Shown here: in pieces, positions 1 to 34,739 of the stretch
Numbering within the stretch: the first letter of the stretch is position 1
Layout of the letters: each line of letters opens with the position of its first letter
NCBI GenBank assembly: GCA_944326015.1
Contig: CALVCJ010000018.1
Location: 1-34,739 of the forward strand
From: Candidatus Gastranaerophilales bacterium
Lineage (GTDB): Bacteria > Cyanobacteriota > Vampirovibrionia > Gastranaerophilales > Gastranaerophilaceae
Direction: 5' to 3'
Length of the DNA stretch: 34,739 nucleotides
Notes under the pieces: generated by a model
Databases searched by the model: none
Seen by the model: the letters and a program-made list of their open reading frames with translations, nothing else
Told to the model about the DNA's origin: nothing
Position numbers and translations under genes: made by a program

Positions 1-866
1 TCAAAAAGTTTTCCTTTTAATAACGAACCACTTGCGGCATTTGTAGCATTTTTGCGGATTAACGCATTTTGAGCTAAAAACCGTTGTGTTTTTACAAAAA
101 TTTCAAAATCAATTATCGGCTCGTGAAGTCCGTCATAGACATTATTTTTGTGAACAATTTTCCCGATATAAGTTTTATTTGAAAGAATTTTGTACAAATG
201 CCCCTTATAAAAGTTTTTGCCGCTGCGGGTATAAATTTTATTTCCCTGAAGGTATTTTATTAAGTCCGGAACAGTTCCCATTTCAAGATATTTACTAAAA
301 ATGAGTTTAACTGTTTTGGCTTCACTTGGTTCTATTTCCAGTTTACCGTCTACTTTAATATAACCCATTGGTGGCTTTCCGTTTATCCACATTCCTTTTT
401 TCTTTGATGCCGCAAATTTATCCCGAATTCTTTCACCTGTCACTTCTCGTTCAAATTGAGCAAAGGATAACAAAATATTTAATGTCAATCTGCCCATCGA
501 AGTTGTTGTATTAAATTGCTGAGTTATAGATACAAACGAAGTTTCGTGTTTGTCAAAGACGTCGACGATTTTTGCAAAATCCATCAACGAGCGAGTTAGC
601 CTGTCAACTTTATAAACAACAACGACATCGACTTCGCCTTTTTCAACATCTTCCAAAAGTTCCTGAAACGCAGGACGATTCATTGTTCCTCCCGAGAATC
701 CTCCGTCATTATATTGTTTGTCGACTAACTCCCATCCCTCGTGTTTTTGCGATTTAATATAAGCATCGCAAGCTTCGCGTTGAGCATCAAGTGAGTTAAA
801 GTCCTGTTCAAGACCTTCTTCAGATGATTTTCTTGTATATATGGCACATTTTAAAACTTTTGTCAT
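1..866 (-). CDS. Large serine recombinase, 3' end cut by window edge
   Basis: A site-specific DNA recombinase of the resolvase/large serine integrase type, which would cut and rejoin DNA through a serine-DNA intermediate. I translated it from the reverse strand; it starts MTKVLKCAIYTRKSSEEGLE, with the catalytic-serine motif YTRKSS at residues 10-15, then VYKVDRLTR and the E-helix-like segment LNILLSFAQFERE. A Recombinase domain follows from about residue 165 (PPMGYIKVDG, VPDLIKYLQ). 288 codons are visible and the frame runs off the left edge, so the C-terminal zinc-ribbon and coiled-coil part is unseen. The ATG overlaps the stop of a 20-codon ORF (GTATGA), implying translational coupling. 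N-termini like this one are, from memory, typical of recombinases paired with DUF2924 genes, and a DUF2924 gene is present at 1.7-2.06 kb in the same run. It is probably the mobility gene of the island. Confidence 0.93.
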   Translation of the reverse strand, partial: MTKVLKCAIYTRKSSEEGLEQDFNSLDAQREACDAYIKSQKHEGWELVDKQYNDGGFSGGTMNRPAFQELLEDVEKGEVDVVVVYKVDRLTRSLMDFAKIVDVFDKHETSFVSITQQFNTTTSMGRLTLNILLSFAQFEREVTGERIRDKFAASKKKGMWINGKPPMGYIKVDGKLEIEPSEAKTVKLIFSKYLEMGTVPDLIKYLQGNKIYTRSGKNFYKGHLYKILSNKTYIGKIVHKNNVYDGLHEPIIDFEIFVKTQRFLAQNALIRKNATNAASGSLLKGKLF

Positions 867-925
867 ACTCCATTCATCGCTCTTTGTGCAGTATTAATCA
901 AGTCCAAAGACACAATTGTTATCAT
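863..925 (-). CDS. Possible 20-residue coupling ORF
   Basis: A tiny ORF reading MITIVSLDLINTAQRAMNGV. Its ATG overlaps the stop of the WG-repeat gene (TAATG) and its TGA overlaps the recombinase ATG (ATGA-type). A GGAG lies inside its last codons, 1 nt before the recombinase ATG, too close to be a normal ribosome site, so ribosomes arriving through this ORF may start the recombinase. I do not recognise the peptide. It may be only a coupling device or chance; the double overlap is the only support. Confidence 0.3.
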   Translation of the reverse strand: MITIVSLDLINTAQRAMNGV

Positions 926-1680
926 TAGAACGCATCTTTATCGTTTGTAAAAATATATTTGTAATAAGTTTCGGATTTTTCGTTCACCTCAACGCAAGCA
1001 ATTCCCTCAAAGAATTCGCCGCTTGATGAGCCGTATTTCAACGGGATTACAAAATTGTTATTTTTGTCTATAAATCCGCATTTTCCGTCTTTTTCGACAA
1101 GACAAATTCCAGCTCTGAAACCAAACAAGCCGACCCGATCATATTCAAGCGGAATAACTATCTCATTTTTAGGATTTATAAAACCGCACTTGCCGCTTTT
1201 TCATACCTCCGCAAGTTCATATTCCAGAAACCAACCACAAAAATCGTATTCAAAAGGGATTATAACTTCTGTTGTTGGAACTCGAATAATTCCCCACTTT
1301 CCGTCTTTTTCCTGTGGAGTACAAGGTACGGATGTCACATTTTTCTGAACAAAAGATGCAGTTTTAGAGTTTGATTTCACAATTTTATAGACATTATCTT
1401 TTTCCAGAGTGTAACCGTCCGGTCGCTGATAAATATAATCATACTCGCACGGAATAACGATTTTGCCACGATTATCTATAACTCCACAGAGTGATTCGTT
1501 GTTGTAAATAATTACTTGATCGGCTTCGTTAAAACTTCCAAACGGATAATATTCTGTTTTAAAAAGGACCTCACCATTTTTATTTATACAAAAAGTTTCA
1601 TCACAACCAAAAGGTTTGACAAAGGCTTTCCCGCGACTAAAATCAGTTGCTGATATAAATTTGTTTTTTAATTTTTTCAT
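925..1680 (-). pseudogene. WG (KWG)-repeat protein interrupted by in-frame TGA
   Basis: A beta-rich repeat protein of the WG/KWG type. From 1680 the frame reads 159 residues with repeats such as CGVIDNRGKIVIP and KDGKWGIIRVPTTEVIIPFEYD, reaches TGA at 1203-1201, and continues in exactly the same frame with KSGKCGFINPKNEIVIPLEYD and KDGKCGFIDKNNNFVIPLKY to TAA at 927-925. The stop falls at a point where WG repeats usually have Lys or Arg (AEV-x-KSGKCGF), so a single base change such as AGA or CGA to TGA would explain it. Its ATG overlaps the DUF2924 stop (ATGA). WG proteins are often sensor or toxin-associated modules; no catalytic domain is visible here. It separates DUF2924 from the recombinase, which I recall as usual direct neighbours. 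Confidence 0.8.
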
Positions 1681-2063
1681 TTTACCAATCCGAAAAATTT
1701 CTTTCCATTCCAGCGGGTTCCTGTAATTTCATTTGCAATTGAAGAAAGACTTTTATATATTTTGCCAGAGAATTCATAACCGCTGTCTAGTTTTATAACT
1801 TCGTATTTGATTCCTTTGAATTCCCGAATGAGTTTTGTTCCGTTTTTTATCTCGAAAGGGGTAGATGGGGTAAATGCAGAGATTCCTTTTTCGTAATTCT
1901 CAACAAGTTTGTCGATTTGTTTTTGTAGGGATTTTTCAAAACCTTTGTTTTCGTTTTGCCATTTAATATACTTTTCGGCATAAGCCTTATGAACGTGTTT
2001 TGGCAAGTCTGTGTCAAAAATCTTTTTCCATTCGTTTTCCAATTCTGTTCGGCTGCTTTTCAT
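1677..2063 (-). CDS. DUF2924 family protein
   Basis: The C-terminal half carries the DUF2924 hallmark: GTKLIREFKGIKYEVIKL, then a segment with GKIYKSLSSIANEITGTRW and FFGL at the end. An in-frame ATG also exists at 2087, but the one at 2063 has a proper TTGGAG site 9 nt upstream, so I start there (128 residues, MKSSRTELENEW). From family memory, DUF2924 genes sit next to serine recombinases like the one at the left edge and may be their DNA-binding partner or directionality factor; this is inference. The last codons overlap the WG-repeat start by 4 nt, and the FtsZ-like gene ends 52 nt upstream, so it belongs to the same leftward transcription unit. Confidence 0.82.
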   Translation of the reverse strand: MKSSRTELENEWKKIFDTDLPKHVHKAYAEKYIKWQNENKGFEKSLQKQIDKLVENYEKGISAFTPSTPFEIKNGTKLIREFKGIKYEVIKLDSGYEFSGKIYKSLSSIANEITGTRWNGKKFFGLVK

Positions 2064-2115
2064 TGAAAATATCTCCAATACAAGCATTGCTCTTTATCAG
2101 GTATTTTTCAAGCCG

Positions 2116-2658
2116 TCAAACACAAATCTTTTCAATAGCTTCAATATATTTTTCGTCCAAGAGATTAAAAATATCAGTCATACTGATTTGAGAGGGATAT
2201 TTTTTAGGATCAAATTCAACGTCTATGACTTCGCACAAATTTTTAATATACGAAACGGTTTCAACTGCGTGATGTTTGCGGCGGTTTCCTTCCCACTCAA
2301 ACGGCATACTTGCCAAGGCTTTCACTGACTTGTTATTATCCAAAGCCAAATCAACAAGCTGTTTTGTTGCACCGCAAGAAGTTCCGCCGCCAAGAGGTGC
2401 AATAATAACCAAGTTTGAAAACTCCTTTATTCTGTTCAAAATCTGTAACTTGCTTTCCCTGAAAGCTAATTCACCCTTAACCACATCGCCGCCCGAGGAC
2501 AAGCTATTACAGGTTTTCAGCCCGATACAAAAACCTGAATACTTTTCGACAACATTCTTATCCGTATCAACGAAAAGTTTTTCGATTTTGAGTTTAACTT
2601 TAGATAAAGCATTGCAACCGCCCCTGCCAACTCCGATTATAACTGTATTCTCAAGCAT
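2116..2658 (-). CDS. Short FtsZ/tubulin-like GTP-binding protein
   Basis: 180 residues matching only the N-terminal GTP-binding half of FtsZ. Motifs in order: IGVGRGGCNAL (T1, residues 8-18), LFVDTDKNV (T3 region), SSGGDVVKGELAFRES, the tubulin signature as PLGGGTSCGAT (T4; FtsZ has GGGTGTGA), and ASMPFEWEGNRRKHHAVE, matching the FtsZ PF.fEG..R stretch. The tail ISMTDIFNLLDEKYIEAIEK aligns with helix H7 and the protein stops just before the T7 synergy loop that supplies the catalytic acidic residues in a filament. It should therefore bind GTP but not form a normal GTP-hydrolysing FtsZ filament (inference). A perfect Shine-Dalgarno (AAGGAGGT) precedes the ATG, and a candidate operator/promoter lies at 2680-2711. 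It is not the chromosomal ftsZ. The frame stays open about 36 codons past the stop, so a longer ancestral form is possible. Confidence 0.78.
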   Translation of the reverse strand: MLENTVIIGVGRGGCNALSKVKLKIEKLFVDTDKNVVEKYSGFCIGLKTCNSLSSGGDVVKGELAFRESKLQILNRIKEFSNLVIIAPLGGGTSCGATKQLVDLALDNNKSVKALASMPFEWEGNRRKHHAVETVSYIKNLCEVIDVEFDPKKYPSQISMTDIFNLLDEKYIEAIEKICV

Positions 2659-2679
2659 TTTGACCTCCTTATTATTTAT

Positions 2680-2711
2680 ATTAACAAGAAGCTATGTCAA
2701 TTACGGGGGTA
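2680..2711 (-). promoter_or_regulatory. Operator site 1 and promoter of the FtsZ-like operon
   Basis: Reading leftward: TACCCC, spacer CGTAATT, GACATA, 9 nt, then TAATAT as -10. The downstream arm matches the shared operator TAYGTC-N7-GACRTA; the upstream arm is degenerate. It lies between the WYL gene stop and the FtsZ-like Shine-Dalgarno. Confidence 0.6.
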
Positions 2712-2714
2712 TGC

Positions 2715-3674
2715 TTAAAACTTCTTTCTAATCTCATCAATATAATCTTTATATTTCTTTTTCAAAACTTTCGGAGCGAGGATTTCGACTGCATATCCCC
2801 ATTTGAAAAGGTCCCAGATAATGTGTTTGTCGCCGCTTGCTTTAAAAGTCACAATCACGCTACCGTCAGGCTGCTGCTTCATTTTTTGTGTTGGGTGGAA
2901 GTTATAGTTCAAAACATCTTCCGCTGATTCCGGGATAAATTTTAATTTAACATCATAAACCTCACCGAAATAAACTCCAAAAGATTTTTTAGAAAATTCT
3001 TGCAAATCAAAACCTTTCGGATCAAACTTCTCTGCAAGAATTTCAACATTTTTAAGTTTATGTAAAATATAGTTGTATTCGTCCTGCCCTTTTGCATTTT
3101 CTCTTGCTATCAAGTGAACTTTTTCCCCGTAAATTAAGCCAAGAGGCTCTAAAACCCTGACTTTATCTTTGTATTCAGTCTGGATTTTTCTGTTTTCTTT
3201 AATCGCCTGACGTATTACAGAAACAACATTCAAATCAACTTTATAATTCTGTGACTGACGAACCGCATAACCTTCTGACTGAAGCAGTAACTCTACCTGT
3301 GCTTCATCCATTTTTGTATGTTTGTATTTAAGAGCCTTAACTTTTGTCAAAATTTCATCAAGCTCTGCCTGCGAAAGTTTATCGCATGTCGGTTTCAAAT
3401 TTTCCAAAAACGCAATATTTTTATTCGAAAATGACACAAGTTCATTCAACGAATAATTTGTAAATCCCCAACGTTTGCAACGTTCATCGGTTTGAATTTC
3501 TTCAACTTGTGGTAATATAGACAAAACACTATCACGCATTCTTTCTGCTGTTCGTCTGGAAACTCCAAAACGTTCCTGAATATCCTTCAAGGAAACTCCA
3601 TTCAATTTTGAAAGCATAAAAATTATCAGATCAATAATATCCGAAACTCTTGAATATCTTGGTTTATCTTCCAT
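2715..3674 (-). CDS. WYL-domain transcriptional regulator
   Basis: 319 residues. The N-terminus has a winged HTH (SLKDIQERFGVSRRTAERMRDSV, about residues 27-50). The middle contains the WYL sensor domain (about 150-225: VISVIR-like VVSVIRQAIKENRKIQTEYK, then PLGLIYGEKVHLIARE), where the usual Trp-Tyr-Leu triplet reads VHL. The C-terminal WCX-like part ends WGYAVEILAPKVLKKKYKDYI. WYL proteins such as PafBC, BrxR and CapW, by established knowledge, regulate DNA-damage or antiphage genes and may sense nucleic acids. Its own promoter at 3700-3729 carries the inverted repeat shared by three other promoters in the island, so autoregulation and control of the whole set is the simplest reading. Shine-Dalgarno AAAGGAG precedes the start. 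Confidence 0.9.
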   Translation of the reverse strand: MEDKPRYSRVSDIIDLIIFMLSKLNGVSLKDIQERFGVSRRTAERMRDSVLSILPQVEEIQTDERCKRWGFTNYSLNELVSFSNKNIAFLENLKPTCDKLSQAELDEILTKVKALKYKHTKMDEAQVELLLQSEGYAVRQSQNYKVDLNVVSVIRQAIKENRKIQTEYKDKVRVLEPLGLIYGEKVHLIARENAKGQDEYNYILHKLKNVEILAEKFDPKGFDLQEFSKKSFGVYFGEVYDVKLKFIPESAEDVLNYNFHPTQKMKQQPDGSVIVTFKASGDKHIIWDLFKWGYAVEILAPKVLKKKYKDYIDEIRKKF

Positions 3675-3699
3675 ATTGAAACTCCTTTTAGAAATATTC

Positions 3700-3729
3700 T
3701 AACATAAATATACGTCAAGTACGGACATA
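3700..3729 (-). promoter_or_regulatory. Operator site 2 and promoter of the WYL regulator
   Basis: Leftward: TATGTC, spacer CGTACTT, GACGTA, 9 nt (ending ATGT), then TAGAAT as an extended -10. Both arms fit the consensus TAYGTC-N7-GACRTA. The repeat covers the place where a -35 box would lie, and no good -35 hexamer at normal spacing is seen, so the factor could be an activator or a repressor that blocks polymerase. Confidence 0.7.
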
Positions 3730-3730
3730 T

Positions 3731-4852
3731 TTATTCTTTAGCTTTAAAGTTATACAGAGGTTTTAAATGATCAATTATTTCAGCAGCAGGTTCAATCGCT
3801 TTTATAATTTCTGTACTGTTTTTATATGCCATCGGGGCTTCATCAAGTGTTGCCGTTGAAATACAGCTTGAAAAAATCCCTGACAGTTGTTTTTTATATT
3901 CCTGCATGGTCAATTGGTCTTTTGCCTGCATTCTTGATAAAGCCCTGCCTGCACCATGCGGAGCAGAATTATTCCAATCCGGATTTCCTTTGCCAATGCA
4001 AATCAAAGAACCCTCCGCCATATTTAGTGGAATCAGTACTTTTTCCCCTTTATAACAAGAGATGGCACCTTTTCTAATAATTCTATCCTCTCCAATGTAA
4101 TTATGAACTGTTTCAAATTCATCTTATGCTTTCCAACGCATTCCAATCATAATATCATGTGCCATAATTTTACGGTTTAATTTTGCATATTCCCGGCAAT
4201 ATTTAGCACAAGTCAAATAATCCTGTGCATCTTTGTCTGTCAAAAATGAAAGCTGTTTTAGTTCACCCTCCCCATAACAATTTTTTGTGATTGCTAAATC
4301 TTGATAATGAATTGACAGCTTCAGCCCAATATTTCTTGAGCCGCTATGAATTATCAAATATGTTCCGGTTGAACCTTTTTCTAAAGAAATAAAATGATTT
4401 CCGCCGCCTAACGAACCGATTTTATTAACATGGTTTACAAAATTATCTTTCAGAATGTCTTTACAAATCTTTTTTGTTTTTTCAATAAATTCTTCCGGTA
4501 CAAGTTCGCTGAATCTTTTCCTCCCGTCCCTGCCAAAAGGAATATTCCTGCGAATAACTTTATCCAGTTTTTCATAATCGTTTGTAATATCGTTATCGCT
4601 CAATTTTATAACATGCATTCCGCAAAATTGATCTACTCCTATTATATTTGGAATAATTTCACCGCTTTTCGGTATTTCAGCAGTAAATCCTATTGTACAG
4701 CCTTTGCCTTTATGACAGTCAGGCATAATCCTAATTTGACAATCCTTAAATATAGGATGATTACAAACAGCAAGCGTTTGTTCTGTTACATCTGTATCTT
4801 CACTTTCTGTAAAAATTTTTGCTGATGTATATTTTCCTTTGATTTCGTACAT
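3731..4852 (-). pseudogene. rtcB: RtcB-type RNA ligase with in-frame TAA
   Basis: RtcB joins RNA ends (2',3'-cyclic phosphate or 3'-phosphate to 5'-OH) using GTP and Mn2+ through a histidine-GMP intermediate. The frame from 4852 shows MPDCHKGKGCTIGF, GVDQFCGMHV (metal Asp and Cys kept), SLGGGNHFISLE and IIHSGSRNIG, then TAA at 4126-4124. The same frame continues with DEFETVHNYIG, RIIRKGAIS, GEKVLIPLNMAEGSLICIGK and PHGAGRALSR, which holds the guanylylated histidine. Ignoring the stop gives about 373 residues, the size of the short RtcB subfamily. The stop stands where MRWKA-x-DEFETVHNY would be expected, so one base change (AAA or GAA to TAA) explains it. As written the ligase lacks its active-site histidine and would be dead unless the stop is read through or is an error. 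The start is 2 nt after the preceding gene. Confidence 0.88.
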
Positions 4853-4854
4853 AA

Positions 4855-5199
4855 TTATTTCCTCAATTTCATTTTTCTAACTATTTGTGCAACAGTTCTT
4901 TCGTCTGTGTGTAATCTTTCGGCAACAGCTTTAATCTTAAAATTACATTCTCCCCAGATTTTTCTAAATTCTTCATTTGTAACAGCTGTGCCTTCACAAC
5001 GGCAATTTGAAGGGATTTTGTCTTTGATTGAATATCCCATTGATTCTATAAAAGTCTTAAACTTTCCTAAATCAGTCCATTCACCGTTTTTGCCAGTCCA
5101 TTCTTTAGTTTCCGATTTGTAAAAATCCGAAATGTACTTCATAATCATCTGCATATTACCGCTGAAGACTACTTTGTTTGCTCTGATTAAATATTTCAT
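4855..5199 (-). CDS. Unknown 114-residue protein with C-terminal HTH, coupled to rtcB
   Basis: I do not recognise this family. The N-terminal two thirds (MKYLIRANKVVFSGNMQMIM) show no known motif; a Cys pair appears in SNCRCEG, and the last 40 residues look like a small helix-turn-helix (IKAVAERLHTDERTVAQIVRKM). The gene ends 2 nt before the rtcB ATG and its last codons supply the rtcB ribosome site (GAGG), so the two are translationally coupled and likely work together. It has its own operator/promoter (site 3, 5228-5257), the most symmetrical in the set. It could be an RtcB partner, an RNA-binding protein or a local regulator. Confidence 0.72.
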   Translation of the reverse strand: MKYLIRANKVVFSGNMQMIMKYISDFYKSETKEWTGKNGEWTDLGKFKTFIESMGYSIKDKIPSNCRCEGTAVTNEEFRKIWGECNFKIKAVAERLHTDERTVAQIVRKMKLRK

Positions 5200-5227
5200 G
5201 TCAAAATTTCCTTATCTGTAATAAGTA

Positions 5228-5257
5228 TAAAATATAAGTACGTCTTATGCGGACGTA
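5228..5257 (-). promoter_or_regulatory. Operator site 3 and promoter of the HTH-rtcB pair
   Basis: Leftward: TACGTC, spacer CGCATAA, GACGTA, 9 nt, then TATACT as -10. The arms extend to 8 nt of perfect dyad (AGTACGTC at 5237-5244 and GACGTACT at 5252-5259 on the + strand). It is the best palindrome among the four sites. Confidence 0.68.
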
Positions 5258-5311
5258 CTCAATTAACACTCTTTTTAAAAGTTTTTTCAAGTCATTGAAA
5301 AGAATTGTGTC

Positions 5312-5626
5312 CTACTCTACCAAAGCTTTTGCTATTTTATAAAAATCTTTCATTCGTTCGGGATTATTATTCAATATTTGTTCAATCTCTGCTTGTAAAT
5401 TTTCATTATCATTCTGATGTTCAAAATTAAAGACGTCGGAAAAGTTAACACCCAAAACTTGTAAAATCTTTTCTAAGGTCGACATTAACGGATAATTCCT
5501 ACCTGTGACTATATTACTTAAGGCGGTCGGCTCAATACCAACAAGTTCTGCTAGTTTTTCCTGACTAATATTTTTTTGCTTAATTAGTTCTTTAATCCTT
5601 CGTCCCAGAAGCTTTTTCTTATCCAT
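5312..5626 (-). CDS. XRE/Cro-family HTH regulator
   Basis: 104 residues starting MDKKKLLGRRIKELIKQKNI with a classical HTH_3 domain (SQEKLAELVGIEPTALSNIVTG, residues 20-41), then a short acidic tail for dimerisation. It closely resembles the regulator at 18132-18449 (shared MDKK-LLG-RIKEL, IEP, TG-N-P, FEH). An inverted repeat of 11-nt arms lies just upstream at 5636-5672, a likely autoregulatory operator. The gene does not carry the WYL-type operator, so it probably follows separate control. Such regulators are common in mobile islands; target genes are unknown. Confidence 0.88.
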   Translation of the reverse strand: MDKKKLLGRRIKELIKQKNISQEKLAELVGIEPTALSNIVTGRNYPLMSTLEKILQVLGVNFSDVFNFEHQNDNENLQAEIEQILNNNPERMKDFYKIAKALVE

Positions 5627-5635
5627 ATTCCCACC

Positions 5636-5672
5636 TTATTTGTAACTTGAATTAAATTAATGGTACAAATAA
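5636..5672. promoter_or_regulatory. Inverted repeat, candidate XRE operator
   Basis: Arms TTATTTGTAAC (5636-5646) and GGTACAAATAA (5662-5672) match as inverted copies at 10 of 11 positions, with a 15-nt AT-only-like spacer. The repeat begins 9 nt upstream of the XRE start codon. Confidence 0.5.
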
Positions 5673-5690
5673 AGCTTCTAAAACTACATA

Positions 5691-5730
5691 ATTTTATACT
5701 GATTTCAAACGATGTAAATCAGTATAAAAT
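5691..5730. repeat. Perfect 15-bp inverted repeat with a third half-copy
   Basis: ATTTTATACTGATTT (5691-5705) and AAATCAGTATAAAAT (5716-5730) are exact reverse complements around a 10-nt loop. A related half-site TTTTCAGTATAAAT occurs at 5767-5780. It lies between the divergent XRE and DUF1643 genes, so it may be an operator array or a hairpin in the DUF1643 leader. Confidence 0.6.
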
Positions 5731-5791
5731 AAATTATAATTTAGTTATTCTGAATTTTTTATAAAATTTTCAGTATAAATAAAAAGTCAGT

Positions 5792-5813
5792 AATGATACT
5801 TTTTTGTATCATT
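5792..5813 (+). repeat. T6-loop hairpin upstream of DUF1643
   Basis: AATGATAC, loop TTTTTT, GTATCATT: a perfect 8-bp hairpin. An upstream in-frame ATG at 5793 lies inside it, one reason to prefer the start at 5928 for the gene that follows. Confidence 0.45.
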
Positions 5814-5927
5814 GGACTTGAAAACATATGCAACAAGAGCGATGAATGGAACACAACAAAGTTTAAGCTGCGTCCGAATTGGACAGAGTGCAGAGTTAAG
5901 ATAAAAATAAGAAAAAAAAGGAACGCA

Positions 5928-6626
5928 ATGTATACCTGGAAAATAAAAATTGATAAGAATAAATTATTAGATGTCAAAGTAGATGCTTCTTTTAGTGATA
6001 CCTTTAATAAAGAAGAATTAAAACAAATTCAAAAATTTTATGATAATAAGGGTAAAAAAATTAATTTTGAAGCAAAAGTTAAAATTGATGACATTTGCTG
6101 TAAAAATCGAACAAAATTAATTGCAAGCTGGCAATCAGATTCTCAAAATTCCGAAAAAGCATTAGGCTTTATAATGTTTAACCCAAGTTTTGCAAATCCC
6201 AAAAGCAGCGATGACACCGCTAGAAATGCTATCAAATTTGCAAATAAAGAAGGATATAATAAAATTATTGTTTTAAACTTATTTCCCATAAGAATTTCCG
6301 GAGTTGATTTTGTTTGCAAATATTATACAAAAGAATATTTGAAGAACTATAAATGTGAAATAAATTTTGATGATTTACCTAAAGATGTTGTATTGTGTTG
6401 GGGAAAATTACCCAAAAATATCCCATATATAGATTCAATAATAGAAAAACTATGTTCAGAATTACTAAAAACAGACTTAAAGAACAAAAGATTAAATAAA
6501 ACCTTGTATCAAATAACGGATGAGAATTTTCAAAGACATCTATCCTCTCCGTCTGTTAATTCTATAGGAGGAATTGAACAGCTTAAGTTAACAAAGATAC
6601 AATCAATCTATAAATTTAATAAATAA
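5928..6626 (+). CDS. DUF1643 family protein
   Basis: 232 residues. The DUF1643 core is plain: ALGFIMFNPSFANPKSSDDT, then RNAIKFANKEGYNKIIVLNLFPIRIS, and later DVVLCWGK. The biochemical role of DUF1643 is not established to my knowledge; members are common in phage and defence islands. I start at 5928 because AAAAGG lies just upstream and because the longer reading from 5793 would begin inside a hairpin and add about 45 residues of poor quality. Before the core is a roughly 70-residue Lys-rich N-terminal part with no recognised motif. It precedes the Fic gene on the same strand by 69 nt. Confidence 0.8.
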   Translation: MYTWKIKIDKNKLLDVKVDASFSDTFNKEELKQIQKFYDNKGKKINFEAKVKIDDICCKNRTKLIASWQSDSQNSEKALGFIMFNPSFANPKSSDDTARNAIKFANKEGYNKIIVLNLFPIRISGVDFVCKYYTKEYLKNYKCEINFDDLPKDVVLCWGKLPKNIPYIDSIIEKLCSELLKTDLKNKRLNKTLYQITDENFQRHLSSPSVNSIGGIEQLKLTKIQSIYKFNK

Positions 6627-6641
6627 TATTTTCAGATAAAC

Positions 6642-6671
6642 TTGCATAATTCGGAGAAAATGTGGTATAAT
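6642..6671 (+). promoter_or_regulatory. Sigma-70 promoter of the Fic gene
   Basis: TTGCAT (6642-6647), 18-nt spacer, TATAAT (6666-6671) preceded by TG one base earlier, an extended -10. Transcription would begin near 6678, which rules out the upstream TTG at 6642 as the start codon. Confidence 0.65.
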
Positions 6672-6695
6672 ATCCGTATAATATTCGGAGAAAAC

Positions 6696-7793
6696 ATGAG
6701 ATATATCTATCAAAATGCAGATTGGCACAGCTTTAGATGGTGCGGAGAAAAAATTCAGAATTTATTGTTAGAAATCAAAAAATCACAAGGGTATTTACTT
6801 GGTAAAATGGATTCTCTTGGTTTTGATGTCAAAAATAATGCACTATTACAGGTTTTGACAGAAAACATTATTAAATCATCTGAAATAGAAGGCCAAATTT
6901 TAGATAAACATTTGGTTCGTTCATCTATTGCAAGACGACTTGGCATTGACATTGGCGGCGAAACACCTGTATCAAGAGATATTGAGGGTGTTGTAGAAAT
7001 GATGCTTGATGCAACTCAAAATTATCCCTCAGAAATGACAAAGGATAGACTTATAGGATGGCACGCAGCACTTTTCCCGACAGGTTACAGCGGTATGTAT
7101 AAAATCAATGTCGGAGGATACAGGACTGACGAACTTGGACCGATGCAGGTTATTTCAGGTTATGAGGGAAAAGAGAAAATTCATTATGAAGCACCAAAAG
7201 CCGGATTACTTGAAGGAGAGATGAATGAACTCATCAACTATATTAATACGGATAAAGAAACAGATTTTCTAATTCAAGCCGGCATTGTGCATCTATGGTT
7301 TGTAATTTTACACCCTTTTGATGACGGAAACGGAAGAATTGCAAGAGCCTTAACGGATATGATTCTTGCAAGAAGTGATGACAGCAAATTCCGTTTTTAT
7401 TCAATGTCCTCACAAATTCAGAAAAACAGAAAAAGCTATTATGAAGTTTTGGAAAAAACTCAAAAAGGTTCAATGGATATAACAAATTGGCTATTATGGT
7501 TTTTGGAAAATCTTCTTATTGCTATTCAATCAAACGGTGAAATTACGGATAAAGTTTTACAAAAAGCCGAATTCTGGCAGAAAAATTCTAATTTAGTTTT
7601 TAACGAAAGACAAATTAAAGTTCTAAATCGGTTTATGGATAATTTTGAAGGTAATCTTACAACAACAAAGTGGGCAAAAATGTGTAACTGCTCACAAGAT
7701 ACCGCAAATTTGGATATTAACGACTTAATAGATAAGAAAATACTGAAGAAAACAGGCAAAGGGCGGGCTACACATTATCTTTTGCGTAAATAA
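6696..7793 (+). CDS. Fic-domain AMP-transferase with winged helix
   Basis: 365 residues from the ATG at 6696, which has GGAG 5 nt before it. Fic proteins usually transfer AMP from ATP to hydroxyl groups on target proteins. The N-terminus looks like DUF4172 (WHSFRWCGEKIQ). The self-inhibitory motif SSEIEG (about residues 60-65) fits [ST]xxxE[GN] of class II Fic proteins. The catalytic motif HPFDDGNGRIAR is complete (about 205-216), with His as base and Arg for phosphate contact. The C-terminus (TTTKWAKMCNCSQDTANLDINDL) is a winged helix, so the protein may bind DNA. The enzyme appears intact. It ends exactly where the convergent AAA+ ATPase gene ends (7793/7794). Confidence 0.93.
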   Translation: MRYIYQNADWHSFRWCGEKIQNLLLEIKKSQGYLLGKMDSLGFDVKNNALLQVLTENIIKSSEIEGQILDKHLVRSSIARRLGIDIGGETPVSRDIEGVVEMMLDATQNYPSEMTKDRLIGWHAALFPTGYSGMYKINVGGYRTDELGPMQVISGYEGKEKIHYEAPKAGLLEGEMNELINYINTDKETDFLIQAGIVHLWFVILHPFDDGNGRIARALTDMILARSDDSKFRFYSMSSQIQKNRKSYYEVLEKTQKGSMDITNWLLWFLENLLIAIQSNGEITDKVLQKAEFWQKNSNLVFNERQIKVLNRFMDNFEGNLTTTKWAKMCNCSQDTANLDINDLIDKKILKKTGKGRATHYLLRK

Positions 7794-9848
7794 CTAAAAC
7801 CCCACAGAATTCTGCAACTCTTTAGACTTTTTGACCCTAACTTCATCTTCAAGCATCTTGGGAAGTTCGTCTAAATCAGTTATACATAAGAAATCAGCTT
7901 TCTTTTTCACTGTTGCAAAATCGCCGGCAGTCAAGCCTTTTATACTTACATCCGCATTTTTAATCCCGAAAAAGTGGTCAAACGCTGTGTTTACCTGCTC
8001 TTTTGTCATAAAATCAAATTTGATTTTAAACGTAAACCGCCTCAAACTAGCTTCATCAAGCGTGTCAAGCAAATTCGTCGTACATACAAACGGGTATTCG
8101 TGAGCTTCCATCCACGTCAGCATCTCATTCACCTGTGAGATTTCCCAGTTTCTTACGGCATTACTTCGGTTTTGCAAAAATGAATCTGCCTCGTCAAAAA
8201 TCAACATTGCTTTTTTCGATTTGGCTTCAGCGAATGCATCTGCAATATTTTGTTCAGTTTCGCCGACGTATTTTGAAATCAAATCACTTGCACGTTTCAT
8301 TATTACTTCAACCCTGAGTTCTTTGGCCAAATATCTTGCATACAAACTTTTTCCGGTTCCGGGTTCGCCATAAAGACATAAGGAAAAATTCAATTTCCCG
8401 CAAGTTTTTATTTTTGCGGTCAAATCCTTTATATCCAAATCCGTATTTACGAGATTGTCATTATATTCTTTCATTTCAAACTCTTTCTTCTTTTTAACAT
8501 TTTTCTTTTTAGTCGCAACTTTTGCAACATTTTCAACAAAGATCTCAAAATCATCCTGATAACCGTTAATAAGTTTTGTTGTCTTAACAGCATTTGTAAT
8601 CAATGACGGCGGGATTTCGTAATTTTTGTTTAATTCCACAAGTTTTTTGTTATCTATTTTAAATTTGTTTTTGCGAATAACCCGTTTCCAAATATTCAGG
8701 CGGATGTCATCTGTCAATTTTTCAAACTCGACAGTATAAGTCATTCTACGCAAAAACGCCGGATCAACATCATAAATATTATTTGTCGTCCAGAAAATCG
8801 GAATAGGTGTTTCTTCAATCAGCGTGTTCAGGTAAGCCTTCGATGCACTCCCAAATTCAGTAAATCCTCTGTTCATAACATCTTCAGCTTCATCAAACAA
8901 CAGGCATGAGTTTGAGGATTTTGAAAGGATTGTTTGTTTTGATGATAAATCGCTCAGTCGGTCTTTTCTTGAGGCTTCTTTGTCCATAAATTCTGCGGAA
9001 ACTAAATACATATCACATTTTGCTTTGTTTGCGATAAGTTTCGCAAACTGGGTTTTGCCTGTTCCGACAGAACCGTAAAGCAGAATATTTATTCCTTTAG
9101 CGTGGTTTTTAATCGCTGAAGTCAAGATATTTAAAGCAATATTCTGCTCTTTTGTCAAATGCTCAAAATCTTTCCAATTAAGTTCAGTCTTTTGGCTCTT
9201 ACCAAGCAGAAGATTTTTAATCTGGTTTTTTGTTTTAATTTCCGGATTGCCAAATACTTCAAGAATTTTACTATTCAAAACGAATTTACTATCGTTGATT
9301 CCCTGTTTTATAAACACCCCTTTTTTAAATAATTCTTTTTTTATTCGGTTCAATGTCCAAATTTTTAATTCCAATACTTGAATTCCAAAAATTTCAAATT
9401 CCTCATATAAAAAACCATCAAAATATTTATGGAGTTCGTCAACACAACGATTGATAACTTTAAATATGTAAAATGAAACTATTTCTTGTTCTATACCATT
9501 TAAATTATATAAATTTGAAACAAATTCAATTTTATTCTTGAGTGAAGATTTTTTATATGTCAACTTTTCCAATTTGGCAATGATAATTTGTTTTAAGGTG
9601 CTTCTAAAATTTAGTTCTTCATTGTAATCTAAATACTCGTGATATTTAGGACACTTACTTCTGGGTAAATCCAGCATACTAATTAGATCTCTGTAAAAAA
9701 AGCTAAATTCACTTTTGTTGATATTAAAGTTGTCAATTAGTTTTATCAAATATCGACATAACACAGCACATTCAAAGGCTGAACATTTCGAGCGTCCTTT
9801 AAGTTTATCATTTAATTTATCATAATTTTCTATCAATTTATTAACCAT
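7794..9848 (-). CDS. Double-AAA+ ATPase, CDC48/Vps4-like
   Basis: 684 residues with two AAA+ modules. Residues 1 to about 225 are a helical region I do not recognise. Module 1 has Walker A GSVGTGKT (about 257-264), Walker B LLFDEAED (about 313) and LRRMTYTVEF after it. A Lys-rich linker (KKKNVKKKKEF) leads to module 2 with Walker A GEPGTGKS (about 492), KYVGETEQNI, Walker B MLIFDEADSFL (about 545) and LRRFTFKIKF. Both Walker A and B sets are complete, so both modules may bind and hydrolyse ATP, probably as a ring that remodels protein. The likely substrate is unknown; the shared operator (site 4 at 9876-9905) ties it to the FtsZ-like, WYL and RtcB genes. No neighbour follows it on the same strand within 2 kb. 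Confidence 0.88.
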   Translation of the reverse strand: MVNKLIENYDKLNDKLKGRSKCSAFECAVLCRYLIKLIDNFNINKSEFSFFYRDLISMLDLPRSKCPKYHEYLDYNEELNFRSTLKQIIIAKLEKLTYKKSSLKNKIEFVSNLYNLNGIEQEIVSFYIFKVINRCVDELHKYFDGFLYEEFEIFGIQVLELKIWTLNRIKKELFKKGVFIKQGINDSKFVLNSKILEVFGNPEIKTKNQIKNLLLGKSQKTELNWKDFEHLTKEQNIALNILTSAIKNHAKGINILLYGSVGTGKTQFAKLIANKAKCDMYLVSAEFMDKEASRKDRLSDLSSKQTILSKSSNSCLLFDEAEDVMNRGFTEFGSASKAYLNTLIEETPIPIFWTTNNIYDVDPAFLRRMTYTVEFEKLTDDIRLNIWKRVIRKNKFKIDNKKLVELNKNYEIPPSLITNAVKTTKLINGYQDDFEIFVENVAKVATKKKNVKKKKEFEMKEYNDNLVNTDLDIKDLTAKIKTCGKLNFSLCLYGEPGTGKSLYARYLAKELRVEVIMKRASDLISKYVGETEQNIADAFAEAKSKKAMLIFDEADSFLQNRSNAVRNWEISQVNEMLTWMEAHEYPFVCTTNLLDTLDEASLRRFTFKIKFDFMTKEQVNTAFDHFFGIKNADVSIKGLTAGDFATVKKKADFLCITDLDELPKMLEDEVRVKKSKELQNSVGF

Positions 9849-9875
9849 ATTGTAAATCCTTTCTTACATATATTG

Positions 9876-9905
9876 TAAGCAAGAACTATGTCACTTACGG
9901 ACAGA
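9876..9905 (-). promoter_or_regulatory. Operator site 4 and promoter of the AAA+ ATPase
   Basis: Leftward: TCTGTC, spacer CGTAAGT, GACATA, 9 nt, then TACAAT as -10. The 9-nt stretch (GTTCTTGCT) resembles the one at site 1 (GCTTCTTGT), so the similarity extends past the arms. Confidence 0.68.
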
Positions 9906-9999
9906 GACTTCAAGTCATTAACACAAATATTATCAAATAGCCGAATGGATAATAAATATTAATAAAACTAAATAGATAAACTTAAAAATAGAGTTTTTG

Positions 10000-10006
10000 T
10001 TATAAT
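10000..10006 (+). promoter_or_regulatory. Extended -10 of the helicase gene
   Basis: TGTTATAAT ends at 10006, a TGnTATAAT extended -10. No convincing -35 is seen. The AAGGGG ribosome site follows about 23 nt downstream. Confidence 0.45.
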
Positions 10007-10040
10007 TAAATATTATTGCGGAACTAATAAGGGGAAATAT

Positions 10041-13000
10041 ATGAAATGTAATAATTGTGGTAAAGATATAACTAATGATTCAAAATTTTGTGAATATTGT
10101 GGGGTTAAAATAGAATATTCTGAAAAACTTGCGAAAAACAATTCTCATAAAGCTGAACTTGAACAAAAACAAGAAAAAAGTCTTGATAGACGTATATACA
10201 AGTGGAAAGAAAAATTAATTGATTTATCTAAACGTAACAGGCTTCTAAGTTTTAAATTTTCCAAATTTTCTACTATTCGTATTATTGATGAACAACCTCC
10301 GGAAGTATATCGGGCTTTGGTCCAAAATCTGCAAACAATGGAATTTTTACCAGTTAAAGTCAATGATTCTGAAATCTCGGAAGAAGAAAAGAAATCATTA
10401 GAAGAACTTAATGAGGGAATTGAATTTAAGATACAAGAGTTTAAAGAGTATGAAATTGATAACCTTGAAAAGAAGCATCTTGATAAATATTTACAAACAA
10501 AACTCTCTGAAACAGATTTGAATAAAGCACTTGGTAAGATTAGTGCAACTGCAAAATCTACAAATGATGATTTAGGTTATAATGTATTGTTTTTAACTTT
10601 AGGTAGTATAATCTGGTATGAAGCTGATAATTCCGATGAAAAACTTGAAGCCCCTTTGATACTTATTCCAATCGAGATAAAAAGAAAAAGTATTGGACAG
10701 CCTTATACAATTAAATATAATGAAGATTCCATCATCTTAAATCCGGCTTTAACCTTAAAGTTAAAGCGTGATTTTGGAATTAATCTTGAAGATATCCATT
10801 TTGATGAAGACGGGATAAATCCTATTGAGATTTTCTCGAAAGTACAAGAAAAAATAAAACAACAATCAAGATGGAAACTTCTAAATAATATATATATAGG
10901 GCTTTTTTCTTTTGCAAAATTTGTGATGTATAAAGATATTGACACCTATCAAGCTTTAATTAAGTGTAACGATTTAGTAAAAACCATCTGTGGTTTGAAT
11001 GAGGAAAAACAGGTTTCAACGGATGCTATATGTCCGTTAGCAGAATTAGATGAAAGAGTAAAACCTCAAAATACTTACCAAATTTTAGATGCGGATTCTT
11101 CACAGCAGCAGGCAATTCAAGTAGTAAAGCAAGGGAATAATCTTGTAATTGAAGGACCTCCAGGGACAGGAAAAAGTCAAACTATTGCCAATATTATTGC
11201 AGAATTATTATCCCAAAATAAAAGGGTTTTATTTGTAAGTCAAAAAATTGCAGCTTTAGATGTTGTAAAAAGCAGGTTAGATAAAAATGGTCTTGCACCA
11301 TTTTGTCTTGAATTGCACAGTAATAAGACAAACAGAAAAAGAGTTATTGATGAATTAAAAAATACACTTGAATATAACTATACTGGAGATTACGATGAAG
11401 GATCATTATCTAAATTAGCATCTGATATAAAATCATTGAAAACATATACTAATGAATTACATACTCCGGTTGGAGTATTAAATTATAAACCTTTTGATGC
11501 AATTGGAACAGTTTTACATAATTCTTCAATCCCCGATTTTGAATATATTTTTACTGATTATAATAATTGGAATTTAGAAAAATTTTCCTACTGTAAAAAC
11601 TTGTTTAAAGATATAAAAGAAATTTTACAAAGGTTGGGAAATCCACAACTTTTCCCTTGGTATGGATGTGAAATTCGGGATATTGAATTTGAAGAAAAAA
11701 TTCAACTAAAAAAACATTTAAAAAGTTTTTTAGATACCCTTGATAATTTAACTAAAAATATAAGAGAGTTACAAGAGTATCTTTTAACAAAAAATATTGT
11801 TAAACTTTCACAAATTCAAAATTTGATTGCTATTGCCAATATAGTTTTACAAATACCGAATTCCGCACTTGATAATATTGCTGAAAATAATACAAAAATG
11901 GCTAATGATATTAAGCTAATTTGCAATACTGTTAAACAATTTAATATTTATAAAAACAGAATCAGAGACAAATATAATTTAGGGATTTTAAATGAAGACA
12001 TTGAAAATCTGATACAAAAATTTTCAATATACAGGGACAAATTTTTCTCAAGAATTTCATTTAAATTTTATAGAGATTGTAAATTTATAAAAACATATTA
12101 TACGAATAATTATAAACCAAATCTTGATGAATTGGTTAACGATTTAAATAATATTAAAGAACTGAAAAACTGGATAGAAAAATTGGAAGCATGCGATACT
12201 GTTGCAACTGATTTATACGATAATGTTTGGGATAAAAACAATCCGAATGAAAACAATATTAAAAACAAGAGTCAATATTTATTAAAATTTAAAGAACTTA
12301 TAGAATCTGGAAAGTATTTCAATGGAGATATTCTTACTAAATTAAATTCTGAAGGAATAAATTATGATAAAATTCAAAATCTTCTTCAAAAAATTACAAA
12401 TTTTAGCAATGATTTAAAAATATATTTTGATACAATAAGCAAACTTACCAAACTGGATTGCACGAAAGCTTTTTCACATAACTATGAGGAAGTTGCATTC
12501 CTAAAATTAAAAGAAAAAATATCCGCTATTTTAGGTTCTTCGGAAGATTTAACTTTATGGTTTAAATATCTAAACATCTATGATAAGATAATTGATACAG
12601 ATCTTTTAGAATTTTTCAATAAATGTATAGAATTCAACATTCCGATAGAAGAATATGATAAAGCTTTTGAAACGCAATTCTTAAGAATATGGCTAAACGG
12701 TTATGTATTCAAAAATATACCAAGTTTAAAAGTTTTTAATTCTTTGGATCAGAATAATCTTGTGAAAGAATTTAAATATCTTGATAAAAATCAAATAGAA
12801 TCTGCAAAGGTGCGATTAATATCAAAACTTGTATCTAATGCTATGCTTGCAAAAGAAGAATTCAATAAAGAAACCAACGAGTTAAAACGATTTAGTAAAC
12901 TTCAAAAATTCAGAAAATCTTTAAGACAAATGGTAAAAAGCATACCACATTTATTTTTAGCATTAAAACCATGTCTGATGATGAGTCCCTCAACTGTTGC

Positions 13001-14309
13001 ACAATTACTTGACCCTGAAGTTTTTAAATTTGATGTTGTAATATTTGATGAAGCAAGTCAATTAACAACAGAAGATTGTATCGGTTCAATCATAAGAGGC
13101 GAAAAGCTTGTTGTTGCAGGTGATACAAAACAATTGCCTCCAACATCCTTCTTTAAAACAGTAGTCGACAGTGATGATGAGGAGGTTGAAGATGAAGATA
13201 CAGACAATAACAATGAGTCTGAAAGAGTTGACTTGGATAGTATTTTAGATGAATGTACAACGTCAGGTTTTCCTCAATGTATGCTTAAATGGCACTATAG
13301 AAGCAAACACGAGTATTTAATTGCATTTTCAAACAAACATTTATATCAGGAATTATATACTTTTCCAAGCTGTATTGAAGATAGTGAAACTTTAGGAATA
13401 AAATTCTTCTATCACGAACCAACGGATACGACAAAAGAAAATAAGCGTTTAGAAGAAGCTCAGATTGTTGCTAAAGCTGTTATGCAACATGCTAAAAAAC
13501 ATCCTGATTTATCCTTGGGTGTGGCAACATTGAATATTAAACAAAAAGGCCTTATAGAAGCCGAAATTGAAAAATTAAGAGAACAAGATCCAAGTTGTGA
13601 AGACTTTTTCAGTGATAACAAATCTGAATACTTTTTTGTAAAAAACTTAGAATCTATTCAGGGAGATGAAAGAGACGTTATTATGATTAGCGTTGGGTAT
13701 TTTAAAAATCAAAACGGCACTCTTCCAATGAATTTTGGTCCAATTAATAAAGATGGTGGAGAAAGACGTTTAAATGTGCTTATTACCCGTGCTAGAAATA
13801 TGGTAGAAGTTTTCAGCGGAATTAAAGCATCTGATTTTAACATGGATAAGACAAATAAAAGAGGAGTACAGCTTCTTCAATGGTATTTAGATTTTGCAGA
13901 ACGGGGAGAAATTGCATTAAAACAAAGTATTACAAGCAGTGCGGATGATAGTTTTGATTCTCCTTTTGAAGAATCTGTATGTAATGCATTAAGAGAAAAA
14001 GGCTATTCCGTTAAATCACAGGTTGGTTGTTCTGGATACAAAATTGACTTAGCTATAAGAGACAAGGATAATCCTGGACACTTTTTATTAGGAATTGAAT
14101 GTGACGGAGCTGCGTATCATTCTTGTGCTACTGCAAGGGATAGAGATAGACTTAGACAGGAAGTTTTGGAAAGTTTAGGTTGGAAAATTTATAGAATATG
14201 GTCGACTGATTGGTTCAAAAATCCGCAAAAACAACTCGATAAACTGATAAATCACATAAATAGTATTGATACAGGAAAAAATTTAGTCGCAAGTGCAGAA
14301 GCAATTTAA
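10041..14309 (+). CDS. DUF4011/SF1 helicase with C-terminal nuclease domain
   Basis: 1422 residues. It starts with a zinc ribbon (Cys3, Cys6, Cys17, Cys20: CNNCG and CEYCG). A DUF4011-type segment follows (KWKEKLIDLSKRNRLLSFK). The SF1 helicase core has Walker A GPPGTGKSQTIANI (about 372), DEASQ (about 1002), GDTKQLPPTSFF, an acidic insert, YRSKHEYLIAFSN, ESIQGDERDVI (about 1203) and LNVLITRARN. The two halves are separated by about 600 Lys/Asn/Ile-rich residues. The C-terminus is a Vsr/DUF559-like endonuclease: KIDLAIRD, ECDGAAYH, RDRLRQEVLESLGW, RIWSTDWF. It resembles the single-protein helicase-nuclease antiphage factors listed as Hhe in defence catalogues (from memory). All motifs look intact. 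The next gene begins 11 nt downstream. Confidence 0.93.
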   Translation: MKCNNCGKDITNDSKFCEYCGVKIEYSEKLAKNNSHKAELEQKQEKSLDRRIYKWKEKLIDLSKRNRLLSFKFSKFSTIRIIDEQPPEVYRALVQNLQTMEFLPVKVNDSEISEEEKKSLEELNEGIEFKIQEFKEYEIDNLEKKHLDKYLQTKLSETDLNKALGKISATAKSTNDDLGYNVLFLTLGSIIWYEADNSDEKLEAPLILIPIEIKRKSIGQPYTIKYNEDSIILNPALTLKLKRDFGINLEDIHFDEDGINPIEIFSKVQEKIKQQSRWKLLNNIYIGLFSFAKFVMYKDIDTYQALIKCNDLVKTICGLNEEKQVSTDAICPLAELDERVKPQNTYQILDADSSQQQAIQVVKQGNNLVIEGPPGTGKSQTIANIIAELLSQNKRVLFVSQKIAALDVVKSRLDKNGLAPFCLELHSNKTNRKRVIDELKNTLEYNYTGDYDEGSLSKLASDIKSLKTYTNELHTPVGVLNYKPFDAIGTVLHNSSIPDFEYIFTDYNNWNLEKFSYCKNLFKDIKEILQRLGNPQLFPWYGCEIRDIEFEEKIQLKKHLKSFLDTLDNLTKNIRELQEYLLTKNIVKLSQIQNLIAIANIVLQIPNSALDNIAENNTKMANDIKLICNTVKQFNIYKNRIRDKYNLGILNEDIENLIQKFSIYRDKFFSRISFKFYRDCKFIKTYYTNNYKPNLDELVNDLNNIKELKNWIEKLEACDTVATDLYDNVWDKNNPNENNIKNKSQYLLKFKELIESGKYFNGDILTKLNSEGINYDKIQNLLQKITNFSNDLKIYFDTISKLTKLDCTKAFSHNYEEVAFLKLKEKISAILGSSEDLTLWFKYLNIYDKIIDTDLLEFFNKCIEFNIPIEEYDKAFETQFLRIWLNGYVFKNIPSLKVFNSLDQNNLVKEFKYLDKNQIESAKVRLISKLVSNAMLAKEEFNKETNELKRFSKLQKFRKSLRQMVKSIPHLFLALKPCLMMSPSTVAQLLDPEVFKFDVVIFDEASQLTTEDCIGSIIRGEKLVVAGDTKQLPPTSFFKTVVDSDDEEVEDEDTDNNNESERVDLDSILDECTTSGFPQCMLKWHYRSKHEYLIAFSNKHLYQELYTFPSCIEDSETLGIKFFYHEPTDTTKENKRLEEAQIVAKAVMQHAKKHPDLSLGVATLNIKQKGLIEAEIEKLREQDPSCEDFFSDNKSEYFFVKNLESIQGDERDVIMISVGYFKNQNGTLPMNFGPINKDGGERRLNVLITRARNMVEVFSGIKASDFNMDKTNKRGVQLLQWYLDFAERGEIALKQSITSSADDSFDSPFEESVCNALREKGYSVKSQVGCSGYKIDLAIRDKDNPGHFLLGIECDGAAYHSCATARDRDRLRQEVLESLGWKIYRIWSTDWFKNPQKQLDKLINHINSIDTGKNLVASAEAI

Positions 14310-14320
14310 TAGGAGTAAAT

Positions 14321-15145
14321 ATGAAAAAAGTTTTATATTTTGACGTCGAATATGCAAATGCAAAAAACAAATCAATCTGTCAGCTTGGATTATTGAGCGA
14401 ATATTACCCATCAGGAGACCCTGTTTTTCCAGAGAAAAATATTTTTATAAATCCGGAGGACGGCTTTCAGGACTGGTGTATAAAAGTTCATGGAATTACC
14501 GAAAAACAAGTTGAAACTGAACCAAAGATTCTTGAAGATAACGTGATTACGGTAGATGAAGTTAATGAATTACAATCTATTGTAAGAGAATACTATGAAA
14601 CAATTATGGGTTCACCTATTACAAATTCATTACAGGAACTGAGGGGAATATTAAAAGGAATTATTGTAGATAATAAAATTTCTACAGAAGAAGGTGAAAA
14701 TCTTATTAAATGGTTATATAATAATATTCATTTAAGTGAATACTATCCGTATAATCATATTTCGTCGTTGTTTGCAACTGTTTTAGAGGACGGCATAATT
14801 ACTGAAAAAGAGTCAAATTCATTAATAGAAATAATAAACTCAATACTATCCCCTTTAGACTCATTAAAAGAACAAATTTCCTGTGTTCAGAATAAACACG
14901 TATGTTTAAGCGGAAATTTTTCGCACGGATAAAAAGGAGTTGTAGAAAAACTAATTAAAGAAAAGGGCGGGATTATTGATGCTGGATTGAAAAAATCAAC
15001 TGATATTTTGATAATCGGAGATTATGAAAGCCAGGCCTATGCACATGGGAACTACGGAACAAAAGTTCGAAAAGCAATGGAATATAACAGTAAAGGATGT
15101 AATATTTGTATTTTGAAAGAGGCAGATTTTTTTGCAAATAGTTAA
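14321..15145 (+). pseudogene. Exonuclease fragment, three-repeat linker and BRCT, with in-frame TAA
   Basis: The frame opens with half a DEDDh exonuclease: LYFDVEYANAKNKSICQLGL (Exo I DxE) and IKVHGITEKQVETEP. The Exo II and III motifs are absent. The middle has three related segments (LEDNVITVDEVNEL, IVDNKISTEEGENL, LEDGIITEKESNSL) of pattern D-x-x-I-[ST]-x-[DE]-E. A BRCT domain starts VCLSGNFSHG, then TAA at 14930-14932, and continues in frame with KGVVEKLIKEKGGIIDA, LKKSTDILIIGDYE and HGNYGTKVRKAMEY to 15145. The stop replaces what is often Ser or Asp (TCA to TAA would do). It follows the helicase by 11 nt with an AGGAG site, so the two are co-transcribed, and the BRCT may have recruited repair or helicase partners. 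Confidence 0.8.
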
Positions 15146-15181
15146 TTGAATCCAAAGCATACTCATTTTGACATTTTCGCT

Positions 15182-15216
15182 GTTAAATCCCTGAAAACTC
15201 CTTTAGGGAATTTAAC
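15182..15216 (+). terminator. Stem-loop after the BRCT gene, possible terminator
   Basis: GTTAAATCCCT pairs with AGGGAATTTAAC with one bulge, followed by CAAAAAAC. There is no T run, so termination on the + strand is uncertain. Confidence 0.3.
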
Positions 15217-15297
15217 CAAAAAACTCAATATAATTGTTATACAGTTTGAATATTTTTCAATTTTCACTGTAAATGTCTAAAAACACACTGTAAATTT

Positions 15298-15872
15298 GGT
15301 ATTATCAGGGAATTTTATTCAGAGCCTTTTACTCTATGGACTACGATATCCGTTTTTTAGTCCGCATAACAAGAATTAGTGCAGATGCAAAATTAAAAAA
15401 CCGCCCTGTGTGGATGTTGTATTAAACCAGACATTTCAATCCTGTACGGTTAAAATGATTTTACCCCTTAAAGTGGCTTTGTATTTAGATTTTAACCTGT
15501 CGGAAGTGTCCAAAAATAATCAAACCAAATTACTTGAAAAGTCCACGAAGTGTCCGTTGAAGTCCAATCCCTCGACTTTTGGTTGTATGCCTTATATGGC
15601 GGAAATTTAGGGTGTATTTAAACTTGTACGAATGGTTTGATTATTTTTGGCAAAGACATTTGAAATTTTAGTCTGAAGTATTTAATAAGATGTGGGTTAG
15701 GCTTACGCTTAAGTATCCATGAGGGAGTGGAACACACGCTTATTTAATTTTTGTTGGTAAAATATTCATATATATACTATTTTTGAGTCTTTAATCATAA
15801 CAGCTATATAATAAATGGTATTATCAGAATAATAGATACTTTTATACTCTAAACTTTGATATCCTTTTAAAG
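15298..15872. repeat. Imperfect direct repeats 0.5 kb apart
   Basis: About 65 bases at 15298-15363 resemble those at 15815-15872. Shared words are GGTATTATCAG, CTTTTA with ACTCTA, and GATATCC with TTTT and AGTC. The copies may flank an inserted or decayed segment; the right copy lies at the end of the metallo-hydrolase gene. Confidence 0.4.
15510..15650. repeat. Foldback with perfect 17-bp arms
   Basis: CCAAAAATAATCAAACC (15510-15526) and its exact reverse complement (15634-15650) enclose 107 bases. It may be a MITE-like remnant, but no target-site duplication is seen at its edges. Confidence 0.55.
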
Positions 15873-15877
15873 TCTTT

Positions 15878-16663
15878 TTAAAAACTCATCCTTTCTCCAT
15901 CATCGGGTACCAATAGATTATGAATATTATATTTCTCTTTGAATTCTTTTAAATCTTTTCTTGTAACTGTCAAATGACTTACGGTATCCATATGGCTTGC
16001 AATTACCGTTGCATACGGGGCATTTTTTAAAACCTGTTTTATATCTTCAATATTCATAATTAAACGTTCGCCATTTAAGACTGTTGCTGCACATGCATTT
16101 ACAACAATTATTTGCGGAAGATATTTTTCCAGTGTTAGTAAAACTTCATTACACCATATTGTGTCGCCAGCTATATATAATTTTTTTTCATCAGCCGATT
16201 TAAAAAGAACTCCCATGGCATCATAAGGCATACCTATTGAAGCACATAACGGTTTCATTATTTCCCGTTTGCCATGCTGTGTTGGAGTTTTGTATAAGGT
16301 TATATTTTTATACTGCGTGCCATCTACAGATAAAATCTCTACATTTTGAAAACCTTTTGACAAAATATAATCTTTGTCTACATCAGACTGTACAAAAATT
16401 TTTATATTTTTATTCAGTGCATTTTCCGCAAACTCATCCCAGTGGTCAGGATGAATATGCGTAACGATAACAGCATCTACATCAATAATTTCATCAATAT
16501 TAAAAGGGAGAGCGACTCTTGGCTGACGAACATCCGCATTCACTGCAGTCTCAAAACCAGCCATATAATCCTTTGGCATAAGCCACGGGTCAACAAGAAA
16601 TTTTGTATTGTCATATTCAATGATAATTGTTGCATTTCTTACCTGTGTGATTTTCATTTCCAA
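15878..16663 (-). CDS. MBL-fold metallo-hydrolase, UlaG-like
   Basis: 261 residues. The metal-binding motif HIHPDHWD (about residues 74-81) is the HxHxDH signature, followed by TQHG, AGDTIW and ASHMDTVSH at the later ligand positions. The layout is that of the beta-lactamase-fold UlaG/YtnP-like group: cytoplasmic hydrolases acting on esters, lactones or phosphodiesters. The substrate cannot be inferred. A strong AAGGAGG lies before the start. It is divergent from the BioG gene, with about 115 bases between them. Confidence 0.88.
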   Translation of the reverse strand: MEMKITQVRNATIIIEYDNTKFLVDPWLMPKDYMAGFETAVNADVRQPRVALPFNIDEIIDVDAVIVTHIHPDHWDEFAENALNKNIKIFVQSDVDKDYILSKGFQNVEILSVDGTQYKNITLYKTPTQHGKREIMKPLCASIGMPYDAMGVLFKSADEKKLYIAGDTIWCNEVLLTLEKYLPQIIVVNACAATVLNGERLIMNIEDIKQVLKNAPYATVIASHMDTVSHLTVTRKDLKEFKEKYNIHNLLVPDDGERMSF

Positions 16664-16768
16664 TTCCTCCTTTTGTTAACCTATTTTATATGACTATTTT
16701 ATTTTTGACAAGAAGTAAAAATAAAAAAATAGTCTATGAGAATATTAGTAATTATATCTTTTTATTGA

Positions 16769-16774
16769 TATAAT
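16769..16774 (+). promoter_or_regulatory. -10 box 6 nt before the BioG start
   Basis: TGATATAAT is an extended -10 ending at 16774; the ATG starts at 16781. The expected transcription start falls on or next to the ATG, and no Shine-Dalgarno is present, so the mRNA is probably leaderless. Confidence 0.6.
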
Positions 16775-16780
16775 AAATAT

Positions 16781-17440
16781 ATGAAAATCAAATTAATTAA
16801 TAATACCAGTAATGAACTTATCATATTCTTATCCGGCTGGGGATGTGATGATATACAGTTTAAGAATATGAAATCTTCAAAAAATGTTTTAATATGCTGG
16901 GATTACTCAAACTTAGATTTTAATTTTGATTTTTCAGTCTATGAAAAATATTATCTCATTGCCTATTCTGCCGGTGTGTTTACTGCCGGACTTATTCAGG
17001 ACAAACTGCCGGAAACGCTATGTAAAATCGCAATCAACGGGAATCCCTTATTTACCGATGAATATTTTGGAATCCCCGATAATATCAGAAAAGTATTCAA
17101 AAATCTCAATTTGGATAATTATATAGATTTCAGAAAAAATTATCTTGTAATTGATGATGAGGAATTAAAATATTTCAATGAAAATTCGTCACAAAGGTCT
17201 TTTGAAAGCTGTTTTGAAGAATTAGAAAAACTGGAAGAATTATCAAAAAAAAATAATAATATTATGAATTTTGACTGCGCAATTCTTTCTGATAATGATA
17301 AAATTTTCATCCCTGATCACCAAAAAGAATATTTTAAAGGGAAATATAAATTACTAAAAAATTCTGCACATAATGTTTTTTACCACTATAGAAACTTTGA
17401 TCACATATTAAATTTCCTTCCTCAATCTCATTTTTCATAA
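16781..17440 (+). CDS. bioG: BioG-type pimeloyl-ACP methyl ester esterase (DUF452)
   Basis: 219 residues, the usual BioG size. BioG removes the methyl group from pimeloyl-ACP methyl ester and so ends the pimelate branch of biotin synthesis. FLSGWGCDD (residues 16-24) is the oxyanion-hole region and AYSAGVFTAG (about 62-71) holds the nucleophile Ser, as in AYSMGV of relatives. KIAINGNPL and YFGIP are typical of DUF452, and the late NSAHNVFYHY probably carries the catalytic His. No other biotin gene is in the window. No ribosome site is seen; the start is leaderless-like. Confidence 0.8.
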   Translation: MKIKLINNTSNELIIFLSGWGCDDIQFKNMKSSKNVLICWDYSNLDFNFDFSVYEKYYLIAYSAGVFTAGLIQDKLPETLCKIAINGNPLFTDEYFGIPDNIRKVFKNLNLDNYIDFRKNYLVIDDEELKYFNENSSQRSFESCFEELEKLEELSKKNNNIMNFDCAILSDNDKIFIPDHQKEYFKGKYKLLKNSAHNVFYHYRNFDHILNFLPQSHFS

Positions 17441-17559
17441 AGTATACCGCAATCTATCCTGTAGTGTTTTATATAAACAAAGTTTAAAATTTTGGACTTT
17501 TTTATGTTAGTAAATTAACTGTTACATAAAATGAGAAGACAAATTCAACCTGCACAGTG

Positions 17560-17984
17560 CTATCTCAATTTATGCGGATAATCTTTAGGGATTTTCCAGT
17601 CTAATTTTTCTAAATAAGCAGTACAACGTTTCCCCTCACTTATACACAAAGAACGACAACGTGCTATACTGGTACACCAGTTAACACCATAAGGGAAAAA
17701 ATTACTTACTCTGCCATCTGTATAACTAGCAATATTTCTTTCAGTACATATCATATAATTAAATCTGTCCACTCCAAACTCGGTCCGTTATCAATTTCAC
17801 TGCGCCTGATTGCATCTGTAAATATTGAATAAAATTTTTTAAGCTTTACTTCTGTTGTCAAACGTCTATAGCTGTTAACCACCGCAGGCATTGTAAGAGC
17901 TGCAACTACACCTATAATTGCAAGAGTAATTAATACTTCCGCCAGCGTAAAGCCTGTAAGTTTTGAATTCTGAAACTTTAGCAT
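17560..17984 (-). pseudogene. Type IV prepilin-like protein, frame-disrupted
   Basis: From 17984 (AAGGAG 7 nt upstream) the frame reads MLKFQNSKLT and then the prepilin leader GFTLAEVLITLAIIGVVAA, which would be cleaved after Gly, followed by AIRRSEIDNGPSLEWT and a TGA at 17753-17751. A second frame (from 17772) reads NYMICTERNIASY, YGVNWCTSIARC and ends CTAYLEKLDWKIPKDYPHKL, a tail I recognise from memory in these prepilins. The two pieces together are about 140 residues, and the usual middle part is missing, so a frameshift and perhaps an internal deletion have occurred. It would have been an inner-membrane pilin or pseudopilin. Confidence 0.68.
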
Positions 17985-18131
17985 CTTTGTCTCCTTAATT
18001 TTAACCACTTATGTATAATAAACAATTCATCAAATAAAGTCAATATATAGTTCTGTAAAATAATTAAAAATAGTCATTAAGTTCCTTATAAGTATTTGTT
18101 TGGCCTATTAATATAGAAAAGGAGATTTCAA

Positions 18132-18449
18132 TTGGATAAAAAATTACTATTAGGCAAAAGGATAAAAGAACTGAGGAAACAAAAAAAATTTACTCAAGAT
18201 TATCTTGCTGAAAAATTAAATATAGAACCACGTCAGCTGAGTAAACTAGAAACAGGGAAAAATTTTCCTTCCTTTGAAACAGTTATTGCACTGCTGGGAA
18301 CTTTCAATATAACTTTCGAAGAATTGACAGCATTTGAGCACCTTAATAGTGATATTGATTACAAAAGTAAAATTATTGAAGAAGTAAAAAATTTAGATAA
18401 AGAAAAAGCCCAATGTATATACAAAATTATCAGGGTATTTTTTAACTGA
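18132..18449 (+). CDS. XRE/Cro-family HTH regulator, paralogue of the one at 5.3 kb
   Basis: 105 residues with a TTG start, supported by AAAAGGAG just upstream. The HTH_3 fold is TQDYLAEKLNIEPRQLSKLETG, then FEELTAFEHLNS. It shares about half its residues with the island regulator at 5312-5626. It is divergent from the broken prepilin gene, so it may have controlled it. The target is unknown. Confidence 0.85.
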   Translation: MDKKLLLGKRIKELRKQKKFTQDYLAEKLNIEPRQLSKLETGKNFPSFETVIALLGTFNITFEELTAFEHLNSDIDYKSKIIEEVKNLDKEKAQCIYKIIRVFFN

Positions 18450-18490
18450 CATTAAAACAGTATAAATAAACCTATAATTTAATAAAAAAA

Positions 18491-18577
18491 CAGAGGGGAT
18501 GGGATTCGAACCCACGGTGGAATTACTCCCACACAACCTTTCCAAGATTGCACCTTAAACCTCTCGGACACCCCTCT
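18491..18577 (-). tRNA. tRNA-Ser(GGA)
   Basis: An 87-nt class II tRNA. Acceptor AGAGGGG pairs with CCCCTCT, discriminator G. The anticodon loop TTGGAAA gives GGA, with stem CAATC/GGTTG; a long variable arm and TTCGAAT T-loop are present. It lies 28 nt beyond tRNA-Lys on the same strand. Confidence 0.95.
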
Positions 18578-18605
18578 TGAATTACCGTATATATTTCTAT
18601 TAAAT

Positions 18606-18678
<73 letters not shown>

Positions 18679-18698
18679 GTATACTTTTCACATAATTA

Positions 18699-18749
18699 AT
18701 TATACAACCTGATTTTTAATTTGCAATAAATTATTTTCTGTAGTAAAAT
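18699..18749. promoter_or_regulatory. Divergent promoters sharing one palindromic -35 (TTGCAA)
   Basis: TTGCAA at 18721-18726 reads the same on both strands. Leftward it lies 16 nt from TATAAT (18704-18699) for the tRNA genes. Rightward it lies 17 nt from TAAAAT (18744-18749) for the NDP-sugar gene, whose ATG follows 8 nt later. Both promoters therefore appear to use the same -35 hexamer. Confidence 0.62.
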
Positions 18750-18757
18750 CAGATATT

Positions 18758-19774
18758 ATGAGTGGGATTATTAAAGCTATGGTGATGTCTGCTGGAGTTG
18801 GATCAAGACTTGATCCTTTGACAAAGTTTGTCCCAAAACCTCTTGTCCCGATTGCAAACAGACCTGTAATGGATATACTATTTGAAAATTTACTTGATAC
18901 AGGTGTAAAAGATGTAATATGTAATACATATTATCTGTCAGATAAAATTATAGAAAGATATAAAAACAACAATTCAGGTATAAATTTTAATTATATAAAG
19001 GAAGAAACATTATCAGGAACTGCCGGCGGGGTAAAAAAATGTCAATTTTTCTTTGATGAAGGAAGTTCATTTATAGTTATGTCAGCAGACGGTCTTTCTA
19101 ATGCTGATTTAAAAAAAGGTATTGAAATTCATAAAAATTCAGGTGCGATTGCAACTATCGGTATAAAACGGATTTATCCTGAAGAAGTTTCGCATTTCGG
19201 TGTTGTTGTTACTGATGAAAACGGTTTTATAACGGAATTTCAGGAAAAACCTTATATAAATGAGGCAAAAAGTAATTTTATAAATACCGGAATTTATATA
19301 TTTGACTATAAAATTTTTGATTATATTCCGGAAAATACGTTTTATGATTTTGCTAAAAATGTATTTCCGAAATTGTTAAAAGAGCATGCCATAAATACAT
19401 TTAAGGTCTCAGAATATTGGAGTGATATTGGAACTTTAGAGCAGTATAAACAATCTACGCAGGATTTGTTTAACGGAGAATGCAAATTTTCTCATGCCCC
19501 GATAGTTAATACAGATTCGGGTTCTTATATAGCTGAAGATGCTGTAATCCCAAAATCTGTAAAATTTGTCGGGAATTCTGTTATAGGTAAGTATTCAAGT
19601 ATTGGCGAAAATTCTGTAATAGAAAACAGTATTATCTGGGATAATGTTGTAATAGGTACAAATATTAGACTTTCAAACTGTGTAGTAGCTTCAAACAGCA
19701 TAATAAAAACGGATTTGTCGTCTCAAATTATTGGTGCAAATGAGATTATAGATTCAAAATCTTTAAAAATTTAG
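18758..19774 (+). CDS. NDP-sugar pyrophosphorylase family protein
   Basis: 338 residues. The N-terminal nucleotidyltransferase has MSAGVGSRLDPLTKFVPKPL with the nucleotide-binding GxGxRLxPLT and the sugar-binding PKPL, then RPVMDILFENL, SADGLS for metal, and FVVV-like HFGVVVTDENGFITEFQEKP. SDIGTLEQYK is also typical. The last 90 residues have hexapeptide-like turns (YIAEDAVIPKSV, VIGKYSSIGENSVI, NVVIGTNIRLSNCVV), a left-handed beta-helix. It would make an NDP-sugar, most likely GDP-mannose or dTDP/UDP-glucose, for envelope glycans; the exact sugar and base are not fixed by the sequence. No Shine-Dalgarno; it appears leaderless. Confidence 0.87.
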   Translation: MSGIIKAMVMSAGVGSRLDPLTKFVPKPLVPIANRPVMDILFENLLDTGVKDVICNTYYLSDKIIERYKNNNSGINFNYIKEETLSGTAGGVKKCQFFFDEGSSFIVMSADGLSNADLKKGIEIHKNSGAIATIGIKRIYPEEVSHFGVVVTDENGFITEFQEKPYINEAKSNFINTGIYIFDYKIFDYIPENTFYDFAKNVFPKLLKEHAINTFKVSEYWSDIGTLEQYKQSTQDLFNGECKFSHAPIVNTDSGSYIAEDAVIPKSVKFVGNSVIGKYSSIGENSVIENSIIWDNVVIGTNIRLSNCVVASNSIIKTDLSSQIIGANEIIDSKSLKI

Positions 19775-19802
19775 GGGTTTATATCCCAGTTTAATTAAAA
19801 TT

Positions 19803-19833
19803 GTCTGCCCTGAAAAATAAATTCAGGGCAGAC
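19803..19833 (+). terminator. 12-bp stem-loop after the NDP-sugar gene
   Basis: GTCTGCCCTGAA, loop AAATAAA, TTCAGGGCAGAC: a perfect stem 28 nt after the stop codon. No T run follows, so it may end transcription factor-dependently or only protect the mRNA 3' end. Confidence 0.5.
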
Positions 19834-19867
19834 TCTGAACTTGTTTTAGAGTCTTGTCGGTGGTAAG

Positions 19868-19888
19868 ATTCCGAAACAAGTTCGGAAT
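19868..19888. repeat. REP-like palindrome
   Basis: ATTCCGAA, loop ACAAG, TTCGGAAT, within the longer phrase GGTAAGATTCCGAAAC and GTTCGGAATGACATTCTGAC. Similar intergenic palindromes occur in many AT-rich bacterial genomes; no second copy is in this window. Confidence 0.45.
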
Positions 19889-20046
19889 GACATTCTGACT
19901 GTTTTTTTGAGAATATATGGTGTAAACTGCTATATAGGGTCCTAAATTTAATACTTGATTTTTAAACTTTTTGATGTTAGATTATTTATATTGTCTGAGG
20001 TTATTGACATTCTAGTGTTGATAAGTTTCAGCAATATAAAAAAATT

Positions 20047-20127
20047 GGAACTGTTGGCACTCTGTCGATAAAATGATTGCGTATCATTTTCGGGAGGTAA
20101 GGCAGCTAGCTACCGCTGATAAGTTCC
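20047..20127 (-). ncRNA. Possible structured RNA before tRNA-Met
   Basis: An outer stem GGAACT (20047-20052) pairs with AGTTCC (20122-20127). Inside are a perfect 8-bp hairpin AAAATGAT/ATCATTTT and a GGTAGCTAGCTGCC palindrome. On the reverse strand the outer stem is followed by AATTTTTTTATA, a terminator-like T run. I do not recognise an RNA family; reverse-strand orientation is inferred from the T run. Confidence 0.35.
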
Positions 20128-20145
20128 GATATTATCATTAAATCT

Positions 20146-20217
<72 letters not shown>

Positions 20218-20423
20218 GTTTTTTAATGCGTGATTAGGATTGGCTTTTGACGTTTTTATGTGTTTGAGCTTATTTGTACATTTTAATGCATTGGTGCAAT
20301 TTTGGTGCAGTATAAATCTGGTGAAAAACGACTTATTTTTATCTTAATTTTTTGCAATAATTAAATTATTTCTTTAATATTTTGTAATATAATCGGCTTA
20401 CATTTAACGAATAAGGATTTACT

Positions 20424-20567
20424 ATGCCGTATGATTTTGAATATCCCATTGATGATAACACTTTATTTATCCTGCTCGCATTGCGGTATCAGGGTTTTGT
20501 AGAATTAAGCGGCCTTGATAGCATATATGATGAAACTGTCAATTATGATTATACTCTTTTACGTAAA
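20424..20567 (+). pseudogene. 5' fragment of an unknown gene, cut by integrase relic
   Basis: A -10 TATAAT at 20388-20393 and a good ribosome site (AAGGATTTACT) precede an ATG that reads MPYDFEYPIDDNTLF and LALRYQGFVELSGL. The frame stays open to 20744, but after about residue 45 it is only the antisense of the integrase fragment. I think the first 45 codons are the start of a real gene that was truncated. Confidence 0.4.
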
Positions 20568-20809
20568 TCAACGGCTGTACTTAAAACAATTGACAATGTC
20601 GCCATATATCTGTTGACTGTTGCATTAGAACGTGTCCTCTCACTAATTTTAGGCGACATATTTTTGCGTGGAATAAGACATTTTTCTTTTGATAGTTTGT
20701 CGCGGTATTCAGTAAGCATAATGTTATCAAGAGCACTTAAATAATATGCACCTATTTCTTTTTTCCACCAAGCCAAATGCATTTTGAATTTATACTTTAT
20801 TTGTCTTTT
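20549..20809 (-). pseudogene. Tyrosine integrase relic (core-binding domain only)
   Basis: The frame reads HLAWWKKEIGAYYLSALDNI, EYRDKLSKEK and TRSNATVNRYMATLSIVLS, which is the SAM-like core-binding domain of phage-type integrases (WWKKEIG, YRDKL, TVNRY). The upstream part ends at a TAG (20810-20812) and the whole catalytic domain (R-H-R-Y) is missing; after STAV the family match ends. It lies 330 bases from the 3' end of tRNA-Met, a usual attachment site for such elements, so it is probably the scar of an old integration. Confidence 0.7.
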
Positions 20810-20913
20810 CTAATCTTAATACTTATTTTCTCAAGCTATACAAAAGAGAAAAAACAACAGACGGCTAACCAGGATAGTAGCAAAAAATTTTATTTAGAAA
20901 TTTTTAGATAAAA
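20779..20913 (+). CDS. Possible 44-residue membrane peptide
   Basis: ATG at 20779 reads MHFEFILYLSFLILILIFSS followed by a charged tail, so it has one likely membrane segment. There is no ribosome site before it and it overlaps the integrase relic, so it may be chance or the 3' remnant of the gene cut at 20.5 kb. Confidence 0.25.
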
Positions 20914-20928
20914 AAAGGAATTATATTT

Positions 20929-21258
20929 ATGTACTCAGTGAACCATAAAAATGCTAATAATGCTCCAACTTTTGGAAAATTTTTAAAAGTAAAAGGTAGT
21001 ACAAAGCATATTAACCATTTAAAAAAACGATTTGCCCAAAACAGTGATGACATATTATTACTCAGTCAAAAAAAAGATAACAAAAAATCGGTATTATATG
21101 TATTTACAAAAGAAGACACAGATATATTTCTTGATTTAATAAAAAAATTAGATTTTTTTGAACTCAGGACTAATATTGAAAAATATATGCCGTCTAAACT
21201 AAAAATATTGGATCTGGCAAAGGCTTATGAAATAGCAAAGAATAAAACAATCCTGTAA
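20929..21258 (+). CDS. Hypothetical protein, 109 residues
   Basis: MYSVNHKNANNAPTFGKFLK, then KGSTKHINHLKKRF and DDILLLSQKKDNKKSVLYVF. I recall related N-termini in Gastranaerophilales proteins but no function. No signal peptide or membrane segment; Lys-rich, probably cytoplasmic. AAAGGAA precedes the ATG by 8 nt. It is convergent with the next gene and shares a stem-loop terminator with it. Confidence 0.75.
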   Translation: MYSVNHKNANNAPTFGKFLKVKGSTKHINHLKKRFAQNSDDILLLSQKKDNKKSVLYVFTKEDTDIFLDLIKKLDFFELRTNIEKYMPSKLKILDLAKAYEIAKNKTIL

Positions 21259-21280
21259 CAATATGTTTTGTTACAGGATT
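21249..21280. terminator. Bidirectional stem-loop between convergent genes
   Basis: AATCCTGTAACA, loop ATATGTTT, TGTTACAGGATT: a perfect 12-bp stem. The left arm overlaps the last codons of the gene at 20929. On the - strand TTGTTTTATTC follows, so it should act for the leftward gene as well. Confidence 0.6.
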
Positions 21281-21309
21281 AAGCTACTTTGAGTTCAAAA
21301 TCTTTGCTA

Positions 21310-22320
21310 TTATGCATTATTACCGAACAAAAGTCCGAGCACAAGGCCTGCAGCTGCAGCTATACCGCCTCCTTTGAGCGCTTTATTCCATTTGAAGTCC
21401 TTGAAAGCTTTTGTTATTACCTCCGGAGTACCATTTTTCAATGATTTTGCTGCATCATCGTAGTATGTCATAACTTTTCCGTTTAATGTGTCTCTTGTTG
21501 ATTTAACTAATGTTTCCTGATTAGATATCTGTGTTGTATAATCAGCTACTGCACCTGCTTTATCTTTATATTTTGCGGCAAGCCTTTTTGCTTCTGCATC
21601 TATAGCTGCTGCATCACCTTCAATTCCAAAAGCTTTTGCATTATCTTTAAAGAATTTTTCTAAATCCGCACCATCAGCAAGAGCTTCGAGTTGAACTTTC
21701 TGCTGTTTTAGTTTTGAAAGTTTGTCTTTTTTGAACTGTAAAGTTTCTTCTTTGGCAAAGTTTTGAGCTTCTTTTGCAATTGCATCCAAATCTATATTTT
21801 TGATTTCTTTTTTAGCAGCTTTATAAGCATCTTTTGCCTGATCCTGAGTTAATACTCCATGGAGTGACGGGAAACTTGATGGCATAGGTGACTTATAGTA
21901 TGCTTTTAAAGTTTTTAAAGTAACACCATCAGGCACACCTAAATTTTTAAGAATTTCTTGTTTTTTAATAGTCAATAAATCTTTAGCTTTATCAATTGCT
22001 ACCTGTTTAGTGTTGCTAGCATCTAATTTTTGTAAAATATCATCAGAGACTCTTCCTTCTTGTACAGGATTTGATCCCCAGAAATAGATACCAGCACCGG
22101 TACCTGCACCTGCAACTGCACCTAAACCTAAACCGGTTGAGAGAGATAAACCGCCACGTTTTTCAAACGAATCTGTCTGAGGCTGCTGATACCCCTGAAA
22201 TGCTGGATTTTGTGCATTTTGCGCGAAATACTGTTGAGCAAGAAAATCATCATTGTTTACAGAATATGGATTGTAACCGTATAAACTGTTTCCGTATAAA
22301 TTTGAAATTTCTCCTGACAT
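21310..22320 (-). CDS. Hypothetical two-membrane-segment protein
   Basis: 336 residues. The N-terminus is Asn/Gln/Tyr-rich (NLYGNSLYGYNPYSVNNDDF), then a Gly-rich hydrophobic segment (LGLGAVAGAGTGAGIYF, about 80-97), a long Lys/Ala-rich helical region (about 105-305) likely to be coiled coil, and a C-terminal membrane segment (GGGIAAAAGLVLGLLFG). No enzyme motif is visible. I recall this architecture as a lineage-specific family without known function. Confidence 0.75.
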   Translation of the reverse strand: MSGEISNLYGNSLYGYNPYSVNNDDFLAQQYFAQNAQNPAFQGYQQPQTDSFEKRGGLSLSTGLGLGAVAGAGTGAGIYFWGSNPVQEGRVSDDILQKLDASNTKQVAIDKAKDLLTIKKQEILKNLGVPDGVTLKTLKAYYKSPMPSSFPSLHGVLTQDQAKDAYKAAKKEIKNIDLDAIAKEAQNFAKEETLQFKKDKLSKLKQQKVQLEALADGADLEKFFKDNAKAFGIEGDAAAIDAEAKRLAAKYKDKAGAVADYTTQISNQETLVKSTRDTLNGKVMTYYDDAAKSLKNGTPEVITKAFKDFKWNKALKGGGIAAAAGLVLGLLFGNNA

Positions 22321-22426
22321 AACTATTTTACCTTAACCTTTCAAAATTTAGTAACCTAACCTTGATTATATAAACAATTTATGTTTGGAAAAATTGCGCT
22401 TTTGTTTCAAAAAACTTAACATTTAT

Positions 22427-23701
22427 TTACAAAATTATAGAATTAAATAATTTTGCAAATTCCGGAAAAGATATGTCAACCCACTCAAAACCATTGATGG
22501 ATATAGGGTTTTCGCAGATAAGTCCTGCAACATATAAACTCATAGCAAGTCTATGATCGTGATAAGATTCAACTTGAATTCCTCCAGAAAGAGGAGTCTT
22601 TCCGTTGATTATAAAACCGTCAAAAGTTTCTTTAATATTTGCTCCTATTTTTTTTAGTTCAGCAACAACAGCTTTAATCCTGTCAGATTCCTTATTACGA
22701 AGATCTTGAGCATCTTTAACTATTGTAGTACCTTGTGCCTGAGTTGCAAGAACTGCAATGATAGGTAGTTCATCAATCAGGCGCGGGATTAATTTTCCCT
22801 CAACTGTACAGGCCTTTAATTCTGAATAAGATATTTGAATATCTCCGACAATTTCGCCAGAAACAGCTTTTTTATCAAGTATTTCAATATGACCACCCAT
22901 CTTTTCAGCAGCTTCAATTATGCCTGTTCTTGTAGGATTTAAACCGACATTTTTCAAGATAATTTTTGAATTCGGAACAATTAATCCAGCAACAATAAAA
23001 AATGCTGCAGAAGATATATCTCCGCAAATTTCTATAGTCTTAGGTTCAAGCTCTGATTTTTCAATTGTTACTGTATTTTCATCTGAGTTAATATTTGCAC
23101 CCATATATTTGAGCATAATTTCTGTGTGGTTTCTTGAAACATAGGGTTCAGTAAAACTTGTAGTACCTTGAGCGTTTAGTCCTGCAAGAAGTATACAAGA
23201 TTTAACCTGAGCAGATGCAAGTTTTGACACATAATCAATCGCATGTAAACTTTTGCCAATGATATTTAATGGTGCCTTAAAATCGCAGGATTTAATTTGC
23301 GCCCCCATAAGTGAAAGAGGCTCAATAACCCGTTTCATCGGACGTTTGGAAAGACTTTCATCTCCGATTAATACAGAGTTAAAATTTTGTCCTGCGAGAA
23401 TTCCTGACATTAAGCGCATTGTAGTTCCGGAATTTCCGCAATCAAGCGGTTTTGACGGGGCAAAAAATTTACCGTTGGAATTAATAATTAAAAAATCATT
23501 TTTAAATTCTGCCTCAATCCCGAGTGCTTTACATACATTTAAGGATGATAGAGGATCCCTGCCTTTTGAAAAATTTTTAATTAAAGACTTACCATTAGCA
23601 AGCGATGCAAACATAACCGCCCTGTGTGATATAGACTTATCAGCTGGAATTGTTACTGAACCTTTTAAGCCGCTATTTATTTTTTTTACAACTTTTTGCA
23701 T
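22427..23701 (-). CDS. aroA: EPSP synthase (3-phosphoshikimate 1-carboxyvinyltransferase)
   Basis: 424 residues, full length. It transfers the enolpyruvyl group of PEP to shikimate-3-phosphate in the shikimate pathway. Motifs: ADKSISHRAVMFA (residues 20-32), NSGTTMRLMSGILAG (PEP site), GDESLSKRPM, LKSADVKS-like SAQVKSCILLAGLNA, RNKESDRIKAV and DHRLAMSLYVAG. GNSGTT-x-RLM is the form seen in Gram-positive-type enzymes. The start ATG at 23701 has no Shine-Dalgarno; TGTTAAAAT, an extended -10, ends 7 nt before the ATG, so the mRNA is probably leaderless. Confidence 0.95.
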   Translation of the reverse strand: MQKVVKKINSGLKGSVTIPADKSISHRAVMFASLANGKSLIKNFSKGRDPLSSLNVCKALGIEAEFKNDFLIINSNGKFFAPSKPLDCGNSGTTMRLMSGILAGQNFNSVLIGDESLSKRPMKRVIEPLSLMGAQIKSCDFKAPLNIIGKSLHAIDYVSKLASAQVKSCILLAGLNAQGTTSFTEPYVSRNHTEIMLKYMGANINSDENTVTIEKSELEPKTIEICGDISSAAFFIVAGLIVPNSKIILKNVGLNPTRTGIIEAAEKMGGHIEILDKKAVSGEIVGDIQISYSELKACTVEGKLIPRLIDELPIIAVLATQAQGTTIVKDAQDLRNKESDRIKAVVAELKKIGANIKETFDGFIINGKTPLSGGIQVESYHDHRLAMSLYVAGLICENPISINGFEWVDISFPEFAKLFNSIIL

Positions 23702-23707
23702 ACGATA

Positions 23708-23713
23708 ATTTTA
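23708..23713 (-). promoter_or_regulatory. -10 box 6 nt before the aroA start
   Basis: TAAAAT with TG one base earlier (extended -10), separated from the ATG by six bases (TATCGT). Confidence 0.55.
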
Positions 23714-23840
23714 ACATGAAATAATTATTTCTAGAATAACAATCAAATATTGCTTCAATGAATTGTTTTAAATAGAAGTTCAATTTATCGGACGTGGTGT
23801 ACATAAAAAAAGATTAGATAGTGCAAATTTAATCCATTTT

Positions 23841-24197
23841 TTATTTATTAATAACATGTTTTTCTCCCCATTCACAAAGTGCATATAAAACAGGTATAAA
23901 GGATTCGCCTTTTTCTGACAATGAGTATTCGACTTTGGGAGGAATCTGAGTATAAACTTTTCGCTTTATTAAATCATCTTTTTCCAATTCTTTCAAAACA
24001 TGACTTAATGTTTTATGCGATATCATATTTAAATATCTTTGCAAATTATTAAACCTTATAATTTTATGTCTATAAACAGCATACAAAACGGTCAGTTTAT
24101 ACTTTCCGCTTACAAGTGAGATAGTATAATTAAAACCGGTTTTGTCAAAACTTTCAACTTCTTTTAAGCAATCTTTTATTTCTGTTTCTATTTCCAT
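23841..24197 (-). CDS. HxlR-family winged-helix regulator
   Basis: 118 residues with the HxlR pattern: YTISLVSGKYKLTVLYAV, IRFNNLQRYLNMISHKTLSHVLKELEKDDL and VEYSLSEKGESFIPVL. HxlR proteins sense electrophiles, quinones or formaldehyde, often without a separate ligand domain. It is divergent from the NTF2-like gene, and a GTAACC-A-GGTTAC dyad stands between them, so it most likely controls that gene and itself. Confidence 0.9.
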   Translation of the reverse strand: MEIETEIKDCLKEVESFDKTGFNYTISLVSGKYKLTVLYAVYRHKIIRFNNLQRYLNMISHKTLSHVLKELEKDDLIKRKVYTQIPPKVEYSLSEKGESFIPVLYALCEWGEKHVINK

Positions 24198-24212
24198 ATT
24201 ACATGTCTTTTA

Positions 24213-24225
24213 GTAACCAGGTTAC
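24213..24225. promoter_or_regulatory. Dyad, candidate HxlR operator
   Basis: GTAACC A GGTTAC, a perfect 13-base palindrome in the divergent intergenic region, 15 nt from the HxlR start. For the rightward gene TTAACC-17-TATAAT follows. Confidence 0.6.
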
Positions 24226-24297
24226 CTTTTTAACCGTACTTGAATAAGATACTATAATAGTTTAACATAATATATATGAAAAAGAAAGGAAAACTTT

Positions 24298-24675
24298 ATG
24301 AGAGAACAAATGGAAGAATTCAGCGCAGTTGAAAATCTGGCAAAAAAATTTGTTGAAGCAGTAAAAAAGGGAGACAGCAGTATTGTAAAGCCTTATTTTT
24401 ATGAAAAAGCAACATTTTTTGGACAATTAAACGAAAAAGAATATCAATCAGGCTCGATTCAGGGTTTTTATGAAACAATAGATAATATGGGGGCTTGTGG
24501 TGAAGATTATGTCGCAAGGATAGATGTGCTTACATTGGAAAAATCTATTGCAGCCGTCAGGGTACTTGAAGACAACTGGCATGGGTATAAATTCACCGAT
24601 TTACTAATTATGAATAAAATAAACGGTGAATGGAAAATTGTTTCAAAAGTTTATGACACTCTTTCACAAAATTAA
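24298..24675 (+). CDS. NTF2-like/SnoaL-like small protein
   Basis: 125 residues with the lumazine-binding-2/NTF2 fold: LAKKFVEAVKKGDSSIVKPYF, ATFFGQLNEKEY, then AAVRVLEDNWHGYKFTDLL and NGEWKIVSKVY. Such proteins form a cone-shaped pocket binding small ligands or act as small enzymes; the ligand is unknown. AGAAAGG precedes the ATG. It is the likely target of the divergent HxlR regulator and may be an electrophile-stress protein. Confidence 0.78.
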   Translation: MREQMEEFSAVENLAKKFVEAVKKGDSSIVKPYFYEKATFFGQLNEKEYQSGSIQGFYETIDNMGACGEDYVARIDVLTLEKSIAAVRVLEDNWHGYKFTDLLIMNKINGEWKIVSKVYDTLSQN

Positions 24676-24682
24676 TAAAAGC

Positions 24683-24710
24683 AGAGGTAATATAGAATTA
24701 TATTACCTCT
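24683..24710. terminator. 12-bp stem-loop after the NTF2-like gene
   Basis: AGAGGTAATATA, loop GAAT, TATATTACCTCT. It is a perfect stem 8 nt after the stop codon, with no T run on the + strand. Confidence 0.5.
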
Positions 24711-24783
24711 ACACAAAAATATCACAAACTTAGATTTCTTTTATAAGTTCAAGTCAATATTTATAATTTATATTAACTTTTTA

Positions 24784-25919
24784 TTAAACATTTTTAGCAT
24801 TTTTAACTAAATTTTCACAATTTTCATTTGTTGCCCTCCAAAGCCCTTGCGCTTTCCTTTTTACGCGAGGAAATTGAGCTTCAAAACTAATTATTTCATC
24901 TTTAAATTTTTCATGATATATCCTTTCTTTATTTTAATAACTTCTCTTTTGAATAACCTTCAGTTACAAAATAGCTGTTACTAACTGTCCCATCAGTAAA
25001 ATAATTATTTGAATTTACAGTAACCTGCAAAGGGTTCCAAAAACTAACTTTCTTGCCATAAATATTATAAACAGGGTACCCTTTAAATGTATCTACCTGA
25101 GAAAAACTTTTTGAAATTTCTTCTTTTAAATCATTAAATGCTTTTGTGTCAAGAGCGTATATTTCTTTATTGGTGTCTGAACATATTGCTCTTAATTGAA
25201 TATAAGTTACATTAGGATATTTTGATAATTCTTTAATCATATTTAAAATATCATCTCGGTTGTATCTGTTAACAACTGTTGCAACCCGGACGTGCGCCCC
25301 GCTTGCCGGAATTATCTTTTCCCAATCAGGTATAATCTCAGTTCCTATTATTTTTTTATTTATTTGAGGATTAAAAGAATGAATAGAATAGGAAATACCT
25401 CCATTTAACGATGCCAAAACTTTATCCATCCCTTCCGGACGGTAATATCCATTTGTTCTAATTCCGACTTTAAATCCTTTATTTTTAAGAAAATCAATTA
25501 ATTCAGGCAGAAATTTATAAATAGCAGGATCAGTATTCATGCCGGTCAAATATAATTTTTTAATTCCCATTTCCTTAGTTTGATTTAAAAAAGATAAAAA
25601 ATTTTTCCACTTGCTAAAGTGTACACCTATCTGTGAAATACCACTTATACTCTTGCCAACCTTTTCTGAAATTTGTTTTAATTCATTCCCGATACAGAAA
25701 AAACATTTTAAATTACACTTACCCATTAAATTTATATTTGCGAATGATGGCAGCTCTCTGTTTCTATTTTTGTCAGATTTTGCAAATATCTCAAGCAAAT
25801 CCGAATTTATGTTTCTGGCTTGAAAAGTTCCCCCCCCCCGGTTTACATGTCTTTACATTTTTAACATTTTTTTCTGGATAGTTTTGGTTTGACAAATAAT
25901 CATAAATTTTAAGTAACAT
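24784..25919 (-). pseudogene. Radical SAM protein with G10 tract and possible 3' frameshift
   Basis: The intact core (24929-25798) reads LPSFANINLMGKCNLKCFFC with the CxxxCxxC iron-sulfur site, then GIKKLYLTGMNTDP, GFKVGIRTNGY and GISYSIHSFNP. An ATG at 25919 with AAAGGAAG upstream reads MLLKIYDYLSNQNYPEKNVK and reaches ten G on this strand (25830-25839). As written this runs out of frame and stops 13 codons after the tract. With nine or twelve G it joins the core frame (GTFQARNINSDLLEIFAK). At the other end, removing one A from AAAA near 24929 extends the protein to 24784 with NKERIYHEKFKDEII and FPRVKRKAQGLWRATNE. The core could also start at TTG 25798, but I see no ribosome site there. The substrate is unknown. 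Confidence 0.7.
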
Positions 25920-26066
25920 ACATACTTCCTTTCTTTTTTAATACAGCTGTATAAAAAAACAAAAAATTTTTTTTTTGCCATTAATGTTTACTTGAATTTT
26001 TCATTAAAAATTATCAGCATACACATAATATTTACTATTTTTTCAAATAAATATTGACACAAGTTG

Positions 26067-26072
26067 TATAAT
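26067..26072 (+). promoter_or_regulatory. -10 box 6 nt before the tolC-like start
   Basis: TATAAT ends at 26072 and the ATG starts at 26079; no Shine-Dalgarno is present. Confidence 0.5.
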
Positions 26073-26078
26073 TAAAAT

Positions 26079-27572
26079 ATGGGTATAAGAAAAATATTCT
26101 GCCTGATATTATTTTTTATTATTTTTTTATCAGCAGGAACGGTTAAGACATCAGCAATAGAGGACGACGATGATGAGTTATTTAAGCCGGTTGAAATTAC
26201 AGACGGAAATTCATTATCTGTTTTGGACTGCGTTGCAGTAGCATTTAAAAACAGTCCGAAAATCAGAAGGCAGAAATACAATCTTGATATTGCAAAAAGC
26301 AATCTAGGCATTGCAAGAGCACAGTATTTCCCCGTTATAAGCGCAGGAGCGGGATTTTATAACGAAAACAATTCTGACAATGTCTACTATAATTCACATT
26401 ACAGAGAACTTCCGACTGTAGGAGTTACAGTAAATAAACTTATATGGAATTTCGGAAAAACAACAGCCTATATTAAAATGGAAGAATTTTATAAAATAGG
26501 TGCAGAATATGAATTTATGGACAGTCTTTGTGCAACATTATTTGATGTAAAAGCAAAATATTACAATCTTTTAAGAGCAAAAGCTTTTATGCAGGTAGCT
26601 GAGAATAATGTTAAAATCAATGAGAATTTTGTTAAACTTGCAAAGAAAAAACCTGATTTAACAACAGCAGAACTAAATTTAAGCGAATCAAAAGTCAAAC
26701 TTATAGAAGCTGAAAATAGCTATAACAATGCAAGAGTAGACCTTAATAACTCTATGTATCTTGAAAGCCAGCCTGATTTTACAATAAAAAACACAAACAC
26801 ATTTACCTATGACAACGATTTTGCCTATGGTAGTACAAAAGGCAGCGTGCATACATTTATACCCCAGGAATTTCCTTTTTTAAAAAACGACGCTGTTCAG
26901 CTGGCTTACGCCAACAGTCCTGATTTGTATGTTTTGACTGCAACAAAACAGGCAATGGAGCAATCACTCCTTTATATCAAACGTGCATATTTCCCTGATT
27001 TGACAGTAAATGCAGGGTATGGCTTTAACAACTCTACACAAACAACAAATAGCAGTTTTCAGCTCGGAGTTAATTTAAATTCAACAGTAAATATTATGGA
27101 GTTAAAACACAGCATAAAAGGGGCAGATGCACAGGTTAATCTTGCTGATAATGAAATCTTACTGTTCAAAAAAAATTTGTATTTTGAGGTTAAACGTGCA
27201 TTTAACAATGTCGAAAAATGTGAAAAACAAATTCCAACAGCAAAAACAGGGGCATTGCAGGCTCTGGATAATCTGAAAGTTGTAGAAGAAAAATATAAAG
27301 CTGATGAATTAAATTACATAGCGCTTCAAAATGCCAGAAAAGATTATATGACTGCGGTTAGTGAATACATTGAAAGTTTATATAACTACAATATGGCACT
27401 AATTCAGGTAGAAATGGCAATGCACTATCACATAGTCGATATCCACCACAAATCAGAACATGCCATGCAGTATCATTTTTCGGAACTCATTGAACATTTG
27501 AATCACGTTCTTGACTGTGATGAAAAAGAAGTAAAAAAAGATAAAAATAGAAAGGATAAACAGACTTTGTAA
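26079..27572 (+). CDS. TolC-family outer-membrane efflux protein
   Basis: 497 residues. A Sec signal peptide is clear (MGIRKIFCLILFFIIFLSAG, cut near TSA). The mature part has the two OEP repeats: LSVLDCVAVAFKNSPKIRRQ, IARAQYFPVISAGAGFY, ELPTVGVTVNKLIWNFGKTT, then KNDAVQLAYANSPDLYVLT, IKRAYFPDLTVNAGYGF and VNLNSTVNIMELKHSI. It would form a trimeric outer-membrane channel joined to an inner-membrane pump. The C-terminal tail is rich in His, Asp and Lys (HHKSEHAMQYHF), an unusual metal-binding-like extension. The next gene, an ArsP_2-like permease, starts 27 nt after the stop; the two may form a metal-export pair. Confidence 0.87.
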   Translation: MGIRKIFCLILFFIIFLSAGTVKTSAIEDDDDELFKPVEITDGNSLSVLDCVAVAFKNSPKIRRQKYNLDIAKSNLGIARAQYFPVISAGAGFYNENNSDNVYYNSHYRELPTVGVTVNKLIWNFGKTTAYIKMEEFYKIGAEYEFMDSLCATLFDVKAKYYNLLRAKAFMQVAENNVKINENFVKLAKKKPDLTTAELNLSESKVKLIEAENSYNNARVDLNNSMYLESQPDFTIKNTNTFTYDNDFAYGSTKGSVHTFIPQEFPFLKNDAVQLAYANSPDLYVLTATKQAMEQSLLYIKRAYFPDLTVNAGYGFNNSTQTTNSSFQLGVNLNSTVNIMELKHSIKGADAQVNLADNEILLFKKNLYFEVKRAFNNVEKCEKQIPTAKTGALQALDNLKVVEEKYKADELNYIALQNARKDYMTAVSEYIESLYNYNMALIQVEMAMHYHIVDIHHKSEHAMQYHFSELIEHLNHVLDCDEKEVKKDKNRKDKQTL

Positions 27573-27599
27573 AAATTTTGTTTATATTATTATTAAATC

Positions 27600-28565
27600 A
27601 TGCTTATAGATATTTTAAATAAAATAAACGCAATAAATGAAAATATGTTCTCAGGTTTTGACAGGATTATAGAAAATTTTGGCATGCCGGACTGGCTTGC
27701 AGATGCAATTATTGATAGTTTTCACATATTACCGTTATTATTTATAGTATTTTTGATTATAGAATTAATTGAATATTTTTATGCTGACAATATCAATTCG
27801 TTTATGAAAAAATCAGAAAAGACAGCGCCCCTAATCGGTAGCCTGGCGGCTGTAATCCCTCAGTGCGGATTTTCTGTAATTGCAAGTACGCTTTATATAA
27901 GAAAATTTATCACCAAAGGAACATTAATTGCGATTTATCTTGCAACGTCTGATGAAGCTATTCCGATACTTCTTGCACAGCCGGCAAAAACATATTATAT
28001 TCTGCCGATTATAGGGTTAAAAATATTAATAGCAGTATTCGCAGGCTATTTAATAGACTTTTGGCTTAAAGATAACAAATATATACCAGTAACAGAAGAA
28101 AAAGATATCGAAGAATTTGAAAATACGGAACACGAAGGATGCTGTCATCATAGTATATCAAAAAGACGCAAGCGTGAATTAATTTATCACCCGCTTAAGC
28201 ATACAGTTAATATTTTTCTTTTTATACTTGTGATAACAATTGTATTAAATTTCTTTATTTTTGTATATGTAGAACATTCCATTCTGCATGTGCTGCTTGG
28301 AAAAATAAAATTTTTAGAACCCGTTATAACAGCATTCATAGGGCTTATACCTAATTGTGCCGTATCAATTGCCTTAACAATGCTCTTAATTAAAGGTTCT
28401 ATAAGCTTTGGTGCTGTAATGGCAGGGCTTTTATCAAATGCAGGACTCGGAATTCTAATCCTTTTCAGACACAAGGAAAATATTAAAGATACTATTAAAA
28501 TAATTTTAATATTGCTTTTAATAAGCATTCTGTCAGGAATATTTATACAAATTTTAAGTTTATAA
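27600..28565 (+). CDS. ArsP_2-like putative heavy-metal permease
   Basis: 321 residues with about eight to ten membrane segments in two inverted halves. The first half has PLIGSLAAVIPQCGFSVIAS, LYIRKFITKGTLIAIYLATS and DEAIPILLAQP; the second has GLIPNCAVSIALTMLLIKGS and AGLLSNAGLGILILFRH. IPQCGFS/IPNCAVS is the twin Cys motif of the 10TM exporter family (Pfam ArsP_2), also annotated as a manganese or arsenic transporter. A cytoplasmic loop with GCCHHSIS could bind metal. It lacks a ribosome site; TATTAT lies 6 nt before the ATG, but it may also be carried on the tolC-like mRNA. Confidence 0.75.
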   Translation: MLIDILNKINAINENMFSGFDRIIENFGMPDWLADAIIDSFHILPLLFIVFLIIELIEYFYADNINSFMKKSEKTAPLIGSLAAVIPQCGFSVIASTLYIRKFITKGTLIAIYLATSDEAIPILLAQPAKTYYILPIIGLKILIAVFAGYLIDFWLKDNKYIPVTEEKDIEEFENTEHEGCCHHSISKRRKRELIYHPLKHTVNIFLFILVITIVLNFFIFVYVEHSILHVLLGKIKFLEPVITAFIGLIPNCAVSIALTMLLIKGSISFGAVMAGLLSNAGLGILILFRHKENIKDTIKIILILLLISILSGIFIQILSL

Positions 28566-28567
28566 AA

Positions 28568-29047
28568 CTAAAATTTTACCAGAGACCGCTCCAGTTTTCT
28601 TGCAAAACGGACAATAGGTTTTTCAATATCAGCGGTAATTGAATCAACAAGAACCGTCATACAGCCAAGATTTTTTCCACACATAACATCTGTCAAAGGT
28701 CTGTCACCAACAAAACAAGTTGTTTCCGGTTTTAGAGAATACTGTTTCATAAAATTTGCTGCAACCTTAATATCAGGTTTATGAGCCTCAAATACAACAG
28801 GGAAATCAGAACACGCAAGCACTTTTGACATATATTCAGGGTTATTGTTATTTGACACAACACCTACAAAAAAGTCTTTTCTTACATTTTCCAGCCAATT
28901 AAGAGTATCCTGAGTATAATAACCTCTCTTTGAACCCATTAAGGTACTGTCAAGATCAAACAGTAATGCCTTTATTCCTTTGTTTTTCAGTTCTTCAAGA
29001 TTAATATCATAGATACTTTTCAAATTATAATCAGGTTTAATAAACAT
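28568..29047 (-). CDS. yqeG: YqeG-family HAD phosphatase
   Basis: 159 residues. HAD motifs: FDLDSTL (residues 31-37, nucleophile Asp), VVSNNNN, HKPDIKVA (Lys) and VGDRPLTDV (acidic pair). YqeG-type proteins are cytoplasmic HAD IIIA phosphatases of poorly known substrate; relatives act on phosphatidylglycerophosphate. AAGGTGAGG precedes the ATG. The gene ends 2 nt from the convergent permease. Confidence 0.88.
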   Translation of the reverse strand: MFIKPDYNLKSIYDINLEELKNKGIKALLFDLDSTLMGSKRGYYTQDTLNWLENVRKDFFVGVVSNNNNPEYMSKVLACSDFPVVFEAHKPDIKVAANFMKQYSLKPETTCFVGDRPLTDVMCGKNLGCMTVLVDSITADIEKPIVRFARKLERSLVKF

Positions 29048-29058
29048 CTTACCTCACC

Positions 29059-30306
29059 TTAAACCGGAGTTTTTATTCCGACTGTTCTAACTAACGCATA
29101 TTTGTAATTTTTCGGCGACTGAGAAAATTTTACATACACATCGTCATTTGTATTACCGAGAGGCAAATCCTCTCCATACTCATTTTTAATCCCTTCAACT
29201 TTTGCCGTAAACTGCTCTTCTGGAGTAATTATTTCAACTTCATTTCCAATAAACATTTTATTTTTAATCTTTACAAAATAATAATCTTCAGCGATGTTCA
29301 ATTGACAAGTTTTAAATTCACACAAAAAATCAGATCCTGCAAGACCTTTTGAAATATCGTAACTATAACTCTCACTGTTATTATTTCCAAGAGCAAAGCC
29401 CGTTGTATAACCACGGTTTCCAACTTTTAACAATTCATAAAAATATCTTTCCATATCAGCGGAAGGATTTTCCAAAACTTCATCAATAGCCTGTCTGTAA
29501 GTTTTTGCAACAGCAGAAACATAATAAAGACTCTTTGTCCTGCCTTCAACTTTAAAAGAATCAATTCCTGCATCAATCAGCTGCGGCAATTGTTTCACAA
29601 GGCATAAGTCTTTAGGGCTTAAAATATGAGAGCCTCTGTCATCCTGATTAATTTCCAGATATTCTCCGGGACGGGTTTCTTCAACAAGCTTATAACTCCA
29701 TCTGCAAGGCTGTGAACAATTTCCGTGATTAGCTTTTCTTTCCCCTTTTGAAAAATAATCACTTAAAAGACATCTTCCTGAAAAAGAAACACATTGAGCA
29801 CCGTGAACAAAACTTTCAAGCTCTATATCAGGCACCGCTTTTCTTATTTCGGCAATATCAGCAATAGGAAGTTCTCTTGCAAGAATTACACGTGATGCCC
29901 CTATATCCCGCCAGAATTTAACACTTTCATAATTCAATGTATTCGTTTGTGTACTTATATGAATCGGAACATCAGGAATATTACGTTTTATTAAGTTTAA
30001 AATACCATAATCACTTATTATAAATGCATCCGGTTTAGCATCTTTAAACCTGTCCAATGAAGCTTCCAGCTGCTTAATATCATTATTAAAAGCAAAAATA
30101 TTTATAGTAACATACGCTTTAGACCTGAGCGAATGCGCCAAATCCACAGCCTGCTTTAAATTATCCATAGTAATCAGGCTGCCTTTACGCATAGCCCTGA
30201 GACTAAAATCAACAACTCCGAAGTAAACAGCATCAGCACCATAACGTACGGCATATTCTAATTTTTCCAAATTGCCCGCGGGCATTAATAGTTCTAAATC
30301 CTGCAT
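29059..30306 (-). CDS. Peptidase U32 family protein (TrhP/YegQ-like)
   Basis: 415 residues. MPAGNLEKLEYAVRYGADAV starts the U32 fold; the family signature is ESFVHGAQCVSFSGRCLLSD, then SKGERKANHGNCSQPCRWSY with the cysteines believed to bind an iron-sulfur centre, and IDSFKVEGRTKSLYYVS. Although called peptidases, characterised relatives (TrhP, RlhA) act in prephenate-dependent hydroxylation of tRNA or rRNA. The C-terminal part is a small beta domain. No Shine-Dalgarno; TTGATT-17-TAATAT lies 6 nt before the ATG. Confidence 0.9.
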   Translation of the reverse strand: MQDLELLMPAGNLEKLEYAVRYGADAVYFGVVDFSLRAMRKGSLITMDNLKQAVDLAHSLRSKAYVTINIFAFNNDIKQLEASLDRFKDAKPDAFIISDYGILNLIKRNIPDVPIHISTQTNTLNYESVKFWRDIGASRVILARELPIADIAEIRKAVPDIELESFVHGAQCVSFSGRCLLSDYFSKGERKANHGNCSQPCRWSYKLVEETRPGEYLEINQDDRGSHILSPKDLCLVKQLPQLIDAGIDSFKVEGRTKSLYYVSAVAKTYRQAIDEVLENPSADMERYFYELLKVGNRGYTTGFALGNNNSESYSYDISKGLAGSDFLCEFKTCQLNIAEDYYFVKIKNKMFIGNEVEIITPEEQFTAKVEGIKNEYGEDLPLGNTNDDVYVKFSQSPKNYKYALVRTVGIKTPV

Positions 30307-30312
30307 AAGTGT

Positions 30313-30341
30313 ATATTATCCTAAAGAATAGAAATAATCAA
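30313..30341 (-). promoter_or_regulatory. Sigma-70 promoter 6 nt before the U32 start
   Basis: TTGATT (30341-30336), 17-nt spacer, TAATAT (30318-30313), then six bases and ATG at 30306. It is the clearest leaderless-type promoter in the window. Confidence 0.65.
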
Positions 30342-30420
30342 TCATTTAGGTGATGCCCGAAAATGATTAATGAATAAGATATATATATAAAAGATTTTAT
30401 ATGTTTATTGGAGAAGAAAA

Positions 30421-30555
30421 ATGCAAACAATAGAAAATGCAGCAACCACACTAAAAGAAATCTGGGACTACCAGCACCCCGTAATGCATACCTGGTTCGT
30501 TTTAAGTTCTCTTTCACTATGCGTTATGTTCGCTTTATTATATTTTGTAATATAA
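30421..30555 (+). CDS. Small membrane protein, 44 residues
   Basis: MQTIENAATTLKEIWDYQHP, then one hydrophobic segment (TWFVLSSLSLCVMFALLYF). GGAGAAGAAAA stands just before the ATG, a good ribosome site. It ends 7 nt before the ABC permease ATG, so the two are likely one transcript. I do not recognise the family; a small subunit or assembly factor of the permease is possible. Confidence 0.62.
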   Translation: MQTIENAATTLKEIWDYQHPVMHTWFVLSSLSLCVMFALLYFVI

Positions 30556-30562
30556 TAAACCT

Positions 30563-31387
30563 ATGAAAAAAATAAGGGTATTTTTAGGTTATTTAACACT
30601 TATTTTAATTGCACTAAGCATGCTTTACCCGTTTTTTGTAATGGTAAACTTATCTTTTACGGGTAACAGTGAAATTTTTTCAGAAGCAGGTAAAATCTTT
30701 TATACGCATCTAACTTTGGATAACTATAAAAACGTTTTCACAGAGCTTCCCCTTGCAACTTACTTTTTTAACAGTTTGATAGTTGCTTTGTTAACAACAA
30801 TTGGACAGGTAATGTTTGCATCTTTAGCCGGATACGCATTTGCAAGAGTAAACTTTAAATTCAGAAATGCATTGTTTCTTTTAATTTTGGTGACAATGCT
30901 TGTACCGCCGCAGGTAAATATAATTCCATTATTTTTTCTAATGCGTGAGTTTAACTTAATTGATACTTATCAGGCATTAATTCTGCCTGCATTATTCGGA
31001 GGTTTCGGTATCTTTTTAATGCGTCAGTATTTTCTTGGCTTTCCAAAGGATCTTGAAGAATCTGCCAAAATTGACGGATGCAATCTTTTTCAAACTTTTT
31101 TCAAAATCGCACTACCACTGGCACTTCCGACTGTCGCAACTTTAGCAATATTTACATTTGTAACTTCATGGAACAGTTTTATGTGGCCTCTGATTGTTAC
31201 GAACAGTGAGAGTATGAGAACATTACCAGTCGGACTTGCAGTTTACAAGGGCAGTTTTAGAGAATTAACCTTGTGGGGTAATCTTCTTGCCTGTTCTGTC
31301 ATTTGCACAATACCGGTAATAGGAGTATTTCTGCTGGGTAAAAAATATTTTATCTCTGATATTTTGCAGGGCGGAGTAAAAGAATAA
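30563..31387 (+). CDS. Carbohydrate ABC permease, MalG/UgpE type
   Basis: 274 residues with six membrane segments, starting MKKIRVFLGYLTLILIALS. The EAA loop that contacts the ATPase is ESAKIDGCNLFQTFFKIALP (about residues 170-190), and TSWNSFMWPLIVTN is typical of MalG-like subunits. It should be the second inner-membrane subunit of a sugar importer, but no partner permease, ATPase or binding protein is in this window, so it is an orphan copy here. malQ at 32-34 kb makes maltodextrin a possible substrate (inference). No ribosome site of its own; TATAAT lies 6 nt before the ATG. Confidence 0.9.
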   Translation: MKKIRVFLGYLTLILIALSMLYPFFVMVNLSFTGNSEIFSEAGKIFYTHLTLDNYKNVFTELPLATYFFNSLIVALLTTIGQVMFASLAGYAFARVNFKFRNALFLLILVTMLVPPQVNIIPLFFLMREFNLIDTYQALILPALFGGFGIFLMRQYFLGFPKDLEESAKIDGCNLFQTFFKIALPLALPTVATLAIFTFVTSWNSFMWPLIVTNSESMRTLPVGLAVYKGSFRELTLWGNLLACSVICTIPVIGVFLLGKKYFISDILQGGVKE

Positions 31388-31447
31388 AATAGGACAATTT
31401 TAACAAATATTCTGCATACTCTGGCATAAAATTTTTATTTTTATCAC

Positions 31448-32311
31448 TTATAGCTTATATTTTAACACGGAATTTGAGCCCTGTAACGAAACAAAAAGTA
31501 TATTTCCGTTAATATGCAATCCGTAAGGCTTTTGAATATTGGAAATAAGCACTGAAATAACACCTTGCGGAGTTATTTTCACAACATTGTTATTATTATA
31601 ATTGGATACATAAATATTTCCGACATCATCACTTACCATCCCAATAGGACCATTAATTTTTGCATCCTTAATAAAAATAACTTTATTTCCAGCCGGATTA
31701 ATTTTATAAATAATATTATCTGCAAAAGCTGCAACAAAAATATTTCCTGCAGAATCTGTTGTAATTCCGGTCGGACTTACAATATTATTATATACATGAT
31801 TAACCGGCTCCAAAGAAGACTTTGGCTCTTGGCCCGGGGCAGTATCAGAATTTTCTGCTGCCTTTTGAGGTTCAGCAGGAGTAAGTGAATCCAGAAGGGT
31901 TTTGGCTTTGGTATAAATAGAACTTTCTGGAGGTATCAATGCAAGATAAGTTTTTGCTTTGTCCGGCTGTCCTAATTTATTACTCAAATTTGCAGCCTTA
32001 TAAACTGATTCATAATCATCCGGTTTTCTTACTATAATTTGTTTAAATACAGCAAGTGCAGCATCGTCCTGTTTTAAATACTCAAGAATTGAACCGAGAT
32101 TAAAATAAGCATCAATATAATTAGGATCAATATTGATAGCCTGACGGAAAGATGCCATTGCACGGTCATATTGACCAATCTTATAATAATCAACTCCCTG
32201 ATTATACTGCAATTTTGCTTCTGTAGAAGATTCATAAGGCTCTACAGGTTCAGCGCAAAGCGCAAAACCTGTATTTGCCAGTAAACATAATGTTATTAAA
32301 AGTTTTTTCAT
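31448..32311 (-). CDS. Exported TPR and NHL-repeat protein
   Basis: 287 residues. A Sec signal peptide (MKKLLITLCLLANTGFALC) is followed by at least three TPR units (KLQYNQGVDYYKIGQYDRA, YIDAYFNLGSILEYLKQDDA, YESVYKAANLSNKLGQPDKA), a Pro/Glu/Ala linker (about 145-170), and a half beta-propeller of NHL/SMP-30 type (SPTGITTDSAGNIFVAAF, GPIGMVSDDVGNIYVSNY, KPYGLHINGNILFVSLQ). It would be periplasmic and act as a scaffold. The last Cys before the cleavage site is not in a normal lipobox. Shine-Dalgarno GGGAG lies before the ATG. Confidence 0.85.
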   Translation of the reverse strand: MKKLLITLCLLANTGFALCAEPVEPYESSTEAKLQYNQGVDYYKIGQYDRAMASFRQAINIDPNYIDAYFNLGSILEYLKQDDAALAVFKQIIVRKPDDYESVYKAANLSNKLGQPDKAKTYLALIPPESSIYTKAKTLLDSLTPAEPQKAAENSDTAPGQEPKSSLEPVNHVYNNIVSPTGITTDSAGNIFVAAFADNIIYKINPAGNKVIFIKDAKINGPIGMVSDDVGNIYVSNYNNNNVVKITPQGVISVLISNIQKPYGLHINGNILFVSLQGSNSVLKYKL

Positions 32312-32326
32312 TAACCACTCCCGATA

Positions 32327-34213
32327 TTAATTCAGTAATTCATCGAGTTTATCAATAATTTTTTGATTTTTTTCAGCAAACTCATGCCCTCTTGCAATTA
32401 TAGCAAGTTTCATAATATTTGCAAGATTAACTGCACAAAGCTCTTTGTAATTATCCGGAAGTCTTAAACTCCAGTTTTCATCACCGGATGTTCCGGGTCT
32501 GTTATAGACATCATATACATTGAAATAATCCGTAAAGAATATTTGAATATTTTCAGCCTTAGACGCAAAAAGTTCCACAAGTTTTGTCTGAGCCAAAAAT
32601 TCTGCATCGTCTGTAAGCTTTACAATAATATCATCTTTATTTTCTGCTTCTGCAAACAGGTCATCTACAAGATTTTTAGCATGGAGATAACCGATGTGGG
32701 TGTGAATATTTTGATCAGCCCACATTTTTATGGGTTCATTGTCATGGGTTCCAACCATAGCCCAGCATTTTTTATCTATGTTACAGCATCTGTAAGGATC
32801 TTCGGGTTTATCAGCTTCCACAAACTGAGTTAGCTTCATTCCCTGCAGACCAAATTCTTTCATAACGGCTGCAACAGGATTTGTCAAAGTTCCAAGATCT
32901 TCGCATACAATTGCATCTTTATCCAAACCTTCTTCTTTAGCTGCAGCGATAACTATTTTTTCAATAAGTCTGCCGTAATCTTTTATCTGCTTTTTAGAGA
33001 GGGTTTTAACCCTTTTTTCTTTATCGGCAGTCAATTCCATATCAAGATCTTCAATTTTAGCAATTGCATATTTAGAAAGTTCGGGATGTTCCGGAGATGA
33101 ATATAATCTTCCTGCACCTTCTTCGATTTTTGGTTTTTTGCCCTGTTTGTAAACCCATGGGTCAATAAGCCCTACAATATGGTCAATTCTGACACCGCCG
33201 GGGTTTTCTCTAAACATTTTTTTGTATAAATTTTTCAATAATTGTCCGCCTTCATCCAATGAGCCGTCAGCATTGTACATTCTTTCAGGATCCATAACAG
33301 GAAATCCCCAGGCTTGCCCGTCTTTTGAAAAATAATCAGGTGGACAGCCAAGACACCAGCCTTTTAAGAATAATGACTGATAAGCCCATGTGTCGCGGTC
33401 AGAGAATGCAACCTGCCTGTCGGCAATCATTTTTATATTATGTTTTTGAGCGAATTTTCTTGTTTCTTCGTTCTGTTTGCTTATGATAAATTGAGTAAAT
33501 TTATAGAGTTCAATTTCATCAGAATATTTACTTTCAATCTCTTTAATTCTATCTGCAAACTGCATTTTTTCTTCTATAGATTGCGGATTAAAGAGGTTTT
33601 TATCAGTCTCAGATGTCCATAAGGGCCAGTAATCATTACCATGCTCAATTGATAAAGCTTCATACAGACTATCTTTATCCAGCCAGAAAGCATTTTCACG
33701 TTTAAAATGTTCAAATTCTTTTTCAAGTTTTTTTACAGGATTAACTTTAAAGTTATTCCAAGCTTCCTGCAAAGCTTCATTATAGCGTTTATAAGCATAA
33801 GAATAAGCTGTCTTATTAACATTTTTATTTGGATTATCATTTACTATTTCATTATAAGTATCTTCAGAAAGAATTTTGCCCCAATTCTTAGTAGTTAATT
33901 CTTTAAGGTCAATGAACAGTGGATTTCCTGAAAAAATAGTTCCTGTATAAGGAGAAGAATCGCATGACTTTGTTTTCCCTGCAGGCCCAAGTTGAACTGC
34001 GTCAAACAACCCTGATGCGTATTCAATAAATTCTTTACCTCCGTCAGTGTTTATGCTTCCAAAACCGGTATTCTGGTCTTTCGCAGACGGAAAGCTTCCG
34101 TTATGCATAATGAAAGCAAAATTTTTTTTACCAAGTGTTTTAAGCGCTTTTCTAATAGTTTTTTTAGCATCATCTGTTAAAACGTTAGAACATTTTTCTA
34201 AAGTACAATTCAT
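32327..34213 (-). CDS. malQ: 4-alpha-glucanotransferase (amylomaltase, GH77)
   Basis: 628 residues from the ATG at 34213. I reject the longer start at 34402 because it would add 63 residues of Cys/Arg-rich non-family sequence; AAGGGG stands near 34213. The enzyme moves alpha-1,4-glucan chains between maltodextrins or glycogen. Motifs: GCPPDYFSKDGQAWGFPVMD, GGVRIDHIVGL with the nucleophile Asp, IVCEDLGTLT with the acid/base Glu, VGTHDNEP, and NRPGTSGDENWSLRLP. Two insertions near residues 150-230 are Lys/Asn-rich. It suggests glycogen or maltodextrin use; the nearby MalG-type permease fits this. Confidence 0.94.
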   Translation of the reverse strand: MNCTLEKCSNVLTDDAKKTIRKALKTLGKKNFAFIMHNGSFPSAKDQNTGFGSINTDGGKEFIEYASGLFDAVQLGPAGKTKSCDSSPYTGTIFSGNPLFIDLKELTTKNWGKILSEDTYNEIVNDNPNKNVNKTAYSYAYKRYNEALQEAWNNFKVNPVKKLEKEFEHFKRENAFWLDKDSLYEALSIEHGNDYWPLWTSETDKNLFNPQSIEEKMQFADRIKEIESKYSDEIELYKFTQFIISKQNEETRKFAQKHNIKMIADRQVAFSDRDTWAYQSLFLKGWCLGCPPDYFSKDGQAWGFPVMDPERMYNADGSLDEGGQLLKNLYKKMFRENPGGVRIDHIVGLIDPWVYKQGKKPKIEEGAGRLYSSPEHPELSKYAIAKIEDLDMELTADKEKRVKTLSKKQIKDYGRLIEKIVIAAAKEEGLDKDAIVCEDLGTLTNPVAAVMKEFGLQGMKLTQFVEADKPEDPYRCCNIDKKCWAMVGTHDNEPIKMWADQNIHTHIGYLHAKNLVDDLFAEAENKDDIIVKLTDDAEFLAQTKLVELFASKAENIQIFFTDYFNVYDVYNRPGTSGDENWSLRLPDNYKELCAVNLANIMKLAIIARGHEFAEKNQKIIDKLDELLN

Positions 34214-34684
34214 ATTAAATTTACCCCTTCTTCCTATATCAACAACCAGATAATACCATGACACAATTATTTTTTCAACTGCCCGATAACGGGACTTATA
34301 TCGGAGTTTACAGCAATTATGGGTAAAACGTAATGCAAAACTCGTTTCATGTCTAATTGCATGAGATGTTAAAACGAGTTCCGGATAACAGCAGCAGGAC
34401 ACAGAGAGTAAGGGATAAGAAAAATTTATAACTCAAATGACCGCTTTCTATTCTAATCCTTTGGAATTAGTTAAATTTAATTAATAATTTTTGTAAAGCT
34501 ATTGACATTTTTTGAAAAATACTTTAAAATAAAGGTACAAAAAGATTTTTCAAAAGAGTTTTTATTGCATATCCAAGGATTCATAAAAAAGATTTGATTT
34601 AATAATGTAAAGGATGAGAGATAAAAAGCGTGAAACATTTTTGAGAAATCAGAAAGTTTTACAAAAAAGAAAGGTGAAAAGATT
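34214..34684. other. Divergent intergenic region, malQ and prepilin leaders
   Basis: No gene seen in 470 bases. It has a small hairpin (CCCG ATAA CGGG, 34282-34293), a 9-bp stem (AACTCGTTT 34339-34347 with AAACGAGTT 34372-34380) and the promoter at 34502-34530. Confidence 0.55.
34502..34530 (+). promoter_or_regulatory. Sigma-70 promoter of the prepilin gene
   Basis: TTGACA (34502-34507), 17-nt spacer, TAAAAT (34525-34530). Transcription would start near 34537, leaving a leader of about 148 nt. Confidence 0.7.
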
Positions 34685-34739
34685 ATGACAAAAAGATTCG
34701 GCTTTACACTCGCAGAAGTGTTGATCACACTAGGTATCA
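34685..34739 (+). CDS. Type IV prepilin-like protein, cut by right edge
   Basis: 18 codons are visible: MTKRFGFTLAEVLITLGI. This is the prepilin leader with cleavage expected after FG, and the start of the hydrophobic pilin helix. AAAGGTG lies 8 nt upstream of the ATG. It is the second prepilin-like gene in the window and supports the lineage call. Confidence 0.85.
   Translation, partial: MTKRFGFTLAEVLITLGI

Follow-up and report, generated by a model that had tools for sequence, protein, structure and literature searches.

In Caulobacter, DriD is a transcriptional activator switched on by single-stranded DNA, and its site, ATACGAC-N7-GTCGTAT, overlaps the -35 element (PMC12340889). Its regulon includes didA (division inhibitor), bapE, recJ and dnaG, and a site is also located 5' of driD itself (PMC12340889; PMC4211646). 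The damage-induced division inhibitors SulA, SidA and DidA are normal members of such regulons (PMC4211646). SulA, MciZ and the phage protein Gp0.4 block the T7 face of FtsZ (PMC13423816). In addition, accessory FtsZ-superfamily proteins that occur beside a normal FtsZ were described as FtsZl1 and FtsZl2 (Makarova and Koonin 2010).

The window analyzed here, a stretch of 34,739 nucleotides, is contig C18 of a 2.0-Mb Gastranaerophilaceae genome (labelled G000). An ORF at positions 2116–2658 of the minus strand (start codon ATG, stop codon TGA at 2118–2116) encodes a short FtsZ-like protein of 180 aa, named FtsZ-A in this work. A separate complete FtsZ (399 aa) with the T7 loop and the C-terminal peptide is encoded by the same genome. 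FtsZ-A matches the Pfam tubulin/FtsZ GTPase domain PF00091 with 48.8 bits (cut-off 33), and the best-matching solved structures in the PDB are those of FtsZ (E 2.3e-11). The AlphaFold2 model (pLDDT 90.1, pTM 0.88) ends with helix H7 (residues 160–179), in agreement with the alignment, and according to the Foldseek analysis its full length aligns with the FtsZ N-terminal domain (TMq 0.84–0.87). The PF00091 score and the fold place the protein in the FtsZ/tubulin superfamily. The earlier note on this DNA had read the protein as stopping at the H7-like helix before the catalytic T7 loop and had proposed a structure prediction against FtsZ; alignment and model confirm that the predicted GTPase domain ends there.

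FtsZ-A retains the T1 (GVGRGGCN), T4 (GGGTSCGA) and T5 (PFEWEGNRR) motifs, together with the Phe of H7 (F164) and the position D168; the Asn residues of T6 ('PND') and of 'NTD' are not kept. The unusual T4 signature reported earlier is indeed present in the translation and departs from the GGGTG(S/T)G pattern. The claim that all nucleotide-binding motifs are present holds for T1, T4, T5 and the nucleotide-binding half of the domain, but not for the T6 Asn and the N of 'NTD'. The GTP pocket, apart from this lost T6 Asn, appears to be mostly kept, and the protein may bind GTP.

FtsZ-A shares the N-terminal GTPase fold, the T1/T4/T5 loops and H7 with bacterial FtsZ (TIGR00065; PF00091 + PF12327), but differs in having no T7 loop, C-terminal domain or tail, in its GGGTSCG T4 and in accompanying a complete host FtsZ, with which its identity is ~28–30%. 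Its TIGR00065 score (58 bits) is below the equivalog cut-off of 295.2, and no match to PF12327, the FtsZ C-terminal domain, was found in it. Judging from these scores and from the missing parts, FtsZ-A is a member of the superfamily and not an FtsZ ortholog. The earlier view that it cannot polymerise as FtsZ does is supported. Assignment to the known accessory proteins was rejected on anatomy: FtsZl1 has a coiled coil, an alpha-helical C-domain and vWA/GTPase operons, whereas FtsZ-A has no C-terminal part and no vWA domain was found among the scanned neighboring proteins; FtsZl2 has T7 and a ~300-aa C-terminal region, and FtsZ-A has neither. TubZ membership was rejected on the same grounds. 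A TubZ-like segregation filament would fit the location of FtsZ-A on a mobile element (see below) and the ParB-like gene of some relatives, but the T7 loop and C-terminal domain used in head-to-tail assembly are missing and plasmid and phage comparisons give little, so that this role is very improbable. FtsZ-A had no match among phages or in IMG/VR, and the plasmid matches were only distant Pseudoalteromonas FtsZ sequences with intact T7; phage and plasmid origins were rejected on these results. No description of FtsZ-A was found in the literature searched.

Searches of 146 and 383 relatives detected FtsZ-A in 13 genomes, plus one decayed copy, and none outside Gastranaerophilaceae among 289 genomes of the class. 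In the tree of N-terminal domains, the 12 intact sequences formed one clade (support 100/99) apart from host FtsZ. The clade spans six genera of Gastranaerophilaceae with a distribution that does not track genera, and all its members are 180–205 aa long; the search for short family members that had been suggested thus yielded a conserved family. T4 is GGGTSCG in the nearer members and GGGTS[CNS]G in the others, and most lineages are without the T6 Asn, the residue that reads guanine.

The earlier note had allowed that this copy might be merely truncated by the TGA at 2116, with close relatives extending through T7. Relatives of 84–90% and of 48–49% identity end at the same column. Translation past the TGA adds 34 residues, which are unrelated and contain no T7 loop, and a tblastn search of the window with the C-terminal half of host FtsZ found no remnant. 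Truncation is ruled out by the common end column, the clade and the lack of a downstream remnant. The dN/dS values of the relatives against the window copy are 0.13–0.21, and on these values the gene is under purifying selection. Decayed copies do exist, one with an in-frame TGA (G026) and one fused to WG repeats (G309), but the 12-member clade with its common end point, the low dN/dS and the missing C-terminal remnant refute decay for the window copy and make a decaying truncated FtsZ extremely improbable as an explanation. In the G309 fusion (locus L089, 216–1064), residues 1–126 of FtsZ-A are joined in frame to the WG repeats.

The gene order of the window element is HTH, small protein, RtcB (split), WYL, FtsZ-A, DUF2924, WG repeats and serine recombinase. 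The following features are on the minus strand. A large serine recombinase (3–866, Pfam-type domain match) is interrupted by the contig end, and the DUF2924 protein (1677–2087), a mobile-element module, was recognized by domain match and relatives. A regulator with WYL and WCX domains is encoded at 2715–3674. Domain matches identified the C-terminal (3731–4021) and N-terminal (4124–4852) pieces of RtcB, a gene split in the window copy, whereas in relatives it is one intact 373-aa gene. The RtcB operon begins with a small conserved protein (4855–5199, domain scan and relatives). A two-domain AAA ATPase (7794–9848) is a presumed regulon member, based on an upstream site. In three other loci from different genera (L034, L035 and L087), the elements share a hotspot beside a bifunctional-nuclease-type gene.

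Residues 6–307 of the WYL protein match 9pfq (E 1.6e-42) and 8tp8 (E 1.9e-42), its best solved structures. The entries 9pfq, 9pfv and 9pga are DriD of Caulobacter, and we take 8tp8 to be DriD as well. The similarity covers the full length, including the HTH helix RRTAERMRD, and assigns the protein to the DriD family; the E value against PafC was 0.54. The phage-defence regulators BrxR and CapW share the wHTH-WYL-WCX architecture and a location near defence-type genes, but they are repressors with other sites and were not among the PDB matches of the WYL protein up to an E value of 1. In 12 of the 13 loci, no more than ~6.5 kb separates the WYL gene from FtsZ-A, although WYL homologues number only one or two per genome. 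Activation of the window protein by single-stranded DNA is assumed by analogy with DriD. Since no LexA above the cut-off was found in the 19 genus genomes searched, the DriD-type switch may be the main DNA-damage switch in the genus.

A core motif, CCGTAnTTGACrTA, was spotted by eye 5' of the WYL and FtsZ-A genes and then tested. The first 15 kb contains three copies, where 0.21 would be expected. Its left half-sites, which had not been selected for, show dyad symmetry (3.46 of 6 positions against 1.70 by chance; 0 of 2000 as high), which gives the dyad TAYGWC-N7-GWCRTA. The DriD consensus ATACGAC-N7-GTCGTAT is an instance of this dyad. Strict dyads are located at 3711–3729, on the regulator's own gene, and at 5239–5257. 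The corresponding predicted operators on the minus strand are ATATGTC-cgtactt-GACGTAT of the WYL gene (3710–3730) and TACGTC-CGCATAA-GACGTA of the RtcB operon (5238–5258); the stem at 5235–5261, at first impression a terminator, is the latter operator. The predicted operator of the AAA ATPase, TCTGTC-CGTAAGT-GACATA (9886–9906, minus strand), has one mismatch to the strict dyad. If T[AC]YG is allowed (TCTG), the window holds three dyads against 0.05 expected. FtsZ-A is preceded by a degenerate predicted operator, ATACCCC-cgtaatt-GACATAG (2692–2712, minus strand), which overlaps the -35 of its predicted promoter (-35 TTGACA, 2700–2695; -10 AATAAT, 2676–2671). Of its half-sites, only the right one is good in the window, and G004 has a better left one; a full dyad precedes the short FtsZ gene of G314. 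A weak operator-like dyad with two mismatches (5869–5887) was also seen before the likely true start of a DUF1643 gene, and DUF1643 recurs beside WYL in many relatives.

Across the loci, 22 of 23 dyad sites adjoin ORF starts, mostly 44–58 bp upstream, and none was found in 75 kb of control sequence around host FtsZ genes. The whole G000 genome has four strict dyads, two in the window element and two in contig C90, all beside WYL genes; those in C90 (L131) are located 5' of a phosphoesterase and of a PD-(D/E)XK nuclease-type gene, beside the second WYL gene. The total number of sites in a genome is no higher than with the reversed-pattern control; the evidence consists in the positions of the sites. 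With families defined at 60% identity, the core motif was located 5' of genes in 7 of the 21 FtsZ-like families, as against 5 of the 293 other families (p 1e-6), one of the seven being circular since the motif was seeded from the window; the remaining 14 FtsZ-like families have no recognized operator. Predicted DriD-type dyads are located 5' of FtsZ-like genes in relatives and of several operons within the element, and membership of FtsZ-A in a DriD-type WYL regulon is well supported by these sequence comparisons. The resemblance to the Caulobacter DriD/DidA checkpoint extends to the full-length WYL homologue, the dyad and its spacing over the -35, the operator on the regulator's own gene and the DNA-acting regulon genes; the window system differs in being on a mobile element and in having an FtsZ half-protein as the candidate inhibitor.

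The DriD-type regulator and operator of this regulon favor a role induced by DNA damage or infection. Of the two opposite faces, FtsZ-A has kept the nucleotide face but not the T7 face; it could therefore bind to the T7 side of host FtsZ and terminate the chain. In the explanation we prefer, at somewhat less than an even chance, FtsZ-A is a division inhibitor induced by damage or infection, and once docked on host FtsZ it cannot be extended. Single-stranded DNA accumulating through DNA damage or through phage or element replication would lead the WYL protein to switch the regulon on. FtsZ-A would then use its nucleotide-binding face to dock on host FtsZ, at the T7 face that the latter exposes; lacking a T7 face of its own, it would neither allow extension nor supply the catalytic Asp, so that the chain would end without hydrolysis. 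Division would be delayed while other regulon products act. The conserved H7-ended GTPase domain, the separate complete host FtsZ, the adjacent gene of the predicted DriD-like regulator and the DriD-type dyads are read from the sequence; the switching-on of the regulon and the poisoning step are what we infer from them. The fuller proposal, a mobile, DriD-type, LexA-independent damage response of gut Vampirovibrionia whose checkpoint effector is a halved FtsZ that poisons host filaments as a chain-ending subunit, is put forward more tentatively.

The proposed target face (the T7, or bottom, side of FtsZ) and the outcome would be shared with SulA, MciZ and Gp0.4 of phage T7, whose folds are unrelated to FtsZ, whereas FtsZ-A is an FtsZ homologue. 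Several observations count against poisoning: the low identity to host FtsZ, the absence of an equivalent of the E. coli FtsZ interface residue Q47, the single good half-site of the window operator and the FtsZ-like families without an operator. Caulobacter DidA, moreover, is a small membrane protein that acts on FtsN, not FtsZ. The earlier interpretation, in which FtsZ-A might sense GTP, cap or poison host filaments, is partly supported as a whole; the conservation of the family, the second short FtsZ of some loci and the regulon with its DriD-type WYL regulator and operator go beyond it.

This second short FtsZ, termed B, suggests a partner role of its own, which also speaks against poisoning. 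B was found in G004, G060, G236 and G080; it is 217–223 aa long, carries GGG[CF]GTGAT and likewise ends at H7. The A and B genes overlap by 8 bases in G080, where a full dyad precedes B, and lie within one element in the other three genomes. The window contig stops inside the recombinase, before the position of B in relatives, and a search of the rest of G000 yielded no B. A UvrD helicase fused to a PD-(D/E)XK nuclease adjoins FtsZ-A in 8 of the 13 loci, and McrBC and DnaB-like genes are located beside other FtsZ-like genes of relatives. The main rival explanation draws on this pairing, on the helicase-nuclease, on the divergence of FtsZ-A from host FtsZ and on tubulins as assembling components of conflict systems (PMC7159879): FtsZ-A would be a GTP-dependent switch or scaffold that binds GTP without hydrolysis in the absence of a T7 partner and, as a heteromer with B or the helicase-nuclease, gates a complex, host division not being the target. 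It is possible but rather unlikely, given that no close B was found in G031 and G016, which have A, that in the window and in G265 A stands beside WYL with no helicase-nuclease between, and that the guanine-reading Asn is missing from most A lineages. A fixed WYL-FtsZ-helicase operon was rejected: of 146 genomes, 39 have the helicase-nuclease, most of them without FtsZ-A, and the window does not contain it.

The defence-type neighbors of the relatives (McrBC, UvrD-nuclease, WYL) are also consistent with a defence-island role in which FtsZ-A serves as a decoy or guard for the FtsZ inhibitors of phages. FtsZ is a target of phages, and its complex with Gp0.4 is sensed by a defence protein (PMC13423816); predicted-inactive division homologues were proposed to bind viral proteins (PMC7159879). 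Gp0.4, SulA and MciZ bind the T7/C-terminal face, however, and because FtsZ-A is missing this face a decoy function is improbable; PADLOC profiles and defence-system libraries gave no match to FtsZ-A either.

If the preferred reading of FtsZ-A as a chain-ending division inhibitor is true, DriD-type control would exist outside Proteobacteria, on mobile elements and in bacteria without detectable LexA, and the damage response, division control and defence-type genes would be joined in one transferable module. Known damage-induced FtsZ inhibitors have unrelated folds; a homologue with one interface would be a natural dominant negative, and FtsZ-A would be a direct tool for studying FtsZ filament polarity and capping.

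Other loci encode further short FtsZs of 170–218 aa, as well as forms of 310 aa whose T7 residues are altered. Two accessory FtsZs of 310 aa with altered T7 catalytic residues (L095, 9320–10252; L101, 7576–8508) are located beside UvrD-nuclease, McrBC, DnaB-like or WYL genes. An IMG/VR contig (L103, 1–621) encodes a separate H7-ended FtsZ of 206 aa with GGGTGTG amid uncharacterised genes. In G043 (L039, 9319–10744), two FtsZ genes are adjacent: the first product (198 aa) has no T7, and the second (278 aa) has a degenerate GTPase domain with a T7-like and C-terminal region, so that the pair resembles a split FtsZ. On Pseudoalteromonas megaplasmids (L086 and L105), a second FtsZ is located directly 3' of a WYL regulator, and L086 adjoins McrBC; this pair was rejected as the same system, since the FtsZ is full-length and the WYL protein shows an identity of only 24%, limited to part of the sequence.

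Follow-up and report, generated by a model that had tools for sequence, protein, structure and literature searches.

Near-fixed ten-guanine tracts in prepilin-like genes and a radical SAM gene of Gastranaerophilales: a candidate default-OFF switch system

Does a run of ten guanines in the 5' coding part of a radical SAM gene act as a phase-variable switch in a Gastranaerophilales bacterium? The question arises from an original prediction, made for a window of 34,739 nucleotides (the whole stretch of DNA that was analysed), that slipped-strand changes in the length of this run would turn the gene on and off. The run reads as C10 on the forward strand and as G10 on the reverse strand, which carries the gene (Table 1). 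It was confirmed at ten bases and, as had been claimed, is the only long G/C run present: no other run of at least seven G or C occurs in the window, and the four run matches listed there were overlapping copies of this single one.

The frame that starts at ATG 25919, five bases downstream of AGGAAG, reads MLLKIYDYLSNQNYPEKNVKNVKTCKPGGGNFSSQKHKFGFA*, enters the G run, and stops about 12 codons beyond it. The core is read in a different frame (...RGGGTFQARN...CNLKCFFC...), in which no ATG, GTG, or TTG was found from the upstream stop down to TTG 25798. The distance from 25919 to 25798 is 121 nt, and a tract of G9 or G12 would therefore join the ATG frame to the core; the claim that the core is out of frame at G10 and restored at these two lengths was thus borne out by frame reading. 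The gene needs −1 or +2 at its tract, unlike the +1 of the prepilin genes described below. TTG 25798 was rejected as a start, as it has no Shine-Dalgarno sequence and as the leader and the TFQ are conserved in orthologues; such a start is also unlikely because some 24 residues precede the conserved TFQ in the 54% orthologue from another family (G047). The predicted start at the ATG with its good ribosome site was upheld by a congener (G019), whose 93% orthologue keeps the leader, the Shine-Dalgarno sequence, and the ATG. As judged from these orthologues, translation most likely enters from upstream and crosses the tract.

Table 1. Features at the tract of the radical SAM gene
Feature	Positions	Strand	Basis
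Shine-Dalgarno AGGAAG	25925..25930	−	sequence; also present in the G019 orthologue
ATG (25919-25917) and leader MLLKIYDYLSNQNYPEKNVKNVKTCKP	25840..25919	−	frame reading; leader conserved in G019
G10 tract	25830..25839	−	sequence
3' flank AACTTTTCAAGCC, degenerate copy of the genus-wide motif	25817..25829	−	98th percentile of random sites
Radical SAM core, from TFQ just past the tract to the stop	24929..25828	−	Pfam match; dN/dS 0.137

Between our genome (G000) and G019, the leader differs by three synonymous and two nonsynonymous changes, and the core shows a dN of 0.035 and a dS of 0.258 (dN/dS, 0.137). Neither assembly has the gene in frame. The homologous tract of G019 is interrupted, reading GGTTGGGGGG, and its region lacks two bases relative to G000; a shift of +1 is needed there, as against −1 or +2 in G000. 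The two states would be interconvertible through a 2-nt change adjoining the tract (AA ahead of CTTTTCAAGC in G000). With its tract interrupted, the G019 copy could hardly switch, and the locus may thus be losing its switch. Only 3 of 383 genomes in the order were found to carry the gene, which is best read, from these comparisons, as an atypical member of the set of tract-bearing genes, out of frame yet selectively maintained.

The encoded protein belongs to the radical SAM superfamily by its match to PF04055 (35.5 bits; cut-off, 29.5) and its CxxxCxxC motif (CNLKCFFC). The product of 24929-25798 (−) bears a distant likeness to prokaryotic viperins and to MoaA, under the family cut-offs. Membership in the prokaryotic viperins (pVip) was not found with NF038283 (39.8 bits versus the NCBIfam cut-off of 180 bits); the PADLOC pVip match had an E value of 1.6e-14, PDB viperin matches were weak, and MoaA models scored similarly. 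A predicted structure, built from three sequences with a mean pLDDT of 55, was set aside. Elsewhere in the window, a possible defence cluster (10041-14309 and 6642-7793 on the + strand, 7794-9848 on the − strand) comprises a helicase/nuclease like PADLOC PDC-S37 (1348 bits, DUF4011 and MTES_1575), a SoFic-like Fic protein, and an IetA-like AAA ATPase, and a serine recombinase with Resolvase and Recombinase domains (3-866, −) reaches the window edge.

A search of the genome for other G/C tracts, which the original prediction had proposed as a check, yielded 79 runs of G8 or longer. First-order base statistics predict about 4.7 (about 0.17 for G10 or longer), and G runs are thus present far beyond chance. 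Most lie 20 to 45 nt downstream of the ATG of type IV prepilin-like genes; by the [GA]FTLAEVL cleavage/methylation motif, at least 35 of 77 tracts fall in the leaders of such genes. Prepilin matches numbered 87 in G000 and 103 in another congener (G007), versus 17 and 9 in the tract-poor genomes G013 and G027, whose prepilins mainly have short leaders and an in-frame ATG. Tracts number in the tens in most congeners, almost none in a few, and few in other families of the order. Loss of mismatch repair was rejected as their cause, as MutL was found in 31 of 33 congeners. Some genes carry a G10 in frame, namely, those for a GT2 glycosyltransferase, a group-1 glycosyltransferase, a GT-D enzyme, and an acyltransferase, and an in-frame G10 is retained in two species in a glycosyltransferase (L077/L348) and a large pilin (L083/L315). 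At prepilin loci such as L044, L048, and L063, 40 to 150 open repeat-like codons often stand between the tract and the pilin motif, and these inserts include repeated AFTLAE units and palindromic repeats. In the window itself, 17784-17951 (−) matches a prepilin N terminus in an 85-aa frame with no G-tract and is possibly a remnant.

The length of these tracts is nearly constant. Across the 33 congeners, 1,621 of 2,080 runs were exactly G10 and 150 exactly G11; the share of G10 was 169/179 in G026 and 73/78 in G007. Of 132 prepilins with ten G, 126 need exactly +1 and would be in frame at 11, in a set many of whose loci were fetched by the motif and also at exactly n=10, which makes the motif profile of that set partly circular. 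When prepilins of G000 and G019 were fetched by the G-run only, 69 of 75 were in frame at 11 (lengths 9, 10, and 11 in 4, 60, and 5 genes, respectively), and 60 of the 65 with n=10 need +1; among n=11 prepilins, 13 of 20 were in frame. The +1 offset is seen in each of the three leader-length classes modulo 3 and thus is not a single inherited frame. At n=10 the frame in use stops within five codons in 105/106 G-strand and 49/59 C-strand genes, and the third frame does so in only 41/106 G-strand genes. This combination of a constant offset and an adjacent stop in the unshifted frame was found in the prepilins only; the radical SAM gene departs from it in its offset and in its more distant stop. 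A genus-wide system of prepilins with a fixed G10, one base short, in dozens of genes per genome, is the larger finding.

The runs are also embedded in a common DNA motif, C-G10-C-N7-AGCT, whichever way they face relative to the gene. At sites selected by the G-run alone, AGCT was found 6 to 9 bases past the run in 40 of 77 of the genome's own tracts, versus 1/77 per control window, and C-strand sites scored 4.7 on the matrix of the G-strand sites versus −8.5 ± 5.8 for random sites. The radical SAM site matches the motif weakly. With both gene orientations represented, the motif would act, if at all, on DNA or via RNA complementarity. A protein-level origin of the AGCT was rejected on the basis of its different codon phases and both orientations, and a phage origin was rejected as the five IMG/VR matches lay on GC-richer contigs (0.48 to 0.66) in an unrelated context. 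Homology between paralogues often starts or stops at the tract, as in L064/L065 (97% from −5 to +220) and L052/L088 (97.6% from 0 to +83).

Tract length does differ at some loci. L063 and L080, in the same genome and 95.9% identical over 435 nt, have tracts of 10 and 11, and one locus (L052/L291) has 11 G and is in frame in G000 and has 10 and is out of frame in G019. A further congener, G002, has tract-bearing prepilins with lengths of 8 to 16, without the AGCT motif; among 32 of its genes, 6 are in frame, 19 are at "−1", and 7 are at "+1", a pattern which is closer to that expected for free slippage. The G002 lengths show that tract length changes within the genus and that assemblies can report values other than 10. 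A search for same-species strains for comparison found none, and G000 and G019 have few orthologous tracts in common.

Poly-G loci of Campylobacter, Helicobacter, and Neisseria likewise have a 5' G/C homopolymer and frame-dependent ON/OFF expression of surface structures and glycan enzymes. Their tracts cover a wide range of lengths, and the ON length is gene specific. The present tracts differ in being mostly exactly 10, in a prepilin ON length that is almost always 11, and in conserved flanks; G002 resembles the classical kind. The closest precedent is a G-tract switch in the sortase-pilus genes bbr_0113 and bbr_1889 of Bifidobacterium breve (Penno et al. 2022, PMC9187656), a gut commensal in which the same architecture is an experimentally studied replication-slippage switch: a G-tract lying within the 5' portion of a pilus gene that is out of frame by default, a short upstream open reading frame ending near the tract, and ON/OFF switching proposed to occur by slippage. 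There, G10 made up 93.4% of a G10 pilus tract, and strong heterogeneity was seen at a G11 tract. B. breve belongs to another phylum and has sortase pili rather than type IV prepilins, in one or two clusters per genome, and the available text does not describe the C-G10-C-N7-AGCT element, a C-strand class, or a fixed length (PMC9187656). On a contig of Bifidobacterium callitrichidarum (L152), six consecutive secreted-protein genes each have an ATG, 5 to 7 codons, and a G9 or G10 run with GC before and CTT or CTC after it, and the five judgeable genes come into frame at 11 (or 8), an arrangement convergent with the Gastranaerophilales design. Searches of the open-access literature turned up no description of phase variation or of G-tracts for either Gastranaerophilales or Melainabacteria.

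We hold, at slightly better than even odds (about 0.55), that the G10 of the radical SAM gene is one of some 80 tracts which form a DNA-level ON/OFF switch system with OFF as the default; the fixed-G10 set is probably an inherited switch resting at OFF. Most of these tracts lie a few codons past the start of a gene, mainly one for a type IV prepilin-like surface protein, but also those for glycan enzymes and the radical SAM gene. In a prepilin gene with G10, one base short, translation would halt just past the tract (OFF); a rare insertion during replication would give G11 and fuse leader and core (ON), and loss of the inserted base would restore G10 and reset the gene to OFF. The radical SAM gene would follow the same plan but need G9 or G12, perhaps owing to the 2-nt change beside its tract. 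If the behavior seen in B. breve holds here, G11 may be unstable and return to the steadier G10, which would explain why the ON length is 11 and not 9. That slippage switches these genes in cells, that the switch resets itself to OFF, and that it brings any benefit are points that we infer.

Several observations weigh against a slippage switch. The near-fixed length of 10, in genomes that mostly retain MutL, is unlike known contingency loci; the single common +1 offset is not a prediction of free slippage; the orientation-symmetric motif is left unexplained; and, in G019, the run in the radical SAM gene is broken. The original prediction thus stood in part. The many tracts in the genome, including those in surface-glycan enzyme genes, and the purifying selection on the core favor it; the free variation in length that it implied was not what we found, most congeners' tracts being strikingly fixed at 10. 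For the radical SAM gene itself, a phase-variable switch is plausible from the sequence.

A less likely possibility is a dedicated sequence-specific system of Gastranaerophilales, in which the symmetric element, set at exactly ten G/C, would keep dozens of prepilin genes one base out of frame and the missing base would be gained actively, by templated recombination, site-directed insertion, or programmed RNA polymerase slippage, and not by random replication slippage. Programmed recoding, in which RNA polymerase slips by +1 or the ribosome by −1 at a fixed G10/C10 so that full-length protein is made steadily in small amounts from unchanged DNA, is kept in contention by the fixed length, the common offset found in every leader phase and in G- and C-run genes alike, and the adjacent stop in the unshifted frame; cores and leaders are also conserved. 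It shares with programmed slippage and −1 frameshifting (insertion sequence elements, dnaX) a slippery run of fixed length and, after it, a stop in the unshifted frame, but it would use a G or C run and not an A/T run, of which an example of programmed transcriptional slippage has been described (PMC1088944). The in-frame glycosyltransferase and large-pilin genes, which keep the same G10 where slippage would hurt, argue against a primarily frameshifting role; moreover, the motif is identical DNA in both orientations and so differs in position relative to the direction of transcription, the radical SAM gene calls for −1 or +2, and G002 has varied lengths and mixed frames. We therefore consider recoding unlikely.

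Decidedly less probable is a recombination site, with the motif as a module boundary at which prepilin leaders and cores are exchanged, by gene conversion or a site-specific enzyme, and conversion holding the length at 10. Such a function would be compatible with the mosaic paralogues and with a motif that is conserved whichever way it faces, but leaders occur in three phases modulo 3, each fitted to its core, and free exchange would spoil the uniform offset; no recombinase was linked to the sites, and duplication with divergence accounts for part of the mosaic. Decay of the radical SAM gene, and of many prepilins, into frameshifted pseudogenes would fit the rarity of the radical SAM gene and its different defects in two species, yet its core is one long open frame whose dN/dS speaks against a plain pseudogene, and decay could not produce an identical offset in nearly all n=10 prepilins, making this reading very improbable. 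Least credible of all is an assembly artefact, with real lengths mostly 11 called as 10: G-tract annotations can err, as in B. breve (annotated G11, majority G12; PMC9187656), but lengths of 11 were called elsewhere, mostly in frame, in-frame G10 genes occur within the same assemblies, G002 shows other lengths, and several independent assemblies concur.

If default-OFF switching is true, pilus-type genes would lie silent by the tens in the genome of each of these gut bacteria, all governed by a single kind of switch, a scale that bears comparison with what specialised pathogens carry. Because the offset is uniformly one base, ON and OFF states could be called straight from metagenomic reads, and the presence in one genus of genomes with a fixed G10 and of G002 would make the evolution of tract stability testable.
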